DNA of 64,000 nucleotides from Ostreibacterium oceani (GTDB taxonomy: Bacteria > Pseudomonadota > Gammaproteobacteria > Cardiobacteriales > Ostreibacteriaceae). Below, one piece after another: positions 1 through 64,000 of the stretch. The stretch lies in the NCBI RefSeq assembly GCF_009362845.1, contig NZ_WHNW01000006.1:1-64000 (forward strand). The letters are read 5' to 3'. The position numbers and the translations under genes were made by a program. The first letter of the stretch is position 1. Each line of letters starts with the position of its first letter. The notes beneath the pieces were generated by a model, which saw only the letters and a list, made by a program, of their open reading frames with translations, was not told the DNA's origin and searched no databases.

Positions 1-141
1 GCTTGACACAGTGACGCTTGAGCAAACACAATTTATCGAACACAGATTAAACAACCGACCCCGAAAAGTACTAGACTACCAAACACCACTTGAGGTATTA
101 TCTAGATGTTAGACCGTTGCACTTGCAAATGGAATCCGCCC
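1..141 (+). mobile_element. 3' end of an IS30-family insertion sequence
   Basis: Only the right end of the element is in the window. It contains the last 36 codons of the transposase followed by a terminal inverted repeat-like stretch, GTTGCACTTGCAAATGGA, from about 114, ending near the CCGCCC at 136-141. The neighbouring acyltransferase reading frame on the minus strand is native up to about residue 268 and then runs into this IS sequence, which fixes the junction at roughly 141-145. The left end and the target duplication lie outside the window. Confidence 0.8.
2..112 (+). CDS. IS30-family transposase, C-terminal fragment (cut by window edge)
   Basis: The second reading frame is open from the window edge to a TAG at 110-112. 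It ends with RLNNRPRKVLDYQTPLEV, the typical C-terminus of IS30-family DDE transposases (the N-N-R-P-R-K and Y-x-T-P-x-E-V elements). The product would catalyse excision and insertion of the element. Only the extreme C-terminus is visible, so whether the copy is active cannot be judged. Confidence 0.85.
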   Translation, partial: LDTVTLEQTQFIEHRLNNRPRKVLDYQTPLEVLSRC

Positions 142-946
142 TTAAATAAAAACTTTGTAATAAAGGATAGCCAATCATTGAGTGCGCTCGACCCCAGTAG
201 TGGTTATGCAAAACAAAATGATATTGCGTAAATAGTAATAAAAAAATAGTCATGCTAATGATTGAAATGATGACGGTTTTTTTGTTTTGGAAAAAGCTCA
301 GTGGATTAATATGCTTAAAATAGTGCATGCTGGCTAAAATCATACCAAATGCGATGTAGCCAAACGGGGTAAAGAATCCCAATCCCAAATAAGGACGTTC
401 TTCTACCGGATGAAAATAAAAAGTGTAGCTACGCCAAATAATAGATAATGTGATGAGCACAAAGGCAATCATGAGAGTATGCTTTGCTGTTTTTAGCCAC
501 GGGCTTAAAAATGTCGCGATGACATAGAATAAGAATGAATAACTGAGCATCCACAATGTCCCGTTAATTGCTCCGCCAAATCCAGGGAAAAAAGATTGGA
601 CTGCAAACATGTGCGCAAGCAATACATGAATGCCATGCTCTGTGGTGATATAAAACGGCTTCATTAACAATACCGTTAGGATTAACACAAGGTAGTAAGG
701 TGGTAATAAAACGCTTGCTCGTCGTTTTAAAAAAGTTGCCTTGGAAAAGTTCTTATTTCTAAGTAAAGTTACACAGGTAAAGTAGCCCGTTAGAATATAA
801 AAGATAGGCACTCCGTGAGAAAGCCACTGTATTGGGGTGATAATCGGTGTGATATAATGCGAAAAATGCACAAAGAAAACGAGTAAGGCAGCGACGCCTC
901 GTAAAGCATACAGTGTGGCACTTTCTTGTTTTTTTACAGTCGCCAT
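98..946 (-). CDS. acyltransferase 3 family membrane protein, C-terminus truncated by IS30
   Basis: This is an integral membrane O-acyltransferase of the acyltransferase 3 (OafA/YrhL-like) family, which usually modifies surface polysaccharides. The N-terminus has the family signature LRGVAALLVFFVHFSHY (R-G-x-A-A ... H at about residues 16-30), followed by several hydrophobic helices. Family members usually have about 350-380 residues. Here the native sequence stops near residue 268, and the last 14 residues come from the inverted repeat and end of the IS30 element. At least one or two C-terminal helices are therefore missing and the gene is probably non-functional. The start ATG at 944-946 has a GAGG about 12 nt upstream. 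fur follows on the same strand after 81 nt. Confidence 0.8.
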   Translation of the reverse strand: MATVKKQESATLYALRGVAALLVFFVHFSHYITPIITPIQWLSHGVPIFYILTGYFTCVTLLRNKNFSKATFLKRRASVLLPPYYLVLILTVLLMKPFYITTEHGIHVLLAHMFAVQSFFPGFGGAINGTLWMLSYSFLFYVIATFLSPWLKTAKHTLMIAFVLITLSIIWRSYTFYFHPVEERPYLGLGFFTPFGYIAFGMILASMHYFKHINPLSFFQNKKTVIISIISMTIFLLLFTQYHFVLHNHYWGRAHSMIGYPLLQSFYLRADSICKCNGLTSR

Positions 947-1027
947 AGTGGAAAAGACCTCGAAATGAGTTTATCTGAGACGTTAGTGAAGCGAGTTTAA
1001 GGCTTATTAAATAGTACCACGGATGTT

Positions 1028-1444
1028 TTATTTTTTATTACTACAGTTTTTATTCTGGCAAATGCCATACAGTACCATATTGTGGTCTTCTAGCGTAAAG
1101 CCGTTTTCTTTGGCGATTTGTGTTTGTTGATTTTCGAGTTTTTGGTCAAAAAATTCGATGATTTTGTTGCATTTGGTGCAAATAATGTGGTCGTGGTGGT
1201 CGCCTGTGTCGATTTCGTACATGGCTTGCCCATTCTCAAAATTGAGTTTATTCAGCAGGCCGGCTTGTTCGAATTGCGCTAACACACGGTAGACGGTTGC
1301 TAAGCCAATGTCGTGCCCACGCTCACGTAATGTGCTAAAGACATCTTCAGCACTGAAATGATGATCGTCCGCGTTTTGTAATAATTCCAATATGGTGACG
1401 CGCGGAATAGTGACTTTGAGTCCCACTTGTTTGAGTTCTTTCAT
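1028..1444 (-). CDS. fur: ferric uptake regulator Fur
   Basis: Metal-dependent transcriptional repressor of iron uptake genes, 138 residues. The winged-helix DNA-binding domain covers about residues 1-80, with LATVYRVLAQFEQAGL in the recognition region. The dimerisation and metal domain has the HHDHIICTKC motif (H83-H84-D-H86, C89 and C92) typical of Fur. A second cysteine pair at the C-terminus (C129 and C134) is spaced C-x4-C. It is divergent from pyruvate kinase. A 15-bp palindrome lies in the shared upstream region, but no classical 19-bp Fur box is evident there. A second Fur-family protein in the window is assigned as Zur. Confidence 0.95.
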   Translation of the reverse strand: MKELKQVGLKVTIPRVTILELLQNADDHHFSAEDVFSTLRERGHDIGLATVYRVLAQFEQAGLLNKLNFENGQAMYEIDTGDHHDHIICTKCNKIIEFFDQKLENQQTQIAKENGFTLEDHNMVLYGICQNKNCSNKK

Positions 1445-1482
1445 AAATTAATTTCCGATTAACTGCCCTTAATCAATTTGAC

Positions 1483-1497
1483 TTGTATATAATACAA
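1483..1497. promoter_or_regulatory. 15-bp palindrome between fur and pyk
   Basis: TTGTAT-ATA-ATACAA is a perfect inverted repeat with 6-bp arms. It contains a TATAAT at 1488-1493 and lies between the divergent fur and pyk starts. It could be an operator for one or both genes. It does not match the Fur 7-1-7 consensus, and no good -35 is paired with the TATAAT, so the role is a guess. Confidence 0.35.
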
Positions 1498-1550
1498 CGA
1501 GAATGCAATAATTAAAAATTGAAACCTATTAACAGGTGTCGGAGGATGAG

Positions 1551-2993
1551 ATGCGAAGACAACGATTTGCGAAAATAGTAGCGACTTTGGGGCTAACGAG
1601 TAGCGACTCGGCCGTCATTGAACATTTGTTTTTAGCGGGTGTTGATGTTTTTCGCCTTAACTTTAGCCATGGCACCCACGAACAACACGCCATCAATATT
1701 AAAACGATTCGTGAAATTGAGGCAAAACACCAGCGCCCCATTGCGATTTTGCAAGATTTACAGGGGCCAAAATTTCGCGTGGGACAGTTTGTTGATAAAC
1801 AAGTGGCGCTAACATCGGGGCAGTCTTTTGTCTTTGACTGTGATCCGACACCAGGCGATGCCAGCCGCGTTTATTTGCCGCACCCTGAGATTTTCTCAGG
1901 CGCAAAGCCAGGCGATAGGCTATTAGTCGATGACGCACGCGTTTGTTTTAAAGTCACTGCGGTGACGCCTGAGCGGATTGATTGCTTGCATGTTTATGGC
2001 AAGGCCATTTCAAATAACAAAGGCATTAACTTGCCCGATACGGTATTGAGCGTATCGGTACTGACAGACAAAGACATTACCGATTTACAATTTGGCTTGT
2101 CACAAGGCGTTGACTATGTTGCCTTGTCCTTTGTGCAACGTGCCAGCGATATGTATCGGCTGCGTGAGATGGTTGGGGATCGCGCTAATATTCTGGCCAA
2201 AATAGAAAAACCCTCAGCAGTTGATGATATTGAAGCCATTCTTGAGGCCAGTGATGCCATTATGTTAGCGCGAGGCGATTTGGGGGTGGAATTCCCGCCT
2301 GAAGAATTGCCCAGTATCCAAAAAACCATCGTGCAAAAAGCCCGTGAAGTCGGCAAGCCAATCGTGATTGCCACGCAAATGCTAGAGTCTATGATTGACA
2401 GCCCTGTGCCGACCCGCGCTGAAGCAACCGATATTGATACAGCGATTTCGTCGGGCGCGGATGCCGTGATGCTGTCAGGGGAGACCGCCATCGGTAAATA
2501 CCCGATAGAGGCCGTTTCATTTATGAATCGTATGATCATCCAAACGGAAAAAGACTGGCGCTATCGTTCTGACATGAAACACGCCGCTTTTGGGCATGTA
2601 ACGACTTCAGAGGGCGCTATTTCTTTGGCGGTAAAAGCCATTGCTAATGCCATGCCCATTGTTGCTGTTGCGTGCTATACCACATCGGGGCGTTCTGCCA
2701 TTCGTTTAGGGCGAGAACGTGCACTAACGCCACTCATCGCCTTAACACCCAGCCAAGATACCGCGCGTAGGTTGCAGTTACACTGGGGCATTGATGCGTG
2801 TTTAATGCCAGACGTCGACAGATTTCAAACCATTGTTGCGGCAGCGACAGAGACGGTGAGGAAAAAAGGCTACGGCTCGCAAGGCAGTCCTGTGATTGTG
2901 ACAGCGGGTGTGCCATTCGGCCAATCGGGGACGACTAACACGCTCAGGTTAGCGATTATTGGTGCGGATGATTCGGCGCAAATTATTGCCTAA
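1551..2993 (+). CDS. pyk: pyruvate kinase
   Basis: Converts phosphoenolpyruvate and ADP to pyruvate and ATP in glycolysis. The N-terminus MRRQRFAKIVATLG aligns with the conserved start of the TIM-barrel domain. Further hallmarks are RLNFSHG, the catalytic ILAKIEKP lysine segment, LARGDLGVEFP and ATQMLESMI followed by PVPTRAEATD. Length is about 480 residues, normal for the family. The frame is open to a GTG at 1536, but GGAGG at 1541-1545 lies 5 nt before ATG 1551 and gives the homologous N-terminus, so ATG 1551 is chosen. No other glycolytic gene is adjacent. Confidence 0.95.
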   Translation: MRRQRFAKIVATLGLTSSDSAVIEHLFLAGVDVFRLNFSHGTHEQHAINIKTIREIEAKHQRPIAILQDLQGPKFRVGQFVDKQVALTSGQSFVFDCDPTPGDASRVYLPHPEIFSGAKPGDRLLVDDARVCFKVTAVTPERIDCLHVYGKAISNNKGINLPDTVLSVSVLTDKDITDLQFGLSQGVDYVALSFVQRASDMYRLREMVGDRANILAKIEKPSAVDDIEAILEASDAIMLARGDLGVEFPPEELPSIQKTIVQKAREVGKPIVIATQMLESMIDSPVPTRAEATDIDTAISSGADAVMLSGETAIGKYPIEAVSFMNRMIIQTEKDWRYRSDMKHAAFGHVTTSEGAISLAVKAIANAMPIVAVACYTTSGRSAIRLGRERALTPLIALTPSQDTARRLQLHWGIDACLMPDVDRFQTIVAAATETVRKKGYGSQGSPVIVTAGVPFGQSGTTNTLRLAIIGADDSAQIIA

Positions 2994-2997
2994 TAGC

Positions 2998-3047
2998 CAG
3001 TATCTAATAGTCGTTATCTAATGGGCGATATCTAATGGGCGGTATCA
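2998..3047. repeat. imperfect short tandem repeats after pyk
   Basis: Three to four imperfect copies of a unit like TATCTAATGGGCG follow the pyk stop codon. It is one of many slippage-type repeats in this window. Confidence 0.6.
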
Positions 3048-3185
3048 TGCTAAGACACTCAGTCATCACGCAGCAAATGGATAATCTGTGTGCATATTTG
3101 TGTGGAATTAGTCAGTGTAAATAGCCGTTGTAAATAGACAGTGTAAGTGATTGACTGAAAAAAAAGAGCGAATAAGGTGAGCGTC

Positions 3186-3995
3186 ATGCCAATAAAACAA
3201 AAACAGGCCTTAACCATCATGGGGATGTCTGGTGTCGGTAAAACAACGTTATCAAGAAAGCTACCGCGTAATAAGTGGTTTCATTACTCGGGCGACTATC
3301 GTATTGCAACACACTATTTAGCGGATGCGATTGGTGACTTTTTAAAACACGAAGCCATGCAATCAGCCGTGTTGAAAGGCTTGTTAAAAAGTGATTCGGT
3401 CTCTGTGACCCCTAACGTCAGTATTGATAATTTAGCGGTGGTGTCGGCGTTTATTGGAAAATTGGGGAAAACGGCGCTAGGTGGTACGCCATTGGCAACT
3501 TTTCAGCAGCGACAGGCGCTTCATCATCGTGCTGAAGTCGCGGCAACTTACGATATTGGTTATTTTAAGCAACGGGCGCAATCAATATACGGCTACGACT
3601 ACTTTTTACATGATGCGGGTGGGAGTATTTGTGAATTAGATGACGAGGCGGCGATTGAGTACGTGAGCCGAGAAACTCAAATCATCTATCTGCACGCCGA
3701 TGATGAAATGATTGCCGATATTACACAACGTGCGCTGGATTACCCTAAGCCATTGTATTATAAAAATGATTTTATTCGTCAACAAATTAAAACTTACGTA
3801 GATGAAGTTGGCTTGCCCCATATCGATGCCGCCGTCCCTGATGAATTTATTCGTTACGTGGTGCCCAAACTCATGCAGCACCGCAGTCAGCGTTATTTGT
3901 CTATCGCCGAACGTTATGGGAAAATTATAGACGCCAAAGATATTTTTGCCGTGCGCGATGAAAAAGATTTTTTGGCGTTAATTGAGCAACGTTAG
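3186..3995 (+). CDS. P-loop ATPase of unknown function
   Basis: A protein of about 269 residues with a clear Walker A motif, GMSGVGKTTLSRKL, at residues 13-26, so it binds and probably hydrolyses ATP or GTP. The rest looks like a soluble protein. A hydrophobic strand ending in FLHDAGGS (about residues 143-150) may contribute to the nucleotide site. Similar stand-alone ATPases occur in proteobacteria, but I know of no established function. A GTG at 3177 is also in frame. ATG 3186 is preferred because AAGGTG at 3174-3179 is well placed as its ribosome binding site. The gene stands alone between pyk and metA. Confidence 0.8.
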   Translation: MPIKQKQALTIMGMSGVGKTTLSRKLPRNKWFHYSGDYRIATHYLADAIGDFLKHEAMQSAVLKGLLKSDSVSVTPNVSIDNLAVVSAFIGKLGKTALGGTPLATFQQRQALHHRAEVAATYDIGYFKQRAQSIYGYDYFLHDAGGSICELDDEAAIEYVSRETQIIYLHADDEMIADITQRALDYPKPLYYKNDFIRQQIKTYVDEVGLPHIDAAVPDEFIRYVVPKLMQHRSQRYLSIAERYGKIIDAKDIFAVRDEKDFLALIEQR

Positions 3996-4151
3996 CGACA
4001 TTAGCTTGCCGCTAATCAAAAATTAAGCGATATTGTTAGTCGCGTTTATCGCCACGTTTATCGCCGCGGTCATAGTCACTGTCAGTCGCAATGCGTTGTT
4101 ATTGAATATGAGAGTATGAATGAGAGTATGAAAAGATAATGAGAGTGTATC

Positions 4152-5216
4152 ATGCCAATTGTTGCCTATAATGATTTACCTTCGCTGGCGCGCATCGCGC
4201 AAGAAGGAATAGACGTTTTATCGCAGGAACGCGCGCAGCACCAAGATATTCGTGAATTGCATATCGGATTTTTGAATATGATGCCAGATGCCGCTTTTTT
4301 AGCGACTGAGCGCCAATTTTTTCGCCTAGTTAGTGCCGCAACCAGTATCGTGCAGATTTATATTCATCCGATTCGTTGTCTTGGTATTGAGCGAAATCCA
4401 GCAATCAGCGCACATGTGGCAGCATACTACGAGGAGTTTGAAGACATCAAGTCACAAGGCTTAGATGCCATTATCGTGACAGGTGCAAACCCCAAGCTCT
4501 CGGATTTGACACAAGAAGCCTACTGGCAGCATGCGACAGAGATATTTTCATGGGCTGAACACAATGTGGTGTCGGTGTTTTTCTCTTGTTTGGCAACTCA
4601 CGCGGTATTGCAGGCACAATATAATATTTACCGTCAGCCTTTGCCAGCCAAGCTATGGGGGATATTTTCGCATCGCGTTGCAGAGGGTCAGCACCCGTTG
4701 GTGGCAAATATTAATACGCGGTTTGATATGCCGCATTCGCGCTTTAACGACGTGTCCGCGCAGGCGTTTATCGACAATAACCTAAAACTGTTAGTCACTG
4801 GGGAAGACGCTGGCGTTGCTTTGGCGACTTCACGGGACGGCTTTCGTCAAGTATTTTGCCAAGGGCACCCTGAATACGACACCGCCAGTTTGTTAAAAGA
4901 GTATAAGCGTGAAATTTTACGGTTTGTCAGTGGGGAGCGCACGGATTACCCCGATTTTCCGCATGGCTATTTATCGCCTAACGTCCAAGACCAATTGCAA
5001 ACCTTTCGCGCGCAATTAATCAAAAATGCCGTGGCAGTTGCCGACTTTCCTGATAGCGATGTACTATCGGCAATCGATAATACGTGGCGAGACACTGCCA
5101 AGGCGATTTTTAGCAATTGGATTGGGTTAGTTTATCGGGTTACCCACGTTGATCGCGCGCAGTGGTTTATGGCGGGTGTTGATCCTGATGACCCACTAGC
5201 ACGTTGGTATCGCTGA
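4152..5216 (+). CDS. metA: homoserine O-acyltransferase (MetA family)
   Basis: Transfers a succinyl or acetyl group to homoserine, the first committed step of methionine synthesis. The glutamine-amidotransferase-like fold has a catalytic triad: cysteine in VFFSCLATHAV (C146), histidine and glutamate in CQGHPEYD (H239, E241). The family motif MPHSRFND is at about 193-200, and FLNMMPDAAFLATERQF near residue 40 is characteristic. Length is 354 residues, slightly longer than the about 310 of enterobacterial MetA. Acyl donor specificity cannot be decided by eye. The gene is monocistronic and convergent with msrQ. Confidence 0.9.
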   Translation: MPIVAYNDLPSLARIAQEGIDVLSQERAQHQDIRELHIGFLNMMPDAAFLATERQFFRLVSAATSIVQIYIHPIRCLGIERNPAISAHVAAYYEEFEDIKSQGLDAIIVTGANPKLSDLTQEAYWQHATEIFSWAEHNVVSVFFSCLATHAVLQAQYNIYRQPLPAKLWGIFSHRVAEGQHPLVANINTRFDMPHSRFNDVSAQAFIDNNLKLLVTGEDAGVALATSRDGFRQVFCQGHPEYDTASLLKEYKREILRFVSGERTDYPDFPHGYLSPNVQDQLQTFRAQLIKNAVAVADFPDSDVLSAIDNTWRDTAKAIFSNWIGLVYRVTHVDRAQWFMAGVDPDDPLARWYR

Positions 5217-5267
5217 GGCCTTTGTTGCTGGCGCGAATGGCTGGCGTGAATGGCTGGTATAAATCAG

Positions 5268-5897
5268 CTAATGATTAATCTGATTTTTTCTAAGCTTTGA
5301 TTGCGGCGTTGATTTTTTTGCACGTTTGCGCAGCAGTAATAAGCCAATAAACAACAAGGAATAAATAACTGGTTCAGTATAATCACTTTTTACCTGCCAA
5401 GTGAAGTGCAAAATCACTAAGGCGGTAATCGGATAAATGAGCTTATGCAGCCGAGTCCAGTTCTTGCCTAGTTTTTTCATCATGCGTTTGGTGGAAGTCA
5501 CCGCGAGCGGGGTCATCAGCAGCAATGCGCTCATGCCGACAAAAAGGTATTTCTTTTCGATGGCTTCGTGCAATACGCCCATAAGATTAAAGCTCTGTTC
5601 AAACGCCACATAAATCAATAGATGCGAGGAGGCATAAAAAAAGGCGAAAAGCCCTAACATGCGGCGATAGGTCACCCAGTTTTTTTTCAGGCGTTGCCGA
5701 ATAGGCGTAATGGCCAAAGTAATCAACAAAAAACGCAATCCCCAATCACCCGTAATTTGCAGCATCTTATCGACAGGTTCTGCACCGAGTTGTTGCGCTA
5801 ACAGCTGATAAACCATCAGCAAAAAGGGCGTTAAACATAGGACAAAGAGCGTTATCTTTTTTAGTGTAGTGGCAGTGGGTCGTTTTATTATTGGCAT
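5268..5897 (-). CDS. msrQ: heme-binding membrane subunit MsrQ of the protein-methionine-sulfoxide reductase system
   Basis: Inner-membrane cytochrome that feeds electrons from the quinone pool to periplasmic MsrP, which repairs oxidised methionines in envelope proteins. The 209-residue protein has about six hydrophobic helices and family segments such as TGDWGLRFLLITLAITPIR, RRMLGLFAFFYASSHLLIY (the heme-ligand His region) and LHKLIYPITALVILHFTW. It lies downstream of msrP on the same strand, with a 121-nt gap full of short repeats. The C-terminus is lysine-rich. Confidence 0.93.
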   Translation of the reverse strand: MPIIKRPTATTLKKITLFVLCLTPFLLMVYQLLAQQLGAEPVDKMLQITGDWGLRFLLITLAITPIRQRLKKNWVTYRRMLGLFAFFYASSHLLIYVAFEQSFNLMGVLHEAIEKKYLFVGMSALLLMTPLAVTSTKRMMKKLGKNWTRLHKLIYPITALVILHFTWQVKSDYTEPVIYSLLFIGLLLLRKRAKKSTPQSKLRKNQINH

Positions 5898-5946
5898 AGG
5901 TGTTGTATTGGCGTAGGACGGCGCTAATCGATGGCATCTTTGTAAC

Positions 5947-6000
5947 GCGATAAAGCGATAAAGCGATACGATAAATCAAATCAAATCAAATCAAATCAAA
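5947..6000. repeat. tandem GCGATAAA and AAATC repeats between msrP and msrQ
   Basis: Almost three copies of GCGATAAA (5947-5968) are followed by five copies of AAATC (5973-5997). They fill the middle of the msrP-msrQ spacer, so copy-number change would alter the distance between the two genes of one operon. Confidence 0.85.
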
Positions 6001-6018
6001 TTAAAGATAGGTCTAGGC

Positions 6019-6987
6019 CTAGTAATATTTGGTCAAATCCATGCCGCGGTACAAATCAGCGACTTCATCTGCATAGCCATTGAATAATTGCGTTGGGATT
6101 TTGAATAGTCCACCGCCGATGACGCGTTCCTTTTTTTGGCTCCAACGCGGGTGATCAACGTTGGGATTGACGTTTGAATAAAAGCCGTATTCGCGGGCGT
6201 TAATTTGATTCCAAGTTGCGTGCGGCTCTTTTTCTACAAAACGAATGCCAACAATGGATTTTATGCTCTTAAACCCATACTTCCATGGCACGACAAGCCG
6301 TAACGGTGCGCCATTTTGATTGGGCATTGGTTTGCCGTATAGGCCATCAGCGATTAAGGTCAGTGGATGCATTGCTTCGTCAATCCGAAGTCCTTCACGG
6401 TAGGGCCAATCAATGCCTGTCCGATTGAAAAGCCCTTTGCGTTGATTCGGAAACTGCTCTGGGTCAACAAGCGTTTCAAAAGCCACGTACTTAGCTCGTG
6501 AATTGGGTTTGGCTAATTTGAGTAATTTATTGAGCTCAAACCCTTGCCAAGGAATCACCATAGACCAGCCCTCAACACAACGAAAACGATAAATGCGTTC
6601 TTCGCTGGCAAACATTTGGGCGAGTGCTTCTAATGTCCATGTTTTGGGGGCATCGCATTCGCCATCGACGCGCAGTGTCCAATTAGCGGTTGAGAAATCT
6701 TTTGCGAGTTCTGCAACCGCCTCTTTACCCGTTGAAAATTCATAGAAGTTGTTGTAGTTGGTGATGTGTTCATAGCTGGTGAGTGACTTTTTTAAATCCG
6801 CAATCGCATCGGGCTTGCTGGCTTGTGCGTGGCTGGTCTGAATCATCGGTGCAGCGATAGTACCCATGCCGAGTAACATGGCTTGTTGCATAAAACGACG
6901 GCGCGCGCGGTAATCGGCTTCTGATGTGATTTCGCTGGAAGCAATTTTTTTGGCAGTAATCTTTTTGGTGCGAAATGGCTGAGACAT
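6019..6987 (-). CDS. msrP: protein-methionine-sulfoxide reductase catalytic subunit MsrP
   Basis: Periplasmic molybdopterin enzyme that reduces methionine sulfoxide in proteins. The N-terminus carries a twin-arginine signal (RRRFMQQ at residues 29-35, then a hydrophobic stretch and a cleavage-like AQA at about 54-56). The oxidoreductase molybdopterin-binding domain follows, with the molybdenum-ligand cysteine in YRFRCVEGWSMVIPWQG (C137). GAPLRLVVPWKYGFKSIKS is also characteristic. Length is 322 residues, normal for the family. It is first in an msrPQ operon. Confidence 0.95.
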   Translation of the reverse strand: MSQPFRTKKITAKKIASSEITSEADYRARRRFMQQAMLLGMGTIAAPMIQTSHAQASKPDAIADLKKSLTSYEHITNYNNFYEFSTGKEAVAELAKDFSTANWTLRVDGECDAPKTWTLEALAQMFASEERIYRFRCVEGWSMVIPWQGFELNKLLKLAKPNSRAKYVAFETLVDPEQFPNQRKGLFNRTGIDWPYREGLRIDEAMHPLTLIADGLYGKPMPNQNGAPLRLVVPWKYGFKSIKSIVGIRFVEKEPHATWNQINAREYGFYSNVNPNVDHPRWSQKKERVIGGGLFKIPTQLFNGYADEVADLYRGMDLTKYY

Positions 6988-7286
6988 GGTTTTATCCTCG
7001 TAACGAACGGTTAGGCGCTTTGGTTAGGCGTTTTATTTACTTTATTTAGGTGGCATATAGCGATAGCGCAACATAAGCGCAATCAACTTGATTTATACGC
7101 ATAATACCTAATAATACGCAGCGAGTCATCGTTTGGTTTCATTGTTTTTTGCATTATTGCACTATATTGATTTGCATTATTTGCTTTGTATTGTTTGCTT
7201 TGTATTGTTTGTTGGCATGGGCTGTTAGTTCGTTGTGAATTGAGTATCGGACTTTAAATCAGCCATTGCAAGCTGGCAAGTAACAC
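6988..7286. other. 299-bp intergenic region between msrP and argB
   Basis: No gene is visible. It contains a 14-bp tandem duplication, TTTGCTTTGTATTG, at 7180-7207, embedded in an AT-rich stretch. The promoter for msrP on the minus strand should lie here but no convincing -35/-10 pair stands out. Confidence 0.6.
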
Positions 7287-8090
7287 TTATGCAGTAATGG
7301 TCGTGCCCACTGGTTCGCCTGCGAGTAACTGAGCTAATTGTGCAGGCTGGCGACCATCCATGATGTGGACTTTGTTGACGGCTGATAGACAGTCCATTGC
7401 CGCGTAGACTTTGGGTATCATGCCGCTGTGGATGATTTTTTGCTTGACTAGGTCTGCAATTTGCGCACAGTTAATGTGAGGGATGACGTGTTGATTCGCA
7501 TCCATTAGTCCTGGGATATTACTCATCATAACCAAATGCGTTGCGTTGAGTGCTTTGGCAATTGCTGCTGCGGCGTCGTCGGCGTTGACATTATACGTAT
7601 TGCCGTCAAGGCCTAGCGCAAGCGGTGAAATCACCGGGATAAAGCGGGCGTTAATCAATGTCGTTAGCAAATGCGTCTGTATTTGCTTAATGTGTCCGAC
7701 GTAGCCTAAGTCAATGGGTTGGCCTTGTGCGTTTTGTTGGCGTTTTTCGGCGAGTATTGTTGGGCCGTCTTTGCCACTCAGTCCAGCGGCGTGTCCGCCC
7801 AGTGCGTTGATGCCTGTCACCAGTTGCTTGTTCACTTGACCGCTTAGGACCATTTCGGCAACATCAAGCGTGTCTTGGTTGGTGTAGCGCAGGCCATCAA
7901 CAAATTGGACGTCTAGTGATAATGCTTTCAGTAAGGTGTCGATTTGTGGGCCACCGCCGTGGACAATAACAGGGTAGAGGGTCGTGTTCGTCTGGGTAAT
8001 GCGGTGTATGGCCTGACTGAATTGTTGGATAGACTCAGCGGTTAGTGCGTTACCACCAAATTTGATGACAGCGATTTTTATGTGCGACAT
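7287..8090 (-). CDS. argB: acetylglutamate kinase
   Basis: Phosphorylates N-acetylglutamate in the second step of arginine synthesis. The 267-residue amino-acid-kinase fold has the N-terminal VIKFGGNAL and the VIVHGGGPQID phosphate-binding loop. NVNADDAAAAIAKAL, MMSNIPGLMD and SGMIPKV complete the substrate and ATP sites. Length matches the short, arginine-insensitive type found in enterobacteria. It is followed on the same strand by nothing closer than msrP, and dut and coaBC lie upstream in the same orientation. Confidence 0.95.
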   Translation of the reverse strand: MSHIKIAVIKFGGNALTAESIQQFSQAIHRITQTNTTLYPVIVHGGGPQIDTLLKALSLDVQFVDGLRYTNQDTLDVAEMVLSGQVNKQLVTGINALGGHAAGLSGKDGPTILAEKRQQNAQGQPIDLGYVGHIKQIQTHLLTTLINARFIPVISPLALGLDGNTYNVNADDAAAAIAKALNATHLVMMSNIPGLMDANQHVIPHINCAQIADLVKQKIIHSGMIPKVYAAMDCLSAVNKVHIMDGRQPAQLAQLLAGEPVGTTITA

Positions 8091-8178
8091 GTTTGAGTAG
8101 GGTGCGGATTAAATGCGTTGATAAAGGGCTTTGACAAAGGGGCGTTTTTCGGGACAAGAAATAGGCTGAGACCAAGGA

Positions 8179-8667
8179 CTATTTAGGTGTGTCCTTTATT
8201 TCTGTGGAACGGTCCTTTATTCCTGTGGAGCCAAAGCCACCATCCCCTCGGTCAGAGTCAGAGAAGTCGGAAACGAGGTCGAATTCTACCTGTGCAACGG
8301 GCAGGATAACCAGTTGCGCAATGCGGTCACCCACTTGTAATTCAAAAGGTTTGTCACTACGGTTCCAGCAAGAGACGAATAGCTGCCCTTGATAGTCAGA
8401 GTCAATCAGACCCACCAAATTGCCAAGAACAATGCCGTGTTTGTGTCCTAAGCCTGAGCGGGGCAAAATGACTGCTGCGTAGTTGGGGTCAGCGATATGA
8501 ATAGCCATCCCTGTTGGAATGAGTTGTGTCTCACCTGGGGTAATGGTTAAATCGGTTTCGGGTAAGGCGCGCAAATCCAATCCCGCAGCGCCTGCTGTGG
8601 CATAGGCGGGTAAGGGAAATTGAGTGCCGAGGCGGTTGTCGAGAATTTTAATGGCTAATTTTTTCAT
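8179..8667 (-). CDS. dut: dUTP diphosphatase
   Basis: Hydrolyses dUTP to dUMP and pyrophosphate, keeping uracil out of DNA and supplying dTMP synthesis. All five trimeric dUTPase motifs are present in order: [44 protein letters not shown] and the C-terminal P-loop-like [10 protein letters not shown]. The tail after motif 5 contains a small in-frame duplication ([10 protein letters not shown]). It sits in a coaBC-dut-argB run on the minus strand. coaBC-dut adjacency is common in gammaproteobacteria. Confidence 0.96.
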
Positions 8668-8731
8668 GGTAACTTGTCAGTGTTAGAGTGAGTGATGAAT
8701 GATGAATTATGAATGATTGGCAGTGGATAGC

Positions 8732-9934
8732 TTACGGTTTACGGTATGTAGCGCTGTGCGCAGTATGGTATTCAATGCAAGCGAGTAAAATATCATAGGC
8801 TAACTGGGCTTTGCTGGCTTTGGGTAAGCTTTTTTCCCAACCCTCACCAATCACAGTAACCGCATTGTCATCGCTATTAAACCCCATATCGCGTGTGGAT
8901 ACATCGTTTGCACAAATTAAATCGGCGCCTTTTTTTAGGCGTTTAGCGCGCGCATTGTCTATGACGGCCTCAGTCTCTGCGGCAAAACCAACGGTAAAAG
9001 GGGCATTTTTAAGCTGACAAACGGTTTGTAAGATATCAGGGTTTTGGCTGAGTGTTAGGGTGAGGTTGTTGTCGCCTTGTTTTTTTATTTTTTGTGGCAT
9101 GGGGCTGTCTATGCCGTAATCTGCCACCGCCGCTGTTGCAATAAACCAGTCGGCATGGTCTACCTGTGCCATGACAGCTGCTAGCATATCTCTAGCTGAT
9201 TCTACCGTAATACAGTTTAAGTATGCGGGTGGCGGTGTGTGTAGTTTGCCTGCAATTAGCGTCACCTTAGCGCCCATATGATAGGCCGCTTGCGCGAGCG
9301 CAAGCCCCATTTTGCCCGATGAGTCATTGCTAAGAAAGCGCACTGGATCAATGCGTTCTATGGTTGCGCCTGCGGTAATCATCAGGTGTTTGCCGAGTAA
9401 TGGTTGGTGATTTTGATGTATCTGGTTAAAAATGTCGGTAGGTTCAGCCATGCGCCCTGGGCCTATTTCACCACAGGCTTGTTCGCCTGATGCGGGTGCA
9501 ATGATTTGTATGCCGTGTTGCGTGAGCTGGTTGATATTGGCTTGTGTTACAGGGTGATGCCACATGGCTTGGTTCATTGCAGGCGCTAGCGTAATCGGTG
9601 ATTGCGTCGCGAGACACAGCGTGGATAACAAATCATCAGCCATGCCAGTGGTGAGTTTGGCGATAAAATTGGCCGTGCATGGCGCGATTAAAATACAGTC
9701 AGCCCACCGTGCAAGAGAAATATGGTCGATTTCGCCTTCTTGGTCAATATCAAACAGTGCGGTGCGGACTTTATGCCCCGAAAGGACTTGTAACGTTAAC
9801 GGCGTAATAAACTGTGTTGCGGATGCCGTCATGACAACGCGAACCTCGTGACCAGACTGTGTGAGTAAGCGGATTAATTCTGCGACTTTGTAGGCTGCAA
9901 TGCTGCCTGTTACGCCAATCAATATTTTTTTCAA
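8732..9934 (-). CDS. coaBC: bifunctional phosphopantothenoylcysteine decarboxylase/phosphopantothenate-cysteine ligase
   Basis: Catalyses two consecutive steps of coenzyme A synthesis. The N-terminal CoaC flavoprotein domain (about 1-180) has [10 protein letters not shown], the histidine of [20 protein letters not shown] and the catalytic cysteine in [13 protein letters not shown]. The CoaB ligase domain (about 185-400) begins at [19 protein letters not shown]-like sequence and includes GFAAETE and [10 protein letters not shown]. The start is a TTG (9932-9934) with an AGGA about 8 nt upstream; no ATG or GTG lies in frame nearby. coaX, for the earlier kinase step, is also in this window at 36.8 kb. 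Confidence 0.95.
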
Positions 9935-10305
9935 TGAATTTTTCCTACCTAAATGATTACATTTGCATTAGAATAACATTAATTTATTGTTGCTTAATGT
10001 CGTTGCGCGTGATTACGCTAAGTTTGTTGTTACAGGAATAAGGCTATATGCTTATTATATGCTTATTCGTTAAAAACAGCGGTAAAAACAAAGCGCTAAA
10101 ACACACCCAACGCCAACTTGCTCCATGGAATGTGTGGAGGATGAGGAGTCGATATTACTCAGTGGTGTTAGCCAGACGCGTTAGTGCCAGCAAGTACTGC
10201 TACTAAGTGCTGCTACCAGATGCGGCTACCCAACGCTACTACCCAATCGATGACCCATTAAGCGAATGATTCAATCACATTTTAGCATGATAAGGTAAAA
10301 CAACA
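9935..10305. other. 371-bp intergenic region between coaBC and the response regulator
   Basis: This divergent spacer holds no recognisable gene. radC and rpmB/rpmG, often found beside coaBC, are absent. It contains a degenerate repetitive run of GCTACTA/GCTGCTACC-like units around 10190-10245. Confidence 0.6.
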
Positions 10306-11085
10306 ATGGCAATAAACAAAGTACTAATCGTGGATGACTCTCGCCTCGCGCGGTTAACGTTGTCACGATTACTAAATGAAAAGGGTATGGCAACGCTAGA
10401 GGCTGAATCGGTGGATGATGCGTTGGCCGTTTTGAGCCAAAACACCGTTGATGCTATTTTCATGGATGTGATGATGCCTGAACGCAGTGGCTTCGAAGGC
10501 GTAGAGCAAATCAAATCCGACCCTAAATTAAACCATATCCCTTGCGCGATGTATTCGGGTGACTTGTCAGTAGATGCGCAGCGCAAAGCGATTGAGAGTG
10601 GGGCCCAAGCTTATCTATTTAAACCCGCCAGTGGCGAAGGGCTAGACCATGTATTGGCGGCATTGAATGCGGGGATTATCGCAGATAGTATGCAAAAATA
10701 TTCAAATACGGCCGCGTTGTCGGCAGAAAAGTCAGCAGACAGTACGATGACTAGTAGCGAGCACACGGAAATGATTGGATTGCTAGAAAACCGAACCAAA
10801 AACCTTGCGCGTATCGTGATGAAAGAGCGCAAAGAAAATGAAAGCATCAAGCGTGAAATGGAGCAAAAAATCGCCGCTTTATTTCAAGAGTTGCAAGCAG
10901 TGGAAAACCAAAAACTGGCGCATTCTCAAGAAGAGTTAGAGCGTAAACGCATAGAAAATGACTTGCGCGGTCAGCTTAAAAATACGCGAGGTGATTTAAA
11001 GTTAATCGGCTTGGTCGCTTTTGCGGCGGGTGTGGTCGCTTTGGTGAGTTTATTTTTTGTAGTTTATCTCGCCCTTAAAACGTAA
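10306..11085 (+). CDS. response regulator with coiled coil and C-terminal membrane anchor
   Basis: Residues 1-120 form a complete receiver domain: acidic pair D10-D11, phospho-acceptor D54 in IFMDVMMPERSG, S84 and K106 in YLFKPASG. There is no DNA-binding or enzymatic output domain. The receiver is followed by a long charged helical segment (about 145-230), strongly predicted as coiled coil by eye, and a hydrophobic stretch at about 236-257 that reads as a transmembrane helix ending two residues before the C-terminus. The protein would therefore be a cytoplasmic receiver tethered to the membrane by its tail. No histidine kinase is adjacent. Signal output is unknown; oligomerisation or partner recruitment at the membrane is an inference. 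Confidence 0.88.
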   Translation: MAINKVLIVDDSRLARLTLSRLLNEKGMATLEAESVDDALAVLSQNTVDAIFMDVMMPERSGFEGVEQIKSDPKLNHIPCAMYSGDLSVDAQRKAIESGAQAYLFKPASGEGLDHVLAALNAGIIADSMQKYSNTAALSAEKSADSTMTSSEHTEMIGLLENRTKNLARIVMKERKENESIKREMEQKIAALFQELQAVENQKLAHSQEELERKRIENDLRGQLKNTRGDLKLIGLVAFAAGVVALVSLFFVVYLALKT

Positions 11086-11122
11086 AACGCTTCATCACTA
11101 CCATAAATCATAATAGGTTAGT

Positions 11123-11176
11123 AGCGTTAGTGGCGTTAGTGGCATTAGTGGCATTAGTGGCATTAGTGGCATTAGT
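11123..11176. repeat. six tandem copies of a 9-bp unit (GGCATTAGT)
   Basis: AGCGTTAGT, GGCGTTAGT and four perfect GGCATTAGT units lie between two convergent genes, the response regulator and yhbY. The gradient from variant to identical copies suggests recent expansion from one end. Confidence 0.9.
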
Positions 11177-11308
11177 GGCGCGTTACGCTTGAGCACACGT
11201 CACTAAACACGCCGAGGTCGTCACTGATGACCTGTCGGCTTAGCTTGCGCCTAAATTAGCGCCTAAGTTCTGACGAAGTTCTGACTAAACTTTCGTCTAA
11301 GCTTTCGT

Positions 11309-11602
11309 CTAAGCTTTCGGTAGTGTGATTTTAGGGGCTTTGCTATTGTGTTTGTATAAAACGATGGTTTTTCCGATAGATTGAACCAGTTCGCATTGTT
11401 GCCAAGCAACAATTTCGTCAGTCATCGCGGCTCTTTCGTCGCGTTCGGCATTGAGTTTAACCTTGATCAGTTCGTGGGCGCTTAACGCGATACTGATTTC
11501 TTTTTGTACCGCTTCGGTGAGTCCTTTGTCGCCTGTTTGCAGCATAGCGTCTAAGTGATGGGCAAGGCTTCGTAAATGACGTACTTGTGGATTTGAAAGC
11601 AT
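11309..11602 (-). CDS. yhbY: ribosome assembly RNA-binding protein YhbY
   Basis: Small CRM/YhbY-domain protein (97 residues) that associates with pre-50S ribosomal subunits. The family pattern is clear: LSNPQVRHLRSLAHHLDAMLQTGDKGLTEAV followed by LSAHELIKVKLNAERDERA (shown here in part), the second half carrying the basic RNA-binding strand. An AGGA lies 8 nt before the ATG. It is divergent from rlmE, the same arrangement as in Escherichia coli, where yhbY faces rlmE-ftsH. Confidence 0.93.
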   Translation of the reverse strand: MLSNPQVRHLRSLAHHLDAMLQTGDKGLTEAVQKEISIALSAHELIKVKLNAERDERAAMTDEIVAWQQCELVQSIGKTIVLYKHNSKAPKITLPKA

Positions 11603-11679
11603 GGTGAATTTCCTGCATAATGTAGCGAATGTGGTCTGCTATTGTTAGTGAAGTATGAAAAAAAATCAAATAAAATATT

Positions 11680-12312
11680 ATGGCAAAGAGTAAAAGTAGC
11701 AAACAGTGGTTAAAGGAACACTTCAAGGACGAATTTGTGCAAAAAGCACGACAAGACGGGTATCGCTCGCGTGCGACTTATAAATTGATTGAAATTCAAG
11801 GGCGTAATCAATTAATCAAGCCAGGTCAAGTGGTGGTGGATCTAGGGGCAGCGCCTGGTGGATGGTCGCAGTATGCCGTAGAACTCGTCGGTAAACAAGG
11901 GGCGGTGGTTGGATTGGATATATTGCCGATGGCACCACTTGAAGATGTGGCGTTCATTGAGGGTGATTTTCGTGAAGCAGCGACACTGGAGAAATTGATG
12001 CAAACGATTGCGCCTTATCATGGTATTGACTGGGTGTTGTCTGACATAGCGCCCAACATGAGTGGCATCAAGGCCGTCGATCAACCCAAAAGTATGTATT
12101 TGGTTGAGTTGGCGTATGATTTTGCGATTAATTATTTAAAGCCAAACGGTGGTTTTTTGTGCAAAGTGTTTCAAGGCACGGGGTTTGATGAATTACTGCG
12201 GCAAGCGCGCCAAGATTTTGATAACGTAGCTATTCGTAAGCCTAAAGCGTCGCGCACAAGAAGTATTGAGACCTATTTGTTAGCACGTGGGTTTCGAGCC
12301 AATAACCGCTAA
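11680..12312 (+). CDS. rlmE: 23S rRNA (uridine-2'-O-)methyltransferase RlmE
   Basis: Methylates U2552 of 23S rRNA on the 50S subunit. The 210-residue FtsJ-fold protein has the SAM-binding VVDLGAAPGGWSQYA motif and the K-D-K-E catalytic residues in the usual places (YRSRATYKL, VLSDIAPNMSG, FLCKVFQG, and the arginine/serine-rich KPKASRTRSIETYLLARGF region). The start has little Shine-Dalgarno sequence. It is upstream of ftsH by 100 nt, the conserved rlmE-ftsH-folP order. Confidence 0.96.
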   Translation: MAKSKSSKQWLKEHFKDEFVQKARQDGYRSRATYKLIEIQGRNQLIKPGQVVVDLGAAPGGWSQYAVELVGKQGAVVGLDILPMAPLEDVAFIEGDFREAATLEKLMQTIAPYHGIDWVLSDIAPNMSGIKAVDQPKSMYLVELAYDFAINYLKPNGGFLCKVFQGTGFDELLRQARQDFDNVAIRKPKASRTRSIETYLLARGFRANNR

Positions 12313-12412
12313 ATCCAAAAACTAAACAACAGTTAACTAAAAAGCAGTTAAATTTATGCGCGATTTAGGGCATAATAAGCATAGTTTAAAATAGCTTACC
12401 GAGGCAATATTA

Positions 12413-14338
12413 GTGAATAACTCAAAAAAACAAGCCATTTTTACGATTGTGATGATCGTGGTCGTTTTGTCTTTACTCAACAGTTTAAAGAATTTATCCG
12501 AAAGTGGTACGCGTACCGAAGAACAAACCTACTCTCAGTTTTTAGACGCGGTCAATAATGGCGAGGTAAAATCGGCTAAGTTTGATTTAGAAGAGTTTCG
12601 TATTGATTACACGGGTCGAAATGGTGGCAATTACTATGCTTATAATCCAGAGGCGCTGGATACTAGCGAGTTAATCCCTGTGTTGCGTGCTAATGGCGTT
12701 GAGATTGCAGGTAAAGAGCGAACCAAAGAAAGCCTATTGAGTCGAATCCTCCTCAGTTTATTGCCAATTTTGCTTATTTTGGGGATTATTATTTATTTTT
12801 CACGCCAAATGCAAGGTGGTGGCAAAGGTGGTGGCGGTGCTTTTTCGTTTGGCAAGAGCAAAGCCCGATTGATTGATCCCGATAAATCCAAAATCACCTT
12901 CAAAGACGTTGCAGGGATTGATGAGGTCAAAGAAGAACTCGTTGAAATGGTCGACTACCTCAAAGACCCCGCTAAATTTAACCGTCTAGGCGGTAAAATC
13001 CCCCGCGGTGTGCTGATGGTAGGTGAGCCTGGTACAGGTAAAACCTTATTGGCAAAAGCAGTCGCTGGCGAAGCGAAAGTTCCTTTCTTTTCTATTTCGG
13101 GTTCGGACTTTGTCGAGATGTTTGTTGGGGTCGGTGCCGCGCGAGTGCGTGATATGTTTGCCGAGGCGAAAAAAACCGCCCCGTGTATTATTTTTATTGA
13201 CGAAATTGATGCCGTTGGTCGGCACCGTGGCGCAGGTATGGGCGGCGGCAATGATGAACGCGAACAAACGCTAAACCAATTGCTGGTGGAAATGGACGGG
13301 TTCGAAGGCAACGAAGGTATTATTGTAATTGCGGCGACTAACCGTGCTGATGTACTAGATAAAGCCTTGCTTCGGCCTGGTCGATTTGATCGCCAAGTCG
13401 TGGTGCCGTTGCCTGATATCAAAGGCCGTTTTGAGATTTTGAAAGTTCACATGAAAAAAGTCCCGTTGAGTGCTGATGTGAGACCAAAATTATTAGCCCG
13501 TGGGACACCAGGCTTTTCAGGTGCAGAATTGGCAAATTTAGTCAACGAAGCGGCGTTGTTCGCGGCGCGCCGAGATTCTAAAACCGTGACAATGTCCGAT
13601 TTCGAAAAGGCAAAAGATAAGATTTTAATGGGCGCTGAACGCCGCTCGATGGCAATGAGCGAAGATGAAAAACTGATGACTGCTTATCATGAAGCAGGTC
13701 ATGCGATTGTCGGACGATTAATGCCCAAGCACGACCCGGTTTACAAAGTGACGATTATTCCTAGAGGACGAGCGCTTGGTGTGACCATGTTTTTGCCCGA
13801 GAGTGATAAATATTCGCATTCAAAAACTTTCCTAGAAAGCAATATTGCCACGTTATTTGGTGGGCGTATTGCCGAGGCGTTAATCTACGGCGAAGATGAA
13901 ATTACCACAGGGGCATCGAATGACATTGCCCGTGCAACCACGATTGCCCGCAATATGGTTGAGCGATGGGGGCTGTCAGATAAGCTAGGGCCTCAGATGT
14001 TTACGACCAGTGAGCATGAGAGCGAGCTCAAAGCATCAGGCCAAACGTTAAAAGTCATTGATGAGGAAATTCACCGCATTTTGGATGAAAATTATCATAA
14101 AGCGTTGACTATTTTGCAAGAGAATCTAGACATATTACATGAAATGGCGAAAGCGTTGATGAAGTATGAAACCATAGACGTCAATCAAATTGATGATTTA
14201 ATGGAAAGGCGTGCCGTCAAGTCTGCTGATGATTACGATGATGATGATAGTGACGATGACTCGAGTGCCGAGTCTGCAGAAACTGATACGGCAGAGACTG
14301 ATACGGCAGAAGAAAACATTCCTTCAACGGTGCACTGA
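12413..14338 (+). CDS. ftsH: ATP-dependent zinc metalloprotease FtsH
   Basis: Membrane-anchored hexameric AAA+ protease that degrades misfolded membrane proteins and regulators. There are two transmembrane helices (about 7-26 and 110-128) flanking a periplasmic domain. The AAA module has Walker A GEPGTGKT (204-211) and Walker [10 protein letters not shown]. The protease active site HEAGH starts at H426, with the third zinc ligand region in the [17 protein letters not shown] segment. Length is 641 residues. The start is a GTG with GAGG 9 nt upstream. The acidic tail contains an in-frame duplication ([12 protein letters not shown]). A hairpin terminator follows at 14436. Confidence 0.97.
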
Positions 14339-14435
14339 GTTTGATTGCTAGGATGAGGCACACCAATGAAATGGATGCCCCATTGATGGAATATAGGTTA
14401 GATTGACCGACTGATATAGACTGAGTGAATAAGTG

Positions 14436-14473
14436 AAAAGCGAGCTTTGGAACGGGAACAGGGCTCGCTTTTT
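14436..14473 (+). terminator. rho-independent terminator after ftsH
   Basis: AAAAGCGAGC (14436-14445) pairs perfectly with GCTCGCTTTT (14463-14472) across a 17-nt loop, and the 3' arm runs into a T tract. It is placed about 100 nt after the ftsH stop and before folP, so folP probably has its own promoter. Confidence 0.8.
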
Positions 14474-14570
14474 ATCGGTCTACATCCTAATAGGGATAAC
14501 GCTGATGAGGCTTACCCCTAACAGAGCTTGCCCCCATAGAAATATATGAATTAAACGAGTGTAGAGACAG

Positions 14571-15398
14571 ATGATATTAGCAGCAGGGCGATTTCAATTA
14601 GACTTATCTGTTCCAAAAATCATGGGGATACTCAATGTGACCCCAGATTCATTTTCTGATGGTGGGCGTTACCAATCGGTAGATGCTGCACTCATTCGCG
14701 TCGAAGAAATGCTCACCCACGGTGCCGATATTATCGACATTGGTGCAGAATCAACCCGCCCAGGCGGACAGCTGATTGACGTTGAGACCGAGTTGTCGCG
14801 GTTGTTGCCAGTGATAGAGGCCATTCAACAACGGTTTAATTGTTGCGTTTCTATCGACACGAATAAGCCTGAAGTGATGCGCGCGGTTTTGTCGCACTCG
14901 GTTGATATGATTAATGATGTGAGAGGGTTTGTTGCAAGTGGGGCATGGCAGGCGGTTGCTGCATCAAAGGCCGCTATTTGCATTATGCATATGCAAGGAC
15001 TGCCGCAGACGATGCAGGACAATCCCAGTTACCAAGCGGTCGTCACCGATGTGCTGGCCTTTTTACAACAACAAGCTGAGCTAGCAAAGCAACATGGCAT
15101 TGATCAGAATCGGATTGTGATTGACCCAGGGTTTGGGTTCGGCAAAACACCTAAACAAAATATGCAGCTCTTGGCCCATATTGATACGTTTGCGGCGCAC
15201 TATCCAGTGTTGTTTGGGTTATCAAGAAAATCAACTTTGGGGCACGTATTAGGCGACATGGCAGCCGATAGAACAAGCGCAAGCGTGGCGGGGGCATTGA
15301 TTGCCGTGCAAAACGGTGCGCGTATTATCCGTGTGCATGATGTAAAGGCGACTAAAGACGCACTATCGGTATTAAATGCCACTTATCCGCTGTCATGA
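14571..15398 (+). CDS. folP: dihydropteroate synthase
   Basis: Condenses p-aminobenzoate with the pterin pyrophosphate in folate synthesis; this is the sulfonamide target. The TIM-barrel protein has GILNVTPDSFSDGG (residues 19-32), IDIGAESTRPGG, SIDTNKPEVM, INDVRG, DPGFGFGKTPKQN and the final loop ending RVHDVKATKDAL, all canonical. Length is 275 residues. glmM, its usual downstream partner, is absent; ung is convergent. Confidence 0.96.
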   Translation: MILAAGRFQLDLSVPKIMGILNVTPDSFSDGGRYQSVDAALIRVEEMLTHGADIIDIGAESTRPGGQLIDVETELSRLLPVIEAIQQRFNCCVSIDTNKPEVMRAVLSHSVDMINDVRGFVASGAWQAVAASKAAICIMHMQGLPQTMQDNPSYQAVVTDVLAFLQQQAELAKQHGIDQNRIVIDPGFGFGKTPKQNMQLLAHIDTFAAHYPVLFGLSRKSTLGHVLGDMAADRTSASVAGALIAVQNGARIIRVHDVKATKDALSVLNATYPLS

Positions 15399-15509
15399 TG
15401 ACGGCAAAGATTCGCTGAATAAATCGCCAAACCACGCCAAACCATTTGAATGCAATAAGATTATCTTTTGTCAGTCGTCAATTGGTGGTCATCTATTGGC
15501 GGTTATCTA

Positions 15510-16205
15510 TCAGCTTTGCCGCGTTGGATTCCAATCAATCGGTTGCTGTCCCTGCGCCGCTAAGATGGCATTGGTGCGACTAAAATGACGGCAACCAAAA
15601 AAACCACGATAAGCCGAAAGCGGTGAGGGGTGTGGTGCTTTTAACATAGTATGGCGTTTGTCGATAAGCTGAGATTTTTGTTCAGCAGCACTGCCCCATA
15701 ATAGATAGACGATGGACTGCGGTGCCTGGTTTAATTGCTTAATCACTGCTTCGGTAAAGATTTCCCAGCCTTTATTTTTATGCGAGTTGGGGCGGTGTGC
15801 TTCGACAGTAAGCACGGTATTTAGTAGCAAGACGCCTTGCTTTGCCCAAGCGCTCAAATCACCGTGATGCGGCATTTCTCCGCCGATATCCGCGCATAGT
15901 TCTTTGTAGATATTGCGTAGTGAGGGTGGGATTTTTTGATTTTTCCTGACGGAAAAGGCCAGACCGTGGGCTTGATTGGGGCCATGATAAGGATCTTGGC
16001 CTAAAATGACCACTTTTACGTCCGTATATTCGGTATAACGAAAGGCATTAAAGACGTCTGATTGCGCAGGATAAATGGTTTTGCCTTGTTGACGGGCGGT
16101 ATTGACGAAGGCGGTCACCGTTTTGAATGCCTCTGACCGCTTGGCTTCAGCGAGTACGGTTGACCAGCTAAGTGGTTGCTGGGCTATTTTATCAGGCGTT
16201 TGCAT
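15510..16205 (-). CDS. ung: uracil-DNA glycosylase
   Basis: Excises uracil from DNA to start base-excision repair. Family 1 motifs are complete: catalytic aspartate D71 in [27 protein letters not shown], and the [18 protein letters not shown] loop with catalytic H192. Length is 231 residues. Its start overlaps the stop region of the upstream O-antigen ligase-like gene by 14 nt, suggesting translational coupling although the functions are unrelated. Together with dut at 8.2 kb it limits uracil in DNA. Confidence 0.97.
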
Positions 16206-17709
16206 ATTCCTGCTTCGATACGGATGTCGTTGTTGATGAAGTTGTCGCTGAATTTTTATTTGAATCGATAGTGGATATGCTACATTGCTGTGTCGATAAT
16301 GCGCTATTGATTTGCGTTATCGCATGGTATAAAAAAACGAGGGTAAAGCCATAAAAAGTGGCAGAGCGCACGTTAAATAGAGGGGCTTCGGTGAGTCCAC
16401 AAGTTGCAAAAGCAACCACAATGCTTATTCCCGCCATGCTCAAATAACGCAAGTTGCGCTGATTTTGGTCGCAGGATTGTGGTGAGTCTGGTGCTTTGGC
16501 TTGACTGGTTTGACTGGCTTGGCTGTTTTGCTGTTTTTTGGCAAGCCAGTAGTGGCGAATAAAAAACACCAGTGGCACAAAATACAGCAATAGCAATGAA
16601 GCAAGTCCCACCAGCCCTTTGGTCGATAGCGTCTGCAAGATTTCATTATGCGATGAGCTTCGTCCACTGGTGCCAATGCCACGGCTGGCCGGGTTTTTCT
16701 CGATATAGGCTTGCATCAATTCGCCACGCCGCGGGTAGCTGACACCCAAGATGGGGCTTTCTTTGAATGCCATCATTGCGACTTGCCAATAGTCAAAGCG
16801 TATCCCTAAACTAGTCTGTCGGTTGTTGTCGTTGGTGTAACCAGAAATGTCATTGGTGGCTTGTCCAATACGTGTTTTGATCATAGGAGAGAGTGAAAAA
16901 GCCGTGATTAATACGATAATAAATAGGAATAGATTCAATAGCCTTGGTTTGTTGCGCCTCGGCAGTAAAATAAGTTGCAATAAACAAACGAGAATAATGG
17001 CAGGCCACGCTCCTCGAGTACCTGTTTTGATGATGAGGAGAAGCGCACAGCTAGCGCCAATAACGCCGATACAGCGCCAGACTAAGGATCTGTCAAGCGA
17101 CAGTTGTGTAATAGATAATGCCATCAGTGCAACACCAATGTAAGCAGAATCGAGATGACCGACACCCCAATTGACTCGCGCTTCGCTGGTAATCATGGGG
17201 AATTGCCATACGATAGGTATAATAACGCCGATACTGGCTGCGCGTAATAACCAGCAAGGGTTTATCAGTGGTATGTTTTTTTTGCTATAGTATGCCAGTC
17301 CGATAAAAACAATCCACGCGGCGAGATAACGCGCAGGCGCGTCTAATGGCATGCCTGTTTGGCTTGTGACGGCAAGGGGTAACGACGTCATTAGTGGCAT
17401 CAAAAACATGAGTGTCCAAAGTCTGTATGGCTGAGGTATGCATGACTGAGGTATGCATGTTTGAGACCAAGGGGCTGGGTGATGGTTGGTGTTCTTTAGA
17501 TTGATGCCCTTGATTTGCAATAAAAACGCAGGAAATACAGTTAGTAACAATAAAAATGCAATGGGTTGGCTACCGTTTTTCATCACAATCGCAGTCATCA
17601 TGAAAAGCCCAGTTAACCAATAAACACCCATCGGAATAATCCAGTTCGATATTTTTTGGCTAACTGATGCGGTGGGCGATAAAGGCATAGAATGTGGCAC
17701 AAGGGTCAT
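16192..17709 (-). CDS. O-antigen ligase/polymerase-like membrane protein (WaaL/Wzy type)
   Basis: A 505-residue integral membrane protein with about ten to twelve hydrophobic helices and a large periplasmic loop rich in polar residues. The loop region contains [19 protein letters not shown] and the [19 protein letters not shown] segment. That H-N-x-x-L-Q-x-x-x-x-x-G-L pattern is the hallmark of the Wzy_C/O-antigen ligase family, whose members attach or polymerise glycans on lipid carriers. The N-terminal part has a small duplication, [10 protein letters not shown], and the C-terminal tail is serine/threonine-rich. Ligase and polymerase cannot be told apart by eye. The neighbouring glycosyltransferase supports a role in lipopolysaccharide or similar surface glycan. 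Confidence 0.82.
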
Positions 17710-18077
17710 TACTACAAATTATTTAGGGTCATTGTGAAAAGGTGTTATTGTGAATCTTGCGGTTATGGCGCAGCTTGCCTATGAAAACTAACCCAGTCAA
17801 CTTAGTCAACTCACATGGACAACTCGCATGGAAACAACCAGTGAGTCAGCATAGTTAGCCTAAGAAAATCTAGAAAATCTACAGCCGTGACTGTTATTTT
17901 ATCGTATTTATGGTGTTTTTGACAGGGTTTATGCGACAGGATTTATACACATTGAGTGCGGCCTGTCGAGTGTGGGCTATTAAGTGCGAGCTATTAAGTA
18001 CAGTGCGCCGTAACGATTGACTGCTGTTTAATATAGGTGAGACAAAGGCACGGTATTGCCGATTAGCACATTGCTGG

Positions 18078-18106
18078 TTGGCGCATTATAATAGGCGCAT
18101 TATAAT
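18078..18106 (+). promoter_or_regulatory. candidate promoter for the glycosyltransferase inside a tandem repeat
   Basis: TTGGCG (18078-18083) is followed after exactly 17 bp by TATAAT (18101-18106). The TATAAT belongs to the second of three 14-bp repeat units, so spacing depends on repeat number and register. It lies 53 nt upstream of the start codon. Confidence 0.45.
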
Positions 18107-18122
18107 AGGCGCATTATAATTG
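18081..18122. repeat. three tandem copies of a 14-bp unit, each carrying TATAAT
   Basis: GCGCATTATAATAG occurs at 18081-18094 and 18095-18108 and, with one change near the end, at 18109-18122. Each copy contains a perfect -10 hexamer. Confidence 0.9.
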
Positions 18123-18159
18123 GCTAACTGGTACAGTTTGATTTTTAGAGGCTTATATT

Positions 18160-19830
18160 ATGCAGCAACGGGTAGAAAATTTATCGGTCATCATCATCAC
18201 GCTCAATAACGAAGACGAGATTGCTGACTGCCTAGCAGCGGTTCGGTTTGCAGGGGAGGTGATTGTTGTCGATGCTGGTAGTCAGGATGATACGGTCAAT
18301 ATCTGCCAGCAGTATGCAGACAAAGTAATTGTCAATCGGCCGTGGCCGGGTTTTGGCCCGCAAAAAAATGTTGCACTTAGCTTGGCGACAAAGCCTTGGG
18401 TGCTTTCTATTGATGCCGACGAACGCGTTCCTGATACCTTGCAGCAGGAGATTGTTAGCGTGGTTTGTGCTGATTCAAGCGAAGCGCCCATCGCCTACAA
18501 AATCCCACGTCGGTCGTCATTTTGTGGAAAATTCATGCGATTTAGTGGTTGGTATCCTGATTATGTTTTGCGCCTGTTTCATCGCGAGGCTGCTGCGTTT
18601 AGTCAGGATTTGGTACATGAATCCATCCAGCTCAATCACCCTAACCAGTCTAAACAGGCGGTAGGGAAGTTAAAAACCCCGCTAATCCATTATTCCATTA
18701 AAACCATCGATCAAGCACGTCAAAAAATGTATCGCTACGCTGAGCTTGGTGCTAAAAATAAATGGAAAAATGGTAAGAGTTGTCTCGCTATCAGACCGTT
18801 TTTGAGTAGTGCCTGGACTTTTTTGCGCACTTATTTGGTGCAGCGGGGGCTATTTGATGGACAGCATGGATTGGTTTTGGCTTGCCTTAATGCAAAAGGT
18901 ACGTTTATTAAGTATCACCTGCTGAGGAGATTTAACCAGCATCAACATGTCCCAACGTGCGGTATTATTGTCTCGACTTGTAATTGGCCTCAGGGATTGG
19001 CGCGGTTGCTGAATAGTATTGAGCGACAAACTAAATGCCCTGATGAAGTGATTATCGCTGATGACGGCTCAGGGCAGGTAACCCGTGACTGTATCGAGGC
19101 TTTTCAAGCCAGTAGTGCGTTGACGATTAAACCTATTTGGCAGGCTGATGATGAGGCTCAGGCGACTCAGGTTGCACGTATTCGCAATAAAGCCATTGCC
19201 GCTGCCAATACGGATTTGTTGATTTTCATCGATGGGGATTGTGTTTTGCCCAATGATTTTGTCGCGAATCACTACTGTCTGGCTAAGCGTGGGCATCTGA
19301 ATGCGGGAAATCGTGTGATGCTTTCAACGGCGCAAACCAACGAATTTTTGCAATCCATGCCATCAGAATCCATGCCATCAACTGACTGGCGTGGGCAAGT
19401 GACGCTAACCTTGCCACAAAAAATTAAACAACTTTATTTGCCGTTAGGTTTTTTCAGAGATTTTTTCCCCCGACGCTGGAAAGGGGTGAAGACCTGTAAT
19501 GTGGCGATTTTTCGACAAGATTTGCTGGCGGTCAATGGATTTGATGAGGGATTTACAGGTTGGGGATATGAAGATTCTGATCTGGTGATTCGACTTTATC
19601 GTAACGGAGTTAAACGTCGTGCGGCGCGTTTTTCGGCCAGTGTCTTGCATTTATGGCATGCGAGCAATATCGATACACAGAAAGCTGAACACAATCGGCA
19701 ACAGTTGGCACAAACATTAGCCAGTAATACGATAAAAGTGACGCAGGGGATTGATGGACATATTGCTAAAGTTAGCGTGGCTAAAGATTGTATGGATAAA
19801 GATTGTATGGATAAAAAAGGCAGGGATTAA
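18160..19830 (+). CDS. two-domain family 2 glycosyltransferase fusion
   Basis: This 556-residue protein carries two GT-A glycosyltransferase domains. Domain 1 (about 1-255) resembles WaaE/KdtX-type lipopolysaccharide core glucosyltransferases: SVIIITLNNEDEIADCL, VIVVDAGSQDDTV and the D85-A-D87 metal motif in SIDADERVP. Domain 2 (from about 265) restarts with GIIVSTCNWPQGLARLL, has its own metal motif D358-G-D360 in IFIDGDCVL, and the GWGYEDSDLVIRL acceptor segment at about 467-479, as in galactosyltransferase-like GT2 enzymes. Both look intact, so it should add two sugars. In-frame duplications occur at SMPSESMPS and at the C-terminus (KDCMDKDCMDK). AGAGG lies 8 nt before the ATG. The 3' end overlaps the terminator of the convergent znuA. 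Confidence 0.9.
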   Translation: MQQRVENLSVIIITLNNEDEIADCLAAVRFAGEVIVVDAGSQDDTVNICQQYADKVIVNRPWPGFGPQKNVALSLATKPWVLSIDADERVPDTLQQEIVSVVCADSSEAPIAYKIPRRSSFCGKFMRFSGWYPDYVLRLFHREAAAFSQDLVHESIQLNHPNQSKQAVGKLKTPLIHYSIKTIDQARQKMYRYAELGAKNKWKNGKSCLAIRPFLSSAWTFLRTYLVQRGLFDGQHGLVLACLNAKGTFIKYHLLRRFNQHQHVPTCGIIVSTCNWPQGLARLLNSIERQTKCPDEVIIADDGSGQVTRDCIEAFQASSALTIKPIWQADDEAQATQVARIRNKAIAAANTDLLIFIDGDCVLPNDFVANHYCLAKRGHLNAGNRVMLSTAQTNEFLQSMPSESMPSTDWRGQVTLTLPQKIKQLYLPLGFFRDFFPRRWKGVKTCNVAIFRQDLLAVNGFDEGFTGWGYEDSDLVIRLYRNGVKRRAARFSASVLHLWHASNIDTQKAEHNRQQLAQTLASNTIKVTQGIDGHIAKVSVAKDCMDKDCMDKKGRD

Positions 19831-19838
19831 CCTGCCTT
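19811..19838 (-). terminator. rho-independent terminator for znuA, overlapping the glycosyltransferase 3' end
   Basis: On the minus strand AAGGCAGG and CCTGCCTT form an 8-bp stem with a 6-nt loop, immediately followed by six T's. On the plus strand no T tract follows, so it serves the minus strand. It is about 120 nt beyond the znuA stop and includes the last codons and stop of the convergent glycosyltransferase. Confidence 0.75.
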
Positions 19839-19960
19839 GCAACAATGAATAAAACAGATGTTCTAGTGAGTATTCATTGCGAAGCATCAAACTGCTACGC
19901 ATTAATTTTTGGTTATTGGTTCGCTACATACTCAGGTTATTATTTACGCTATAATTCACG

Positions 19961-21010
19961 CTATAATTCACGCGAGGGGCATTGGCTCACTGCCTTGGCA
20001 AGATTTTCTAAAATGGCCGCATACCCCGTTTGTTCAGTACTGCTGTAGCCGACTGGATCGAGTATCGATACCGTGACGGACGAACCTTCGGCTAGTTTTT
20101 TGATAATGGGGCTTTCAAATTGTGGCTCGGTAAACAAACAAGCAGCAGCGCCCCCACTCAGTTGATTTTTGATTTCGTTTAGGTGTTGCGTATTGGCTTG
20201 CTGCGCACTGTGGTTTCTAATGACACCTTGGTTTTTGATACCGAATTCTTGCTCGAAATAGGCATAAGCATTATGAAAGATGAAATACGGCTTGGGTACT
20301 TCGGCTGCCAATTGCGTGCGGATTGTCTCGCGGGTGCGATTTATTTTGGCAATAAATTGCGCTAAATTGACTTCGTAGCGAGCCTGATGCGCGCTGTCAA
20401 TACGGCCAAGCTCTGCTGCCAATGCCGTTGCGATGGTGATGGCGTTCTCTGTTGACAGCCAAAGGTGTGGGTCATAAAAAATTGGCTCACCCGCTTTGTT
20501 ATGTAGATCACTTTCGTGGTGGTCGTGCCCGTGATCGTCGTGTCCGTGTCCGTGATCATCGTGTCCGTGTCCGTGGTCATCATGTCCGTGTCCGTGGTCA
20601 TCATGTCCGTGGCCTTTTTCTTCTGTGATGAGCTGGATTCCTGGGAGCGTTGATGCGGTGATTGTGGTATGATTTTCGTTTTTTTCTCTGTTTTTTATGG
20701 TATTTTTGAGTTGTGGCATCATGGCGCTGCCAATCCATAAAACAATGTCCGCGTCTTGCAAGCCATTAATATCACTGGGTTTTAAGCTGTAATGGTGTGG
20801 AGACAGGTAGCTGTCTGCAATTAAGTCCGTCGGTTCGCCAACAATCTCATTGGCGATTTGTTGTAGTGGGTAGATAGAGCTGACGACTTTTGGGGTAGTT
20901 TCTGGGGTTGTCGCTGTCTGGTTGCTATCCGCGTAGCTGAATGCAGCATGGCTAGAAAGGAACAATAATAAGGTTTTTAGTGCGTGGTTTGTCATAGCGA
21001 GATATCTCAT
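19961..21010 (-). CDS. znuA: zinc ABC transporter substrate-binding protein ZnuA
   Basis: Periplasmic zinc-capture protein of the ZnuABC importer. The N-terminus has a signal peptide (hydrophobic LKTLLLFLSSHAAFSYADS). The cluster A-I substrate-binding fold shows zinc-ligand histidines in SPHHYSLKP, DPHLWLS and FIFHNAYAYFEQ. Between the first two lies a histidine/aspartate-rich loop made of four copies of GHGHDDH-type repeats, far more regular than usual. An internal ATG at 20995 is an alternative start; neither site has a strong ribosome binding site. It is divergent from zur-znuC-znuB across a Zur operator. Confidence 0.95.
   Translation of the reverse strand: MRYLAMTNHALKTLLLFLSSHAAFSYADSNQTATTPETTPKVVSSIYPLQQIANEIVGEPTDLIADSYLSPHHYSLKPSDINGLQDADIVLWIGSAMMPQLKNTIKNREKNENHTTITASTLPGIQLITEEKGHGHDDHGHGHDDHGHGHDDHGHGHDDHGHDHHESDLHNKAGEPIFYDPHLWLSTENAITIATALAAELGRIDSAHQARYEVNLAQFIAKINRTRETIRTQLAAEVPKPYFIFHNAYAYFEQEFGIKNQGVIRNHSAQQANTQHLNEIKNQLSGGAAACLFTEPQFESPIIKKLAEGSSVTVSILDPVGYSSTEQTGYAAILENLAKAVSQCPSREL
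20518..20612. repeat. four 21-bp tandem repeats encoding the ZnuA histidine loop
   Basis: About four near-identical copies of a 21-bp unit (reading roughly CATCATGTCCGTGTCCGTGGT on the plus strand, 20 bases of which define it) encode GHGHDDH repeats. Because the unit is a multiple of three, copy-number change keeps the frame and would lengthen or shorten the zinc-binding loop. Confidence 0.85.
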
Positions 21011-21043
21011 TGGTTAATGTTTTTGGTTAATAGAATCTAGTTA

Positions 21044-21058
21044 TGTTATAATATAACA
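21044..21058. promoter_or_regulatory. Zur operator between znuA and zur-znuCB
   Basis: TGTTATAATATAACA is a palindrome (GTTATA-A-TATAAC core at 21045-21057) that matches the known enterobacterial Zur box core. It overlaps a TATAAT at 21047-21052. It sits 34 nt upstream of znuA and 28 nt upstream of zur, so one zinc-loaded Zur dimer pair could repress both directions. Confidence 0.85.
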
Positions 21059-21085
21059 CAAAATAGTGTAATGGGTAAATAGGCT

Positions 21086-21652
21086 ATGTCAAGTCAAAAA
21101 AAATCAAGTCAGGAAAAACCGAGTCAGGAAAAACGATTACGCGCTGATCAGCTAGGCATAGGGCAGCTAGATAGGGAGGATCCACGTGTGGAGCAGGCGC
21201 GTGTGGGGCAAATCCCCAGTATTGAAAAATTAAGCGAATACTGTCAGTTACGGGGTATTAAGCTAACGCCGCTCAGACAAGATATCCTGAAAATTCTAGC
21301 CAATACGAGTAAGCCATTGACCGCCTATACGGTATTAGATAAATTGAAGTTATCGAGACCAAAAGCACAAGTCATGAGTGTTTATCGGGTGTTGGATTTT
21401 TTACACAGCCATGAGTTAATCCATCGGATTGAAAACTTAAACGCGTATCGACTTTGCTGCCATTTAGAGTCCGTGCATTTTTCACAATGGTTGATTTGCC
21501 AGCGCTGCGGGAATGTGAGTGAGCATTGCTTAGGCACCTTTGACCAAGGGATTGCTGAGATTAAACGAATGACAGGTTTTGATGTCGCCGATTCTACGAT
21601 TGAGTTAAAGGGCACTTGTCAATCTTGCTTGCAGCTAGGGAAATATAGCTAG
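21086..21652 (+). CDS. zur: zinc uptake regulator Zur (Fur family)
   Basis: Represses zinc uptake when zinc is plentiful. The Fur-family winged helix starts near residue 45 (GIKLTPLRQDILKIL, then SVYRVLDFLHSHELIHRI). The structural zinc site is formed by C138-x2-C141 and C178-x2-C181, and an HxE-type regulatory site lies in CCHLESVHFSQW. An unusual hydrophilic N-terminal extension of about 40 residues begins with a repetitive SSQKKSSQEKPSQEK. It is the first gene of zur-znuC-znuB, divergent from znuA, and likely represses itself through the adjacent operator. Confidence 0.93.
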   Translation: MSSQKKSSQEKPSQEKRLRADQLGIGQLDREDPRVEQARVGQIPSIEKLSEYCQLRGIKLTPLRQDILKILANTSKPLTAYTVLDKLKLSRPKAQVMSVYRVLDFLHSHELIHRIENLNAYRLCCHLESVHFSQWLICQRCGNVSEHCLGTFDQGIAEIKRMTGFDVADSTIELKGTCQSCLQLGKYS

Positions 21653-21714
21653 GGAAATACAGCTAGGGGAAATAACTAGGGGAAATAACTAGGGGAAATA
21701 ACTAGGGGGAAATG
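21632..21714. repeat. tandem repeats joining the zur 3' end to the znuC start
   Basis: Four perfect 13-bp units CTAGGGGAAATAA-like (21663-21675, 21676-21688, 21689-21701, 21702-21714) follow two longer AGCTAGGGAAATA copies that include the zur stop codon. Each unit contains AGGGG, which resembles a ribosome binding site; the last one (AGGGGG) serves znuC. Confidence 0.9.
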
Positions 21715-21719
21715 AATTC

Positions 21720-22562
21720 ATGGCACTTATTCAGCTTAGCGAGATTAACTATCGCGTGGCAGATAAAACCATTTTGACCGATATTGATTTACAGGTCAAT
21801 GATGGTGAAATTATTACGATTGTGGGTCCGAATGGCTCAGGGAAATCTACGTTGTTAAATATTGCGTTGGGGCTTTTGCAGCCAACGCAAGGCAGCGTGA
21901 ATCGTCAAAAAGGGTTGCGGGTTGGCTATGTTCCACAATCAATCAACCGAGATTACACGTTGCCACTCAGTGTGTTTGAGTTTATTAGTTTGACCAAGCA
22001 CAAAGTCAAACGCGATGTGATTCATCAGTTATTAGATGATTTGTCATTGTCAGCATTGAAATTTTCCTTGTTGAGCCGATTATCAGGAGGCGAATTGCGG
22101 CGTGTGTTGTTTGCGCGGGCTTTGCTTAACCGCCCGCAACTATTGGTGCTAGACGAACCAACAGCGGGTATTGATATCAACGGTCAGGCGCGATTTTACC
22201 AACAGCTCAATGCGCTACGTGAACGCTATCAATTTGCGGTGTTGATGGTTTCGCATGATTTGCACTTTGTGATGGCGACAACCGATCGGGTGATTTGTTT
22301 GAATCATCATATTTGTTGTTCTGGTGTGCCTGCGCAAATTGTCAATAATCCCAGCTATATGGCGTTGTTTGGTGAGGCTCATGCGCCTACGCTTGTCGAT
22401 GAGATTGTCCCTGAAATTGCGCCTGAAATTGCATTTTATCAACACCAGCATGACCATGAACACGATGAACAAGGCCATCATTGCCAGCAGTCACATCAAA
22501 CAGCAAGCGGCACGGGTTCTGACGACAAAATAGACAAAGGAATTAGCGATGCAACTGATTGA
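21720..22562 (+). CDS. znuC: zinc ABC transporter ATP-binding protein ZnuC
   Basis: Cytoplasmic ATPase that powers ZnuB. It has Walker A GPNGSGKST, signature LSGGELRRV, Walker B LLVLDEPTAGID and the switch histidine in VSHDLHFV. The protein is 280 residues, about 30 longer than the core. The extension is a histidine/aspartate-rich tail (YQHQHDHEHDEQGHHCQQS) that may bind zinc. The initiation region has an AGGGGG about 10 nt upstream, derived from tandem repeats. It overlaps znuB by 14 nt. Confidence 0.95.
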   Translation: MALIQLSEINYRVADKTILTDIDLQVNDGEIITIVGPNGSGKSTLLNIALGLLQPTQGSVNRQKGLRVGYVPQSINRDYTLPLSVFEFISLTKHKVKRDVIHQLLDDLSLSALKFSLLSRLSGGELRRVLFARALLNRPQLLVLDEPTAGIDINGQARFYQQLNALRERYQFAVLMVSHDLHFVMATTDRVICLNHHICCSGVPAQIVNNPSYMALFGEAHAPTLVDEIVPEIAPEIAFYQHQHDHEHDEQGHHCQQSHQTASGTGSDDKIDKGISDATD

Positions 22563-23388
22563 TTTTTTTAATCCGACACACTTTATCGGGCAGGGCGTGA
22601 TTGCGTTGCTTGTGCTTTCTTTTTTGACAGCCCCGATGGGTTGCTTTCTCATCTGGCGACGTATGTCTTTTTTTGGTGCGACGTTGGCGCATTCGGCATT
22701 ATTGGGTGCGGTGATAGGGTTATTGCTTGGGGTTGGTGTTTTTGTTGGTGTCATGGGCTTTACGGCATTGCTTGCTTGCTTATTGACTTGGTGGTTGCAA
22801 AACCAGCGGTTAGCCAATGATACCGTTTTGGCGATGATTGCTCATTTGACACTCGCGATTGGGGTTGTCGCTATTTCGTTGATGGATAACTTGCGTATTG
22901 ATTTGATGGCGTATTTGTTTGGCGATGTGCTGAGTATTTCACGTCCAGTATTTTATCAAATTGTGGCGGTCTGTATCGTGTCGGCAATTGCGCTGCGTGT
23001 CTTTTGGCGGGGCTTTGTTAATTTAGCCGTGCAGCCTGATATTGCACAAGTCGAAGGCTACCGAACAACGGTGTTATCTTTTTGCTTTGTTTTATTCTTA
23101 TCGATAACCATTAGTGTAGGGATGGTGACGGTTGGTGCGCTACTAATAGTCTCGATGTTAATTATCCCAGCGGCAACAGCGCGCTTAATTGCGAATCAAT
23201 TAAAGACGATGGTTTTTGCGGCATGGATTTTTACGGTAATCAGTATTATCTCAGGAATGGTGGCTGCTTATTATGTAGATTTGCCCGCAGGTCCTATGGT
23301 GGTCATTGCCAGTGGCGGTTTATTTGTGTTGGCGTATTTAAGTGCGCAGTGCCAGCAGTCGCGCCAGCAACAATTGCATCAACAATAA
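22549..23388 (+). CDS. znuB: zinc ABC transporter permease ZnuB
   Basis: Integral membrane permease (279 residues, about eight hydrophobic helices) of the ABC-3 family. Diagnostic stretches include RRMSFFGATLAHSALLG near the N-terminus and TVGALLIVSMLIIPAATARL in the second half. The start has AAGGA 7 nt upstream within znuC, and the two genes overlap by 14 nt, indicating coupling. It is the last gene of zur-znuC-znuB. Confidence 0.95.
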   Translation: MQLIDFFNPTHFIGQGVIALLVLSFLTAPMGCFLIWRRMSFFGATLAHSALLGAVIGLLLGVGVFVGVMGFTALLACLLTWWLQNQRLANDTVLAMIAHLTLAIGVVAISLMDNLRIDLMAYLFGDVLSISRPVFYQIVAVCIVSAIALRVFWRGFVNLAVQPDIAQVEGYRTTVLSFCFVLFLSITISVGMVTVGALLIVSMLIIPAATARLIANQLKTMVFAAWIFTVISIISGMVAAYYVDLPAGPMVVIASGGLFVLAYLSAQCQQSRQQQLHQQ

Positions 23389-23488
23389 TCGCACCAGCAG
23401 CGCTTATCGTCTCAGGATACTAATGCCAACACAAATTCCAAGTACGAGTATGAATGAATCAATCCTACACTAAGCGCTACACCAGGCG

Positions 23489-24625
23489 CTATACCAAGCC
23501 ATGTTGCGTGTCTGTAATGAGCTCGTCGACGACGGCTATCAACGCGGCTTGTTCTGAATCCCCTGCATCAATGTGGGCTTGGTACGTTGCAACTTGTCGG
23601 TGGGCGCTGGTACCGTTTTTGAGAATATTACGTGCGTGCGTAATTTCAGTTTGACAGCCTAAAATATCCGCATCTTCAGCCAGCAAAGCGAGAATTTCCT
23701 CGATTAGTTCAGTGCAGGGGACTTCGCATGTCTTGCCAAAATCGATAAGCCCTTTATCGATGCCGTATCGTTGTGCACGCCAGCGATTTTCATTGATCAG
23801 CATGTTGGCGTATTGACGCCAGCGCATATTGTTTTTCCGTAGTCGAAATAACATGTGCAGCCAGCATTGATACAGTGCGGCAATGCATATTGCATCTTCA
23901 ATGCGCGTACAGACATCGCTGATACGCATTTCTAGTGTTTTATAGTTTGCACTGGGGCGGATATCCCACCAAATTTTGCTGGCATCTTCGATGACGTTGG
24001 CATGAACGAGTACGTCAACGTGGCGTTGGTATTCTTTGTAACTATCGAAGCGTTCGGGTAGCCCCGTACGAGGCATTTCATCCCAAACGGCGAGGCGATA
24101 GGATTTTAAGCCCGTGTTTTCACCGTGCCAAAAGGGTGATGAAGTTGATAGTGCGAGCAAATGCGGCAGAATGTAGGCAGTCTGCCCCATCATGTCAATC
24201 CGTAAATCATCATCATCAATACCGCAGTGTACGTGCATACCACTAATTTGAAGACGGCGAACGACAGCTTGCAGGTCATGCGCCAGCTGGTCATAGCGCG
24301 TTTTTTCCGTGTGCTTGAGTGTCCCCGGCATGGAGAAGGGGTGCGTAGAAGCCGCAACAATCGAGATATTATAGTCTTTGGCAATCTCGATGAGGGTTTG
24401 GCGTAGTTGCATGAGTTCTTTTTTTGCTGCAGGGGCGTTTTGACAAATGCGCGTGCCGATTTCGATTTGGCATTGCAAAAACTCAGGCGCAACTTGGTCG
24501 CCCAGCGCTTTTTCGCAGGCAGCTAAAAATCCTGCTGGCATTTCTTTAATGAGCGCCCGAGAGGTTGAGTCGACCAATAAGTATTCTTCTTCAATTCCTA
24601 TCGTAAAAGGCGGTGATGTATTCAT
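23489..24625 (-). CDS. YbdK-type carboxylate-amine ligase (glutamate-cysteine ligase family 2)
   Basis: ATP-dependent ligase of the GCS2 family, related to E. coli YbdK, which has weak gamma-glutamyl-cysteine ligase activity. The N-terminal FTIGIEEEYLLVDS is the metal/ATP-binding strand. Other family elements are APEFLQCQIEIGTRICQN, SGMHVHCGI and WWDIRPSANYKTLEMRISD. Length is 378 residues, normal. The true substrate is not established. It is convergent with znuB; the two lie 100 nt apart without a visible terminator. Confidence 0.9.
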   Translation of the reverse strand: MNTSPPFTIGIEEEYLLVDSTSRALIKEMPAGFLAACEKALGDQVAPEFLQCQIEIGTRICQNAPAAKKELMQLRQTLIEIAKDYNISIVAASTHPFSMPGTLKHTEKTRYDQLAHDLQAVVRRLQISGMHVHCGIDDDDLRIDMMGQTAYILPHLLALSTSSPFWHGENTGLKSYRLAVWDEMPRTGLPERFDSYKEYQRHVDVLVHANVIEDASKIWWDIRPSANYKTLEMRISDVCTRIEDAICIAALYQCWLHMLFRLRKNNMRWRQYANMLINENRWRAQRYGIDKGLIDFGKTCEVPCTELIEEILALLAEDADILGCQTEITHARNILKNGTSAHRQVATYQAHIDAGDSEQAALIAVVDELITDTQHGLV

Positions 24626-24764
24626 GGTGTCGTTATGTCGTTATTGGTTATGTTGGTGTCGATGCCAGTTTTCATGCTCATACCCATGTCCATGATTATT
24701 CTTGCTTCGAGGTAATGCCTAGTAATTTTCGTCTCGTTAATGCTGGTTAAGGGCGGTTAGTGGT

Positions 24765-26828
24765 CTATAATGCAAATTCCGAGAAGTTAAAATCAAGGTC
24801 TTCGACAATCGGTGTCATACCTTCACCTTGGATAAACTTAATATCATAAGGCCAAATACGAGACAATTGTCCTGGCGAGCCTAGGTACTCCGCAATAAGT
24901 AATGCCCCTAGCGATTGGGCTTTTTGTTGGATAGCGCCCATGATTTCGGTTTCTTCATTATCGTCTAGGGTATCAATTTCGCGCAAGTCTAACTTGATGA
25001 TTTCGGGTTTGATATCGTCAAGCACACGGGTATTCGCTTCGTTTAAAATGCCGATTTTCGTGACGGCAATTTTGCCGCCCCCTTTACGCATCACCTTGCA
25101 AAAATTAATCGCACCCGAGTAGGCGTTTTGCACGTCGTCACTGGAAATTTCAAAGACAAAATGTTTGCCATTTAACCCTGTTTCAACCATTTGTTTGGCA
25201 AGCCACGGGGTGAATTTGTCATGCTTGAGTGAGTCAGACGAAATCGAGATAAAAATTTGTATTTTTTCGCGTTTGGCTAAGTCCATGCTGAGTAGCTTAT
25301 CGAACAACAAATTCATTTTTCGCATATCGATTTGGTGCGTTAACTCGTAACGTTCGGCCACATTAAACATAATACCGGCATCTAGGGTTTTACCGTCAGG
25401 GTCAAGCAAAAATAGGCGTTCACGGTAGCGTTCAACGCCATCGGGCTCAAAACTCGCAATCGGGTGGTATTGCATTTTCATTTGTGAGTGTTTAATGACG
25501 GCTTGTAAATCCTCTAGGCGTTTGCTGTCTTTTTTGGCAATCTCGACACTAACAGGCTGATTAACTCGTGCGCTTGATTCTGATAAGCTAGCGGCACGCG
25601 CGGTTCTAAACAAGCGGCTAGTGAGTTCTTGATAATCGGTGCTTTTATCGATTTCGCCATAACCAGCATAACAAACGGGTTCAACCATTCGTTCCATGCC
25701 TTCGGGGGTGATTTTATCTAGCCCTTTGACGAGATTGGTCAGCGTCTCGTTGGTCTGTTCTTCACTGAGGTTAGGGATATACATGAGCAGTCCATCGTCT
25801 GTGTAGCGAGCAATTTCGGTGTGTACAGGCATGGTTTTACGTACGTACTGGGTAACCGATTTGATGAATTTTTCTGCCTCTTCGAATCCATCAGCCCCCC
25901 AGACGTCACGATAATTTTTAATGATGACATAGGCAAGCATGGCACTGCCGCCCGTGCTGTGAAACTGTTGTATTTTTTGGTTAAGGTAAAAACCCATTTG
26001 CCCGCGATTTGCAAGCCCCGTGGTTTCGTCGTAGAGCGATGCGCCGCCGCCACCACCACCTTCAGCGGTTGAACGCATATACACTTGAACGACCTCTTCG
26101 TCGTTAAATTGTGCAGGCTTTGACATGATGACGTATTCGACTTCTTTGCCCAATTTGGTTTGCATTTGGAATAATACAGGCGTGGCACTGAGGTCGCGTT
26201 TGGTCGATTTGCGCAAGTGGGCTTTGATTTCGCTGTGGGCTTTGCGGTTGACAAAGTTGAGGATGGTGAGTTCATCGAGTTCTTCTTTGTCTGACACTTC
26301 AAAGCTACGTAAAAACGCTGGGTTGCAATCGACAAAAACGCCATCGTGTAAATAACAAACTGGATCAGCCAAACCAACGTATAAATCGTTAAATTTTTGT
26401 TGGTAGGCGGCAATGACAGCGTTGTCTTTTTTTACCGCGCTGTGGTATGCGTGAAAATTCATCAGCAGTTGGGCATAATGCAAAATCGAGAGTTTGTCGT
26501 CTTGGTAGCAAATCGCATTCGCCCCGTTTTTAAGGAATTCGCCAGCGGCTTTGTCTTGGCTTTTGCCAATTAATTGTAGGATAGGGGTCTCTAAGCGGAT
26601 GTCATTGATAGCATTTTTTATGCTACCGACCCCAATAGTTGTGGGTGCATCATCGATAATAATTAGGTTGATTTGCTCATGAGAAAGGACGTTTTTCGCC
26701 TCCATGATGGCATTGCTTTTATGAATATTGAGCAGAAATTGCGTTTTTAACGCGGCTTCAATAAGATTGATTTGTTCCAGTTGTTCGCTGATAATCAATA
26801 GATTGGTAATTTTGTTTTTTTTTGCCAT
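24765..26828 (-). CDS. FimX-like protein: degenerate receiver, PAS, GGDEF and EAL domains
   Basis: A 687-residue protein with the architecture of Pseudomonas FimX, a c-di-GMP effector for type IV pili. Residues 1-125 resemble a receiver domain that lacks a proper acidic pocket. A PAS-like domain follows (about 145-265), then a hexaglycine linker (EGGGGGGASLYDETTGLANR). In the GGDEF domain the active site reads ARYTDDGLLMY, so cyclase activity is unlikely. In the EAL domain (about 450-687) the EAL triad reads as ERL within RYRERLFLL, and the metal-binding DDFG-type motif is replaced by VTKIG. It is therefore probably a sensor that may still bind c-di-GMP. No pilus genes are in the window. Confidence 0.85.
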   Translation of the reverse strand: MAKKNKITNLLIISEQLEQINLIEAALKTQFLLNIHKSNAIMEAKNVLSHEQINLIIIDDAPTTIGVGSIKNAINDIRLETPILQLIGKSQDKAAGEFLKNGANAICYQDDKLSILHYAQLLMNFHAYHSAVKKDNAVIAAYQQKFNDLYVGLADPVCYLHDGVFVDCNPAFLRSFEVSDKEELDELTILNFVNRKAHSEIKAHLRKSTKRDLSATPVLFQMQTKLGKEVEYVIMSKPAQFNDEEVVQVYMRSTAEGGGGGGASLYDETTGLANRGQMGFYLNQKIQQFHSTGGSAMLAYVIIKNYRDVWGADGFEEAEKFIKSVTQYVRKTMPVHTEIARYTDDGLLMYIPNLSEEQTNETLTNLVKGLDKITPEGMERMVEPVCYAGYGEIDKSTDYQELTSRLFRTARAASLSESSARVNQPVSVEIAKKDSKRLEDLQAVIKHSQMKMQYHPIASFEPDGVERYRERLFLLDPDGKTLDAGIMFNVAERYELTHQIDMRKMNLLFDKLLSMDLAKREKIQIFISISSDSLKHDKFTPWLAKQMVETGLNGKHFVFEISSDDVQNAYSGAINFCKVMRKGGGKIAVTKIGILNEANTRVLDDIKPEIIKLDLREIDTLDDNEETEIMGAIQQKAQSLGALLIAEYLGSPGQLSRIWPYDIKFIQGEGMTPIVEDLDFNFSEFAL

Positions 26829-27212
26829 AGTGCCTATAGTGCGTTAGCGAATCCGATGCCGCTTAGGTTTATTGAGTGTTTGTAGTCGTTAATGTAGAAC
26901 GCTATTCTAACGTAATTACAGGAAATTGCTAACATGTTTGTGTGTTTTTATCTGTTTTGCCTTAGCCTGAAAACAGTCTGAGAACGGTCTGATAGCGGCC
27001 TGAGAACGGTCAAATACGGGTAAAATACGGGTAAAATACGGGTAAAATACGAGTTAAATGCCGTTGCCAACTCGGCTGACACGCTGGGATAAGGATTGAT
27101 TTTAATCGATAAGCCACGTTCAGTCGGTTTTTTGGATAAATGATTGACCGATTTATAGGATAATGGATAATATGATTTATTCTAAATCGCAAATTTCAGG
27201 CTATTATTTACT
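26829..27212. other. 384-bp divergent intergenic region
   Basis: There is no gene. It is AT-rich, with CTGAGAACGGTC-type duplications at about 26977-27011 leading into the 11-bp tandem repeat at 27012-27054. Promoters for the FimX-like gene and the NMO-like gene should be here, but none is convincing. Confidence 0.6.
27012..27054. repeat. four tandem copies of an 11-bp unit (AAAATACGGGT)
   Basis: One 10-bp and two perfect 11-bp copies are followed by a fourth with one substitution, in the spacer between two divergent genes. Confidence 0.88.
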
Positions 27213-28268
27213 ATGCAGATGCAATTAACGGACATTATTGGGATTGATTTACCTATTTTTCAGGCACCACTTAGTCTATATCCACGGCAAAGCCAATTGG
27301 TGAGTGCTGTCAGCGAGGCGGGTGCATTGGGTGTTTTTGATACATTAGGCCAGCCAATCGAGATGATTCGCGAGGCGCTCAGTGACATTGAATTACAGAC
27401 ACAAAAGCCTTATGCAGTTTTGATGAGTGCGTCTAATGCATCGAGCAATATGGACTTGGCAGATAGGTCATTGGCTAATGGAATTTTAGCCGATGCACGT
27501 CAGGCACTTGCCTTGTCTTTGCCGTTAACAGAGCAAACCGTGTTGCCAGATTTTTCGGATATTTTGACAACGGTTATGGATTATCAGCCTGCTGTGATTA
27601 TTTTTCAAAATGGCTTGCCAGATGATGCGATTATCACGGCGTGCCAAGCGCAATCGATTTATACCATGGCGATTGCGAGTAATTTGCTCGAAAGTATCGC
27701 CATTGCTTATAGCCCGATTGATGCGTTGATTTTACAAGGCACAGAAGCGGCTGGATTGCATTCGCAGTTTCCGAATCAGCTGGATACGTGTTTTTTCCCG
27801 GTTAACACCTTGTTGTATCATGCGCTGGCCAATGTGCCGAAGCCGATTGTCGTCTGGGGTGATATGGTCAATACGCCTAACATGGTCGGTGCATTGATTA
27901 ATGGCGCTTCTGCCGTGATGATCGACACGCCATTTTGGACTTGCGATGAGTCTCCGATTCCGACGAGTTATCGCCAGTGTCTTGCGGTATCTAATGAAAT
28001 GACTTCACGGGTAACCACGCTGTGGAATGGGTTCCCTAGTCGCGCGATACCCAATGCCATGACAGCGGCCTTTGCACAAATGAAGCAAACCAGCTTGCCA
28101 CCAAAAAACCAGCAAGCGTTGCTATTGCCGATTATCAATGCAGCGATTGAATACAACCACAGCGATTATTTGCCGATGTGGTCTAACCTTTGCCCCGTGG
28201 TTTCTGATCAATCCATTGCATCGCTTTGCGAGCGTTATGCCCAAGAATTATCTGAAATGATTTCATAG
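27213..28268 (+). CDS. nitronate monooxygenase-like FMN protein
   Basis: Member of the nitronate monooxygenase/2-nitropropane dioxygenase family of flavin TIM barrels. The N-terminus LPIFQAPLSLYPRQSQLVSA corresponds to the family's QAPM strand, and AVSEAGALGVFD to the AVSxAGGLG loop. ALILQGTEAAGLH corresponds to the QGxEAGGH motif near the FMN phosphate. The 351-residue sequence is more divergent from typical members than most genes here, for example lacking glycines of the classic phosphate loop. The real substrate is unknown; the family includes nitronate-detoxifying and enoyl reductase enzymes. Confidence 0.78.
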   Translation: MQMQLTDIIGIDLPIFQAPLSLYPRQSQLVSAVSEAGALGVFDTLGQPIEMIREALSDIELQTQKPYAVLMSASNASSNMDLADRSLANGILADARQALALSLPLTEQTVLPDFSDILTTVMDYQPAVIIFQNGLPDDAIITACQAQSIYTMAIASNLLESIAIAYSPIDALILQGTEAAGLHSQFPNQLDTCFFPVNTLLYHALANVPKPIVVWGDMVNTPNMVGALINGASAVMIDTPFWTCDESPIPTSYRQCLAVSNEMTSRVTTLWNGFPSRAIPNAMTAAFAQMKQTSLPPKNQQALLLPIINAAIEYNHSDYLPMWSNLCPVVSDQSIASLCERYAQELSEMIS

Positions 28269-28408
28269 GATTAATTGATAAAATTATTTGGTCGGCAAGC
28301 TTGATGCGTTAGTTTGATACACGAGTTTGGCACACAAATTTGGCGCACGAATTTGACACATAAATTTGATACCTAAGTCTACTGCATTACTTGATAAGGT
28401 TTAGATAA

Positions 28409-29170
28409 ATGGCAGATAACTCTCGCGACTTACCCCCTAACAACTTACCGCTTAACGATTTACCTTTGGCCGCTGTGAACATTGATGCAGGTGGCATTTA
28501 TAGCGAGACTTTTGCCGATTATTATTTCCATCCCGAGGCAGGTATCCAAGAAAGCGAATATAACTTTATCCAAGGTAATGACCTTGCCCATCGGTTTGGT
28601 CGTCAATCTCAGGATACCTTTACGGTCGTTGAAATAGGGTTTGGCAGTGGGCTCAATTGCCTGCTCACTGAAAATTGTTGGCAACAACACCGCGTTGCTG
28701 GCAAGCAGCTGCATTATTTGTGTGTGGAAAAATACCCCCTAAGTCGCACACAGTTGGCGGCTATTTATCGTCAAAATCATTGGCAGTTACCTGCGATTGA
28801 TGCAATGCTGTCGTGCTATCCGCCACGAAAAGCAGGGCAGCATACACAGCAATTAACACCGAATATGCAGATAAGCTGGTGGTTTGCGGATGTGTGCGCT
28901 GTGCATTCGCTCGGTGTTTCGGTAGATGCGTGGTTTTTAGATGGTTTTGCGCCCCAGCGAAATCCTGCCATGTGGTCCCCGCAGCTGTTTGAATTGATGG
29001 CCAGACATAGCCATGCCAATAGTACTTTTGCCACCTTTACTGCCGCTGGTTTTGTGAGACGTGGGTTACAAGCAGCAGGGTTTGTGGTGAACAAGCATCC
29101 AGGGTTTGGGCAAAAGCGTGAACGGCTTGTTGGGCATTACGCTGAGGCGTGTTGCGCTAAAGGCATTTAG
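28409..29170 (+). CDS. mnmD: tRNA U34 methyltransferase MnmD (stand-alone methyltransferase half of MnmC)
   Basis: SAM-dependent enzyme that methylates the 5-aminomethyl group on wobble uridine of tRNA (last step of mnm5s2U). It matches the N-terminal half of MnmC: FTVVEIGFGSGLNCLLT is the SAM site and DAWFLDGFAPQRNPAMW is the family motif, followed by FATFTAAGFVRRGLQAAGF. Length is 253 residues and it ends with a stop, so the FAD-dependent MnmC1 domain found in E. coli is absent from this gene. The N-terminal 20 residues contain a duplicated NNLPLNDLPL. Confidence 0.9.
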   Translation: MADNSRDLPPNNLPLNDLPLAAVNIDAGGIYSETFADYYFHPEAGIQESEYNFIQGNDLAHRFGRQSQDTFTVVEIGFGSGLNCLLTENCWQQHRVAGKQLHYLCVEKYPLSRTQLAAIYRQNHWQLPAIDAMLSCYPPRKAGQHTQQLTPNMQISWWFADVCAVHSLGVSVDAWFLDGFAPQRNPAMWSPQLFELMARHSHANSTFATFTAAGFVRRGLQAAGFVVNKHPGFGQKRERLVGHYAEACCAKGI

Positions 29171-29222
29171 TACCGGCTGTCTATGTGTTTTTTGTGTATT
29201 TTTTATGTGTTGTTGGGCTGCT

Positions 29223-30311
29223 TTAGCAGTTTGACTGTGGTGGTGTTAGTTCGCCACGTAAATTCTGTTGGCATTTTTCCTTAATCTTATGCGAGTCGCG
29301 CCCATAGACAGCGGATAAATAATAAAGCTTAGTGACTGCGGCTTCAATGGTCATGTCCTCACCGTTGACGACACCCGCGCGAATCAACGGCTGTGCAGCG
29401 GCGTATTGATGGCTCACATGCCCGCCGCTACATTGAGAGACATTAACCGTGACGATACCATGCTCATGAGCGGTTTGTAGGGCTTGAATTAATGGAGTAT
29501 TGTGGCTGCCCACGTTGCCTGAGCCATAAGAGACTAACACCAAACCATTAACGTGTGCATCAATCATTGCATGAATCAATTCACAGGGCATGGCAGGGGT
29601 GAGATAAATCACTGCAATTTGGAGCTTATCTAGGTGTAGTGACTTGATGCGCTGTTTGTCGGTTGTGGCTAAAAAAGTCGGTGTCTCAGCAGGTAAACAG
29701 CGATTAGGAAAGCATTTGATTTGGTTTTCGAATGCCGCCAACATCGGGTAATTGGCGGATTCAAAGGCAATCATCGCGCTGGTGCTGATTTTACTGGCGC
29801 GATTGCCGCGAAATAGCGTATTGGCAAAATAGATGCAGACTTCGGGGATTTTATAATTGGCCGCGAGTTGCAAGGCGACTAGCAAGTTAGTCGCACCATC
29901 GCTACAAGGTTCAATCAACGGAATTTGCGCACCTGTCAATATCACGGGTTTATCAATGCCACCCAATAAAAACGATAACATCGATGCGCTGTAAGCCATT
30001 GTATCCGTACCGTGAAGGATGATGAAACTATCGTAGTCTGCGTATTTTTCAATGATTAAATCAGCCAGCTGTTGCCAAATCATAGGCGTCATGTCGGCGC
30101 TGTCGATAGCGGGTTTTATTTCTAAATAGTCGTGCGCGGGCATTTGCGCCCAAATAGATGCGGCAATCGTACGTTTGGCAAGGGCTTCAAAACCAGCGGT
30201 TGCGGTATAAATGCCTTGGGCATTTTTTTCCATACCGATAGTGCCGCCAGTATAAATAATGAGTGTGGGTTGTGGCATAAGTGTATTTTTGTCTGTAAAT
30301 TCGCTGGTCAT
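29223..30311 (-). CDS. ansA: type I L-asparaginase
   Basis: Cytoplasmic-type asparaginase that hydrolyses asparagine to aspartate and ammonia. The N-terminal catalytic threonine is in LIIYTGGTIGME, and the second catalytic triad region is ILHGTDTMAYSASML. The serine/threonine-rich GAQIPL strand is also present. Length is 362 residues. The frame has a second methionine 11 codons in (30278) that is closer to the homologous start, but neither has a good ribosome binding site. There is no signal peptide, consistent with a cytoplasmic AnsA. Confidence 0.92.
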   Translation of the reverse strand: MTSEFTDKNTLMPQPTLIIYTGGTIGMEKNAQGIYTATAGFEALAKRTIAASIWAQMPAHDYLEIKPAIDSADMTPMIWQQLADLIIEKYADYDSFIILHGTDTMAYSASMLSFLLGGIDKPVILTGAQIPLIEPCSDGATNLLVALQLAANYKIPEVCIYFANTLFRGNRASKISTSAMIAFESANYPMLAAFENQIKCFPNRCLPAETPTFLATTDKQRIKSLHLDKLQIAVIYLTPAMPCELIHAMIDAHVNGLVLVSYGSGNVGSHNTPLIQALQTAHEHGIVTVNVSQCSGGHVSHQYAAAQPLIRAGVVNGEDMTIEAAVTKLYYLSAVYGRDSHKIKEKCQQNLRGELTPPQSNC

Positions 30312-30557
30312 TTGACTCGTTGTGGATAGGTATTATTGTACCAAACCGCACAAATGACAAGCAAATTTAGGGCAGAGCCATCAGGCTGAGCAAATGATCA
30401 GTGTGCGCAGTGCTGTTTATGGTATGGCTTTTTAGTTGCGTATCGGTGTCACTGCGACTACAATCAACTGTGTGGGCTCGTTGCTCTATTTTCGTTACTT
30501 TATTTTCGTTGCCCTGTTTCTCGTCAGAACCTATCATCTATTAGGAATTAAACGCTT

Positions 30558-31445
30558 GTGAACAAAAATACAAAAATCGCGTTAATGCAAGCGCTTGCTG
30601 CCTATGGTATGTGGGGTATTTTCCCCTTGTATTGGTATTTTTTACAGCATGTGCCTGCGATTGAAAGTATTGCGCATCGGATTATTTGGTCTTTTGTTTT
30701 ATTGATTGTTGTGTTGACAATGAGTAAAAAATGGCAAGCCGTTCGTGGGGTTTTTCTTCAGCCACGCTTGCTGTTGGCATTGGCTTTGACGAGCTTGTTG
30801 GTGTCTGGGAATTGGTTGTTGTATATTTGGGCGGTCACCCATCAATATGTCATTGAATCCAGTTTAGGTTATTTTATTAACCCCGTGGTTAATATGCTAC
30901 TGGGGACGCTGTTTTTGGGAGAGCGCTTTAGAAAATGGCAATATTTGGCGTTATTTTTTGTGCTGCTAGGTATTGCGATAATTTCCATTAGTTATGGGCG
31001 AATACCCTATATCGCGCTGGGGTTAGCGGTGAGTTTTGCTTTGTATGCTTTATTGCGAAAAGTGATTGCCGTGGCTTCGCAACCAGGCTTATTGATTGAA
31101 ACTGGCATTACTTTGTTGCCCGCACTTATTTATTTGACTTATTTGGGGCAATCCAGCGCGTTTGTTTCGGGTGGCTGGCTAACCAGTACGCTATTGATTG
31201 GTGCTGGTATTGTGACGATAGTCCCTTTAATCCTCATGAATAGCGCGTTAAAAGGACTAACGCTAACCGAGGTGGGGCTGGTGCAATACTTATCCCCGAC
31301 GATTCAGTTTTTGCTGGGGTTGTTTTTATTTAAAGAGCCTTTTAGTACGCTACAATTAGTCAGTTTTTGTTGTATTTGGTTGGGCTTGATTATCTATACG
31401 GGCGAGCGGCTAATGTACCGAACACCTGCAAGCGATGTGGATTAG
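30558..31445 (+). CDS. rarD: RarD-family DMT permease
   Basis: An EamA-type drug/metabolite transporter of 295 residues with about ten transmembrane helices. The RarD subfamily is recognisable from AAYGMWGIFPLYWYFLQHVP at the N-terminus, EIIAHRxxWS-like ESIAHRIIWSF, and YFINPVVNMLLGTLFLGERF. RarD substrate specificity is not settled; chloramphenicol-related effects were reported in Pseudomonas. The start is a GTG with AGGA 11 nt upstream. It is convergent with uvrD, 8 nt apart. Confidence 0.92.
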   Translation: MNKNTKIALMQALAAYGMWGIFPLYWYFLQHVPAIESIAHRIIWSFVLLIVVLTMSKKWQAVRGVFLQPRLLLALALTSLLVSGNWLLYIWAVTHQYVIESSLGYFINPVVNMLLGTLFLGERFRKWQYLALFFVLLGIAIISISYGRIPYIALGLAVSFALYALLRKVIAVASQPGLLIETGITLLPALIYLTYLGQSSAFVSGGWLTSTLLIGAGIVTIVPLILMNSALKGLTLTEVGLVQYLSPTIQFLLGLFLFKEPFSTLQLVSFCCIWLGLIIYTGERLMYRTPASDVD

Positions 31446-31453
31446 TGGTTAGG

Positions 31454-33649
31454 TTAGGATAACACTTGAATTTTTGCAAACGCCAGTACCAGCCATTTAC
31501 TTCCTTGTTCGCTAAAATTGACTTGAACCCGCTGGCGTTCGCCATCACCTTCTAGGGCGGTGACTGTGCCTTCGCCAAATGTGGGGTGCGCGATTAAACT
31601 CCCTAGCTGAATGGTGGGTTGATTAGACTGGCTGGACGCACTGTTTGTCAGGTTGGCATTAGTGGCGTTTGCGGCATTTGTGGCATTGACTGTGTAGTGG
31701 GTAGGCGTGCCCCGCACAAAATGTAGCAGCGCTGCTGGAATTTCTTCGATAAAGCGCGAGGCGCGCGGATACAGCGTCGTGCCGTATAATCGGCGTTTTT
31801 CGGCATAGCTAATATGTAGTTTTTGCTCGGCACGCGTGATGCCAACATAAGCGAGTCGTCTTTCTTCTTCGAGTTGTTCGGTAATCATCGCGGACTCTTG
31901 ATGTGGGAAGAGACCTTCTTCGACGCCAACCATAAAAACGGTAGGGAACTCTAGTCCTTTGGCTGAGTGTAGTGTCATGAGCTGCACATAATCACTGTAA
32001 TTGCTGGCTTGGGTCTCACCGGCATCTAATGCGGCTTTTGCCAAAAATAACCCAATGGCATCTGCCTTTTCCTCAGTCGATAAGTGATTTTCAAACTGTT
32101 CGGCAGCGGTGATGAGCTCGGCTAAGTTTTCTAGTTTGTCTAGGCGGCGCTCATCTTTTTGTTGTTTGATGTGATCTCGCAGTCCGCTGTTATCAATAAC
32201 ACGTTGCAAGTAAGTGGGTAAGCTGTCGCCACCGTGCTGTGTATCGGTAATTAACTGCATAAACTGCGACACGGCCTGTGTTGCGCGCGGCGGCAGTGAC
32301 TGCTGTTGCACTGCGTGTGCAAGCGCCTGCCAGAGGCTGAACTGGTTACGGCTAGCAATCTCGCGAATTTGCTCAATCGTGCGTTGTCCAATGCCGCGCG
32401 GCGGGTTATTGACGACGCGCTCAAACGCGACATCATCGGCATGATTAAGGCACAGCCGTAAATAAGCGATGGCGTCTTTAATTTCGGCGCGGTCAAAAAA
32501 TCGCAGGCCGCCGTAGATACGGTACGGGATATCATTGCCGAGTAAGTTTTCTTCAAACAGCCGTGACTGCGCATTACTGCGGTATAAAATGGCGATGTCT
32601 TGGTGTAATCCACCACGCTCGATATGCATTTTGATACGCTCAATTACATAAGCCGCTTCGTCGTATTCGTTAAAAGCGGGATAAACATCGATTTTTTCAC
32701 CATCGCCCGATTCTGTCCATAGGGTCTTGTCCAGTCGTCCACTATTTTTGGCAATGACGGCGTTTGCGGCGCGTAAAATATGCCCCGTTGAGCGATAATT
32801 CTGCTCTAATTTAATGGTGTTTAAGCGAGGGAAACGTTTTTCCAGATCCAGAATATGTTCGATTTTGGCGCCCCGAAAGGCATAAATCGACTGATCATCG
32901 TCACCTACGACAAGCAAATCAGTCGAATCAGTGACCAATAACTGGATAAAGGCGTACTGAATGCGGTTGGTGTCTTGGAATTCATCGACTAAAATATGTT
33001 GAAAACGAGTTTGGTAATGCGTGCGAATCATTTCGTGGTCGCGAATTAACTCGACGGTGCGTAGCAATAATTCAGTAAAATCCACTAGGCTGTTTTCGCG
33101 GCAGTGGTGTTCGTACTGTGCATAGATATGGACAATCCATTTTTCAATGGGGTGGTAAATAGCGCTTGTGTCAATGTCTGCAAGTCGCTTTCCTGCTTCT
33201 TTGTATTGGCTGATGGTATTGACAATTTGGCGCGCGCTGAGGATTTTTTCGTCGATGTTTTCTTGGCGCATCAGCCGTTTGACAAGGCGTAGTTGGTCGT
33301 CGCGATCAAGGATTTGAAAGTCGCGTATCAGCCCTGCGCGTTCATGGTGTGTCCGCAGTATGCGGTGGCAAATGCTATGAAAAGTGCCGACCCAACTGGT
33401 CGCTAAATTCGTACCGAGCATAGACTCAATGCGCGCGCGCATTTCACCCGCCGCTTTGTTAGTAAATGTAACGGCTAAGATGGAGTAAGGCGACGCGTTC
33501 TCAACCCCAATCAACCATGCAATTCGGTGAACTAGGACACGCGTTTTACCAGAGCCTGCCCCTGCCAAAACGCGTAACTTGCCGAGTGGGGCGGTGACCG
33601 CATCGCGTTGTGCTTCATTCAAGCCATCAAGTATGCTAGAGACATCCAT
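31454..33649 (-). CDS. uvrD: DNA helicase II UvrD
   Basis: Superfamily 1 3'-5' helicase for nucleotide-excision and mismatch repair. The N-terminus MDVSSILDGLNEAQRDAV and Walker A AGAGSGKTRVLVHRIAWL (from about residue 29) are those of enterobacterial UvrD. Walker B LVDEFQDTN, the GDDDQSIYAFRGA motif and VxLMTLHSAKGLEF-type motif V-VI are intact. Length is 731 residues. A low-complexity linker near the C-terminus (NATNAANATNANLTNS) has grown by short repeats before the final Tudor-like domain. It is the third gene of rpe-trpE-uvrD, only 1 nt after trpE. Confidence 0.97.
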   Translation of the reverse strand: MDVSSILDGLNEAQRDAVTAPLGKLRVLAGAGSGKTRVLVHRIAWLIGVENASPYSILAVTFTNKAAGEMRARIESMLGTNLATSWVGTFHSICHRILRTHHERAGLIRDFQILDRDDQLRLVKRLMRQENIDEKILSARQIVNTISQYKEAGKRLADIDTSAIYHPIEKWIVHIYAQYEHHCRENSLVDFTELLLRTVELIRDHEMIRTHYQTRFQHILVDEFQDTNRIQYAFIQLLVTDSTDLLVVGDDDQSIYAFRGAKIEHILDLEKRFPRLNTIKLEQNYRSTGHILRAANAVIAKNSGRLDKTLWTESGDGEKIDVYPAFNEYDEAAYVIERIKMHIERGGLHQDIAILYRSNAQSRLFEENLLGNDIPYRIYGGLRFFDRAEIKDAIAYLRLCLNHADDVAFERVVNNPPRGIGQRTIEQIREIASRNQFSLWQALAHAVQQQSLPPRATQAVSQFMQLITDTQHGGDSLPTYLQRVIDNSGLRDHIKQQKDERRLDKLENLAELITAAEQFENHLSTEEKADAIGLFLAKAALDAGETQASNYSDYVQLMTLHSAKGLEFPTVFMVGVEEGLFPHQESAMITEQLEEERRLAYVGITRAEQKLHISYAEKRRLYGTTLYPRASRFIEEIPAALLHFVRGTPTHYTVNATNAANATNANLTNSASSQSNQPTIQLGSLIAHPTFGEGTVTALEGDGERQRVQVNFSEQGSKWLVLAFAKIQVLS

Positions 33650-33650
33650 G

Positions 33651-35123
33651 TTAGACGCGGTGAATCAACTGACAGGCGGTGATAATCGATGCGGCTTTGT
33701 TTAGGGTCTCTTCCCATTCGCTTTCGGGGTCGCTGTCATAAACAATCCCTGCGCCTGCTTGTACCATAAGCTTTTTGTCTTTGATAATCGCAGTGCGAAT
33801 AGTGATCGCGGTATCCATATTGCCATTCCATGCAATGTAGCCAATCGCGCCGCCATAAATATTGCGCTTGACAGGCTCTAGCTCGTCGATGATTTGCATC
33901 GCACGAATTTTTGGCGCTCCTGATAAAGTGCCTGCGGGAAACACCGATTTAAAGACATCCATTGTGGATTTGTCATCCAGCACGTCACCAATGACGTTAG
34001 AGACAATATGCATGACATGAGAGTAGCGTTCGATGGCCATTTTTTCATCGACGTTGACTTTGCCTGGTTTGGCGATGCGTCCGATGTCATTGCGTCCCAA
34101 ATCAATTAACATTAAATGCTCAGCGAGCTCTTTGGGGTCGTTGAGTAGGTCTTTTTCTAGTTGTAGGTCTGCTTCGTGCGTTTTTCCGCGTTTGCGTGTG
34201 CCTGCAATGGGACGTACTTGGGCTTGACGATTTTCAAAGCGAACCAAGATTTCAGGGCTGGCGCCGACAATGGTAAATTCGTCCAAATTCAGGTAGTACA
34301 TGTAAGGCGATGGATTAAGTGTGCGCAATACGCGGTACAAATCCAGCGGTGATTCGTCAAAATCTAATGTCATGCGTTGCGATAAAACAATTTGAAAGGC
34401 ATCGCCATCGACAATGTATTGTTTGGCTTTGGCAACGTTTTCTAAAAACACAGGTTTTGGGGTTGAGTAGTGTAGCGCAGGTGGGTTTTGCGGGGGCTGA
34501 GTGCTCAATGTCGTTGAGCTAGCAGGTAAGGGTTGCTTGATAGACGCTAGCAAGGTGTTAAGGCGTGCTTGTGCCGCTTGATAACTGGACGCATTTGGCT
34601 CGGCTAAGGTGATTAAGTAGGCTTTACCTAGTAAGTTGTCAATGACGATGACCGACTCAGAGCGGATAAGCACGACATCAGGGATGTTGAGTTCGTCAAC
34701 TTGGTCGGCGTTAGCTAAGGCAGGCTCAATCAAACGAATCACATCATAGGCAAAATAACCGACTAATCCGCCCATAAATTCGGGTAGTCCAGGGACATGC
34801 TCTGGGACGCGATAGCGCGCCGTGACCTCATCGATATAGGCGAGTGGATCGTCGCAAGTCAGCGTGTTGGTGATTTGATGGTCGTCTATTTCATGAATTT
34901 GCTGTCCACGAATTTCTATGCGGTGGGGACTGGGTAAGCCAATCATCGAGTAACGTGCCCATTGCTCTCCGCCCTGTACAGACTCAAATAAGTAGCTATA
35001 GGGTGCATTGGCGACTTTTAGATATAGTGTTAATGCGGTGTCTAGGTCACAGAGGACAGACGTAAAAACAGGGATGCGGTTGTAACCCTGTTCGACATAA
35101 GTTGAAAAGTTTGAATATTCCAT
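33651..35123 (-). CDS. trpE: anthranilate synthase component I
   Basis: Makes anthranilate from chorismate, the first step of tryptophan synthesis, with a glutaminase partner (TrpG) encoded elsewhere. The chorismate-binding domain is complete: GDAFQIVLSQRM, SPEILVRFENRQAQVRPIAGTR (quoted here in part), DLGRNDIGRIA, SVFPAGTLSGAPKIRAM and GGAIGYIAWNGNMDTAIT. Length is 490 residues. It lies between rpe and uvrD; rpe-gph-trpE is a common order and gph is missing here. No leader peptide attenuator was seen upstream. Confidence 0.96.
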   Translation of the reverse strand: MEYSNFSTYVEQGYNRIPVFTSVLCDLDTALTLYLKVANAPYSYLFESVQGGEQWARYSMIGLPSPHRIEIRGQQIHEIDDHQITNTLTCDDPLAYIDEVTARYRVPEHVPGLPEFMGGLVGYFAYDVIRLIEPALANADQVDELNIPDVVLIRSESVIVIDNLLGKAYLITLAEPNASSYQAAQARLNTLLASIKQPLPASSTTLSTQPPQNPPALHYSTPKPVFLENVAKAKQYIVDGDAFQIVLSQRMTLDFDESPLDLYRVLRTLNPSPYMYYLNLDEFTIVGASPEILVRFENRQAQVRPIAGTRKRGKTHEADLQLEKDLLNDPKELAEHLMLIDLGRNDIGRIAKPGKVNVDEKMAIERYSHVMHIVSNVIGDVLDDKSTMDVFKSVFPAGTLSGAPKIRAMQIIDELEPVKRNIYGGAIGYIAWNGNMDTAITIRTAIIKDKKLMVQAGAGIVYDSDPESEWEETLNKAASIITACQLIHRV

Positions 35124-35204
35124 AAATGGCGTTAAGTTATTTCCAGATGAATGGGTGGGTTAGTGCTGGTGTTTGTTGCCTGTGTTTGTTGCATATTGAC
35201 TATC

Positions 35205-35873
35205 TCAACAAGCCAGTTGCTTACGCATAGCGGCAATCACTGCGGCGTAGTCGGGTTGATTAAAAATAGCAGAGCCTGCGACAAAGGTATCCGCGCCCGC
35301 GTGTTTGATAGCCGCGATATTGTCAACTTTGATGCCACCATCAACTTCTAGTCGAATATGAGCGTCTACTTGTTGGATACGTCTGCGGGTTTGGGTTATT
35401 TTATCGAGCGTATGCGGTATAAATGATTGCCCACCGTAGCCAGGGTTGACCGACATTAACAAGACCATGTCTACGTAGGGTAATGTGTAGTCAAGTACCG
35501 ATAAAGGCGTGGCAGGATTGAGCACCAATCCTGCTTTGCAACCTAGCGAGCGAATGAGTTGTAGGCTTCTGTCGACATGGCTGCTGGCTTCTGGATGAAA
35601 GGTGATATAAGTCGCACCAGCGGCCGCAAATTGTTGGATTAAATCATCGACAGGCGAGACCATGAGGTGGACATCAATCGGGGCGGTGATGCCGTAGTTT
35701 TTAAGGGCTTGACAGATGGGAGCACCAAACGTCAAATTGGGTACATAATGGTTATCCATTACATCAAAGTGGATAATATCGGCGCCTGCAGACAAGACAT
35801 CGTCGACTTCTTGGCCGAGCCGTGCGAAGTCGGCGGATAAAATAGAGGGCGCAATCCAATCGTTATTTATCAT
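35205..35873 (-). CDS. rpe: ribulose-phosphate 3-epimerase
   Basis: Interconverts ribulose 5-phosphate and xylulose 5-phosphate. The TIM barrel has [53 protein letters not shown] and EVDGGI, with the metal ligands H, D, H and D in place. Length is 222 residues. It is first in the rpe-trpE-uvrD run. Confidence 0.97.
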
Positions 35874-35962
35874 GGTGATTTATGGTTAAGTGCTACGTAA
35901 TGCTAAAAAGATACTATACAATATTTATCCTATTTATGCATCGTGAGTATTGAGAAATTCGT

Positions 35963-36802
35963 GTGAAAGAACGTTTTCGATTAAACCCAACACCAGGGCT
36001 ACACCCAGAGATTACCTGGCGCCACGTTGACACAATTGATTCAACGAATGCCACACTGCTCGCAACCGATACGCCGCTACCGTATTTGCTGAGCACGGAC
36101 TATCAGACCCAAGGGCGCGGGCAACGCGGTCGCGTGTGGTCGAATCCCGAAAAATCGCTGATGTTTTCGCTGGCGTTTGCCTTGCCTATTACGGCTGAAA
36201 AGTTGGCGTTGTGGCAATTAGTCGTTGCGTTGACATTGGTAGAGCAATTTTCTCAAACGGTTGATACACAAGCGTTTCGGATTAAGTGGCCGAATGATAT
36301 TTATGTGAATGGTTCAGTAAATCGCCATCAACTGCCGAGTCATCCACTGCAGAGTCATCAACTGCTAGGCGAACCACTGTCGCAAAAAACTGCGGCGCAA
36401 TGGGGAAAGTGTGCGGGGATTTTGGTTGAAAATCAGTTGGGCTTTCGTAACAAGGTGGTCACGGGTATTGGCATTAATTTAGCACCCGTTGCCCTGTCAG
36501 ATACCCGTTATGCGAGTGGTTATGTTGATATTGGATGCGATAAATATATTTGGTTGGTGCAGCTTGTCAATAGCCTCTATGCCGCTTGGCAACGTTTTTG
36601 TGAAGCGCCTTACCTAGATGTGGCGGCGTATGCGCATTATGATTTGTTGGCAGGTAAAATGATTAGCGCAGTCGATTCAAAGACCAATCAGACGGTTGCT
36701 GGTGTTTGCCTCGGGGTAGATGCACAGGGTGCTTTGCATCTGTCGAATGAAACGGGGATACAGGTATTGACAGCGGCTCATCAAATACAGTGGGAGGAAT
36801 AG
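35963..36802 (+). CDS. birA: biotin-[acetyl-CoA-carboxylase] ligase, without DNA-binding domain
   Basis: Attaches biotin to the carboxyl carrier protein. It has DTIDSTNATLL, the biotinyl-AMP loop QGRGQRGRVW, SLMFSLAFALP and IKWPNDIYV. The frame begins directly with the ligase domain, so the N-terminal helix-turn-helix of E. coli BirA is missing and the protein cannot act as a biotin repressor in that way. A small insertion of repeated SH(P/Q)L units lies at about 124-140. The start is a GTG at 35963. It is coupled to coaX, whose ribosome binding site lies inside its last codons. Confidence 0.93.
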   Translation: MKERFRLNPTPGLHPEITWRHVDTIDSTNATLLATDTPLPYLLSTDYQTQGRGQRGRVWSNPEKSLMFSLAFALPITAEKLALWQLVVALTLVEQFSQTVDTQAFRIKWPNDIYVNGSVNRHQLPSHPLQSHQLLGEPLSQKTAAQWGKCAGILVENQLGFRNKVVTGIGINLAPVALSDTRYASGYVDIGCDKYIWLVQLVNSLYAAWQRFCEAPYLDVAAYAHYDLLAGKMISAVDSKTNQTVAGVCLGVDAQGALHLSNETGIQVLTAAHQIQWEE

Positions 36803-36804
36803 CG

Positions 36805-37596
36805 ATGCATGGCTTAATCGACGTAGGCAATACGCGGATTAAATATCTGCCTCACGCAGCAGTGGCTTTGAATGCTTGTCAGGATTACCAGGCCATCATG
36901 CACGACCAAGTTGACGTGCTGATTGAACACTTAGCGCAGCAAAATGTGAGTAAAATTACCATCGCCAGCGTGCGCGCCTTGCCCGTGACACAACGTCTTA
37001 TTGATTGGGCTGCACACCATCAAATTACCCTACAAAGGGTGCAAGTCAACCCGACTTATTTGGCGGTTAATTACCGTCACGTAGACCAGTTTGGCGTTGA
37101 TCGCTATTTAGGGTTATTAGCCGCCAAAGCGGTGCATCAGCAAAATTTTTGTGTTGTTTCGGCAGGCAGTGCCATTACGTTGGACTTTTTTGGACAGACC
37201 CACTTGGGCGGTATGATTTTACCGGGGATTGGCACGAGTTTGTCCTGCTTGCAGGAAAAAACAGGACTGGCATCGATTCGTGAACCTGATGCATTGCTCG
37301 GTAATGATACGGCAAGCAGCATTGGCGCGGGTATTTACCAAGGCTATTCGCGGCTTGTGGCGGCGAGTATTGCGGATGTGTCTGCGGCGTATCAGCAATC
37401 GTTTCAGGTGGTTTTAACTGGTGGTGACGCTGATTACATCGCTAAATACCTAACTAATGATACCACCAAGGACGCTACTGGCGCCACTAAGGACGCCACT
37501 AAGGGCGGATTACTTGCTAAGGTGACCATTAAGCCCAATCTCGTGTTTGAGGGGATGCACGTGTATTTGTCCATGATGGAAAACGGGGCGGTTTAG
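36805..37596 (+). CDS. coaX: type III pantothenate kinase
   Basis: Phosphorylates pantothenate, the first step of coenzyme A synthesis. The ASKHA-fold protein has the phosphate-1 motif LIDVGNTRIKY at its start, FGVDRYLGLLAA, AGSAITLDFF and HLGGMILPG. The frame extends to a GTG at 36790, but GGGAGGA at 36792-36798 is ideally placed for ATG 36805, 2 nt after the birA stop. The C-terminal third contains an in-frame duplication (KDATGATKDATKGG). birA-coaX adjacency is common. Confidence 0.95.
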   Translation: MHGLIDVGNTRIKYLPHAAVALNACQDYQAIMHDQVDVLIEHLAQQNVSKITIASVRALPVTQRLIDWAAHHQITLQRVQVNPTYLAVNYRHVDQFGVDRYLGLLAAKAVHQQNFCVVSAGSAITLDFFGQTHLGGMILPGIGTSLSCLQEKTGLASIREPDALLGNDTASSIGAGIYQGYSRLVAASIADVSAAYQQSFQVVLTGGDADYIAKYLTNDTTKDATGATKDATKGGLLAKVTIKPNLVFEGMHVYLSMMENGAV

Positions 37597-37635
37597 CCTG
37601 AATTTTCTATAGAAGATTTAACGAGTGAGCGCATT

Positions 37636-38532
37636 ATGACATTGACAGAGTTACGCTATATCGTGGCATTGGAACAAACACAACACTTTGGACGCGCGGC
37701 TGAACGGGTGTTCGTCAGCCAGCCAACGCTGAGTGTTGGGATTAAAAAATTAGAAGCTGAACTTGGTGTGCAGATTTTTGAACGCTTAGCGCACAAGGCA
37801 ATCCCCACGCAAGTGGGTAAACAAATTATCGAGGCGGCTAAGCAAACCCTAATGAATGCCGATACGATTCGCGCCATTGCTGAAGCGACACAAGGCGAGC
37901 TGGTCGGCAATGTTCACCTAGGTGCGATTTATACGGTGTGCCCCTATCTGTTGCCAAAGATGATTCCAGCATTACAACAAACCGCGCCTGAGGTTAAATT
38001 GTTTATTAAAGAAGCCTATACCCAACAGCTCATAGATGATTTGAAGGCGGGAGAGTTGGACGTGGCGCTGGTGTCGCCACCGATTCCTGATGCTAGCTTA
38101 TTCGAGAGTCTGACGTTGTTCTCAGAGCCTTTTTACGTACTCATGCCCAAAGGGCATGCATTGGCAACTAAACAGGCGATAACAGCCGAAGCGCTTCGCG
38201 GAGAACGGGTGTTTTTGCTAGGCGGTGGCAACTGTTTTCGCGACCAAGTGTTAGAGGCCTGCCCAGGTTGCGAACAGCCTAGGTTGTTCGATAAAAATTG
38301 GGTACAAGGTGGTTCGTTAGAAACTATTCGGATGATGGTATCCAGCGGGTTGGGTATTTCGGTCTTTCCTGAGATGGCGCTAGTGCCTGATGAAAATATT
38401 GTCGTACGTCCTTTTGCGCCACCGATGCCACAACGCCAAATCACGTTGATTTGGCGTAAAAGCTTTATTCAACCGCAATTAATTAAAGCGATAGCGACCA
38501 GCGTTGTCCGCTGTCTAGGGCGTAGTGGTTAG
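37636..38532 (+). CDS. oxyR: hydrogen peroxide-responsive LysR regulator OxyR
   Basis: LysR-type transcription factor that activates peroxide defence genes. The N-terminal helix-turn-helix is typical (TLTELRYIVALEQTQHFGRA, FVSQPTLSVGIKKLEAELG). The identity rests on the redox disulfide pair: C200 and C209 in GNCFRDQVLEAC, with the same nine-residue spacing as C199 and C208 of E. coli OxyR. Length is 298 residues. It follows coaX by 39 nt and is convergent with the YihY gene, 9 nt apart. No peroxide-defence gene lies nearby. Confidence 0.93.
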   Translation: MTLTELRYIVALEQTQHFGRAAERVFVSQPTLSVGIKKLEAELGVQIFERLAHKAIPTQVGKQIIEAAKQTLMNADTIRAIAEATQGELVGNVHLGAIYTVCPYLLPKMIPALQQTAPEVKLFIKEAYTQQLIDDLKAGELDVALVSPPIPDASLFESLTLFSEPFYVLMPKGHALATKQAITAEALRGERVFLLGGGNCFRDQVLEACPGCEQPRLFDKNWVQGGSLETIRMMVSSGLGISVFPEMALVPDENIVVRPFAPPMPQRQITLIWRKSFIQPQLIKAIATSVVRCLGRSG

Positions 38533-38541
38533 GTTGGTTTT

Positions 38542-39732
38542 TCACTTTATTGCGCTGCGTATTTCGCCGCGTATCTCGCCGCGTGCGATTTCACGGATAC
38601 GCGTATCGGTTAATTGCTGATAATCGACATTGAGTGCGTATTGGTTGCGTTGTGGATGGATTGGCAACACAAAGCCCTGCAATAAAAACGGGTGCAGCAA
38701 TTCGAGCACTTGTCGTTGCGTTAGTTGGGTTTTGTGGATTAAGTCGTGCAAACTGACAGGGCCATTGCCTGCTTTGAAATTTGCGATGATGTGTTGCATT
38801 AGCATTGCCGCATAGTATTCGGTTTCGGCAGGATTGAGGCGGGACTGGGTTTGGGGCTTGAGCAAGCTGGGGAATTGCACAAAGTAGCCAAATAGCCCGC
38901 CAGAAAGGAATAAAACCCATAAAATATTAAGCCAAATCAGCAAAATAATCAAACTAGCAAAGCTGCTGTAAATAATAGAATAACTACTGCTAAAAATAAT
39001 AATTTTCGTAAAAATAGCGGTAAGTGGTAGCCATAGCAAGGTACAAAACAAACCACCCGCAAATGCCGCGCGAAATTTAACCTGTGCATTGGGGATGGCG
39101 GCGTAGAGTATTGCGAGTAACAACGCAGTGATGATAATCGACACAGCTTTGGCCAAATAGCCTGAGATAGCCGCCCATAGTGGGTAAGCGGCAACTTGTT
39201 CAATCAACACATTTTTATGGAAAAATAGATTAAGTCCTAAGGCAATGGCAGAAATAATCACGGTAAGCATCATGGCACCGAGATAGCCAATGATTTGTAT
39301 TCGAAACGGTCGGATTTGGTCAACATGCCAAATATGGTTTAAGGTGGCTTCTATTTTGCGAAATAGAGCAAAGATACTATAAAATAAAAAGACCAACCCC
39401 ACGCCCCCCAAAACGCCCACGCGTGTGTTATCAACAAAAGCACGAATGTACTGCGCCACTTCAGTCCCTGCATTACCCATTGGTGCAAGCAAATCCAGTA
39501 ATAACGATTGAAAGACGGTATCCATACCAAAAGATTTCAGTAGGGTAAACAGTATCGCCAGCAAAGGGATAATCGCCAATAGCGTACTATAGGTGAGCGA
39601 TGCCGCCGATTGTTTTAGCCGTGAATGCCAAATAATACGCCATACCGCCAGACAAATTTTGGCAAATTTTAGTAGCCGTGTTTCGTGTTGTTGTTGCCAG
39701 AGTTGGTGCTCTAGTCGTTGGAGTAGTGTCAT
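38542..39732 (-). CDS. YihY/virulence factor BrkB family membrane protein
   Basis: Integral membrane protein with about six helices, of the YihY family once mislabelled ribonuclease BN. Typical segments are SRLKQSAASLTYSTLLAIIPLLAILF near the N-terminus (quoted in part) and IYSSFASLIILLIWLNILWVLFLSGG. The C-terminal cytosolic part (about 300-390) looks like a winged-helix domain and ends in a duplicated ARGEIRGEIR. Function is unclear for the family. Upstream fxsA is on the same strand. Confidence 0.88.
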   Translation of the reverse strand: MTLLQRLEHQLWQQQHETRLLKFAKICLAVWRIIWHSRLKQSAASLTYSTLLAIIPLLAILFTLLKSFGMDTVFQSLLLDLLAPMGNAGTEVAQYIRAFVDNTRVGVLGGVGLVFLFYSIFALFRKIEATLNHIWHVDQIRPFRIQIIGYLGAMMLTVIISAIALGLNLFFHKNVLIEQVAAYPLWAAISGYLAKAVSIIITALLLAILYAAIPNAQVKFRAAFAGGLFCTLLWLPLTAIFTKIIIFSSSYSIIYSSFASLIILLIWLNILWVLFLSGGLFGYFVQFPSLLKPQTQSRLNPAETEYYAAMLMQHIIANFKAGNGPVSLHDLIHKTQLTQRQVLELLHPFLLQGFVLPIHPQRNQYALNVDYQQLTDTRIREIARGEIRGEIRSAIK

Positions 39733-39742
39733 GGATAGCTGT

Positions 39743-39778
39743 GGTGGATTAGGTATGGTGGATTAGGTATGGTGGATA
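39743..39778. repeat. tandem 14-bp repeat between fxsA and the YihY gene
   Basis: GGTGGATTAGGTAT occurs twice perfectly (39743-39756, 39757-39770), followed by a partial third copy, in the leader of the YihY gene. Confidence 0.85.
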
Positions 39779-39830
39779 CGTTAACCAAGCCTTTTGCGAT
39801 GCTGGATTAATCTGTTAGGTTATTTTTATG

Positions 39831-40313
39831 TTAATCTTTGCGTTCATATTCGCCTTCGAGTATGTCGTTTGATTGTTGGCGGTCACCACGATGTGGCTGG
39901 TGTGGGTTGGATTTGCCCCAGCCAGTGTCGTCGATTTCTGCGTGTGCGGTGTGCGAAAAAAAATGGGTTGCTTGTAAATTGACATGGCGCTTGATGAATC
40001 CAATTAATCGTTCGCGCAGGGCAGGGATTAGCCCTAAAAAACCAACAATATCGGTTAAAAAGCCTGGGGTAATCAATAGCACGGCACAAATTAACAAAAC
40101 AATGCCTGCAATCAGCGTATCCGAAGGCGCAGTGCGCTGTATTTGTTGTTTTTGAATGACGAATCGCCACTGTTTTTTGAGCTGCCAAGACCCAAGCATT
40201 GCGGTAAACACAATGATTAAAAACGTGTTGAAAAAGCCAATTTGATTGCCTACTTTTGCGATTAAAACGACTTCAATCGCAGTGACAACCAACATAAGTA
40301 AAAATAATCGCAT
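39831..40313 (-). CDS. fxsA: FxsA family membrane protein
   Basis: Small inner-membrane protein (160 residues). The family pattern is clear: an N-terminal helix, EVVLIAKVGNQIGFFNTFLII, LLICAVLLITPGFLTDIVGFLGLIPALRE (quoted in part) and a basic cytosolic tail. In E. coli, overproduction of FxsA relieves phage T7 exclusion by the F plasmid; its normal role is unknown. It precedes the YihY-type gene on the same strand. Confidence 0.92.
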   Translation of the reverse strand: MRLFLLMLVVTAIEVVLIAKVGNQIGFFNTFLIIVFTAMLGSWQLKKQWRFVIQKQQIQRTAPSDTLIAGIVLLICAVLLITPGFLTDIVGFLGLIPALRERLIGFIKRHVNLQATHFFSHTAHAEIDDTGWGKSNPHQPHRGDRQQSNDILEGEYERKD

Positions 40314-40475
40314 GAAACCAAATCGAATGTAAAACGTATCTACATTCTAACCGAAGTTAATCATTAAGTTAATTAACTTGTGCCATTCATCGTGATTGAG
40401 TGTGATAAACTCAGTGCGATTATTTCTCGTATTACGGTGTTGTTTGTTGATTATTTCTTGTTATTTTTGTGATTC

Positions 40476-43004
40476 ATGGGCGGCGATTTGTCATTGCTAA
40501 CGGTGTTGTTTTTTAGGGTGTTGGTTTTGTTGTCTAGGCTGGGCGTGTCGGGACTGAGTTTGGCGAGGCTGGGCGTGTCGGGACTGGGCTTGGCGAAATT
40601 GGGCTTGGCGAAGTCGAGGTTACTAATACTGGCGACTGTCAGTCTAGGGTCTATGCAGACAGGGCTTGCACAGACGTCTGTGCTGCCTGCTGATACGGTT
40701 TTTGTACCAACGGTTGAAGCCGTGACAGAGAACCAATTGACATTGGCTATTTCGGTAAAACCCGGCTATTACGTGTATGCCAGTCGGATGTTTGCACTAA
40801 CACTTAGTGATAAAAAAACGGGTAATCAACTGCTTGGTGACCAAGTCCAAGCAACGCCTACGGTAGGAAAAGACGATCCTTATTTCGGGCAACAAGCTGT
40901 GTGGATGGGTGGTGATGACCCCATTAGATTGACCTATCAATTGGCACCAGTCCAATCAGGCGTTGCAACGTTGGTATTGAAATACCAAGGCTGTGAAACA
41001 GGCGGGATTTGTTATCCACCGCAGGAGAAACAGTTTACTATCGCGGCAACCACTAAAACAGGCACTGCTCAGCCCAATTCTCAGGCCCGTATAGACGCTG
41101 GTACGTCGATTTTTACCACAACGCAAACAGGCGTTGCGTCTGCTAGTGCTTCCTCTGCCAGTACATCCTCTGCCGCATCACCCGCATCGTCATCGGTGGC
41201 ACAAGCCACGACGACAACGGCGTTGTTTGACCGAACGGCATCGGCTGCATTACTGGGCGAAGACGAAGCGTTTTCTGTCTATTTGGACGCAATCGATGCA
41301 ACAACGTATGCATTACGTTGGCAGGTTGCGCCTGCGTATTATCTCTATCGGGATAAAACGTTCGTTGATTTGCTAGGGGATGCGCGAATTATCAACGTGG
41401 CATTTAGCGAAGGTGAGATACACGAAGATGCGTTTTTTGGTCAGCAAGTCGTTTATCGCGACAACGCAGCACAAGTGACGTTAACCCTAGATCGACCACT
41501 GACCGATTTTAGGTTAAACATACAATTTCAAGGCTGTGCAGACGTAGGCGTTTGCTATCCTGTGACGGCACGACAAATGACGATTGTGGACGGGCAAAGC
41601 ATTGACCTGAAGCCAGTAGATAGCGTGACCAATGGCTCAGTTAATCGTGCAGGCGGTTTAAGCGGCACGGATAGCACAGGGGGTATTGGCGCGAGTCGTT
41701 ATTTTTTAGCGGATACCTTGAAGCAACAAGTAGTGCTGGGGGTTGTCTTGTTATTTGTTGCTGGATTGGCGCTGGCGTTTACCCCTTGTGTGCTGCCCAT
41801 GCTGCCCATTTTGATGGGAATTATCACCAATCAACGTCAAGTCACCCGTAAAAAAGCGGGCATATTAGCCTTCGCCTATGCATTAGGTGTCGCGGTGATG
41901 ATGGCGGTGTTTGGTTTGATTGTTGCGGCAACGGGTATTAACTTGCAAATCATTTTCCAGCAGCCGATTTGGTTGTTGTTGTTTGCGGGGCTTTTTATTG
42001 CCATGGGGCTTGCGATGCTGGGCGTGTTTTCGATTACGACACCTGGCATCATTCAGCAACGCGTGATTGGTTGGCAGCAACGCCTGCAAAACGCTAATGT
42101 GTTTAGTTTGTTTATCATCGGTGCGTTATCGACGTTGATTGTGGGGCCTTGTGTCGCACCACCACTGATTGCGATTTTGGCGTTTATTAGTGTGACCAAC
42201 GATAGCGGATTGGGGGCGTTGTATCTGTTTTCACTCGGCATGGGGATGAGTTTGCCGCTGGTTGCCTTTGCGACGGTGATGCCCGTGATACCCAAAACAG
42301 GCGCGTTATCGCGATTGATTACGCGATTGTTTGCGCTACTGATGTTTGGTGTGGCGATATGGTTAATGAGTCGCTTGCTGTCGGGTGGCGTTGCTTTGGC
42401 TGTGTGGGGTGTGTATCTATTGGTGGTTGCCACGGTTTTGTGGCATCATGGGCTCAGCCGCGTTTGGATTAACTATGCCACCAATGCCATAGCGGTTGGC
42501 GTGGCTGCGATTGGTGTGGTCTGGCTAATCGGTGGATTGATGGGTAACAGCCATCCGTTGAAGCCGCTGACAAAACTACATTATCCCGAATTTGTTTATG
42601 TGAATTCGATGGATGATTTGATGCAGCAGCTTGTCACCGTCAGCGGCGATATTGATAAAGATGCCAGCAATGCTTCAAGCGTGAGTACTAGTAGCGCCAG
42701 TGGTTTGGTGATGCTTGATTTTTATGCGGATTGGTGTGTTGCTTGCCAAGAAATAGAGCATATAACGCTAACCGATCCTATCGTGCATGAAGCCCTAGAC
42801 GGCGTGACGCTACTAAAACTTGATATCACACAGACAACACCCGCCCATCGTGAAATGATGCGGCAGTTGCATTTGATTGGACCGCCTGCCATGCTGTTTT
42901 TTGACCAAACACAAGAAATTAATCAAGCCCGTCACATTGGCGTGATTTCAGCGGTAGAATTACGCGATAAAATCCAGCAACTGAAAACACGCGCCGAGCC
43001 GTAA
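40476..43004 (+). CDS. dsbD: thiol:disulfide interchange protein DsbD with duplicated N-terminal domain
   Basis: Carries electrons from cytoplasmic thioredoxin to the periplasm. Unlike the usual single N-terminal domain, two are present: the first has C173 and C179 (QGCETGGICYPP), the second C354 and C360 (QGCADVGVCYPV), both with the six-residue spacing of DsbD-alpha. A serine/alanine-rich linker separates them. The membrane domain has C438 (FTPCVLPMLP) and C559 (VGPCVAPPL). The C-terminal thioredoxin domain has C754-V-A-C757. The leader contains repeated GVSGLSLARL/GVSGLGLAKL units before the hydrophobic signal. The ATG at 40476 gives a long leader, and a later non-ATG start near the hydrophobic core (about 40606) is possible. 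Confidence 0.93.
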   Translation: MGGDLSLLTVLFFRVLVLLSRLGVSGLSLARLGVSGLGLAKLGLAKSRLLILATVSLGSMQTGLAQTSVLPADTVFVPTVEAVTENQLTLAISVKPGYYVYASRMFALTLSDKKTGNQLLGDQVQATPTVGKDDPYFGQQAVWMGGDDPIRLTYQLAPVQSGVATLVLKYQGCETGGICYPPQEKQFTIAATTKTGTAQPNSQARIDAGTSIFTTTQTGVASASASSASTSSAASPASSSVAQATTTTALFDRTASAALLGEDEAFSVYLDAIDATTYALRWQVAPAYYLYRDKTFVDLLGDARIINVAFSEGEIHEDAFFGQQVVYRDNAAQVTLTLDRPLTDFRLNIQFQGCADVGVCYPVTARQMTIVDGQSIDLKPVDSVTNGSVNRAGGLSGTDSTGGIGASRYFLADTLKQQVVLGVVLLFVAGLALAFTPCVLPMLPILMGIITNQRQVTRKKAGILAFAYALGVAVMMAVFGLIVAATGINLQIIFQQPIWLLLFAGLFIAMGLAMLGVFSITTPGIIQQRVIGWQQRLQNANVFSLFIIGALSTLIVGPCVAPPLIAILAFISVTNDSGLGALYLFSLGMGMSLPLVAFATVMPVIPKTGALSRLITRLFALLMFGVAIWLMSRLLSGGVALAVWGVYLLVVATVLWHHGLSRVWINYATNAIAVGVAAIGVVWLIGGLMGNSHPLKPLTKLHYPEFVYVNSMDDLMQQLVTVSGDIDKDASNASSVSTSSASGLVMLDFYADWCVACQEIEHITLTDPIVHEALDGVTLLKLDITQTTPAHREMMRQLHLIGPPAMLFFDQTQEINQARHIGVISAVELRDKIQQLKTRAEP

Positions 43005-43048
43005 AATCACCATTGTGGCAGTGCAATGTGTGGCAGATGAATTTTGCT

Positions 43049-43095
43049 AGATGGATTTGTCAGATGGATTTGTCAGATGGATTTGTCAGATGGAC
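43049..43095. repeat. three and a half tandem copies of a 13-bp unit (AGATGGATTTGTC)
   Basis: Three perfect copies (43049-43061, 43062-43074, 43075-43087) are followed by a partial one, just after the dsbD stop. Confidence 0.9.
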
Positions 43096-43197
43096 TGGCG
43101 TTTGACGGTAAAATGCCAACTTTTTTTAATGTTGTTAAGTGGTTTTGATGAAATGACACATAATTCATGCGCTTGCCACACTGCTGACACGATTGAT

Positions 43198-43206
43198 TGT
43201 TATAAT
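43198..43206 (+). promoter_or_regulatory. extended -10 promoter element
   Basis: TGTTATAAT matches the extended -10 consensus TG-n-TATAAT exactly. There is no good -35, which extended -10 promoters can do without. Transcription would start near 43213 and meet the terminator at 43251-43276. Confidence 0.45.
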
Positions 43207-43212
43207 TGACCA

Positions 43213-43276
43213 CGTAACTCAGAGAAGTCTCCAATCAGTTCTGAAATTTTGCCCATCGTTTGATGGGCTTTTTTTT
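43213..43276 (+). ncRNA. candidate small RNA of about 64 nt
   Basis: This is the interval between a perfect extended -10 element and a rho-independent terminator with eight T's. It has no start codon in a useful frame. I cannot match it to a known RNA family. The alternative is that the hairpin simply terminates dsbD transcripts about 250 nt downstream of that gene. Confidence 0.35.
43251..43276 (+). terminator. rho-independent terminator
   Basis: GCCCATC (43251-43257) and GATGGGC (43262-43268) form a perfect 7-bp stem with a GTTT loop, followed by eight T's. Confidence 0.9.
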
Positions 43277-43391
43277 GTTTTATTGGTAGGTGGCGTGGAT
43301 ATAGTGACTAAGATACAATACTGAAATTAGCTTCCTATTTAGGCACAGTTTTGTATTAATATTAACGTAATAGATTTAGGCGATAATAGAA

Positions 43392-44207
43392 ATGATAAAG
43401 AGAATACTGGTAATAGGCGTACTTGTTTTGAGCGGTCAGCAATTGAGTTACGGAGAGGAAAGTGTGAGAGAAAGAAAAGTGACAGCGCCATGGATAACTG
43501 AACGTCAACTGCGTTTCTATGAGAGTTACGGAGGCGGTAATGTGAGAGAAAGAGAAGTCACAGGAACAGGGTTGACTGAACGTGGACTGCGCGCCTATAA
43601 AAACTCAATAAAGCGGCTGGATCTGGCTTCGGAGTGGGTCATACAACATGGCGTACAGCAGTACCAACAATTAGGCGGTAAAGAGCCGTTAGAAGATAAA
43701 CTAAAAAAAGATCTCGGAGTAAGTTTACGTCATGCTTATGTTGAGGCTGATCGCTACGTTGATGGCTTTTGGCTAGTGGGTGTCGGTGAATGGGGCGTGT
43801 TGAATTTATATAGAGCGCCTTATGAGGGACATTTTTACGAATTTTGGTTTGTGTTGTCGTTTGAGAGGTCGGTAGCTAAATGGCCATATAATGAAGCCAC
43901 TAAGCCGGCTATTAAGCCGTTGACGACCTTTTATGTGACAAAAACAGATGCGATTTATGGTCAGCGCGAAATTCTAGAAAGGAGTGAGCAGTTTATTCCG
44001 TCATATCAACTGCCAGATGGTCATCTGATTGAATTCCCGCAGGACGATGCATCCCTGCTGATGGAATTAAATCCTTGGAATTACCCCGATAGCTATAAAA
44101 ACACGACGCTAGACGATAAAAAAATTGTTTGGGATACCGCTAAGGAAAAGTACGTGTTTGAGGAAGATGCAAGTTTTTGGGATAAATTGTTCCGTAGTCA
44201 AAATTAG
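43392..44207 (+). CDS. secreted protein of unknown function with an internal repeat
   Basis: A 271-residue protein I do not recognise. The N-terminus MIKRILVIGVLVLSGQQLSYG is a signal peptide, so the protein is probably periplasmic or secreted. Directly after it, a segment of about 34 residues is repeated: VRERKVTAPWITERQLRFYE is echoed by VREREVTGTGLTERGLRAYK. The rest is mixed polar sequence rich in tyrosine, tryptophan and charged residues, with no transmembrane helix or familiar motif. It lies upstream of a second unassigned gene on the same strand (143 nt), and the pair is flanked by ordinary genes. Composition is more AT-rich than neighbours by eye, suggesting acquired DNA. Confidence 0.72.
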   Translation: MIKRILVIGVLVLSGQQLSYGEESVRERKVTAPWITERQLRFYESYGGGNVREREVTGTGLTERGLRAYKNSIKRLDLASEWVIQHGVQQYQQLGGKEPLEDKLKKDLGVSLRHAYVEADRYVDGFWLVGVGEWGVLNLYRAPYEGHFYEFWFVLSFERSVAKWPYNEATKPAIKPLTTFYVTKTDAIYGQREILERSEQFIPSYQLPDGHLIEFPQDDASLLMELNPWNYPDSYKNTTLDDKKIVWDTAKEKYVFEEDASFWDKLFRSQN

Positions 44208-44291
44208 TTTGTTGGTTAGCGTGTGTTTCAGTAATGGATTAGAGTTATATAATAATTCCTTTAATTTTTTTATGCTGAATGATTTAAATAA

Positions 44292-44302
44292 ATGAAAAAA
44301 AA
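44292..44302 (+). other. ATG followed by an 8-A tract: apparent frameshift at the start of the next gene
   Basis: ATG 44292-44294 is followed by A8 (44295-44302). As read, it encodes MKKKKI and stops. With one more A (or two fewer) it would continue as MKKKENIKRRLDILVTWIF and join the long frame below, giving a normal charged N-terminus and membrane anchor. Confidence 0.7.
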
Positions 44303-44350
44303 GAAAATATAAAGCGCAGGCTTGATATATTAGTCACTTGGATTTTTTCT

Positions 44351-45265
44351 TTGGCTTTTGTCTCGATTATATTTTTTGGGTTGTTCGCTATTTTCGGTAG
44401 TGTTCTTCGTTTTGGTAATGCCAAATATCATGATGAGGTTGAGGAATATAAATCTTTTAAAGCTACCCATTATTCAGCGGAGGGAGTGGAATTTCCTTTG
44501 ATTGACTATAAAAACAAATTGATTAGCCTGCTGGAAGTAGCAGGAATGGATGAATTTCCAGTTTCATTTGATAGGATGAACGTCGCTGGTAGATATAAGC
44601 GACAGTATTGGTTTGGGTTCAAGAAAGAGGGCGTGCCGTATGGCCGTATTACTCTAAATTTGGCAATGAATGTGAATGCTGATAAAGCTGGAGAACCAGC
44701 AACTATATTTAACTCTACAATAGATTTTCTGACTAGCACTGGCTATTCAGCAATAGAGGCGGATGAATTGATTAAAAGTGTAATCCATATGGCGGATAGC
44801 GAATTTGGATTGGAATACTATCCATTGAAATTAGGTTATGCGCCAAAATTCTATAAAAGAACTGACATTCAAAGTACGTTACAATCAACGGCTAATTTGG
44901 ATACAATTGCATATTTTGAACGCATTAGATCAACTTTAAAAACGCGTGGAATAAAACACATCAAGTCAGTCCGCAAGCCTACAGTCTCAAACGCTGATTA
45001 TTTTGATATAACTGGAATTATGGGGGATGGTGAGGAGTGCATAAATCTTTGGCTTAGTGTAAATAGAAATCAAAAAAATAGAACTATGGACACGTTAGAA
45101 AATTATTCTTTATCGTCTAGTATCCGCGTTAATACTGACGAAAATTGCTCTAACGCCAAGGCGGATGCATTGATGGCAGCACTTCTTTCGATGGCAGAAA
45201 CAGAGTTTGGATTAAAGTACAACTTGTCTCATTCAGAGGGTGCTGAAGAAAAAAACCAGCATTGA
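44351..45265 (+). CDS. membrane-anchored protein of unknown function with duplicated domain
   Basis: I do not recognise this protein. The only usable in-frame start is a TTG at 44351 in the middle of a hydrophobic segment (LAFVSIIFFGLFAIFG). The frame is open farther upstream and would begin at ATG 44292 if the A8 tract had one more base; the product would then be about 324 residues with an N-in single membrane anchor. The outer part contains two related halves: one ends with EADELIKSVIHMADSEFGLE, the other with KADALMAALLSMAETEFGLK, about 135 residues apart. The gene is clearly AT-rich compared with its neighbours. It may work with the secreted protein just upstream. Confidence 0.65.
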   Translation: MAFVSIIFFGLFAIFGSVLRFGNAKYHDEVEEYKSFKATHYSAEGVEFPLIDYKNKLISLLEVAGMDEFPVSFDRMNVAGRYKRQYWFGFKKEGVPYGRITLNLAMNVNADKAGEPATIFNSTIDFLTSTGYSAIEADELIKSVIHMADSEFGLEYYPLKLGYAPKFYKRTDIQSTLQSTANLDTIAYFERIRSTLKTRGIKHIKSVRKPTVSNADYFDITGIMGDGEECINLWLSVNRNQKNRTMDTLENYSLSSSIRVNTDENCSNAKADALMAALLSMAETEFGLKYNLSHSEGAEEKNQH

Positions 45266-45401
45266 CTGCTAGTTAACGCCAATAATGTTTCCTAATGTAC
45301 GATTAATTTGTTTGCATTTCGCTAGACTAAATCGAGTCTAACTGCTATAACTAAGCCTATTATGTTTTACTAAAATTTAAGCCATCATTCATCATTTTGC
45401 T

Positions 45402-45429
45402 ATTTCGTCATTTCGTCATTTCGTCATTT
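45402..45429. repeat. three and a half tandem copies of ATTTCGTC
   Basis: Three perfect 8-bp copies plus a partial one lie in the 240-bp spacer before the EamA transporter gene. The spacer has no other visible feature. Confidence 0.88.
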
Positions 45430-45505
45430 CTTTATTGCGAAGTGAGAAAATCAATAAAGGTAGCGGTAGCGGCAACGGCAACAATAACAATAACGGTAAA
45501 TTAGC

Positions 45506-46453
45506 ATGCAACATCCTGATATGATGCCACAAAACAAGGCGCTGGCTGGGCAAGGTAACTCTGCTACAGAATTTAAACTGGGTATATTTCTGGTCGCCGC
45601 CGCTGCAATTGTATGGAGTTTTGGCGGGTTTTTTGGACGCATTGTTACGGTTGAAGATAGTTGGACAGTCATATTTTGGCGCTCAGTGTGGGCCAGTTTA
45701 TTTTTATTGGCCTTTATGTTGGTACGTGATAAGCCTAAAGGCACGGTTAACATTTTTCGCACGATGGGCTGGCCGGGGATTTGTGTTGCATTATGTTTTG
45801 CCTGCGCCTCGACGTCTTTTGTTGTGGCACTACAATATACAAGCGTTGCCAATATTCTGCTCATACAAGCAGGTGCGCCATTATTGGCGGCCTTGATTGC
45901 TTGGATTTTATTTCGTGAAAAAGCAAGCCTACCAACATGGATTGCCATATTCGTGGTTATTTTTGGCGTCAGTATTATGGTGTCAGAATCCTTTGCTGGG
46001 GAAGTTTCACCAATAGGGGATTTACTCGCCTTAATCTTAACTTTATGCTTTGCTATTGCGACTGTAATTACACGGCGATATGCGCATGTACGAATGTTGC
46101 CTGCGGTTTGTTTAGGCACGATGATAGCGGCAGTATTGTCTGGTTTTATGGCTTCTTCATTAGTTACCAGTGCCTATGATGCCGGAATTTTGGTGGCCTT
46201 TGGTGCATTAAACTTAGGCCTTGGTTTGGCGCTATTTGTTACTGGCGCACGGCTATTGCCTTCACCAATAGCCGCACTAATCAGCACCGCAGAGCCGATG
46301 CTCGGCCCACTTTGGGTATGGATATTATTAAATGAAACACCAACGAAATTCACTTTAATCGGCGGTGCAATTATATTGATTGCTATTTTAGCGCACTTAA
46401 CCTGGCAGTTAATTCATCACCGCCGCGTTATGGTCGTGGCAACACCCAACTAA
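45506..46453 (+). CDS. EamA/DMT superfamily transporter
   Basis: A 315-residue membrane protein with ten hydrophobic helices in two EamA repeats. VWSFGGFFGRIVTVEDSWTVIFWRS begins the first (quoted in part), and LPSPIAALISTAEPMLGPLWVWILLNE (in part) is the conserved second-half segment. The family exports amino acids, purines or other metabolites, but the substrate cannot be predicted. The spacer upstream is rich in GGCAAC/AACAATAACA repeats close to the ATG. Confidence 0.88.
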   Translation: MQHPDMMPQNKALAGQGNSATEFKLGIFLVAAAAIVWSFGGFFGRIVTVEDSWTVIFWRSVWASLFLLAFMLVRDKPKGTVNIFRTMGWPGICVALCFACASTSFVVALQYTSVANILLIQAGAPLLAALIAWILFREKASLPTWIAIFVVIFGVSIMVSESFAGEVSPIGDLLALILTLCFAIATVITRRYAHVRMLPAVCLGTMIAAVLSGFMASSLVTSAYDAGILVAFGALNLGLGLALFVTGARLLPSPIAALISTAEPMLGPLWVWILLNETPTKFTLIGGAIILIAILAHLTWQLIHHRRVMVVATPN

Positions 46454-46508
46454 GCATTGCAATAACAGCATTGCTACCAAATTCAGTGTAATTAACTATT
46501 TTTTGTGA

Positions 46509-48644
46509 CTAGATATCGGCGTAGTGTTGGCTAGATCCTACCCAACGGTTGACTAATTTATCAGCCAAAACAGGGTCGTGCGCGACGATGTGCTGGGCGA
46601 TGGGGTAGGTAATAGCAATCCAAGCCTCGTCTCGTGTTAAATCAGCAATACGAAAGTGCATATCGCCAGTTTGTTTAGTGCCCAAAATTTCCCCTGCACC
46701 ACGTATGTCTAAATCGGCTTTGGCGATAGCAAAGCCATCATGATTTTCACGGATGACTTGTAGGCGTTTTTTGGCGTTGTCGCTGAGGGGGGCTTGGTAC
46801 AGTAAAACACAGTAAGATTGTGCTGAGCCACGACCGACACGGCCTCTGAGCTGATGCAATTGTGCAAGCCCAAACCGCTCGGCACTTTCAATCACCATCA
46901 GCGACGCATTGGGCACATCGACGCCCACCTCGATAACGGTGGTGGCGACCAGTAATTGAATTTCATTGGCTTGGAATTTGGCGATAATGGCCGTTTTTTC
47001 GTCGCTATTAAGCCGCCCATGCAACAGCCCAACCGTCATGTCAGGTAGTGATGCAGACAATTGCTGATAGACGATTTCAGCGGCTTGTGCTTGCAACGTG
47101 TCTGATTCGTCAATCAGCGGGCATACCCAGTAGACTTGTTGACCCGCATGGATGATATGTTGAATGCGATTAATTAGGGTTTCACGCTGGCCTTGTGGCA
47201 ATAATAGGGTTTCAATGGGCTGGCGTCCTGGGGGTAATTCATCAATAATTGAAGTGTCTAAATCCGCATAAAATGTCATCGCTAGTGTTCTGGGTATCGG
47301 GGTGGCGGTCATTACCAGTAAATGTGGGGTATCACCGCTACGCGCTTTGTCTCTGAGTTGCAGCCGTTGGTGTACGCCAAAACGATGCTGCTCATCAATG
47401 ACAACCAGTGCTAGCTGGTCATAGATGACATCGGCTTGGAATAGCGCATGGGTACCAATGATGAGTTGCGCCTCGCCGCTTTGGATGGCAGCGAGTGTTT
47501 CGCGGCGTTGTTTGGCCGTGGCTTTGCCCGATAGCCAAGCGACGGAAACGCCCAGCGGTGCTAAATAGCGTTCGGCTTGTAAGTAGTGTTGTTCAGATAG
47601 GACTTCGGTGGGCGCCATAATGACAGCTTGCAAGCCGTTGGCCGTGGCTTGTAACACCGCAGTCAATGCGACCAAGGTTTTGCCCGAACCCACATCGCCT
47701 TGTATTAAGCGATGCATGGGTTTGTTGTGCTGTAAATCGCTAAAAATATCATCGATGACGCGACCCTGTGCGCCAGTCAGCGCAAAAGGCAGTGAAGCGA
47801 TAAGCCGTTGGTATACAGCGTGATTTAAGGTAAATGCAAGGGCATTTTCCGATTGATGGGCGATTTTTTGACGCAGCAACGCTATTTGCTTACCGAGCAA
47901 TTCATCAAAGACTAACCGTACAAGGTTTGGGTTATCAGGTGATAGCAATGCGTCTAGCGATTGGCCAACGTGTGGCTGATGAATGGCGATTAAGGCCGTG
48001 TTTAAATCAGGCAGCTGGTGCGTTGTGCGTATGGGTTCGGGCAAGTCAAGCAGTGGTTCATGGTGTAGACAATTAAGCGCCAGACTAATCCAGCGTTGGA
48101 TTTTTTTGGTGCCGATTCCCAAAAGGCTAGGGTAGACTGGGGTTAATGCATGAGTGAGTGTGATGGGCTGCTGTGGTGTGATGACTTGGTATTCTGGGTG
48201 CATCATTGCCCAGCGTTGATTGCCACTGTTGATTTGTGCTTGACCATAGACTAACAACTGGGTTCCCACAGTTAAGTGCTGCGTTTGTTGTTTGCCAAAT
48301 TGAAACAGGCGAATGGTCAGCCACCCTGTGTCGTCTTGGGTCTCCATAACAAACATGCGTCTTTGCCCATATTTAATCCCGGTTGAGACAATCGTGACGA
48401 GGACTTGAGCGTCTTCCCCGTAGGTTAACTCGGATACAGGGGTAATTTGGGTGCGGTCTTGGTAGCGCAGGGGCAGAATGAATAATAAATCGCTGATGCG
48501 GTGAATATCACGTTTGTGTAGCTTTTCTGCCACCGCAGGCCCGACACCGGGTAATTGTGTAATCGCGTCGCTTAGTTGGTGTGTGGGGTGGTGTGCTGAT
48601 TGGCTAGGCGTTGATTGGCTAGGCGTTGATGGCTTTTTTGGCAT
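46509..48644 (-). CDS. recG: ATP-dependent DNA helicase RecG
   Basis: Branch-migration helicase acting on stalled forks and recombination intermediates. After a low-complexity N-terminus with duplicated STPSQSTPSQSA, the protein has the wedge/OB domain (from LPGVGPAVAEKLHKRDI), Walker A QGDVGSGKTLVAL, the DEQH box in VVIDEQHRFGV, TATPIPRTLAMT and LRGRVGRGSAQS. The TRG segment is also present. Length is 711 residues. It ends the rpoZ-spoT-ridA-tspO-phrB-recG run on the minus strand, 13 nt after phrB. Confidence 0.97.
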   Translation of the reverse strand: MPKKPSTPSQSTPSQSAHHPTHQLSDAITQLPGVGPAVAEKLHKRDIHRISDLLFILPLRYQDRTQITPVSELTYGEDAQVLVTIVSTGIKYGQRRMFVMETQDDTGWLTIRLFQFGKQQTQHLTVGTQLLVYGQAQINSGNQRWAMMHPEYQVITPQQPITLTHALTPVYPSLLGIGTKKIQRWISLALNCLHHEPLLDLPEPIRTTHQLPDLNTALIAIHQPHVGQSLDALLSPDNPNLVRLVFDELLGKQIALLRQKIAHQSENALAFTLNHAVYQRLIASLPFALTGAQGRVIDDIFSDLQHNKPMHRLIQGDVGSGKTLVALTAVLQATANGLQAVIMAPTEVLSEQHYLQAERYLAPLGVSVAWLSGKATAKQRRETLAAIQSGEAQLIIGTHALFQADVIYDQLALVVIDEQHRFGVHQRLQLRDKARSGDTPHLLVMTATPIPRTLAMTFYADLDTSIIDELPPGRQPIETLLLPQGQRETLINRIQHIIHAGQQVYWVCPLIDESDTLQAQAAEIVYQQLSASLPDMTVGLLHGRLNSDEKTAIIAKFQANEIQLLVATTVIEVGVDVPNASLMVIESAERFGLAQLHQLRGRVGRGSAQSYCVLLYQAPLSDNAKKRLQVIRENHDGFAIAKADLDIRGAGEILGTKQTGDMHFRIADLTRDEAWIAITYPIAQHIVAHDPVLADKLVNRWVGSSQHYADI

Positions 48645-48657
48645 GTTTTTTGTGTAA

Positions 48658-50115
48658 TTATTTTAGTGCCTGTTGATAAGTCGCGAGACAACGTGCGCGT
48701 GCGGCTTTATGGTCAATAATGGGGCTGGAATAATTGGCCGTGTTATATTCAGGCACCCAACGGCTAATATAACATAAATTGGCATCAAATTTTTGTGCCT
48801 GTAAATGCGGGTTAAAGATACGAAAGTAAGGGGCAGCATCGACACCGCATCCAGCCGCCCATTGCCAATTGCCCACGTTGCTTGCTTGCTCATAGTCGTG
48901 GAGTTTTTCGGCAAAATACGCCTCTCCCCAACGCCAATCAATCAGTAAATGCTTGCATAAAAAACTGGCAACGACCATGCGCACACGGTTATGCATGTAT
49001 CCTGTGGCGTTTAATTCTCGCATACCTGCGTCAACGAGTGGGTAGCCAGTCGTGCCTTGGCACCATCGCGCAAAGTCTTGTTCGTTATGGCGCCATGCAA
49101 CGGCCTCATATTTGGCATGAAAGCACTGTGTCGTTGTGTGTGGGAAATGCCACAAAATTTGCATAAAAAACTCACGCCAAATGAGTTCATTCTGAAAAAT
49201 ATCAGCGTGGTATTGTTGTGCTTTTTTCATGACTTGGCGGATGCTAATCGTGCCAAAGCGCAAATGGGGGCCTAAATGTGAGGTTGCATCTTGCGCGGGG
49301 AAATCACGCGTTTCACCGTAATGCATCAGGACATCATCACTAATGTCATAGGTGCGAATGCTTTCAATATGAGTGCCCTCAGCGCAAATATTCTGCGCCG
49401 TGTTGTCGGCGTTAGGCGTGTTAGTCATCGCGGTAAAGCCCATGGATGCTAAACTCACCGATGGATAGTCGGCGAGCGTGGCCCAATTCGTTGTCGGGAT
49501 GTGATTATTCATATCCGTGTCGGCGTTGTAGGCACTGGTTGCCCATTGTTGCGCCAATTGTTGCCGCCAGCATTTCATATAAGGGGTATAAACCGTGTAT
49601 GGGCTTTGGTCGGTTTTGACGACTTCGTGGGGCTCAAAAATGACGTGATCTTTGAATGTGTGAAAGGCGATGTGATGTTTGTCTAAATAGGCGGCGATGC
49701 GATTGTCGCGTTGGCGTGCATAGGGTTCGTAATCACGGTTGGCATAAACCGCGGTAATGGTCATTTGCTGACGCAGTTGCTGAAAAATTGATAATGGATC
49801 ACCGTGGTATCGGGCAATGCCACTGCCGTGATGTTTGGCTAAATAGGCATGCATTTGTTGCAAGCGTTGATGGATAAAGCGCACGCGCGCATCGTTTTGT
49901 GGGAGCGTTTTTAGGATATGCGGGTCAAAAATAAAAATCGGCAGTACAGCAGATTGCTGTGATAATGCGGCGTTTAGTGCCGTATTGTCGCGAAACCGCA
50001 AATCTCGACGCAACCAAACAATCGCAACAGCGGGCTTGGCAGTCTGTAAATGAGCTTGTGCGTGAGATTGTGTGTGAGATGTTGTGTGAGAGGATGGTTG
50101 CTTACGGCGGTTCAT
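48658..50115 (-). CDS. phrB: deoxyribodipyrimidine photo-lyase
   Basis: Light-driven repair of cyclobutane pyrimidine dimers. The photolyase domain begins at VAIVWLRRDLRFRDNTAL. FAD-binding features include LGPHLRFGTISIRQV, ELIWREFFMQILWHFP, GYPLVDAGMRELNATGYMHNR (in part), and VGNWQWAAGCGVDAAPYFRIFNP (in part). The long frame starts with a TTG at 50172, but that overlaps tspO. ATG 50115, 10 nt after the tspO stop, is more likely and gives about 485 residues. The first 25 residues are a variable repetitive SHTQSHAQAH linker. TspO and photolyase genes are neighbours in various proteobacteria. Confidence 0.94.
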   Translation of the reverse strand: MNRRKQPSSHTTSHTQSHAQAHLQTAKPAVAIVWLRRDLRFRDNTALNAALSQQSAVLPIFIFDPHILKTLPQNDARVRFIHQRLQQMHAYLAKHHGSGIARYHGDPLSIFQQLRQQMTITAVYANRDYEPYARQRDNRIAAYLDKHHIAFHTFKDHVIFEPHEVVKTDQSPYTVYTPYMKCWRQQLAQQWATSAYNADTDMNNHIPTTNWATLADYPSVSLASMGFTAMTNTPNADNTAQNICAEGTHIESIRTYDISDDVLMHYGETRDFPAQDATSHLGPHLRFGTISIRQVMKKAQQYHADIFQNELIWREFFMQILWHFPHTTTQCFHAKYEAVAWRHNEQDFARWCQGTTGYPLVDAGMRELNATGYMHNRVRMVVASFLCKHLLIDWRWGEAYFAEKLHDYEQASNVGNWQWAAGCGVDAAPYFRIFNPHLQAQKFDANLCYISRWVPEYNTANYSSPIIDHKAARARCLATYQQALK

Positions 50116-50125
50116 GATGGATGAT

Positions 50126-50611
50126 TTAGTTAAACCCAGCAATGTAGGCATTGAGCGAAATCGCAATAGCAAGCCAAATAAGGTAAGGCAACAGTAGATA
50201 GCGCCAGTGGGTTAATGCAGGTCGCGGCGCATAAATAAAAAATACGCCAATACAAAAAAACAACGCCACAATAACCGCCAAGGCGAGAATGACCCAATGC
50301 TGGCTGAAAAAAATAAAGTTCCAGATGACATTAAGCCCCCAGCTGATAGCGAAAAGCAGTACCCAGCGGTTACTGGCAGGCAACATGATCAGCCGAGTTA
50401 GGTAGATGGAAAAGCACAGCATAATCAGCGACCAAGCTGCGCCAAACACCCAGCCTGGTGGTGTCCATGGTGCTTTGTTTAGTGCTAAATACCAATCGGA
50501 CTGAGGGCCGTCAGCCATTGCCCATGCGCCTATGGCTAGACCCGAAAAATTGAGGATTAAAAACCCGACGAGGTAAAAAAAAGCGATTAATAAAGGATGG
50601 TTGCGTTTCAT
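50126..50611 (-). CDS. tspO: TspO/MBR family membrane protein
   Basis: Five-helix membrane protein related to the translocator protein that binds porphyrins and cholesterol. Diagnostic segments are YLALNKAPWTPPGWVFGAAW (W-x-P-P-x-x-x-x-x-x-W) and WGLNVIWNFIFFSQHW. Length is 161 residues. It is immediately upstream of phrB. Bacterial TspO is tied to porphyrin and light or oxidative stress responses, which fits its photolyase partner. Confidence 0.94.
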   Translation of the reverse strand: MKRNHPLLIAFFYLVGFLILNFSGLAIGAWAMADGPQSDWYLALNKAPWTPPGWVFGAAWSLIMLCFSIYLTRLIMLPASNRWVLLFAISWGLNVIWNFIFFSQHWVILALAVIVALFFCIGVFFIYAPRPALTHWRYLLLPYLIWLAIAISLNAYIAGFN

Positions 50612-50832
50612 TAGTTTATTGGGGGGTGGATGGTTGGATGAGTGGCTGGACGAGTGGCTGGTTTAAATATGCCACAGAAATAAGCTGTAGTAAATGGCTG
50701 TAGTAAATAAGCCGTGGCAAATGAGCCACAATGGACTGATTGATCTGCTTGTGATTAGAATAGTTAGATTAGTTAAATCAGCCCATTGTGCTCAAATGAT
50801 GGGTATCGTCATGTTGGCTTATTTACTATGGG

Positions 50833-51213
50833 TTAGCTGCCTAAATCCAAAATGGCTTCCATTTCGACTTCTGCGCCCTTGGGGATGCCAGCCACTTGCA
50901 CGGCGGCACGCGCGGGATACGGGGCGGTGAAATACTGTGCCATGATGTCATTGAGTATCGCGAAATTGCCGAGATCCATCACAAAAATATTGACCTTAAT
51001 TACTTGGTCCATGGTGCCTCCTGCGGCTTCGACGACGGCTTTGAGGTTTTGAAATACTTGGTGAGTTTGTGCTTCAAATCCTTCTTTTAGTGTCATGGTC
51101 TCTGGGTCTAGTGGGATTTGGCCTGATAAAAAAACTAAATTTCCTGTGCGCACAGCCTGTGAATAAGTGCCAACAGCAGCGGGGGCATTAGTGGTTTCTA
51201 TGATTTGTTTCAT
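50833..51213 (-). CDS. ridA: 2-iminobutanoate/2-iminopropanoate deaminase RidA
   Basis: Hydrolyses reactive enamine/imine intermediates from PLP enzymes. The 126-residue YjgF-fold protein shows [28 protein letters not shown] (in part), the catalytic arginine in [20 protein letters not shown], and the C-terminal glutamate. GAGGAT lies just before the ATG. Its position right after spoT is the standard gammaproteobacterial arrangement. Confidence 0.96.
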
Positions 51214-51230
51214 GTAATATCCTCGTTTAA

Positions 51231-51275
51231 GTGGTTAGGGTGTAGGTTAGTGGTTAGGGTGTAGGTTAGTGGTTA
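51231..51275. repeat. two and a half copies of a 19-bp unit spanning the spoT stop codon
   Basis: GTGGTTAGGGTGTAGGTTA occurs at 51231-51249 and 51250-51268, followed by seven bases of a third copy. The spoT stop codon (51247-51249 on the minus strand) lies inside the repeat. Confidence 0.9.
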
Positions 51276-53262
51276 AGTCAGTAGATTCGTGTAATGACGG
51301 CTGGCTTTTATGGGTTAATTTTTTTACCAACGGTAACGCACTCAGCTGAAACATAATATGCTCTAGCTGCACCAGCGATTGTACTTTGATGATAAAGGTC
51401 ATGCTAACTTCTGCACGCTGCATATCATTGGGTAGCTCAACGCTCACGATATTGGCGGCGCATTGGCCAAAGACGTCAGCGACTGAGGCGAGCGCGCCAG
51501 GTTGGTTGAATACCTGCGCGGTGATTGTCGTGGTTAGCCCGTCTTGGTCGAGAAGGTGTTGCAAATCGTTTAAGGTTTGTTTTTTGCCGACTTCATCGAG
51601 CGCGATTTTTCGCAGGAGTGCTTTGCGCTTAATGCCGCGCTTTTTGGCGACTAATTTGAGTAACGCTTTTAGGTTAGCGTAGGTAAAGCCGCGCTGAGCC
51701 AAGTATCTTTCTAATTCACTGTGCCCGAGTTTCTCTAAGTCTGATTCAGGTAGGCTATTAAAATAATGCCTGATGGCTACCCGTGCGCGTGCGGTTTTGA
51801 CGACCTGTAGCCAGCGACAATCTGGGTGTGCTGCAGCTTGGGTGAGGACTTCGACGGTTTGTCCATTGTTTAGCGTAAACGTTAAATCAACGTCAATGCC
51901 ATTGACCTTGGCGGCGCTCAGGTGGTTGCCTAAATCGGTATGAATGTGATAAGCAAAATCAATGACCGTCGCGCCAACAGGCAAGGCGATGGGCTCGCCT
52001 TTGGGGGTAAATACTTGGATGTCGTAGCCCGTTAAATCGCGTTTGATGGCCTCGTAATAATCCAATGAACCCGACGTATAATTACGCAAGTCTTTGAGAT
52101 TAACCAACCAGCGACGAATGGATTTGTCTCGTGGTGGTTGGTTGGTGTTGGGTTGCTTTGCAGTGATTTTTTCTTGGTTATGCTGTCGCCAAATGGCAAT
52201 GATGCCAGACTCAGCAATGGCATGCATGGCTTTGGTGCGGATTTGAAAGTTAATGACCCGACGGTCTTTGGTCAGTGCCGAGGTATGAATAGATTGATAG
52301 CCATTGGCTTTGGGTGAGGCAATGTAATCAGTGAGTTTTTTAAAAACAGGGGGGTAGATTTGATGAATGATACCGAGTACACGGTAACAGTCGTCGATAT
52401 TTTCGGTTAAGATAATAAACGGAATACTCGCGTTTTCTAGCGGTCGTCTTGTGAACCGACTTTTCTGTAGTTTTTTATAGATATTGAGCAAGTTTCGCCG
52501 TCTTTTACGGACAGAGGCAGCAAGATTAGCGAGTTTAAATTGTTGTTGCAGGGTTTGAATGACTTGGTTGGCTGTGTTTTCCCTAGTTTCGTTGTCGGTG
52601 AGTAGTTTGCAAATGGTATTATAACGCCATGGATTAACGTGCTTAAAGGCGAGTTCTTCCATCTCAGTTTTAAAAACATACATCCCCAAACGAGTGGCAA
52701 TAGGGACATAAACATCCAGTGTTTCTTGGGCAATGCGTGCGCGTTTTTTGCTGGGTAGTGCGTCCAGCGTTTGCATATTGTGTAGTCGGTCAGCAAATTT
52801 AATCATCACAACACGCGGGTCGGCTTCCATTGCGCTGACGAGTTTTTCAAAGGTTTGTGCTTGTAGCACTTGTGGTGAAATTGATTCGTTTTTTTCAAGC
52901 TTACTGACGCCATCAACCAGCGCGGCGACTTCTTCGCTAAAATGTTGAATTAACGTTTTTTTGCTGATGGGTGTGTCTTCGATGACATCGTGCAAGATAG
53001 CAGCCTGTAAAACCGCGATATCGAATTGCACTTCGCTGGCGAGGATTTCTGCTACTTTGATAGGGTGGCAAATGTAGGGCTCGCCAGAGTGACGTGTTTG
53101 GGTTTTATGCGCTGTGGCCGCAAAAAAGCAGCAATCGATGAGTTGCTGCTGCTGGTCTGCGTCAAGATAGTCGCTCTGCGCAATGAGCTGAGTAATGCTT
53201 GTCGTGATGGCGTCTAATCCATCGAGATCAGGGTCATAAAATAGGGCATCACGGTAGCGCAT
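51247..53262 (-). CDS. spoT: RelA/SpoT family protein, probably hydrolase-only SpoT
   Basis: Controls (p)ppGpp. The HD hydrolase domain is intact: H66 in YICHPIKVAEIL, H91-D92 with E95-D96 in HDVIEDTP, and KFADRLHNMQTL (155-166). TGS (about 412-475) and C-terminal ACT domains are also present. The synthetase domain is recognisable (CYRVLGIIHQIYPP, DYIASPKANGYQSIHTS) but altered at both catalytic acids. The E-x-Q-I-R-T motif reads N338-F-Q-I-R-T, and the D-I-x-A-x-R strand reads A278-S-I-P-F-I. These correspond to E323 and D264 of Streptococcus Rel. Synthesis is therefore probably lost. Length is 671 residues. It is preceded by rpoZ and followed by ridA. Confidence 0.95.
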   Translation of the reverse strand: MRYRDALFYDPDLDGLDAITTSITQLIAQSDYLDADQQQQLIDCCFFAATAHKTQTRHSGEPYICHPIKVAEILASEVQFDIAVLQAAILHDVIEDTPISKKTLIQHFSEEVAALVDGVSKLEKNESISPQVLQAQTFEKLVSAMEADPRVVMIKFADRLHNMQTLDALPSKKRARIAQETLDVYVPIATRLGMYVFKTEMEELAFKHVNPWRYNTICKLLTDNETRENTANQVIQTLQQQFKLANLAASVRKRRRNLLNIYKKLQKSRFTRRPLENASIPFIILTENIDDCYRVLGIIHQIYPPVFKKLTDYIASPKANGYQSIHTSALTKDRRVINFQIRTKAMHAIAESGIIAIWRQHNQEKITAKQPNTNQPPRDKSIRRWLVNLKDLRNYTSGSLDYYEAIKRDLTGYDIQVFTPKGEPIALPVGATVIDFAYHIHTDLGNHLSAAKVNGIDVDLTFTLNNGQTVEVLTQAAAHPDCRWLQVVKTARARVAIRHYFNSLPESDLEKLGHSELERYLAQRGFTYANLKALLKLVAKKRGIKRKALLRKIALDEVGKKQTLNDLQHLLDQDGLTTTITAQVFNQPGALASVADVFGQCAANIVSVELPNDMQRAEVSMTFIIKVQSLVQLEHIMFQLSALPLVKKLTHKSQPSLHESTDLTTNLHPNH

Positions 53263-53269
53263 TGTTCGT

Positions 53270-53305
53270 CTATTGATGAGGCTATTGATGAAGCTATTGA
53301 TGAGG
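53270..53305. repeat. three tandem copies of a 12-bp unit between rpoZ and spoT
   Basis: CTATTGATGAGG-type units occur at 53270-53281, 53282-53293 and 53294-53305 (one base differs in the middle copy). They occupy nearly the whole rpoZ-spoT spacer. Confidence 0.88.
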
Positions 53306-53310
53306 CAGGG

Positions 53311-53538
53311 TTAGAATAATTCCTCAAGATGGTCTGCTTGGTTTAAGATTTCATCGACTGTTTTTTTACCTTCGGCAATTTCGCGTAGCGCGATTACCGT
53401 TGGTTTGTCTTTGTCCTCTGGTACCAACGATTGTCCACCTTTGTTGATTTGGTGAGCGCGCTTGGATGCCGCTAAAATGATTCTAAAACGATTGTCAGTA
53501 GGGGACTGTAAGCAGTCTTCGATTGTAATTCGTGCCAT
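53311..53538 (-). CDS. rpoZ: RNA polymerase omega subunit
   Basis: Small subunit (75 residues) that helps assemble RNA polymerase. [20 protein letters not shown] and [19 protein letters not shown] are characteristic, with [12 protein letters not shown]-like [15 protein letters not shown] near the end. GAGGAAAAT precedes the ATG. It is the first gene of the rpoZ-spoT-ridA run; gmk, usually upstream, is missing. Confidence 0.96.
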
Positions 53539-54010
53539 AGGTGATTTTCCTCATTCAATAAAAATAACGCGATAAATAACGCGGTGATGTAATTAGTTGT
53601 ACCTGTCAATTAAAGGGACTTAATTGCGCTATAGGTCAATGCCAAAGACACACAATATGGGCCTGTAATATAAGCCTGTACAGACAATGAAACAAATTAT
53701 CACGCCAATCTACTGTGCGAAGCCGCGATGCCAAACCACTACGCCAAGCCACTACGCCAAGCCACGATGCCAACTGCATCACAGGTTACAGGCTCTGTGT
53801 GTCAAAAAGCCGATAACCATAGATGATACCTTAGTCGCTCAAAAACATCACGCGTTTTTCAACAATTTAATCTCGAATTTAATCTTGATAGTGTCTGATG
53901 AGTATCAATTGGGCGGGTTGCTGGATAGCGCTGCCGCTTATGTTTTGGGTGTTAGGTGTCACGCATTAGGTATTAGCATTAGGTATTAATTAGGCATTAA
54001 CATGAGGCAT

Positions 54011-54052
54011 AAAAAAAGAGACACACATACTTAATTTCGTCATGTCTCTTTT
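54011..54052 (-). terminator. hairpin with T tract on the minus strand
   Basis: AAAAGAGACA (54014-54023) pairs with TGTCTCTTTT (54043-54052) over a 19-nt loop. On the minus strand the stem runs into seven T's. No annotated minus-strand gene ends here (rpoZ begins about 470 nt farther on), so it may end an unannotated minus-strand transcript. On the plus strand the T tract is only four bases. Confidence 0.6.
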
Positions 54053-54336
54053 GCCAAGTAAGTTCTGGCGAATGTCATCGTTTGCACCAACTAGTTTGCC
54101 ACACTAAATGATAAATTCAAGCTAAATTATCAAAATATTTACCAAAATATCGGTTATTTTTACAGGTTGATAAGATCTATTTGTTTGAAATATAAGGTTA
54201 TTTTTAGTGATTTTGGGTGGTGTTTGGGCGTTTGGGCTGATTTTTTTATGGGTAGCGGTATTATAAAGGCATCGAGGGGCATCAAGGTGTTGCAAGGCTA
54301 CTGTGTTGCAAAACTACTGCGAAATTGCTGTAAAAC

Positions 54337-54345
54337 TGCTATAAT
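54337..54345 (+). promoter_or_regulatory. extended -10 element upstream of hemL
   Basis: TGCTATAAT fits TG-n-TATAAT exactly. It lies 191 nt upstream of hemL. No good -35 is spaced in front of it, as is common for extended -10 promoters. Confidence 0.45.
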
Positions 54346-54536
54346 ACGAGGTTGTTGATAATCGGTGGCGCATTGATTAGTCAGCGTTGATTAGTATGCG
54401 CTGATTAGTATGCGTGGTTCGCCTGTTCGTTAAAGACATTAAGTAGTGCATTGAGTAGCGCATTAAGGTGCTAATAAGTGCTAATAGGCGCTAAAAGTCA
54501 CGCAATTGCTGCGCCATCATTGAGGTAAATAACATT

Positions 54537-55835
54537 ATGCATCAGCCAAGTAACAGTCCCGCCAATCAAGCTGCCTTTGACCGCGCTTGTCAATTTATAC
54601 CCGGTGGTGTGAATTCGCCCGTGCGTGCGTTTAAAGGGGTTGGCGGCACGCCTGTTTTTATCCGTGCCGCAGACGGGGCGATGTTGACGGATATTAGTGG
54701 TAAACAATATATCGATTATGTCGGCTCTTGGGGGCCGATGATTCTAGGGCATGCGAATGAGTCCGTGCTGCGCGCGGTACGAGAAATCATGCAATATGGT
54801 TTGTCATTTGGCGCACCAACAGAAATCGAAACGCAGCTAGCCGAAAAAATCGTCAGTCGTATCGCGAGTGTTGACTCGGTTCGTATGTGTAACTCAGGGA
54901 CAGAGGCCACGATGTCAGCTATTCGTTTGGCGCGGGGCTTTACGCGTCGAAATACGCTGATTAAGTTTGAAGGCTGTTACCACGGCCACTCGGATGCGCT
55001 ATTGGTAAAAGCGGGGTCAGGGATGCTGACGCTTGGGGTGCCAACATCACCTGGCGTGCCTGCGGACGTGGCAAAACACACGCTCACCCTGCCTTATAAT
55101 GACCCTGATGCGCTGCTGTCGGCGTTTGAACAGTTTGGCGATGAGATTGCGGCCGTTATCGTTGAGCCAATTGCAGGCAATATGAATCTAATCGTACCCA
55201 GTGATTTATTTATACAAACGATACGCCAGTGCTGCGATCGCTACGGCAGTGTATTCATTGCCGATGAAGTAATGACGGGTTTTCGGGTAGCAAAAGGCGG
55301 TGCAGCTGAGTATTTGTCATTTACCCCTGACCTAATCACGTTTGGTAAAATTATCGGTGGTGGTATGCCAGTTGGTGCATTCGGTGGGCGACAAGAGATA
55401 ATGAACCACTTAGCGCCGATTGGTGGTATTTATCAAGCTGGCACGTTATCGGGTAATCCAGTTGCTATGGCGGCGGGATTGGCGACATTGACAGGGACTG
55501 AAATCGAGGGGTTTTATCCGCTGTTGGCTGAAAAAACCGATTACTTGGCAGCAGGGTTGCGCCAAGTGGCCAAAGACAATGGGCACTCACTGTTGGTTAA
55601 AAATGTTTGCGGTATGTTCGGTCTGTTTTTTACAGAAGCCACCTCGGTCGATACGTTTCAAGCAGTGATGGCCTGTGATAATGAAAAATTCGCACGATTC
55701 TTTCACGGCATGCTGGCGCATGGGGTTTATCTGGCGCCATCGGCTTTTGAAGCGGGGTTTGTTTCGATTGTCCATGACCGTGAAATTTTAGATAAAACGA
55801 TTGAGATTGCCGATCAAGTCTTTAAGTCGCTATAG
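54537..55835 (+). CDS. hemL: glutamate-1-semialdehyde 2,1-aminomutase
   Basis: PLP enzyme that makes 5-aminolevulinate for heme. It has [59 protein letters not shown] and the PLP lysine K271 in [17 protein letters not shown]. Length is 432 residues. GAGGT lies 11 nt before the ATG. It is monocistronic; the next gene, rpsU, has its own promoter. Confidence 0.97.
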
Positions 55836-55960
55836 TTACCATAGTCGCTATAGTCACGATAGCAGGGATAGTGGGGCTGGTAGAATTTGGACTGGTTGTC
55901 GCAGCGGGGCAGGTTGATACCGTTGCTTACAGTAATTAAACCGCGCTTGTCGGTTTTTAC

Positions 55961-55989
55961 TTGGTTTTTGTGGATAATGTCTGTATAAT
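55961..55989 (+). promoter_or_regulatory. promoter of the rpsU-yqeY-dnaG-rpoD operon
   Basis: TTGGTT (55961-55966) and TATAAT (55984-55989) are separated by exactly 17 bp. They lie 49 nt upstream of rpsU. The strong -10 fits a highly expressed operon. Confidence 0.7.
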
Positions 55990-56038
55990 TGCGTTTTTTT
56001 AATCCCATTTACATTAATTTTTATAGGTAGAATAGTTT

Positions 56039-56254
56039 ATGCCCACAGTTAAAGTACGAGATAACGAACCTTTTGATGTCGCACTCAGACGCTTTAAGCG
56101 TTCTTGTGAGAAGGCAGGAATTTTATCAGAGGTGCGTGCTCGTGAGTTTTTTGAAAAGCCTACGCAGGAAAGAAAGCGTAAAAAATCTGCAGCAGTCAAG
56201 CGTAATGCGAGACGAATTAAACTGGAAAAGAAGCGTTTCGAAAGATTGTATTAA
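56039..56254 (+). CDS. rpsU: 30S ribosomal protein S21
   Basis: Small basic ribosomal protein (71 residues): [40 protein letters not shown] and a lysine/arginine-rich C-terminus. It is the first gene of the macromolecular synthesis operon that continues with yqeY, dnaG and rpoD, an order conserved in many gammaproteobacteria. Confidence 0.98.
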
Positions 56255-56635
56255 CAGATTGTATTAATTAATACATCACGCTAGGCTCCACGGCATTAGC
56301 TTCACGACTGATTTTTGTTGGCTGCCTGATTGGCTGGTAGGTTCGTTGGCTGACTGGGGCATTGGGTATTGCTTACGGTAGTTGTTGCGGTCGTTTACTG
56401 TAATGGCTACCTTAGTTGTTTGTTTTCTTATCCGTGTTGTCAAAGGAGCGCCTGAGCAGACAGCTTAACTGTTTGTTAATAAATCGAATAGCCAGTATTC
56501 TGTGAGGCGCTTTTATGGGGTGGCTGGTGGTGACTGGCAGTGACTGATTGTTTTCTCTTTGTAATTGGTTAATTAGATTTGGTTAATTTGTAAACGATAG
56601 CAACCTAACGCCACAATATCAATGACAGTATATCA
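56255..56635. other. 381-bp rpsU-yqeY intergenic region
   Basis: No gene is seen. It contains a long-range inverted repeat at 56447-56511 and, at its end, the duplicated start region of yqeY. In E. coli the rpsU-dnaG spacer contains a partial terminator that lowers dnaG expression; a similar role is plausible here. Confidence 0.55.
56447..56511 (+). terminator. possible internal attenuator between rpsU and yqeY
   Basis: AGCGCCT (56447-56453) can pair with AGGCGCT (56505-56511), whose last base starts a run of four T's. The 51-nt loop can form further short pairings (CAGACAG with CTGT). The long loop makes this a weaker candidate than the other terminators listed. Confidence 0.4.
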
Positions 56636-56644
56636 ATGACAGTA
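56617..56644. repeat. 14-bp tandem duplication covering the yqeY start codon
   Basis: TATCAATGACAGTA occurs at 56617-56630 and 56631-56644. Each copy contains an ATG, but the first ATG (56622) reads MTVYQ and stops, while the second (56636) opens yqeY. Confidence 0.92.
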
Positions 56645-57088
56645 AAAGAAACGCTAAAAACTGCGACAATATCGGCAATGAAGGCTGGTGAAAAAAGTCG
56701 CCTTCTTGTTCTTAGAACTGCATCAGCGGCGATTAAGCAGTGCGAAATTGACACGCAAACGACATTGTCTAGTGATGAACAGCTTGCCGTAATCGCGCAG
56801 TTAATTAAGCAAAGAAAAGATTCAGAGGCACAATTTCGGCAAGCCAATCGGCTCGATTTGGCGGAAAAAGAACAGGCTGAAATAGCGGTGTTGACTGAAT
56901 TCTTACCCGCGCCCTTGAGCGAGGCAGAAATCCACGTGCTGATTGACGCAGCAATTGAACAAACCGCGGCAACAGGTGTCGGTGATATGCGCCAAGTCAT
57001 GGATTTGTTGAAACCCAAGCTGCTCGGTCGTGCTGACTTAGGGCAGGTCAGCCAATGGGTTAAGTTACATTTGAGTCGCCTGACGTAA
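56636..57088 (+). CDS. yqeY: GatB/YqeY domain protein
   Basis: A 150-residue helical protein similar to the tRNA-binding C-terminal domain of the GatB amidotransferase subunit. It matches the family at KTATISAMKAGEKSRLLVLR, QLIKQRKDSEAQFRQANR, ILTEFLPAPLSEAE-like VLTEFLPAPLSEAEI and GVGDMRQVMDLLKPKLLGRAD (in part). Its function as a stand-alone protein is not established. The position between rpsU and dnaG is conserved in many proteobacteria. Confidence 0.93.
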   Translation: MTVKETLKTATISAMKAGEKSRLLVLRTASAAIKQCEIDTQTTLSSDEQLAVIAQLIKQRKDSEAQFRQANRLDLAEKEQAEIAVLTEFLPAPLSEAEIHVLIDAAIEQTAATGVGDMRQVMDLLKPKLLGRADLGQVSQWVKLHLSRLT

Positions 57089-57156
57089 AAGGGATATAAA
57101 AAGTAAAGTGGCGTAAAAAGCGACGGCTGCAGTGTTGTTAGCCCCGTTAACAAGTC

Positions 57157-57192
57157 TGATGCAAAGCTAGATGCCACGCTAGATGCCACGCT
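57157..57192. repeat. tandem 12-bp repeat between yqeY and dnaG
   Basis: Two perfect AGATGCCACGCT copies (57169-57180, 57181-57192) are preceded by a diverged one. The remaining spacer up to 57386 has GTTATCGAAAGCA/GTTATCGAGAGCA duplications and no other feature except the small upstream frame at 57346. Confidence 0.88.
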
Positions 57193-57345
57193 AGGTGCGG
57201 CGTTTGAAAGTGGTTATCGAAAGCAGTTATCGAGAGCAGTCAGGAATAGACATTGAGTGCTTAATGGATAACGGGTTTGTTTCTATGGGTGGTTGTTTTT
57301 TTAATAATGATTTTCAAGGAGTGACGAAATAACTTCAGCCGCAAA

Positions 57346-57390
57346 ATGACCTCAACCGTAAATCAACAGCGACCTTTAAATACTTTGTGA
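57346..57390 (+). CDS. possible 14-residue leader peptide overlapping the dnaG start
   Basis: ATG 57346 opens a 14-codon frame, MTSTVNQQRPLNTL, whose TGA (57388-57390) overlaps the dnaG GTG start in the sequence GTGA. dnaG itself has no ribosome binding site, so coupled re-initiation is possible. The leader's own ribosome binding site is poor (AAGGAG at 57316 is too far away), so this is tentative. Confidence 0.3.
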   Translation: MTSTVNQQRPLNTL

Positions 57391-59117
57391 AACGCATTGC
57401 CAATAATTTTATCGATGAATTACTCAGCCATGTTGATATTGTCAATGTGGTTGATTCGCGTGTGTCACTTAAAAAAGCGGGGCGTAATTTACAGGCTTGC
57501 TGTCCTTTTCATGATGAAAAAACGCCTTCATTTACGGTGTCGCCGACTAAGCAGTTCTATCACTGTTTTGGTTGCGGTGCGTCTGGTAATGCCATCCGTT
57601 TTGTGATGGAGTTTGAGCATTTGTCTTTTGTCGATGCCGTTGAAAAATTAGCGGAAACCTATCAAATTCCTGTGCGCTATGATCAAGTCGATACGGTTAA
57701 ACAACAAAAGCGCAAAAATCTATATGATTTGCTAGATGAAACCGCGACTTATTATACGAATAATTTGTACCAACCAACGGGTGAAAAGGCGCGAAAATAC
57801 CTTGCGATGCGTCAGTTAGATGTTGAAACGGCAGATTTCTTTCGTCTCGGATTTTCGTTACCAGGCAATACGCTACAACGCCAATTCAATGGTGACTTTA
57901 GCAACGAAGATTTAACCAAAGCAGGGTTGTTGGCACAGGGGAATAACGGCGCTTATGACCAGTTTCGTGAGCGACTGATGTTCCCCATTCGAGATGCGCG
58001 AGGGCGTGTGCTCGGTTTTGGTGCGCGTGCGTTAGGCGATGCGATGCCTAAATATCTAAACTCTAGCGAGACAGACGTTTTTCAAAAACGGTTTGTCCTT
58101 TACGGGCTTTATGAGTTGTTGCAGTCTAGCACCAAAGTCGAGCGGCTGATTGTCGTCGAGGGTTATATGGATGTGATTGCGCTTTATCAAAAAGGCATTT
58201 TAGGCGCGGTGGCAACGCTAGGTACGGCGTTTACCCCTGAGCATTTGCAACTGGCACAAAAATACACCCATAAAATTTATATCTGCTTTGATGGCGATAA
58301 CGCAGGCAAGCGCGCGGCAGAGCGTGCATTATCGGTTATTTTACCTGTCATGCGATTGGATGTTGAGATTCGGTTTGTCTTTTTACCCGACGGGGAAGAC
58401 CCCGATACACTGGTTCGCCAGATTGGGCAAAAAGCATTCAACGCACATTTGGAAAAAGGGGTTATCTTTAGCGAATTTGTCTATGAATCGTTGATTGGCG
58501 ATAGTCAGCTAGAATTCGTTGAAGGTCGTGGGGAAGTGGCGGCAAGGGCGCGAAAATTATTTGATGAATTGCCTAATTCAGATTTTAAAGGCTTGCTTTA
58601 CCAAGGGCTAAAAGAGCGCTTAGGGATGGATATCTATCAACTGTCTAAGCCGACAATAGCAGAGCGGCATCCTGCGGCGCCATTTGTGCCGTCGCAGCCA
58701 TCCGCTAGACACTATGGCGCGTCGCAGTATCGAGGGACGGCAGAAAGCCATCTGATACGCTTATTATCGATGTATCCGTTGCTTGCTGTTCATGTGTTGC
58801 ATTTATCGTTGATTCAACAGGCGCAGCAACCTGATGCGTTATTGCTCTATAAAATGATTCGTTATTTACAGTTACATGGCAATCAACCAGCGGTCATTTT
58901 ACATTTTTCTGAACACCTAAACGAACTAGAAAGGCAGCGTTTTCATGCCATTATGACCCAAGAAAATGTCGGTACATTATTGCCAGGAGAAACCGAAGAA
59001 ACCAAAAATCACCGACTCCACAAAGAATTTGTGATTATGTTAGAGAATTATTTGAATCGTTTACGAGATAAAACGATTAAACGACTTGAAATAAATTATT
59101 CCGCACCCATAAATTGA
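57387..59117 (+). CDS. dnaG: DNA primase DnaG
   Basis: Makes RNA primers at the replication fork. The CHC2 zinc finger is C39-x2-H42 ... C60-x2-C63 (CPFHDEKTPSF, YHCFGCG). The Toprim catalytic core includes E258 in VVEGYMDVIAL and the acidic DGDNAGKRAAERA. A C-terminal helicase-binding domain follows a variable linker around residue 430. Length is 576 residues. The start is GTG at 57387; the homologous N-terminus (RIANNFIDELLSHVDIVNVV) begins right there. It lies between yqeY and rpoD. Confidence 0.97.
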   Translation: MKRIANNFIDELLSHVDIVNVVDSRVSLKKAGRNLQACCPFHDEKTPSFTVSPTKQFYHCFGCGASGNAIRFVMEFEHLSFVDAVEKLAETYQIPVRYDQVDTVKQQKRKNLYDLLDETATYYTNNLYQPTGEKARKYLAMRQLDVETADFFRLGFSLPGNTLQRQFNGDFSNEDLTKAGLLAQGNNGAYDQFRERLMFPIRDARGRVLGFGARALGDAMPKYLNSSETDVFQKRFVLYGLYELLQSSTKVERLIVVEGYMDVIALYQKGILGAVATLGTAFTPEHLQLAQKYTHKIYICFDGDNAGKRAAERALSVILPVMRLDVEIRFVFLPDGEDPDTLVRQIGQKAFNAHLEKGVIFSEFVYESLIGDSQLEFVEGRGEVAARARKLFDELPNSDFKGLLYQGLKERLGMDIYQLSKPTIAERHPAAPFVPSQPSARHYGASQYRGTAESHLIRLLSMYPLLAVHVLHLSLIQQAQQPDALLLYKMIRYLQLHGNQPAVILHFSEHLNELERQRFHAIMTQENVGTLLPGETEETKNHRLHKEFVIMLENYLNRLRDKTIKRLEINYSAPIN

Positions 59118-59159
59118 GGGTAGTGCGCGCGCTGGATTTACCATGAGGAACCTAAAATT

Positions 59160-60995
59160 ATGACCGATTTCGTTGAACAAGATCAAGATCAAGAAGCTAT
59201 CTTTAAAGAGCTGATTGCCAAGGGGATGGAGCAGGGCTTTTTGACTTATGCAGAAATTAATGAATTAATTCCTGAGGAGGTCATGGATCCTGAGCAGATA
59301 GAGGATATCATGGAGTCCATTGTAGAAATGGGCGTTGATGTAATTGAGCGCCCCGAAAATGTGGCCGAAGGGCTGGGCGCCAATGTAATTGCCGATGAAG
59401 TCATCGAGGAGAGCCCTGATTTCAGTAGTGCAATGGAAATTGGTAGCACGACCGATCCCGTACGCTTATATATGCGAGAGATGGGTTCTGTTAGCTTGTT
59501 GACGCGTGACGGCGAGATTGAAATCGCCAAGCGAATTGAACGCGGCCTCAATGAAATTCAATCTGCGATTGCTGCATTTCCCCCGTGTATTGATATTTTA
59601 CTTGAAAAAATTGATCAAATCGTCGAACAGGACGAGGGGAAACTCAGCGATTATATCAATAACTTTGGTTTTGTTGTGGATGAAACATCAACGACAAATA
59701 CAGCGACAGACAATAGCGACGACAGTGATGACGTCAATGCCGATGACGACGATGATTCTGATCCGCCAGTGAAAAATAGTGAAGACTATGACAAAATGCT
59801 GGATGAACAGATTGTATTACTTCGGCAGCTCGTTGATGACTGGAAACAAGCACTGCAAAAAGGCTACGACACGAAAAAAGAAAAAGCCTGTCGACAAGCG
59901 GTTTATAATCACTTTATGGAGTTTTCGTTTTCAATCTCGGCAACGGAAATGATGATAAATGGCTATCAAAAGCCCATTCGCCAAATTCGTGATATCGAAG
60001 CAATCCTGAGAAAAATCATCGTTGATGAATGCCAAATGCCGATAAAGACGTTTGTTGATAAATTTGTCGGCGCCGAAGAAGACCTAGATTGGGTCAAAAA
60101 AACCACCAAAAGCAGCCGCACCAAATATGCACAAAAACTAAAAGACCGCGAAGAAGAAATTGTCGCATTACAGTCTCAGTTTAAGGCAATCGAAGCAACC
60201 TATGGCATTCCTGCTAGCGTCATACGTGAATTAAATAAAGAAATGCGCGTCGGTGAAAATGCGGCGCAAAAAGCCAAACGTGAAATGGTTGAGGCCAATT
60301 TGCGACTGGTGATTTCAATCGCCAAAAAATACACCAATCGCGGGTTACAGTTCCTTGACTTAATCCAAGAGGGGAATATCGGTCTAATGAAGGCGGTTGA
60401 TAAATTTGAATACCGCCGTGGGTTTAAGTTTTCGACGTATGCAACCTGGTGGATTCGCCAAGCGATTACCCGCTCGATTGCAGACCAAGCGCGCACCATT
60501 AGAATTCCCGTCCATATGATTGAAACGATTAATAAACTCAATCGAATTTCTCGGCAAATGGTGCAGGAAATGGGGCGAGATCCCACCCCAGAAGAGCTCG
60601 CTATTCGGATGGAGATTCCCGAAGACAAAATTCGTAAAGTGATCAAAATCGCCAAAGAACCCGTGTCGATGGAAACCCCAGTGGGAGATGACGAAGATTC
60701 AAGCTTGGGTGATTTCGTCGAGGATACCAATATCCCGTCGCCGCTTGATGTGGCAACGAACGCGGGGCTTCAAGAGGCGATGCGTGAAATTTTGGATGGG
60801 CTTACCACTCGCGAAGAAAAAGTACTGCGTATGCGGTTTGGAATTGATATGAATACCGATCATACCTTAGAAGAGGTCGGGAAGCAGTTTGACGTGACGC
60901 GTGAACGGATTCGACAAATCGAAGCCAAAGCACTACGTAAACTGCGCCATCCTAACCGCTCTGAAATTTTAAAAGCGTTCTTGGATAAAAATTAG
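59160..60995 (+). CDS. rpoD: RNA polymerase primary sigma factor RpoD (sigma-70)
   Basis: Housekeeping sigma factor. Region 1.1 is at the N-terminus ([20 protein letters not shown]), and region 1.2 includes [29 protein letters not shown] (in part). An acidic spacer ([17 protein letters not shown], about residues 182-198) lies in the non-conserved region. Regions 2.1-2.4 run through [34 protein letters not shown] and [15 protein letters not shown]. Region 4.2 is [20 protein letters not shown]. Length is 611 residues. It is last in the macromolecular synthesis operon. Confidence 0.98.
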
Positions 60996-61126
60996 TCTGA
61001 ACAGACATTTGCCAGAATAAACAAGCAGGTAACGCCATGGAGGGCAATGGGAAGCAATGGGAAGCATGCGCTATATAATCGTCTAGCTTGTTCGTAAGGA
61101 ACTAGCCTGTTCGTGGGGTCGCTGAC

Positions 61127-61582
61127 TTATGGTTTGAGAGATAGCTGCATTCGAAGTCCAGATGCGTCAATGTAGTAATCAGGTAATCGGGTCTTGCAGC
61201 GAAATCCCAGCGACTGATACAGCGCTATTGCCGTTTGATTGCTTTCTCGAACTTCTAGTGTCAAGTAATTGACGTGTTTTTCTGAGGCGTTTTTGATGAT
61301 GTGCATAAGCAGTAATTTGGCAATACCTTGTTTGCGATAGTTTGCATGGACGGCGAGCGAATATAATCGCCAGGCGTCTTTTTTTACCAGCACCAACACA
61401 TAACCAAGCACGAGTTGTTGGTCATTGTAGGCGATTACTAGTTGATTGCGTGGGTGTTGTAAATGGTATTTAAATGCGCGTTTGGTTAATTTACCATCGG
61501 CGGGGGAAAAACAAGTCTCTTCAAGGGCGAGTAATGCGAGCAAATCAGACGGCTCTGCCGTTCTTAGGTGGACCTCTGTCAT
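61127..61582 (-). CDS. GNAT family N-acetyltransferase, RimI-like
   Basis: A 151-residue acetyltransferase with the acetyl-CoA loop in LAVHANYRKQGIAKLLL (R/Q-x-x-G-x-A) and the C-terminal LEVRESNQTAIALYQSLGF, which resembles RimI, the enzyme that acetylates the N-terminus of ribosomal protein S18. RimI is usually beside tsaB; here it overlaps a DUF2156 gene by 4 nt instead, so another substrate is possible. Confidence 0.85.
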   Translation of the reverse strand: MTEVHLRTAEPSDLLALLALEETCFSPADGKLTKRAFKYHLQHPRNQLVIAYNDQQLVLGYVLVLVKKDAWRLYSLAVHANYRKQGIAKLLLMHIIKNASEKHVNYLTLEVRESNQTAIALYQSLGFRCKTRLPDYYIDASGLRMQLSLKP

Positions 61583-62589
61583 TGATATGTCGTTGGTGCA
61601 CTAGGGAGAGATTTTTTATAAATGGTGTATTTGGCGATGAGACGGCTGGGCTTGTAGGACATTTTGACTTTTTTTAGATTGTCAAAGCCCATATCATCAC
61701 CAACGTTGATGTTTTCGACTTGGTATTCATTGGCGAGTATTTTGGCGAATTCTCTAAAAATAAACTGCGCGCAGCCAAAGACTTCAAAGTCGGTTTTTTC
61801 CACGATAACACTGGCCGTATGCTGATTGATTTTCTCGCCAACAGTAAATCCTTTGATTTCATCATCAATCAAGATAACCAAACCAATTAAATTTAGAAAA
61901 GTATAGTCGTTTAACATACGCTTGATAGCGACACGTTCGCTATAGATGCCATCGAGAAAGCGTTCACTTTCATCTTGCGGTAAGCAGCGCATACGATCGG
62001 CAATCCATTTGTTGAGCAGCGATAATATGCCCTGACGGTGCTTGTCAACGACTAACATTTCGAGGCGATGACTGCTGTGTACGCGTTTGAAGCGGTTAAT
62101 TTCGTTGCGCTTATTGCTAAATCCAGCGCCAGGTAAATCAATTAATTCTTGCGCGTGGTAAATATAATCAACCAAAGCACGCTCAACAATATAGTCTTCT
62201 AAAAAATCAAAAACTAAAGCACCTGCCTCTAAATCATTGACAAAATTTGCCAGCAAAAACTCATCCACGTATTCAATGCGGGGGACGGTATGTGTGTCGT
62301 TGTTTTCTTCCATCAGCGCAAAACATCGGTGCATTGCAGCAATCGCATTTTCTGGCTGCCCAATCGGTGGTAGTAACATAGATAACTGCCCATGACTTAA
62401 CAAAAAAAAGCAGAAACTGTCTTCGATGATGGCGTAAAACCCACTGCCATTACTCAGCCATAAATAGTTAGCGGCAAAGGTATAGTCGCTTGTATCCAAG
62501 TCGAGTTGAGCCAGATAATAATCCATGACGGGTTTAGTTGATAGCGCAAAGGGTGCTAAAACCACGTCACCGATTTTTAAAATAGACAT
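61579..62589 (-). CDS. DUF2156 (LPG synthase C-terminal-like) protein
   Basis: A 336-residue protein matching DUF2156, the domain that forms the catalytic part of phosphatidylglycerol lysyltransferases (MprF). This fold uses two GNAT-like halves. The diagnostic end is ENINVGDDMGFDNLKKVKMS followed by YKPSRLIAKYTIY. No membrane helices are present, so it is not a full MprF. The stop overlaps the start of the GNAT gene by 4 nt, suggesting translational coupling and a shared role, perhaps aminoacyl or acyl transfer. Its substrate is unknown. Confidence 0.85.
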   Translation of the reverse strand: MSILKIGDVVLAPFALSTKPVMDYYLAQLDLDTSDYTFAANYLWLSNGSGFYAIIEDSFCFFLLSHGQLSMLLPPIGQPENAIAAMHRCFALMEENNDTHTVPRIEYVDEFLLANFVNDLEAGALVFDFLEDYIVERALVDYIYHAQELIDLPGAGFSNKRNEINRFKRVHSSHRLEMLVVDKHRQGILSLLNKWIADRMRCLPQDESERFLDGIYSERVAIKRMLNDYTFLNLIGLVILIDDEIKGFTVGEKINQHTASVIVEKTDFEVFGCAQFIFREFAKILANEYQVENINVGDDMGFDNLKKVKMSYKPSRLIAKYTIYKKSLPSAPTTYQ

Positions 62590-62718
62590 AAGAAAACCAG
62601 CAATGAAAGGAGATCATTGTAGCGCTTTTCTGTTATTTGTGATAGGTAAATAGTATGAAGTAAAACAATACCTTAATGAATTTTGTTGCACAAAATATTG
62701 CAGACAATCAGGCGCGTG

Positions 62719-63054
62719 TTAGTGTAATTTAGCTCCATTTTTGACGGCTTTGTCCACACTTGCAAGGACAATGTGACCACTGTCATCAGAAAAACCCAAG
62801 ACAAGAACCTGTGACTGAATGGGGCCAATTTGCTTTGCTGGAAAGTTGATGACCGCCATGACTTGTTTGCCGATGAGTGTTGAGCATTCATAATGATGGG
62901 TGATTTGCGCACTGCTCTTGCGAATGCCGATATCTTTACCAAAATCAATCTGTAATAAATAGGCGGGTTTTTTTGCCTCGGCGAAGACCTGTGCGTCAAT
63001 AATTTCACCGACGCGGATATCGATTTTTAGAAAATCATCAAAGGTAATTGTCAT
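62719..63054 (-). CDS. CsaA/YgjH-like tRNA-binding domain protein
   Basis: A 111-residue OB-fold protein of the EMAP/Myf tRNA-binding family. It matches FLKIDIRVGEIIDAQVFAEAKKPAYLLQIDFG (in part), SSAQITHHY and IGKQVMAVINFPAKQIGPIQSQVLVLGF (in part). CsaA in Bacillus has chaperone-like activity; a function for the gammaproteobacterial form is unclear. It is divergent from the epimerase gene across a region with two palindromes. Confidence 0.9.
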   Translation of the reverse strand: MTITFDDFLKIDIRVGEIIDAQVFAEAKKPAYLLQIDFGKDIGIRKSSAQITHHYECSTLIGKQVMAVINFPAKQIGPIQSQVLVLGFSDDSGHIVLASVDKAVKNGAKLH

Positions 63055-63153
63055 CGGGTTTCCTCGTTGTTGTTGCTTGTTGGCTGCTAGCTGCTCTGGC
63101 TGCTGGGTGCTTTTTTTGCGCGCCGCTATTAAATGCCGTATGTGTCGCTCACC

Positions 63154-63167
63154 ATACCATTTGGTAT
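63154..63167. promoter_or_regulatory. palindrome upstream of the epimerase gene
   Basis: ATACCA-TT-TGGTAT is a perfect inverted repeat (6-bp arms, 2-bp centre) in the divergent csaA-like/epimerase spacer, ten bases before a second palindrome. It is a likely protein-binding site. Confidence 0.5.
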
Positions 63168-63176
63168 ATTTTATGC

Positions 63177-63194
63177 TATGATATTTATATCATA
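63177..63194. promoter_or_regulatory. 18-bp palindrome overlapping an extended -10 element
   Basis: TATGATAT-TT-ATATCATA is a perfect inverted repeat with 8-bp arms. Its first six bases form the TATGAT of TGCTATGAT (63174-63182), an extended -10-like element facing the epimerase gene. A repressor bound here would block the promoter. Confidence 0.55.
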
Positions 63195-63312
63195 CTTATT
63201 TTTACTGACAAGTCTTATTTTGTTGATTTTTTGTTGATTTCATTTTTCAAATCAAGCAGGCAATCCAGTAGGCAATACGTAAACAGGCAGGCTCAGTAAT
63301 CGAGAGGATTAA

Positions 63313-64000
63313 ATGAAAATTTTAATAACAGGTGGTACAGGATTTATTGGTGGGCAGTTGACAAAACAATTGCTAGCGATGGGGCACCAGGTGACGGTGT
63401 TGACGCGATATCCTCAAAAGCAGTCGATGCAGGCGGGTTTACGATTGGTTGATTCGTTGTCTCAATTAGCGGATAACGAAATCATCGATGGCATTATTAA
63501 TTTGGCGGGTGCACCAATTAACAAACGATGGACGCCGCAGTATAAAAACACATTGATTGATTCTCGAGTAAACACGACAGAACAAATTGCGGCATTAGTG
63601 CAGCGATTATTGACGCGACCTCGTGTTTTTATTAGTGGTTCAGCAATTGGCTTTTACGGACACACTACCTCGGCTGACGGAGCAATAGTTGACGAAACAT
63701 CACAACCGACTATAGACACACAGCAAAACGATTTTGCGCATCAATTATGCGCGCGCTGGGAGGCAGCCGCTGCCACGATAACCGAATTGGGTGTGAAAAC
63801 CTACATCATCCGCTTAGGGGTTGTCCTCGATTCATCAGGCGGTGCGTTGGCTGAAATGTTACCTGCGTTTAAACTAGGTCTCGGTGGGAAAATCGGTAGC
63901 GGGCGCCAAGGGTTTTCTTGGATTCACCGTGATGATGCGGTAAATGCTATTCATTTTTTGCTAGCAGATTCAGCATCGCCTGGGGTTTATAATTTGACCG
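63313..64000 (+). CDS. TIGR01777 family (YfcH-like) NAD(P)-dependent epimerase/dehydratase, N-terminal part
   Basis: A Rossmann-fold short-chain dehydrogenase of the extended type, open to the window edge (229 complete codons seen). The nucleotide-binding ILITGGTGFIGGQL starts at residue 3. NLAGAPINKRWTPQYKNTLIDSR (in part) is the TIGR01777 hallmark, and SGSAIGFYG is followed by RLGVVLDSSGGAL and GSGRQGFSWIHRDDAVNAI. Members are about 300 residues, so roughly a quarter is missing. Substrate is unknown. GAGAGGA lies 5 nt before the ATG. Two upstream palindromes suggest regulated expression. Confidence 0.92.
   Translation, partial: MKILITGGTGFIGGQLTKQLLAMGHQVTVLTRYPQKQSMQAGLRLVDSLSQLADNEIIDGIINLAGAPINKRWTPQYKNTLIDSRVNTTEQIAALVQRLLTRPRVFISGSAIGFYGHTTSADGAIVDETSQPTIDTQQNDFAHQLCARWEAAAATITELGVKTYIIRLGVVLDSSGGALAEMLPAFKLGLGGKIGSGRQGFSWIHRDDAVNAIHFLLADSASPGVYNLT

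Follow-up and report, generated by a model that had tools for sequence, protein, structure and literature searches.

The spoT locus and its genome

The window, by which we mean the whole 64,000-nucleotide stretch of DNA analysed, carries a spoT gene with an uninterrupted reading frame (Table 1). Pfam orders the domains of its product as HD, RelA_SpoT, TGS and ACT, as for beta- and gammaproteobacterial SpoT, and both this layout and the position of the gene after the presumed rpoZ are those of E. coli SpoT[HS]. The genome amounts to 2.18 Mb in 36 contigs and is estimated to be 100% complete, with contamination of 0.01.

Table 1. Features of the spoT locus, in window coordinates
Feature	Position	Strand	Basis
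spoT, long RSH of 671 aa, putatively hydrolase-competent with a pseudo-synthetase	51247..53262	-	ORF and Pfam
HD (hydrolase) domain, Pfam HD_4, residues 46-194	52681..53127	-	Pfam
Synthetase-like domain, Pfam RelA_SpoT, residues 254-363, judged dead by its residues	52174..52503	-	
Codons of E276, N277 and A278, candidates for the Asp place (E. coli D259)	52429..52437	-	
Codon of N338, the Glu place (E. coli E319)	52249..52251	-	
Guanosine-binding G-loop N320-G-Y-Q-S-I-H326, kept	52285..52305	-	
TGS domain, residues 415-474	51841..52020	-	Pfam
Junction of about 22 residues (555-576) from the helical region to ACT, zinc-finger domain missing	51535..51600	-	
ACT/RRM domain, Pfam ACT_4, residues 577-648	51319..51534	-	Pfam
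ORF directly upstream of spoT, which we take to be rpoZ (RNA polymerase omega; named by eye)	53311..53538	-	
ORF downstream of spoT, presumably RidA-like (named by eye)	50833..51213	-	

In our collection the window genome is the only member of its family (f1), and its order comprises 32 genomes in four families. The SpoT of one f4 genome (L024) is 100% identical to that of Candidatus Ignatzschineria merdigallinarum (L192), and NCBI places the Ignatzschineriaceae in the Cardiobacteriales; we therefore identify the order as Cardiobacteriales. By elimination, f1 would be Ostreibacteriaceae and f3 Cardiobacteriaceae. Membership of the window genome in the Moraxellaceae was considered and rejected on the family and order searches and on the Ignatzschineria match, its order being the one that includes Ignatzschineria.

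Catalytic residues of the synthetase domain

The original prediction held that A278 and N338 replace the catalytic Asp and Glu of the synthetase. Residues 278 and 338 are Ala and Asn, and for the Glu the assignment is secure: N338 falls on E319 of E. coli SpoT in all 18 MAFFT alignments (six sequence sets, each in three modes), none of which puts another acid there. Judged from the sequence, the catalytic Glu has without doubt been lost. The place of the Asp (E. coli D259) is harder to fix, since A278, N277 and E276 each take it in some alignment. Counting back without gaps from the D-C-Y motif gives A278, as predicted. N277 occupies the position in 9 of the 18 alignments. A profile built from 80 intact SpoTs puts N277 there too, as do alignments to the structures 6yxa, 8fr8 (presumably mycobacterial RelA) and 7oiw. 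The assignment to A278 is therefore uncertain. The acidic E276 is found there in six alignments, all made with f3 or with f3 and f4 relatives alone; the remaining three, made with E. coli alone, give L275 (two) or a gap (one). The linker between helix and strand has one residue more than its E. coli counterpart, and placing E276 at the Asp position thus needs two indels relative to that protein. We conclude that the catalytic Asp has probably been lost as well. Both acids are invariant in the SpoTs of strongly matching gammaproteobacterial genomes (80 of 80 loci) and in f4, the Ignatzschineria family (17 of 17), so the changes in the window protein are not chance. An excerpt of PMC6085430 reports that E319Q alone abolishes the synthetase of E. 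coli SpoT and leaves ppGpp decay unchanged; for this reason the hydrolase-only reading is independent of the Asp.

Around the catalytic residues the pocket is altered in part. Ile283 stands at the second pocket Arg (R264 in E. coli) and an Arg at K238, and the protein still has R254, Y322, Q340 and the N-G-Y-Q-S-I-H loop. An AlphaFold2 model has a mean pLDDT of 87.4, with the synthetase-like fold predicted mostly with confidence, although values drop to about 72 near the Asp place (residues 271-280). The N-terminal half of the model superimposes on pppGpp-bound S. aureus Rel (7oiw) with a Z score of 36.3 and an rmsd of 1.8 over 322 residues. The whole model gives a TM score of 0.43-0.44 and an rmsd of about 27 against 7qpr, the crystal structure of A. 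baumannii SpoT, so that the compact tau state of that protein is no more than a possibility for the window SpoT.

Hydrolase site and zinc-finger domain

The HD residues had been predicted to be intact, and all seven that we checked are present: H66, H91, D92, E95, D96, D158 and N162, equivalent to H48, H72, D73, E76, D77, D139 and N143 of E. coli SpoT. We found no zinc-finger domain (ZFD) in the window protein: the CC..H..C motif is absent and there is no room for it between the helical region and ACT. The motif is kept in all 11 full-length f3 relatives. The protein also lacks a match to PF19296, which is weak evidence, as two f3 relatives (L010 and L016) lack it too, yet keep the motif. Of 194 long rows, the motif search flagged 10, including the window protein, as well as one partial row; by eye, a ZFD-like stretch is visible in eight of the other nine and in the partial row, and in a short flagged row (L096) only the second half of a ZFD could be seen in the part inspected. 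Among long named rows it flagged 4 of 76, counted by motif alone. An A. baumannii SpoT deprived of both ZFD and RRM hydrolyses fivefold less and still supports growth (PMC9974481, in part), so loss of the ZFD is tolerable; unlike that deletion, the window SpoT retains its ACT/RRM domain.

RelA as the second alarmone enzyme

If the window SpoT makes no (p)ppGpp, it was predicted, another synthetase must do so. A Pfam search of the genome finds exactly two proteins with a RelA_SpoT domain and two with HD_4. The second protein, encoded elsewhere in the genome, is a RelA of 703 residues whose synthetase Asp and Glu are intact and whose hydrolase site is destroyed; the HD site is thus intact in SpoT and not in RelA. 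By the RelA_SpoT and HD_4 models, the genome has neither a small synthetase nor a small hydrolase. The other synthetase expected from the original prediction is, then, present as RelA, and no small alarmone synthetase accompanies it by the RelA_SpoT model. One f3 genome (G002) has a third match beside its SpoT and RelA (C1:931583-931924; L050), which covers the synthetase domain alone at 31% identity within a 401-aa frame and could be a small synthetase or a toxin-like RSH.

Relatives within the Cardiobacteriales

The SpoTs of f3, the neighbouring family, are changed at both catalytic positions. The Glu is replaced by Asn in 11 of 11 covered proteins, and the Asp column is non-acidic in the same 11 (eight Arg and one each of Lys, Gln and His); a twelfth (L035) has Arg at the Asp column and ends before the Glu. 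Loss of the Asp reads clearly from the f3 alignment. The single genome of f2 has a very divergent SpoT in which the Glu is replaced by Asp and the D is kept in one alignment. A further scan, with an alignment as the query, supplied the best 80 named loci, and none of those listed is titled Cardiobacteriaceae; a scan of the same kind with the window protein as the single query gave no match.

The rest of the pocket is largely preserved in f3. Equivalents of R236, R264, N301, G302, Y303, S305 and R323 (E. coli numbering) are kept in all 11 proteins, H307 and Q321 in nine, and K238 is Arg in all. Since the acids are lost and most of the remainder is kept, the domain fits a retained non-catalytic role. 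We compared its pace of change with that of the HD domain by pairwise distances, leaving out very similar pairs and bearing in mind that pairs are not independent. The median synthetase/HD ratio is 1.10 for f3 (10 of 11 rows, 45 pairs), 1.00 for other, active gammaproteobacterial SpoTs (3160 pairs), 1.31 for f4 (12 of 17 rows, 48 pairs), and 1.47 (6) and 1.73 (15) for two groups with changed acids described below, f61 and f30 with L225. The f3 synthetase domain changes roughly as fast as its active counterparts. At the codon level, a close f3 pair (L016/L017) gives a dN of 0.000 at a dS of 0.31 in the pseudo-synthetase, and a second pair (L008/L015) an omega of 0.13 there against 0.07 in HD; the three remaining pairs are saturated in both domains.

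SpoTs outside the order

A search with E. coli SpoT found a match in 374 of 377 genomes outside the order. We compared SpoTs with an intact HD site and both synthetase positions covered, from 129 genomes of 106 families: 114 keep both acids and 15 are changed, a count that excludes three HD-intact rows in which the synthetase is only partly covered and every row whose HD site is not intact. It is not an unbiased frequency, as 48 genomes were picked mostly for a weak match to E. coli SpoT, and 80 loci from the strongest matches and added members of f30, f28 and f86 were also taken. RelA-type rows with coverage all keep both acids.

In five genera of f30 (L266-L270) the Asp is changed in every SpoT, to Gln, Lys, Asn, Ser and, once, Glu, and two of the five also lack the Glu; each of these genomes has a RelA with both acids. 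The SpoT of a Thiotrichaceae MAG (L225) has Asn for the Asp and groups with f30, and together they are probably a further clade of hydrolase-only SpoT. Five SpoTs from one genus of f28 (L271-L275) all keep the Asp, with the Glu changed to His and a pocket Arg to Cys; an identification of f28 as Francisella is unsupported by RpoB, since the chain 6wmp, which we take to be Francisella, scores well below other chains. The catalytic residues are changed in all four SpoTs of f61 (L086, L088, L090 and L092), with Glu for the Asp in two, and the pockets are degraded; RelA keeps both acids in all three genomes from which it was fetched. These SpoTs are placed weakly beside that of A. baumannii in the tree. 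We rejected f61 as Moraxellaceae, as 7qpr is a poorer match than 8fr8 for all three of its SpoTs that we compared, and no tree row exceeds 40% identity with A. baumannii SpoT; RpoB matches gave no family name for f61. In f87 one of two SpoTs has Asp for the Glu.

Both acids are present in 78 of the best 80 named SpoTs, the exceptions being L225 and L208, a betaproteobacterial SpoT from an Ottowia sp. MAG with His at the catalytic Glu. L069 and L091 are likewise SpoTs with a changed D or E. Two further observations concern genomes with unusual matches. The 1.5-Mb genome G230 has eight separate short matches to the HD part of SpoT alone; their frames measure 199-271 aa and may encode a set of small alarmone hydrolases or other HD proteins related to them. 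In G368, a 1.1-Mb genome rated 100% complete, a SpoT-like stretch (C6:23256-24527) is full of stops and is apparently a decayed RSH gene.

Discussion

We suggest, with a probability of about 0.84, that the window gene encodes a SpoT able to hydrolyse (p)ppGpp and unable to make it, a reading that bears out the hydrolase-only enzyme originally predicted. The synthetase domain would be a folded pseudo-enzyme from which the catalytic Glu has gone and the Mg-binding Asp has probably gone; because of these losses, activation of the 3′-OH and transfer of pyrophosphate should be impossible. The domain may have been kept because it serves the hydrolase structurally and in its regulation, as in A. baumannii SpoT. 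RelA would be the sole recognised synthetase and has a dead hydrolase site, so that synthesis and breakdown would be fully split between two proteins. In this genome a lost Glu, a probably lost Asp, a kept HD site and a RelA with a dead hydrolase occur together, as they should for SpoT[Hs].

The distribution is most plainly read as a single loss in an ancestor shared by f1 and f3, and we infer that this loss arose within the Cardiobacteriales by vertical descent. In a SpoT tree from which the catalytic columns were omitted, the window protein and seven f3 rows form a group with a support of 99, adjoined by five f4 rows at 81. An RpoB tree rejects neither a clade of f1, f3 and f4 (p 0.542) nor one of f1 and f3 (p 0.675), although it contains a wrong-frame row (G124, branch length 10) and, when free, lets G124, G070 and G106 fall among the order. 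We considered whether the hydrolase-only SpoT of f1 and f3 instead shares one origin, by horizontal transfer, with other synthetase-dead SpoTs such as those of the Moraxellaceae. Such a clade is compatible with the AU tests: f1 and f3 with f61 gave p-AU 0.727 in the first tree, where this arrangement has the higher likelihood by 9.94 log units, and 0.41 in the cleaner tree, and f1 and f3 with A. baumannii SpoT gave p 0.195, or 0.169 once f61 was added. However, the cleaner tree sets f1 and f3 beside the intact f4 of their own order, RpoB is compatible with the three families as one clade, and A. baumannii SpoT is both distant from every tree row (identity 40% or less) and different in its pocket substitutions. 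A transferred spoT or long-branch effects may lie behind the gene-tree results, in which long branches are involved. On taxonomy and the intact f4 we consider the loss likely to be independent of that in the Moraxellaceae, while the gene trees allow one origin; transfer from a common source seems to us improbable.

A little less probable again is that the window SpoT is still a weak synthetase, using E276 as a displaced acid for the Asp and dispensing with the Glu. The preserved G-loop, R254 and Q340 would suit such an enzyme, as would the six of 18 alignments that set E276 on the Asp column. Against this, the Asn that replaces the Glu is shared with every covered f3 relative, f3 has Arg, Lys, Gln or His in the Asp column, E276 reaches that column only if two indels are allowed against the E. 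coli sequence, I283 stands where the second pocket Arg should be, and the single change E319Q is enough to kill the E. coli enzyme (PMC6085430, in part). That the changes stem from faulty sequencing or assembly, or that the gene is a pseudogene in decay, is scarcely credible: the family is represented by a single genome and the zinc finger is missing, but the frame is unbroken, the HD residues are all intact, each of the 11 covered f3 relatives also has Asn for Glu, and the genome is estimated to be complete and almost free of contamination.

A hydrolase-only SpoT thus remains our preferred reading, and it has an experimental precedent in the SpoT[Hs] of A. baumannii (PMC9974481; PMC12742793, both in part). 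Such proteins have been known from the Moraxellaceae since 2011, according to an excerpt of PMC3153485, and part of PMC9974481 describes an A. baumannii SpoT that has lost residues critical to the synthetase, makes no (p)ppGpp, does not bind GDP, and hydrolyses actively. The window protein resembles it (7QPR) in being a long RSH beside an intact RelA, in its intact hydrolase site, and in having lost catalytic residues of the synthetase, here the Glu and probably the Asp, and kept the fold, here as predicted by the model. It differs in coming from another order, in having no ZFD and in its pocket. In our alignment A. baumannii SpoT has K, N, H and E at E. coli R236, K238, D259 and R264, and N, S, T and Q at Y303, E319, Q321 and R323, and so is without the guanosine Tyr and the pocket Arg and Gln; the window protein keeps R254, Y322 and Q340, f3 keeps most of the pocket, and the window SpoT, with I283 for the second Arg, does not have a GDP pocket ruined as in A. 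baumannii. A. baumannii further possesses a SAH together with a putative SAS that seems to be inactive (PMC12742793, in part), neither of which the window genome has by the RelA_SpoT and HD_4 models. Compared with E. coli SpoT[HS], which has D259, E319 and a ZFD, the window SpoT is without the Glu, has probably lost the Asp and lacks the ZFD. As for SAHs and Mesh1, its output is expected to be hydrolysis only, and its HD fold matches 3nr1 (Z 16.3), but SAHs are single-domain proteins and this is a long multidomain RSH.

In the literature searched, which covered few subscription papers, we found no report of a hydrolase-only SpoT in the Cardiobacteriales; the parts of PMC3153485 and PMC9974481 covered name neither this order nor Dichelobacter, and their supplementary trees and tables may hold such species. 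What is new here is the probable occurrence of this type outside the Moraxellaceae, in the Cardiobacteriales, and the preserved pseudo-synthetase domain of f3.

The preserved pocket invites a speculation that we rate as unlikely, if worth stating: the dead synthetase domain of the Cardiobacteriales might be a guanine-nucleotide sensor, in which GDP, GTP or (p)ppGpp would tune the hydrolase without turnover. The residue at the Asp position, mostly Arg and also Lys, His or Gln, could replace the lost Mg ion; the Glu would have given way to Asn, as in the covered f3 proteins, with most of the pocket held under strong purifying selection. The window SpoT would be a partial example of such a sensor, having lost the second pocket Arg and the zinc finger. 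Were the idea true, this would be a SpoT[Hs] type distinct from that of A. baumannii, with (p)ppGpp breakdown switched by a pseudo-active site, and the conserved dead pocket of f3 offers a clean test case for nucleotide sensing by pseudo-synthetases.

In the papers covered, the hydrolase-only SpoT is described as a peculiarity of the Moraxellaceae; here it is predicted for two families of another order. To annotate a protein as 'bifunctional SpoT' can therefore mislead, and in such bacteria the loss of relA alone is expected to leave no (p)ppGpp. With these two families, and signs in several more, RelA and SpoT may on repeated occasions have come to divide (p)ppGpp synthesis and breakdown completely between them.
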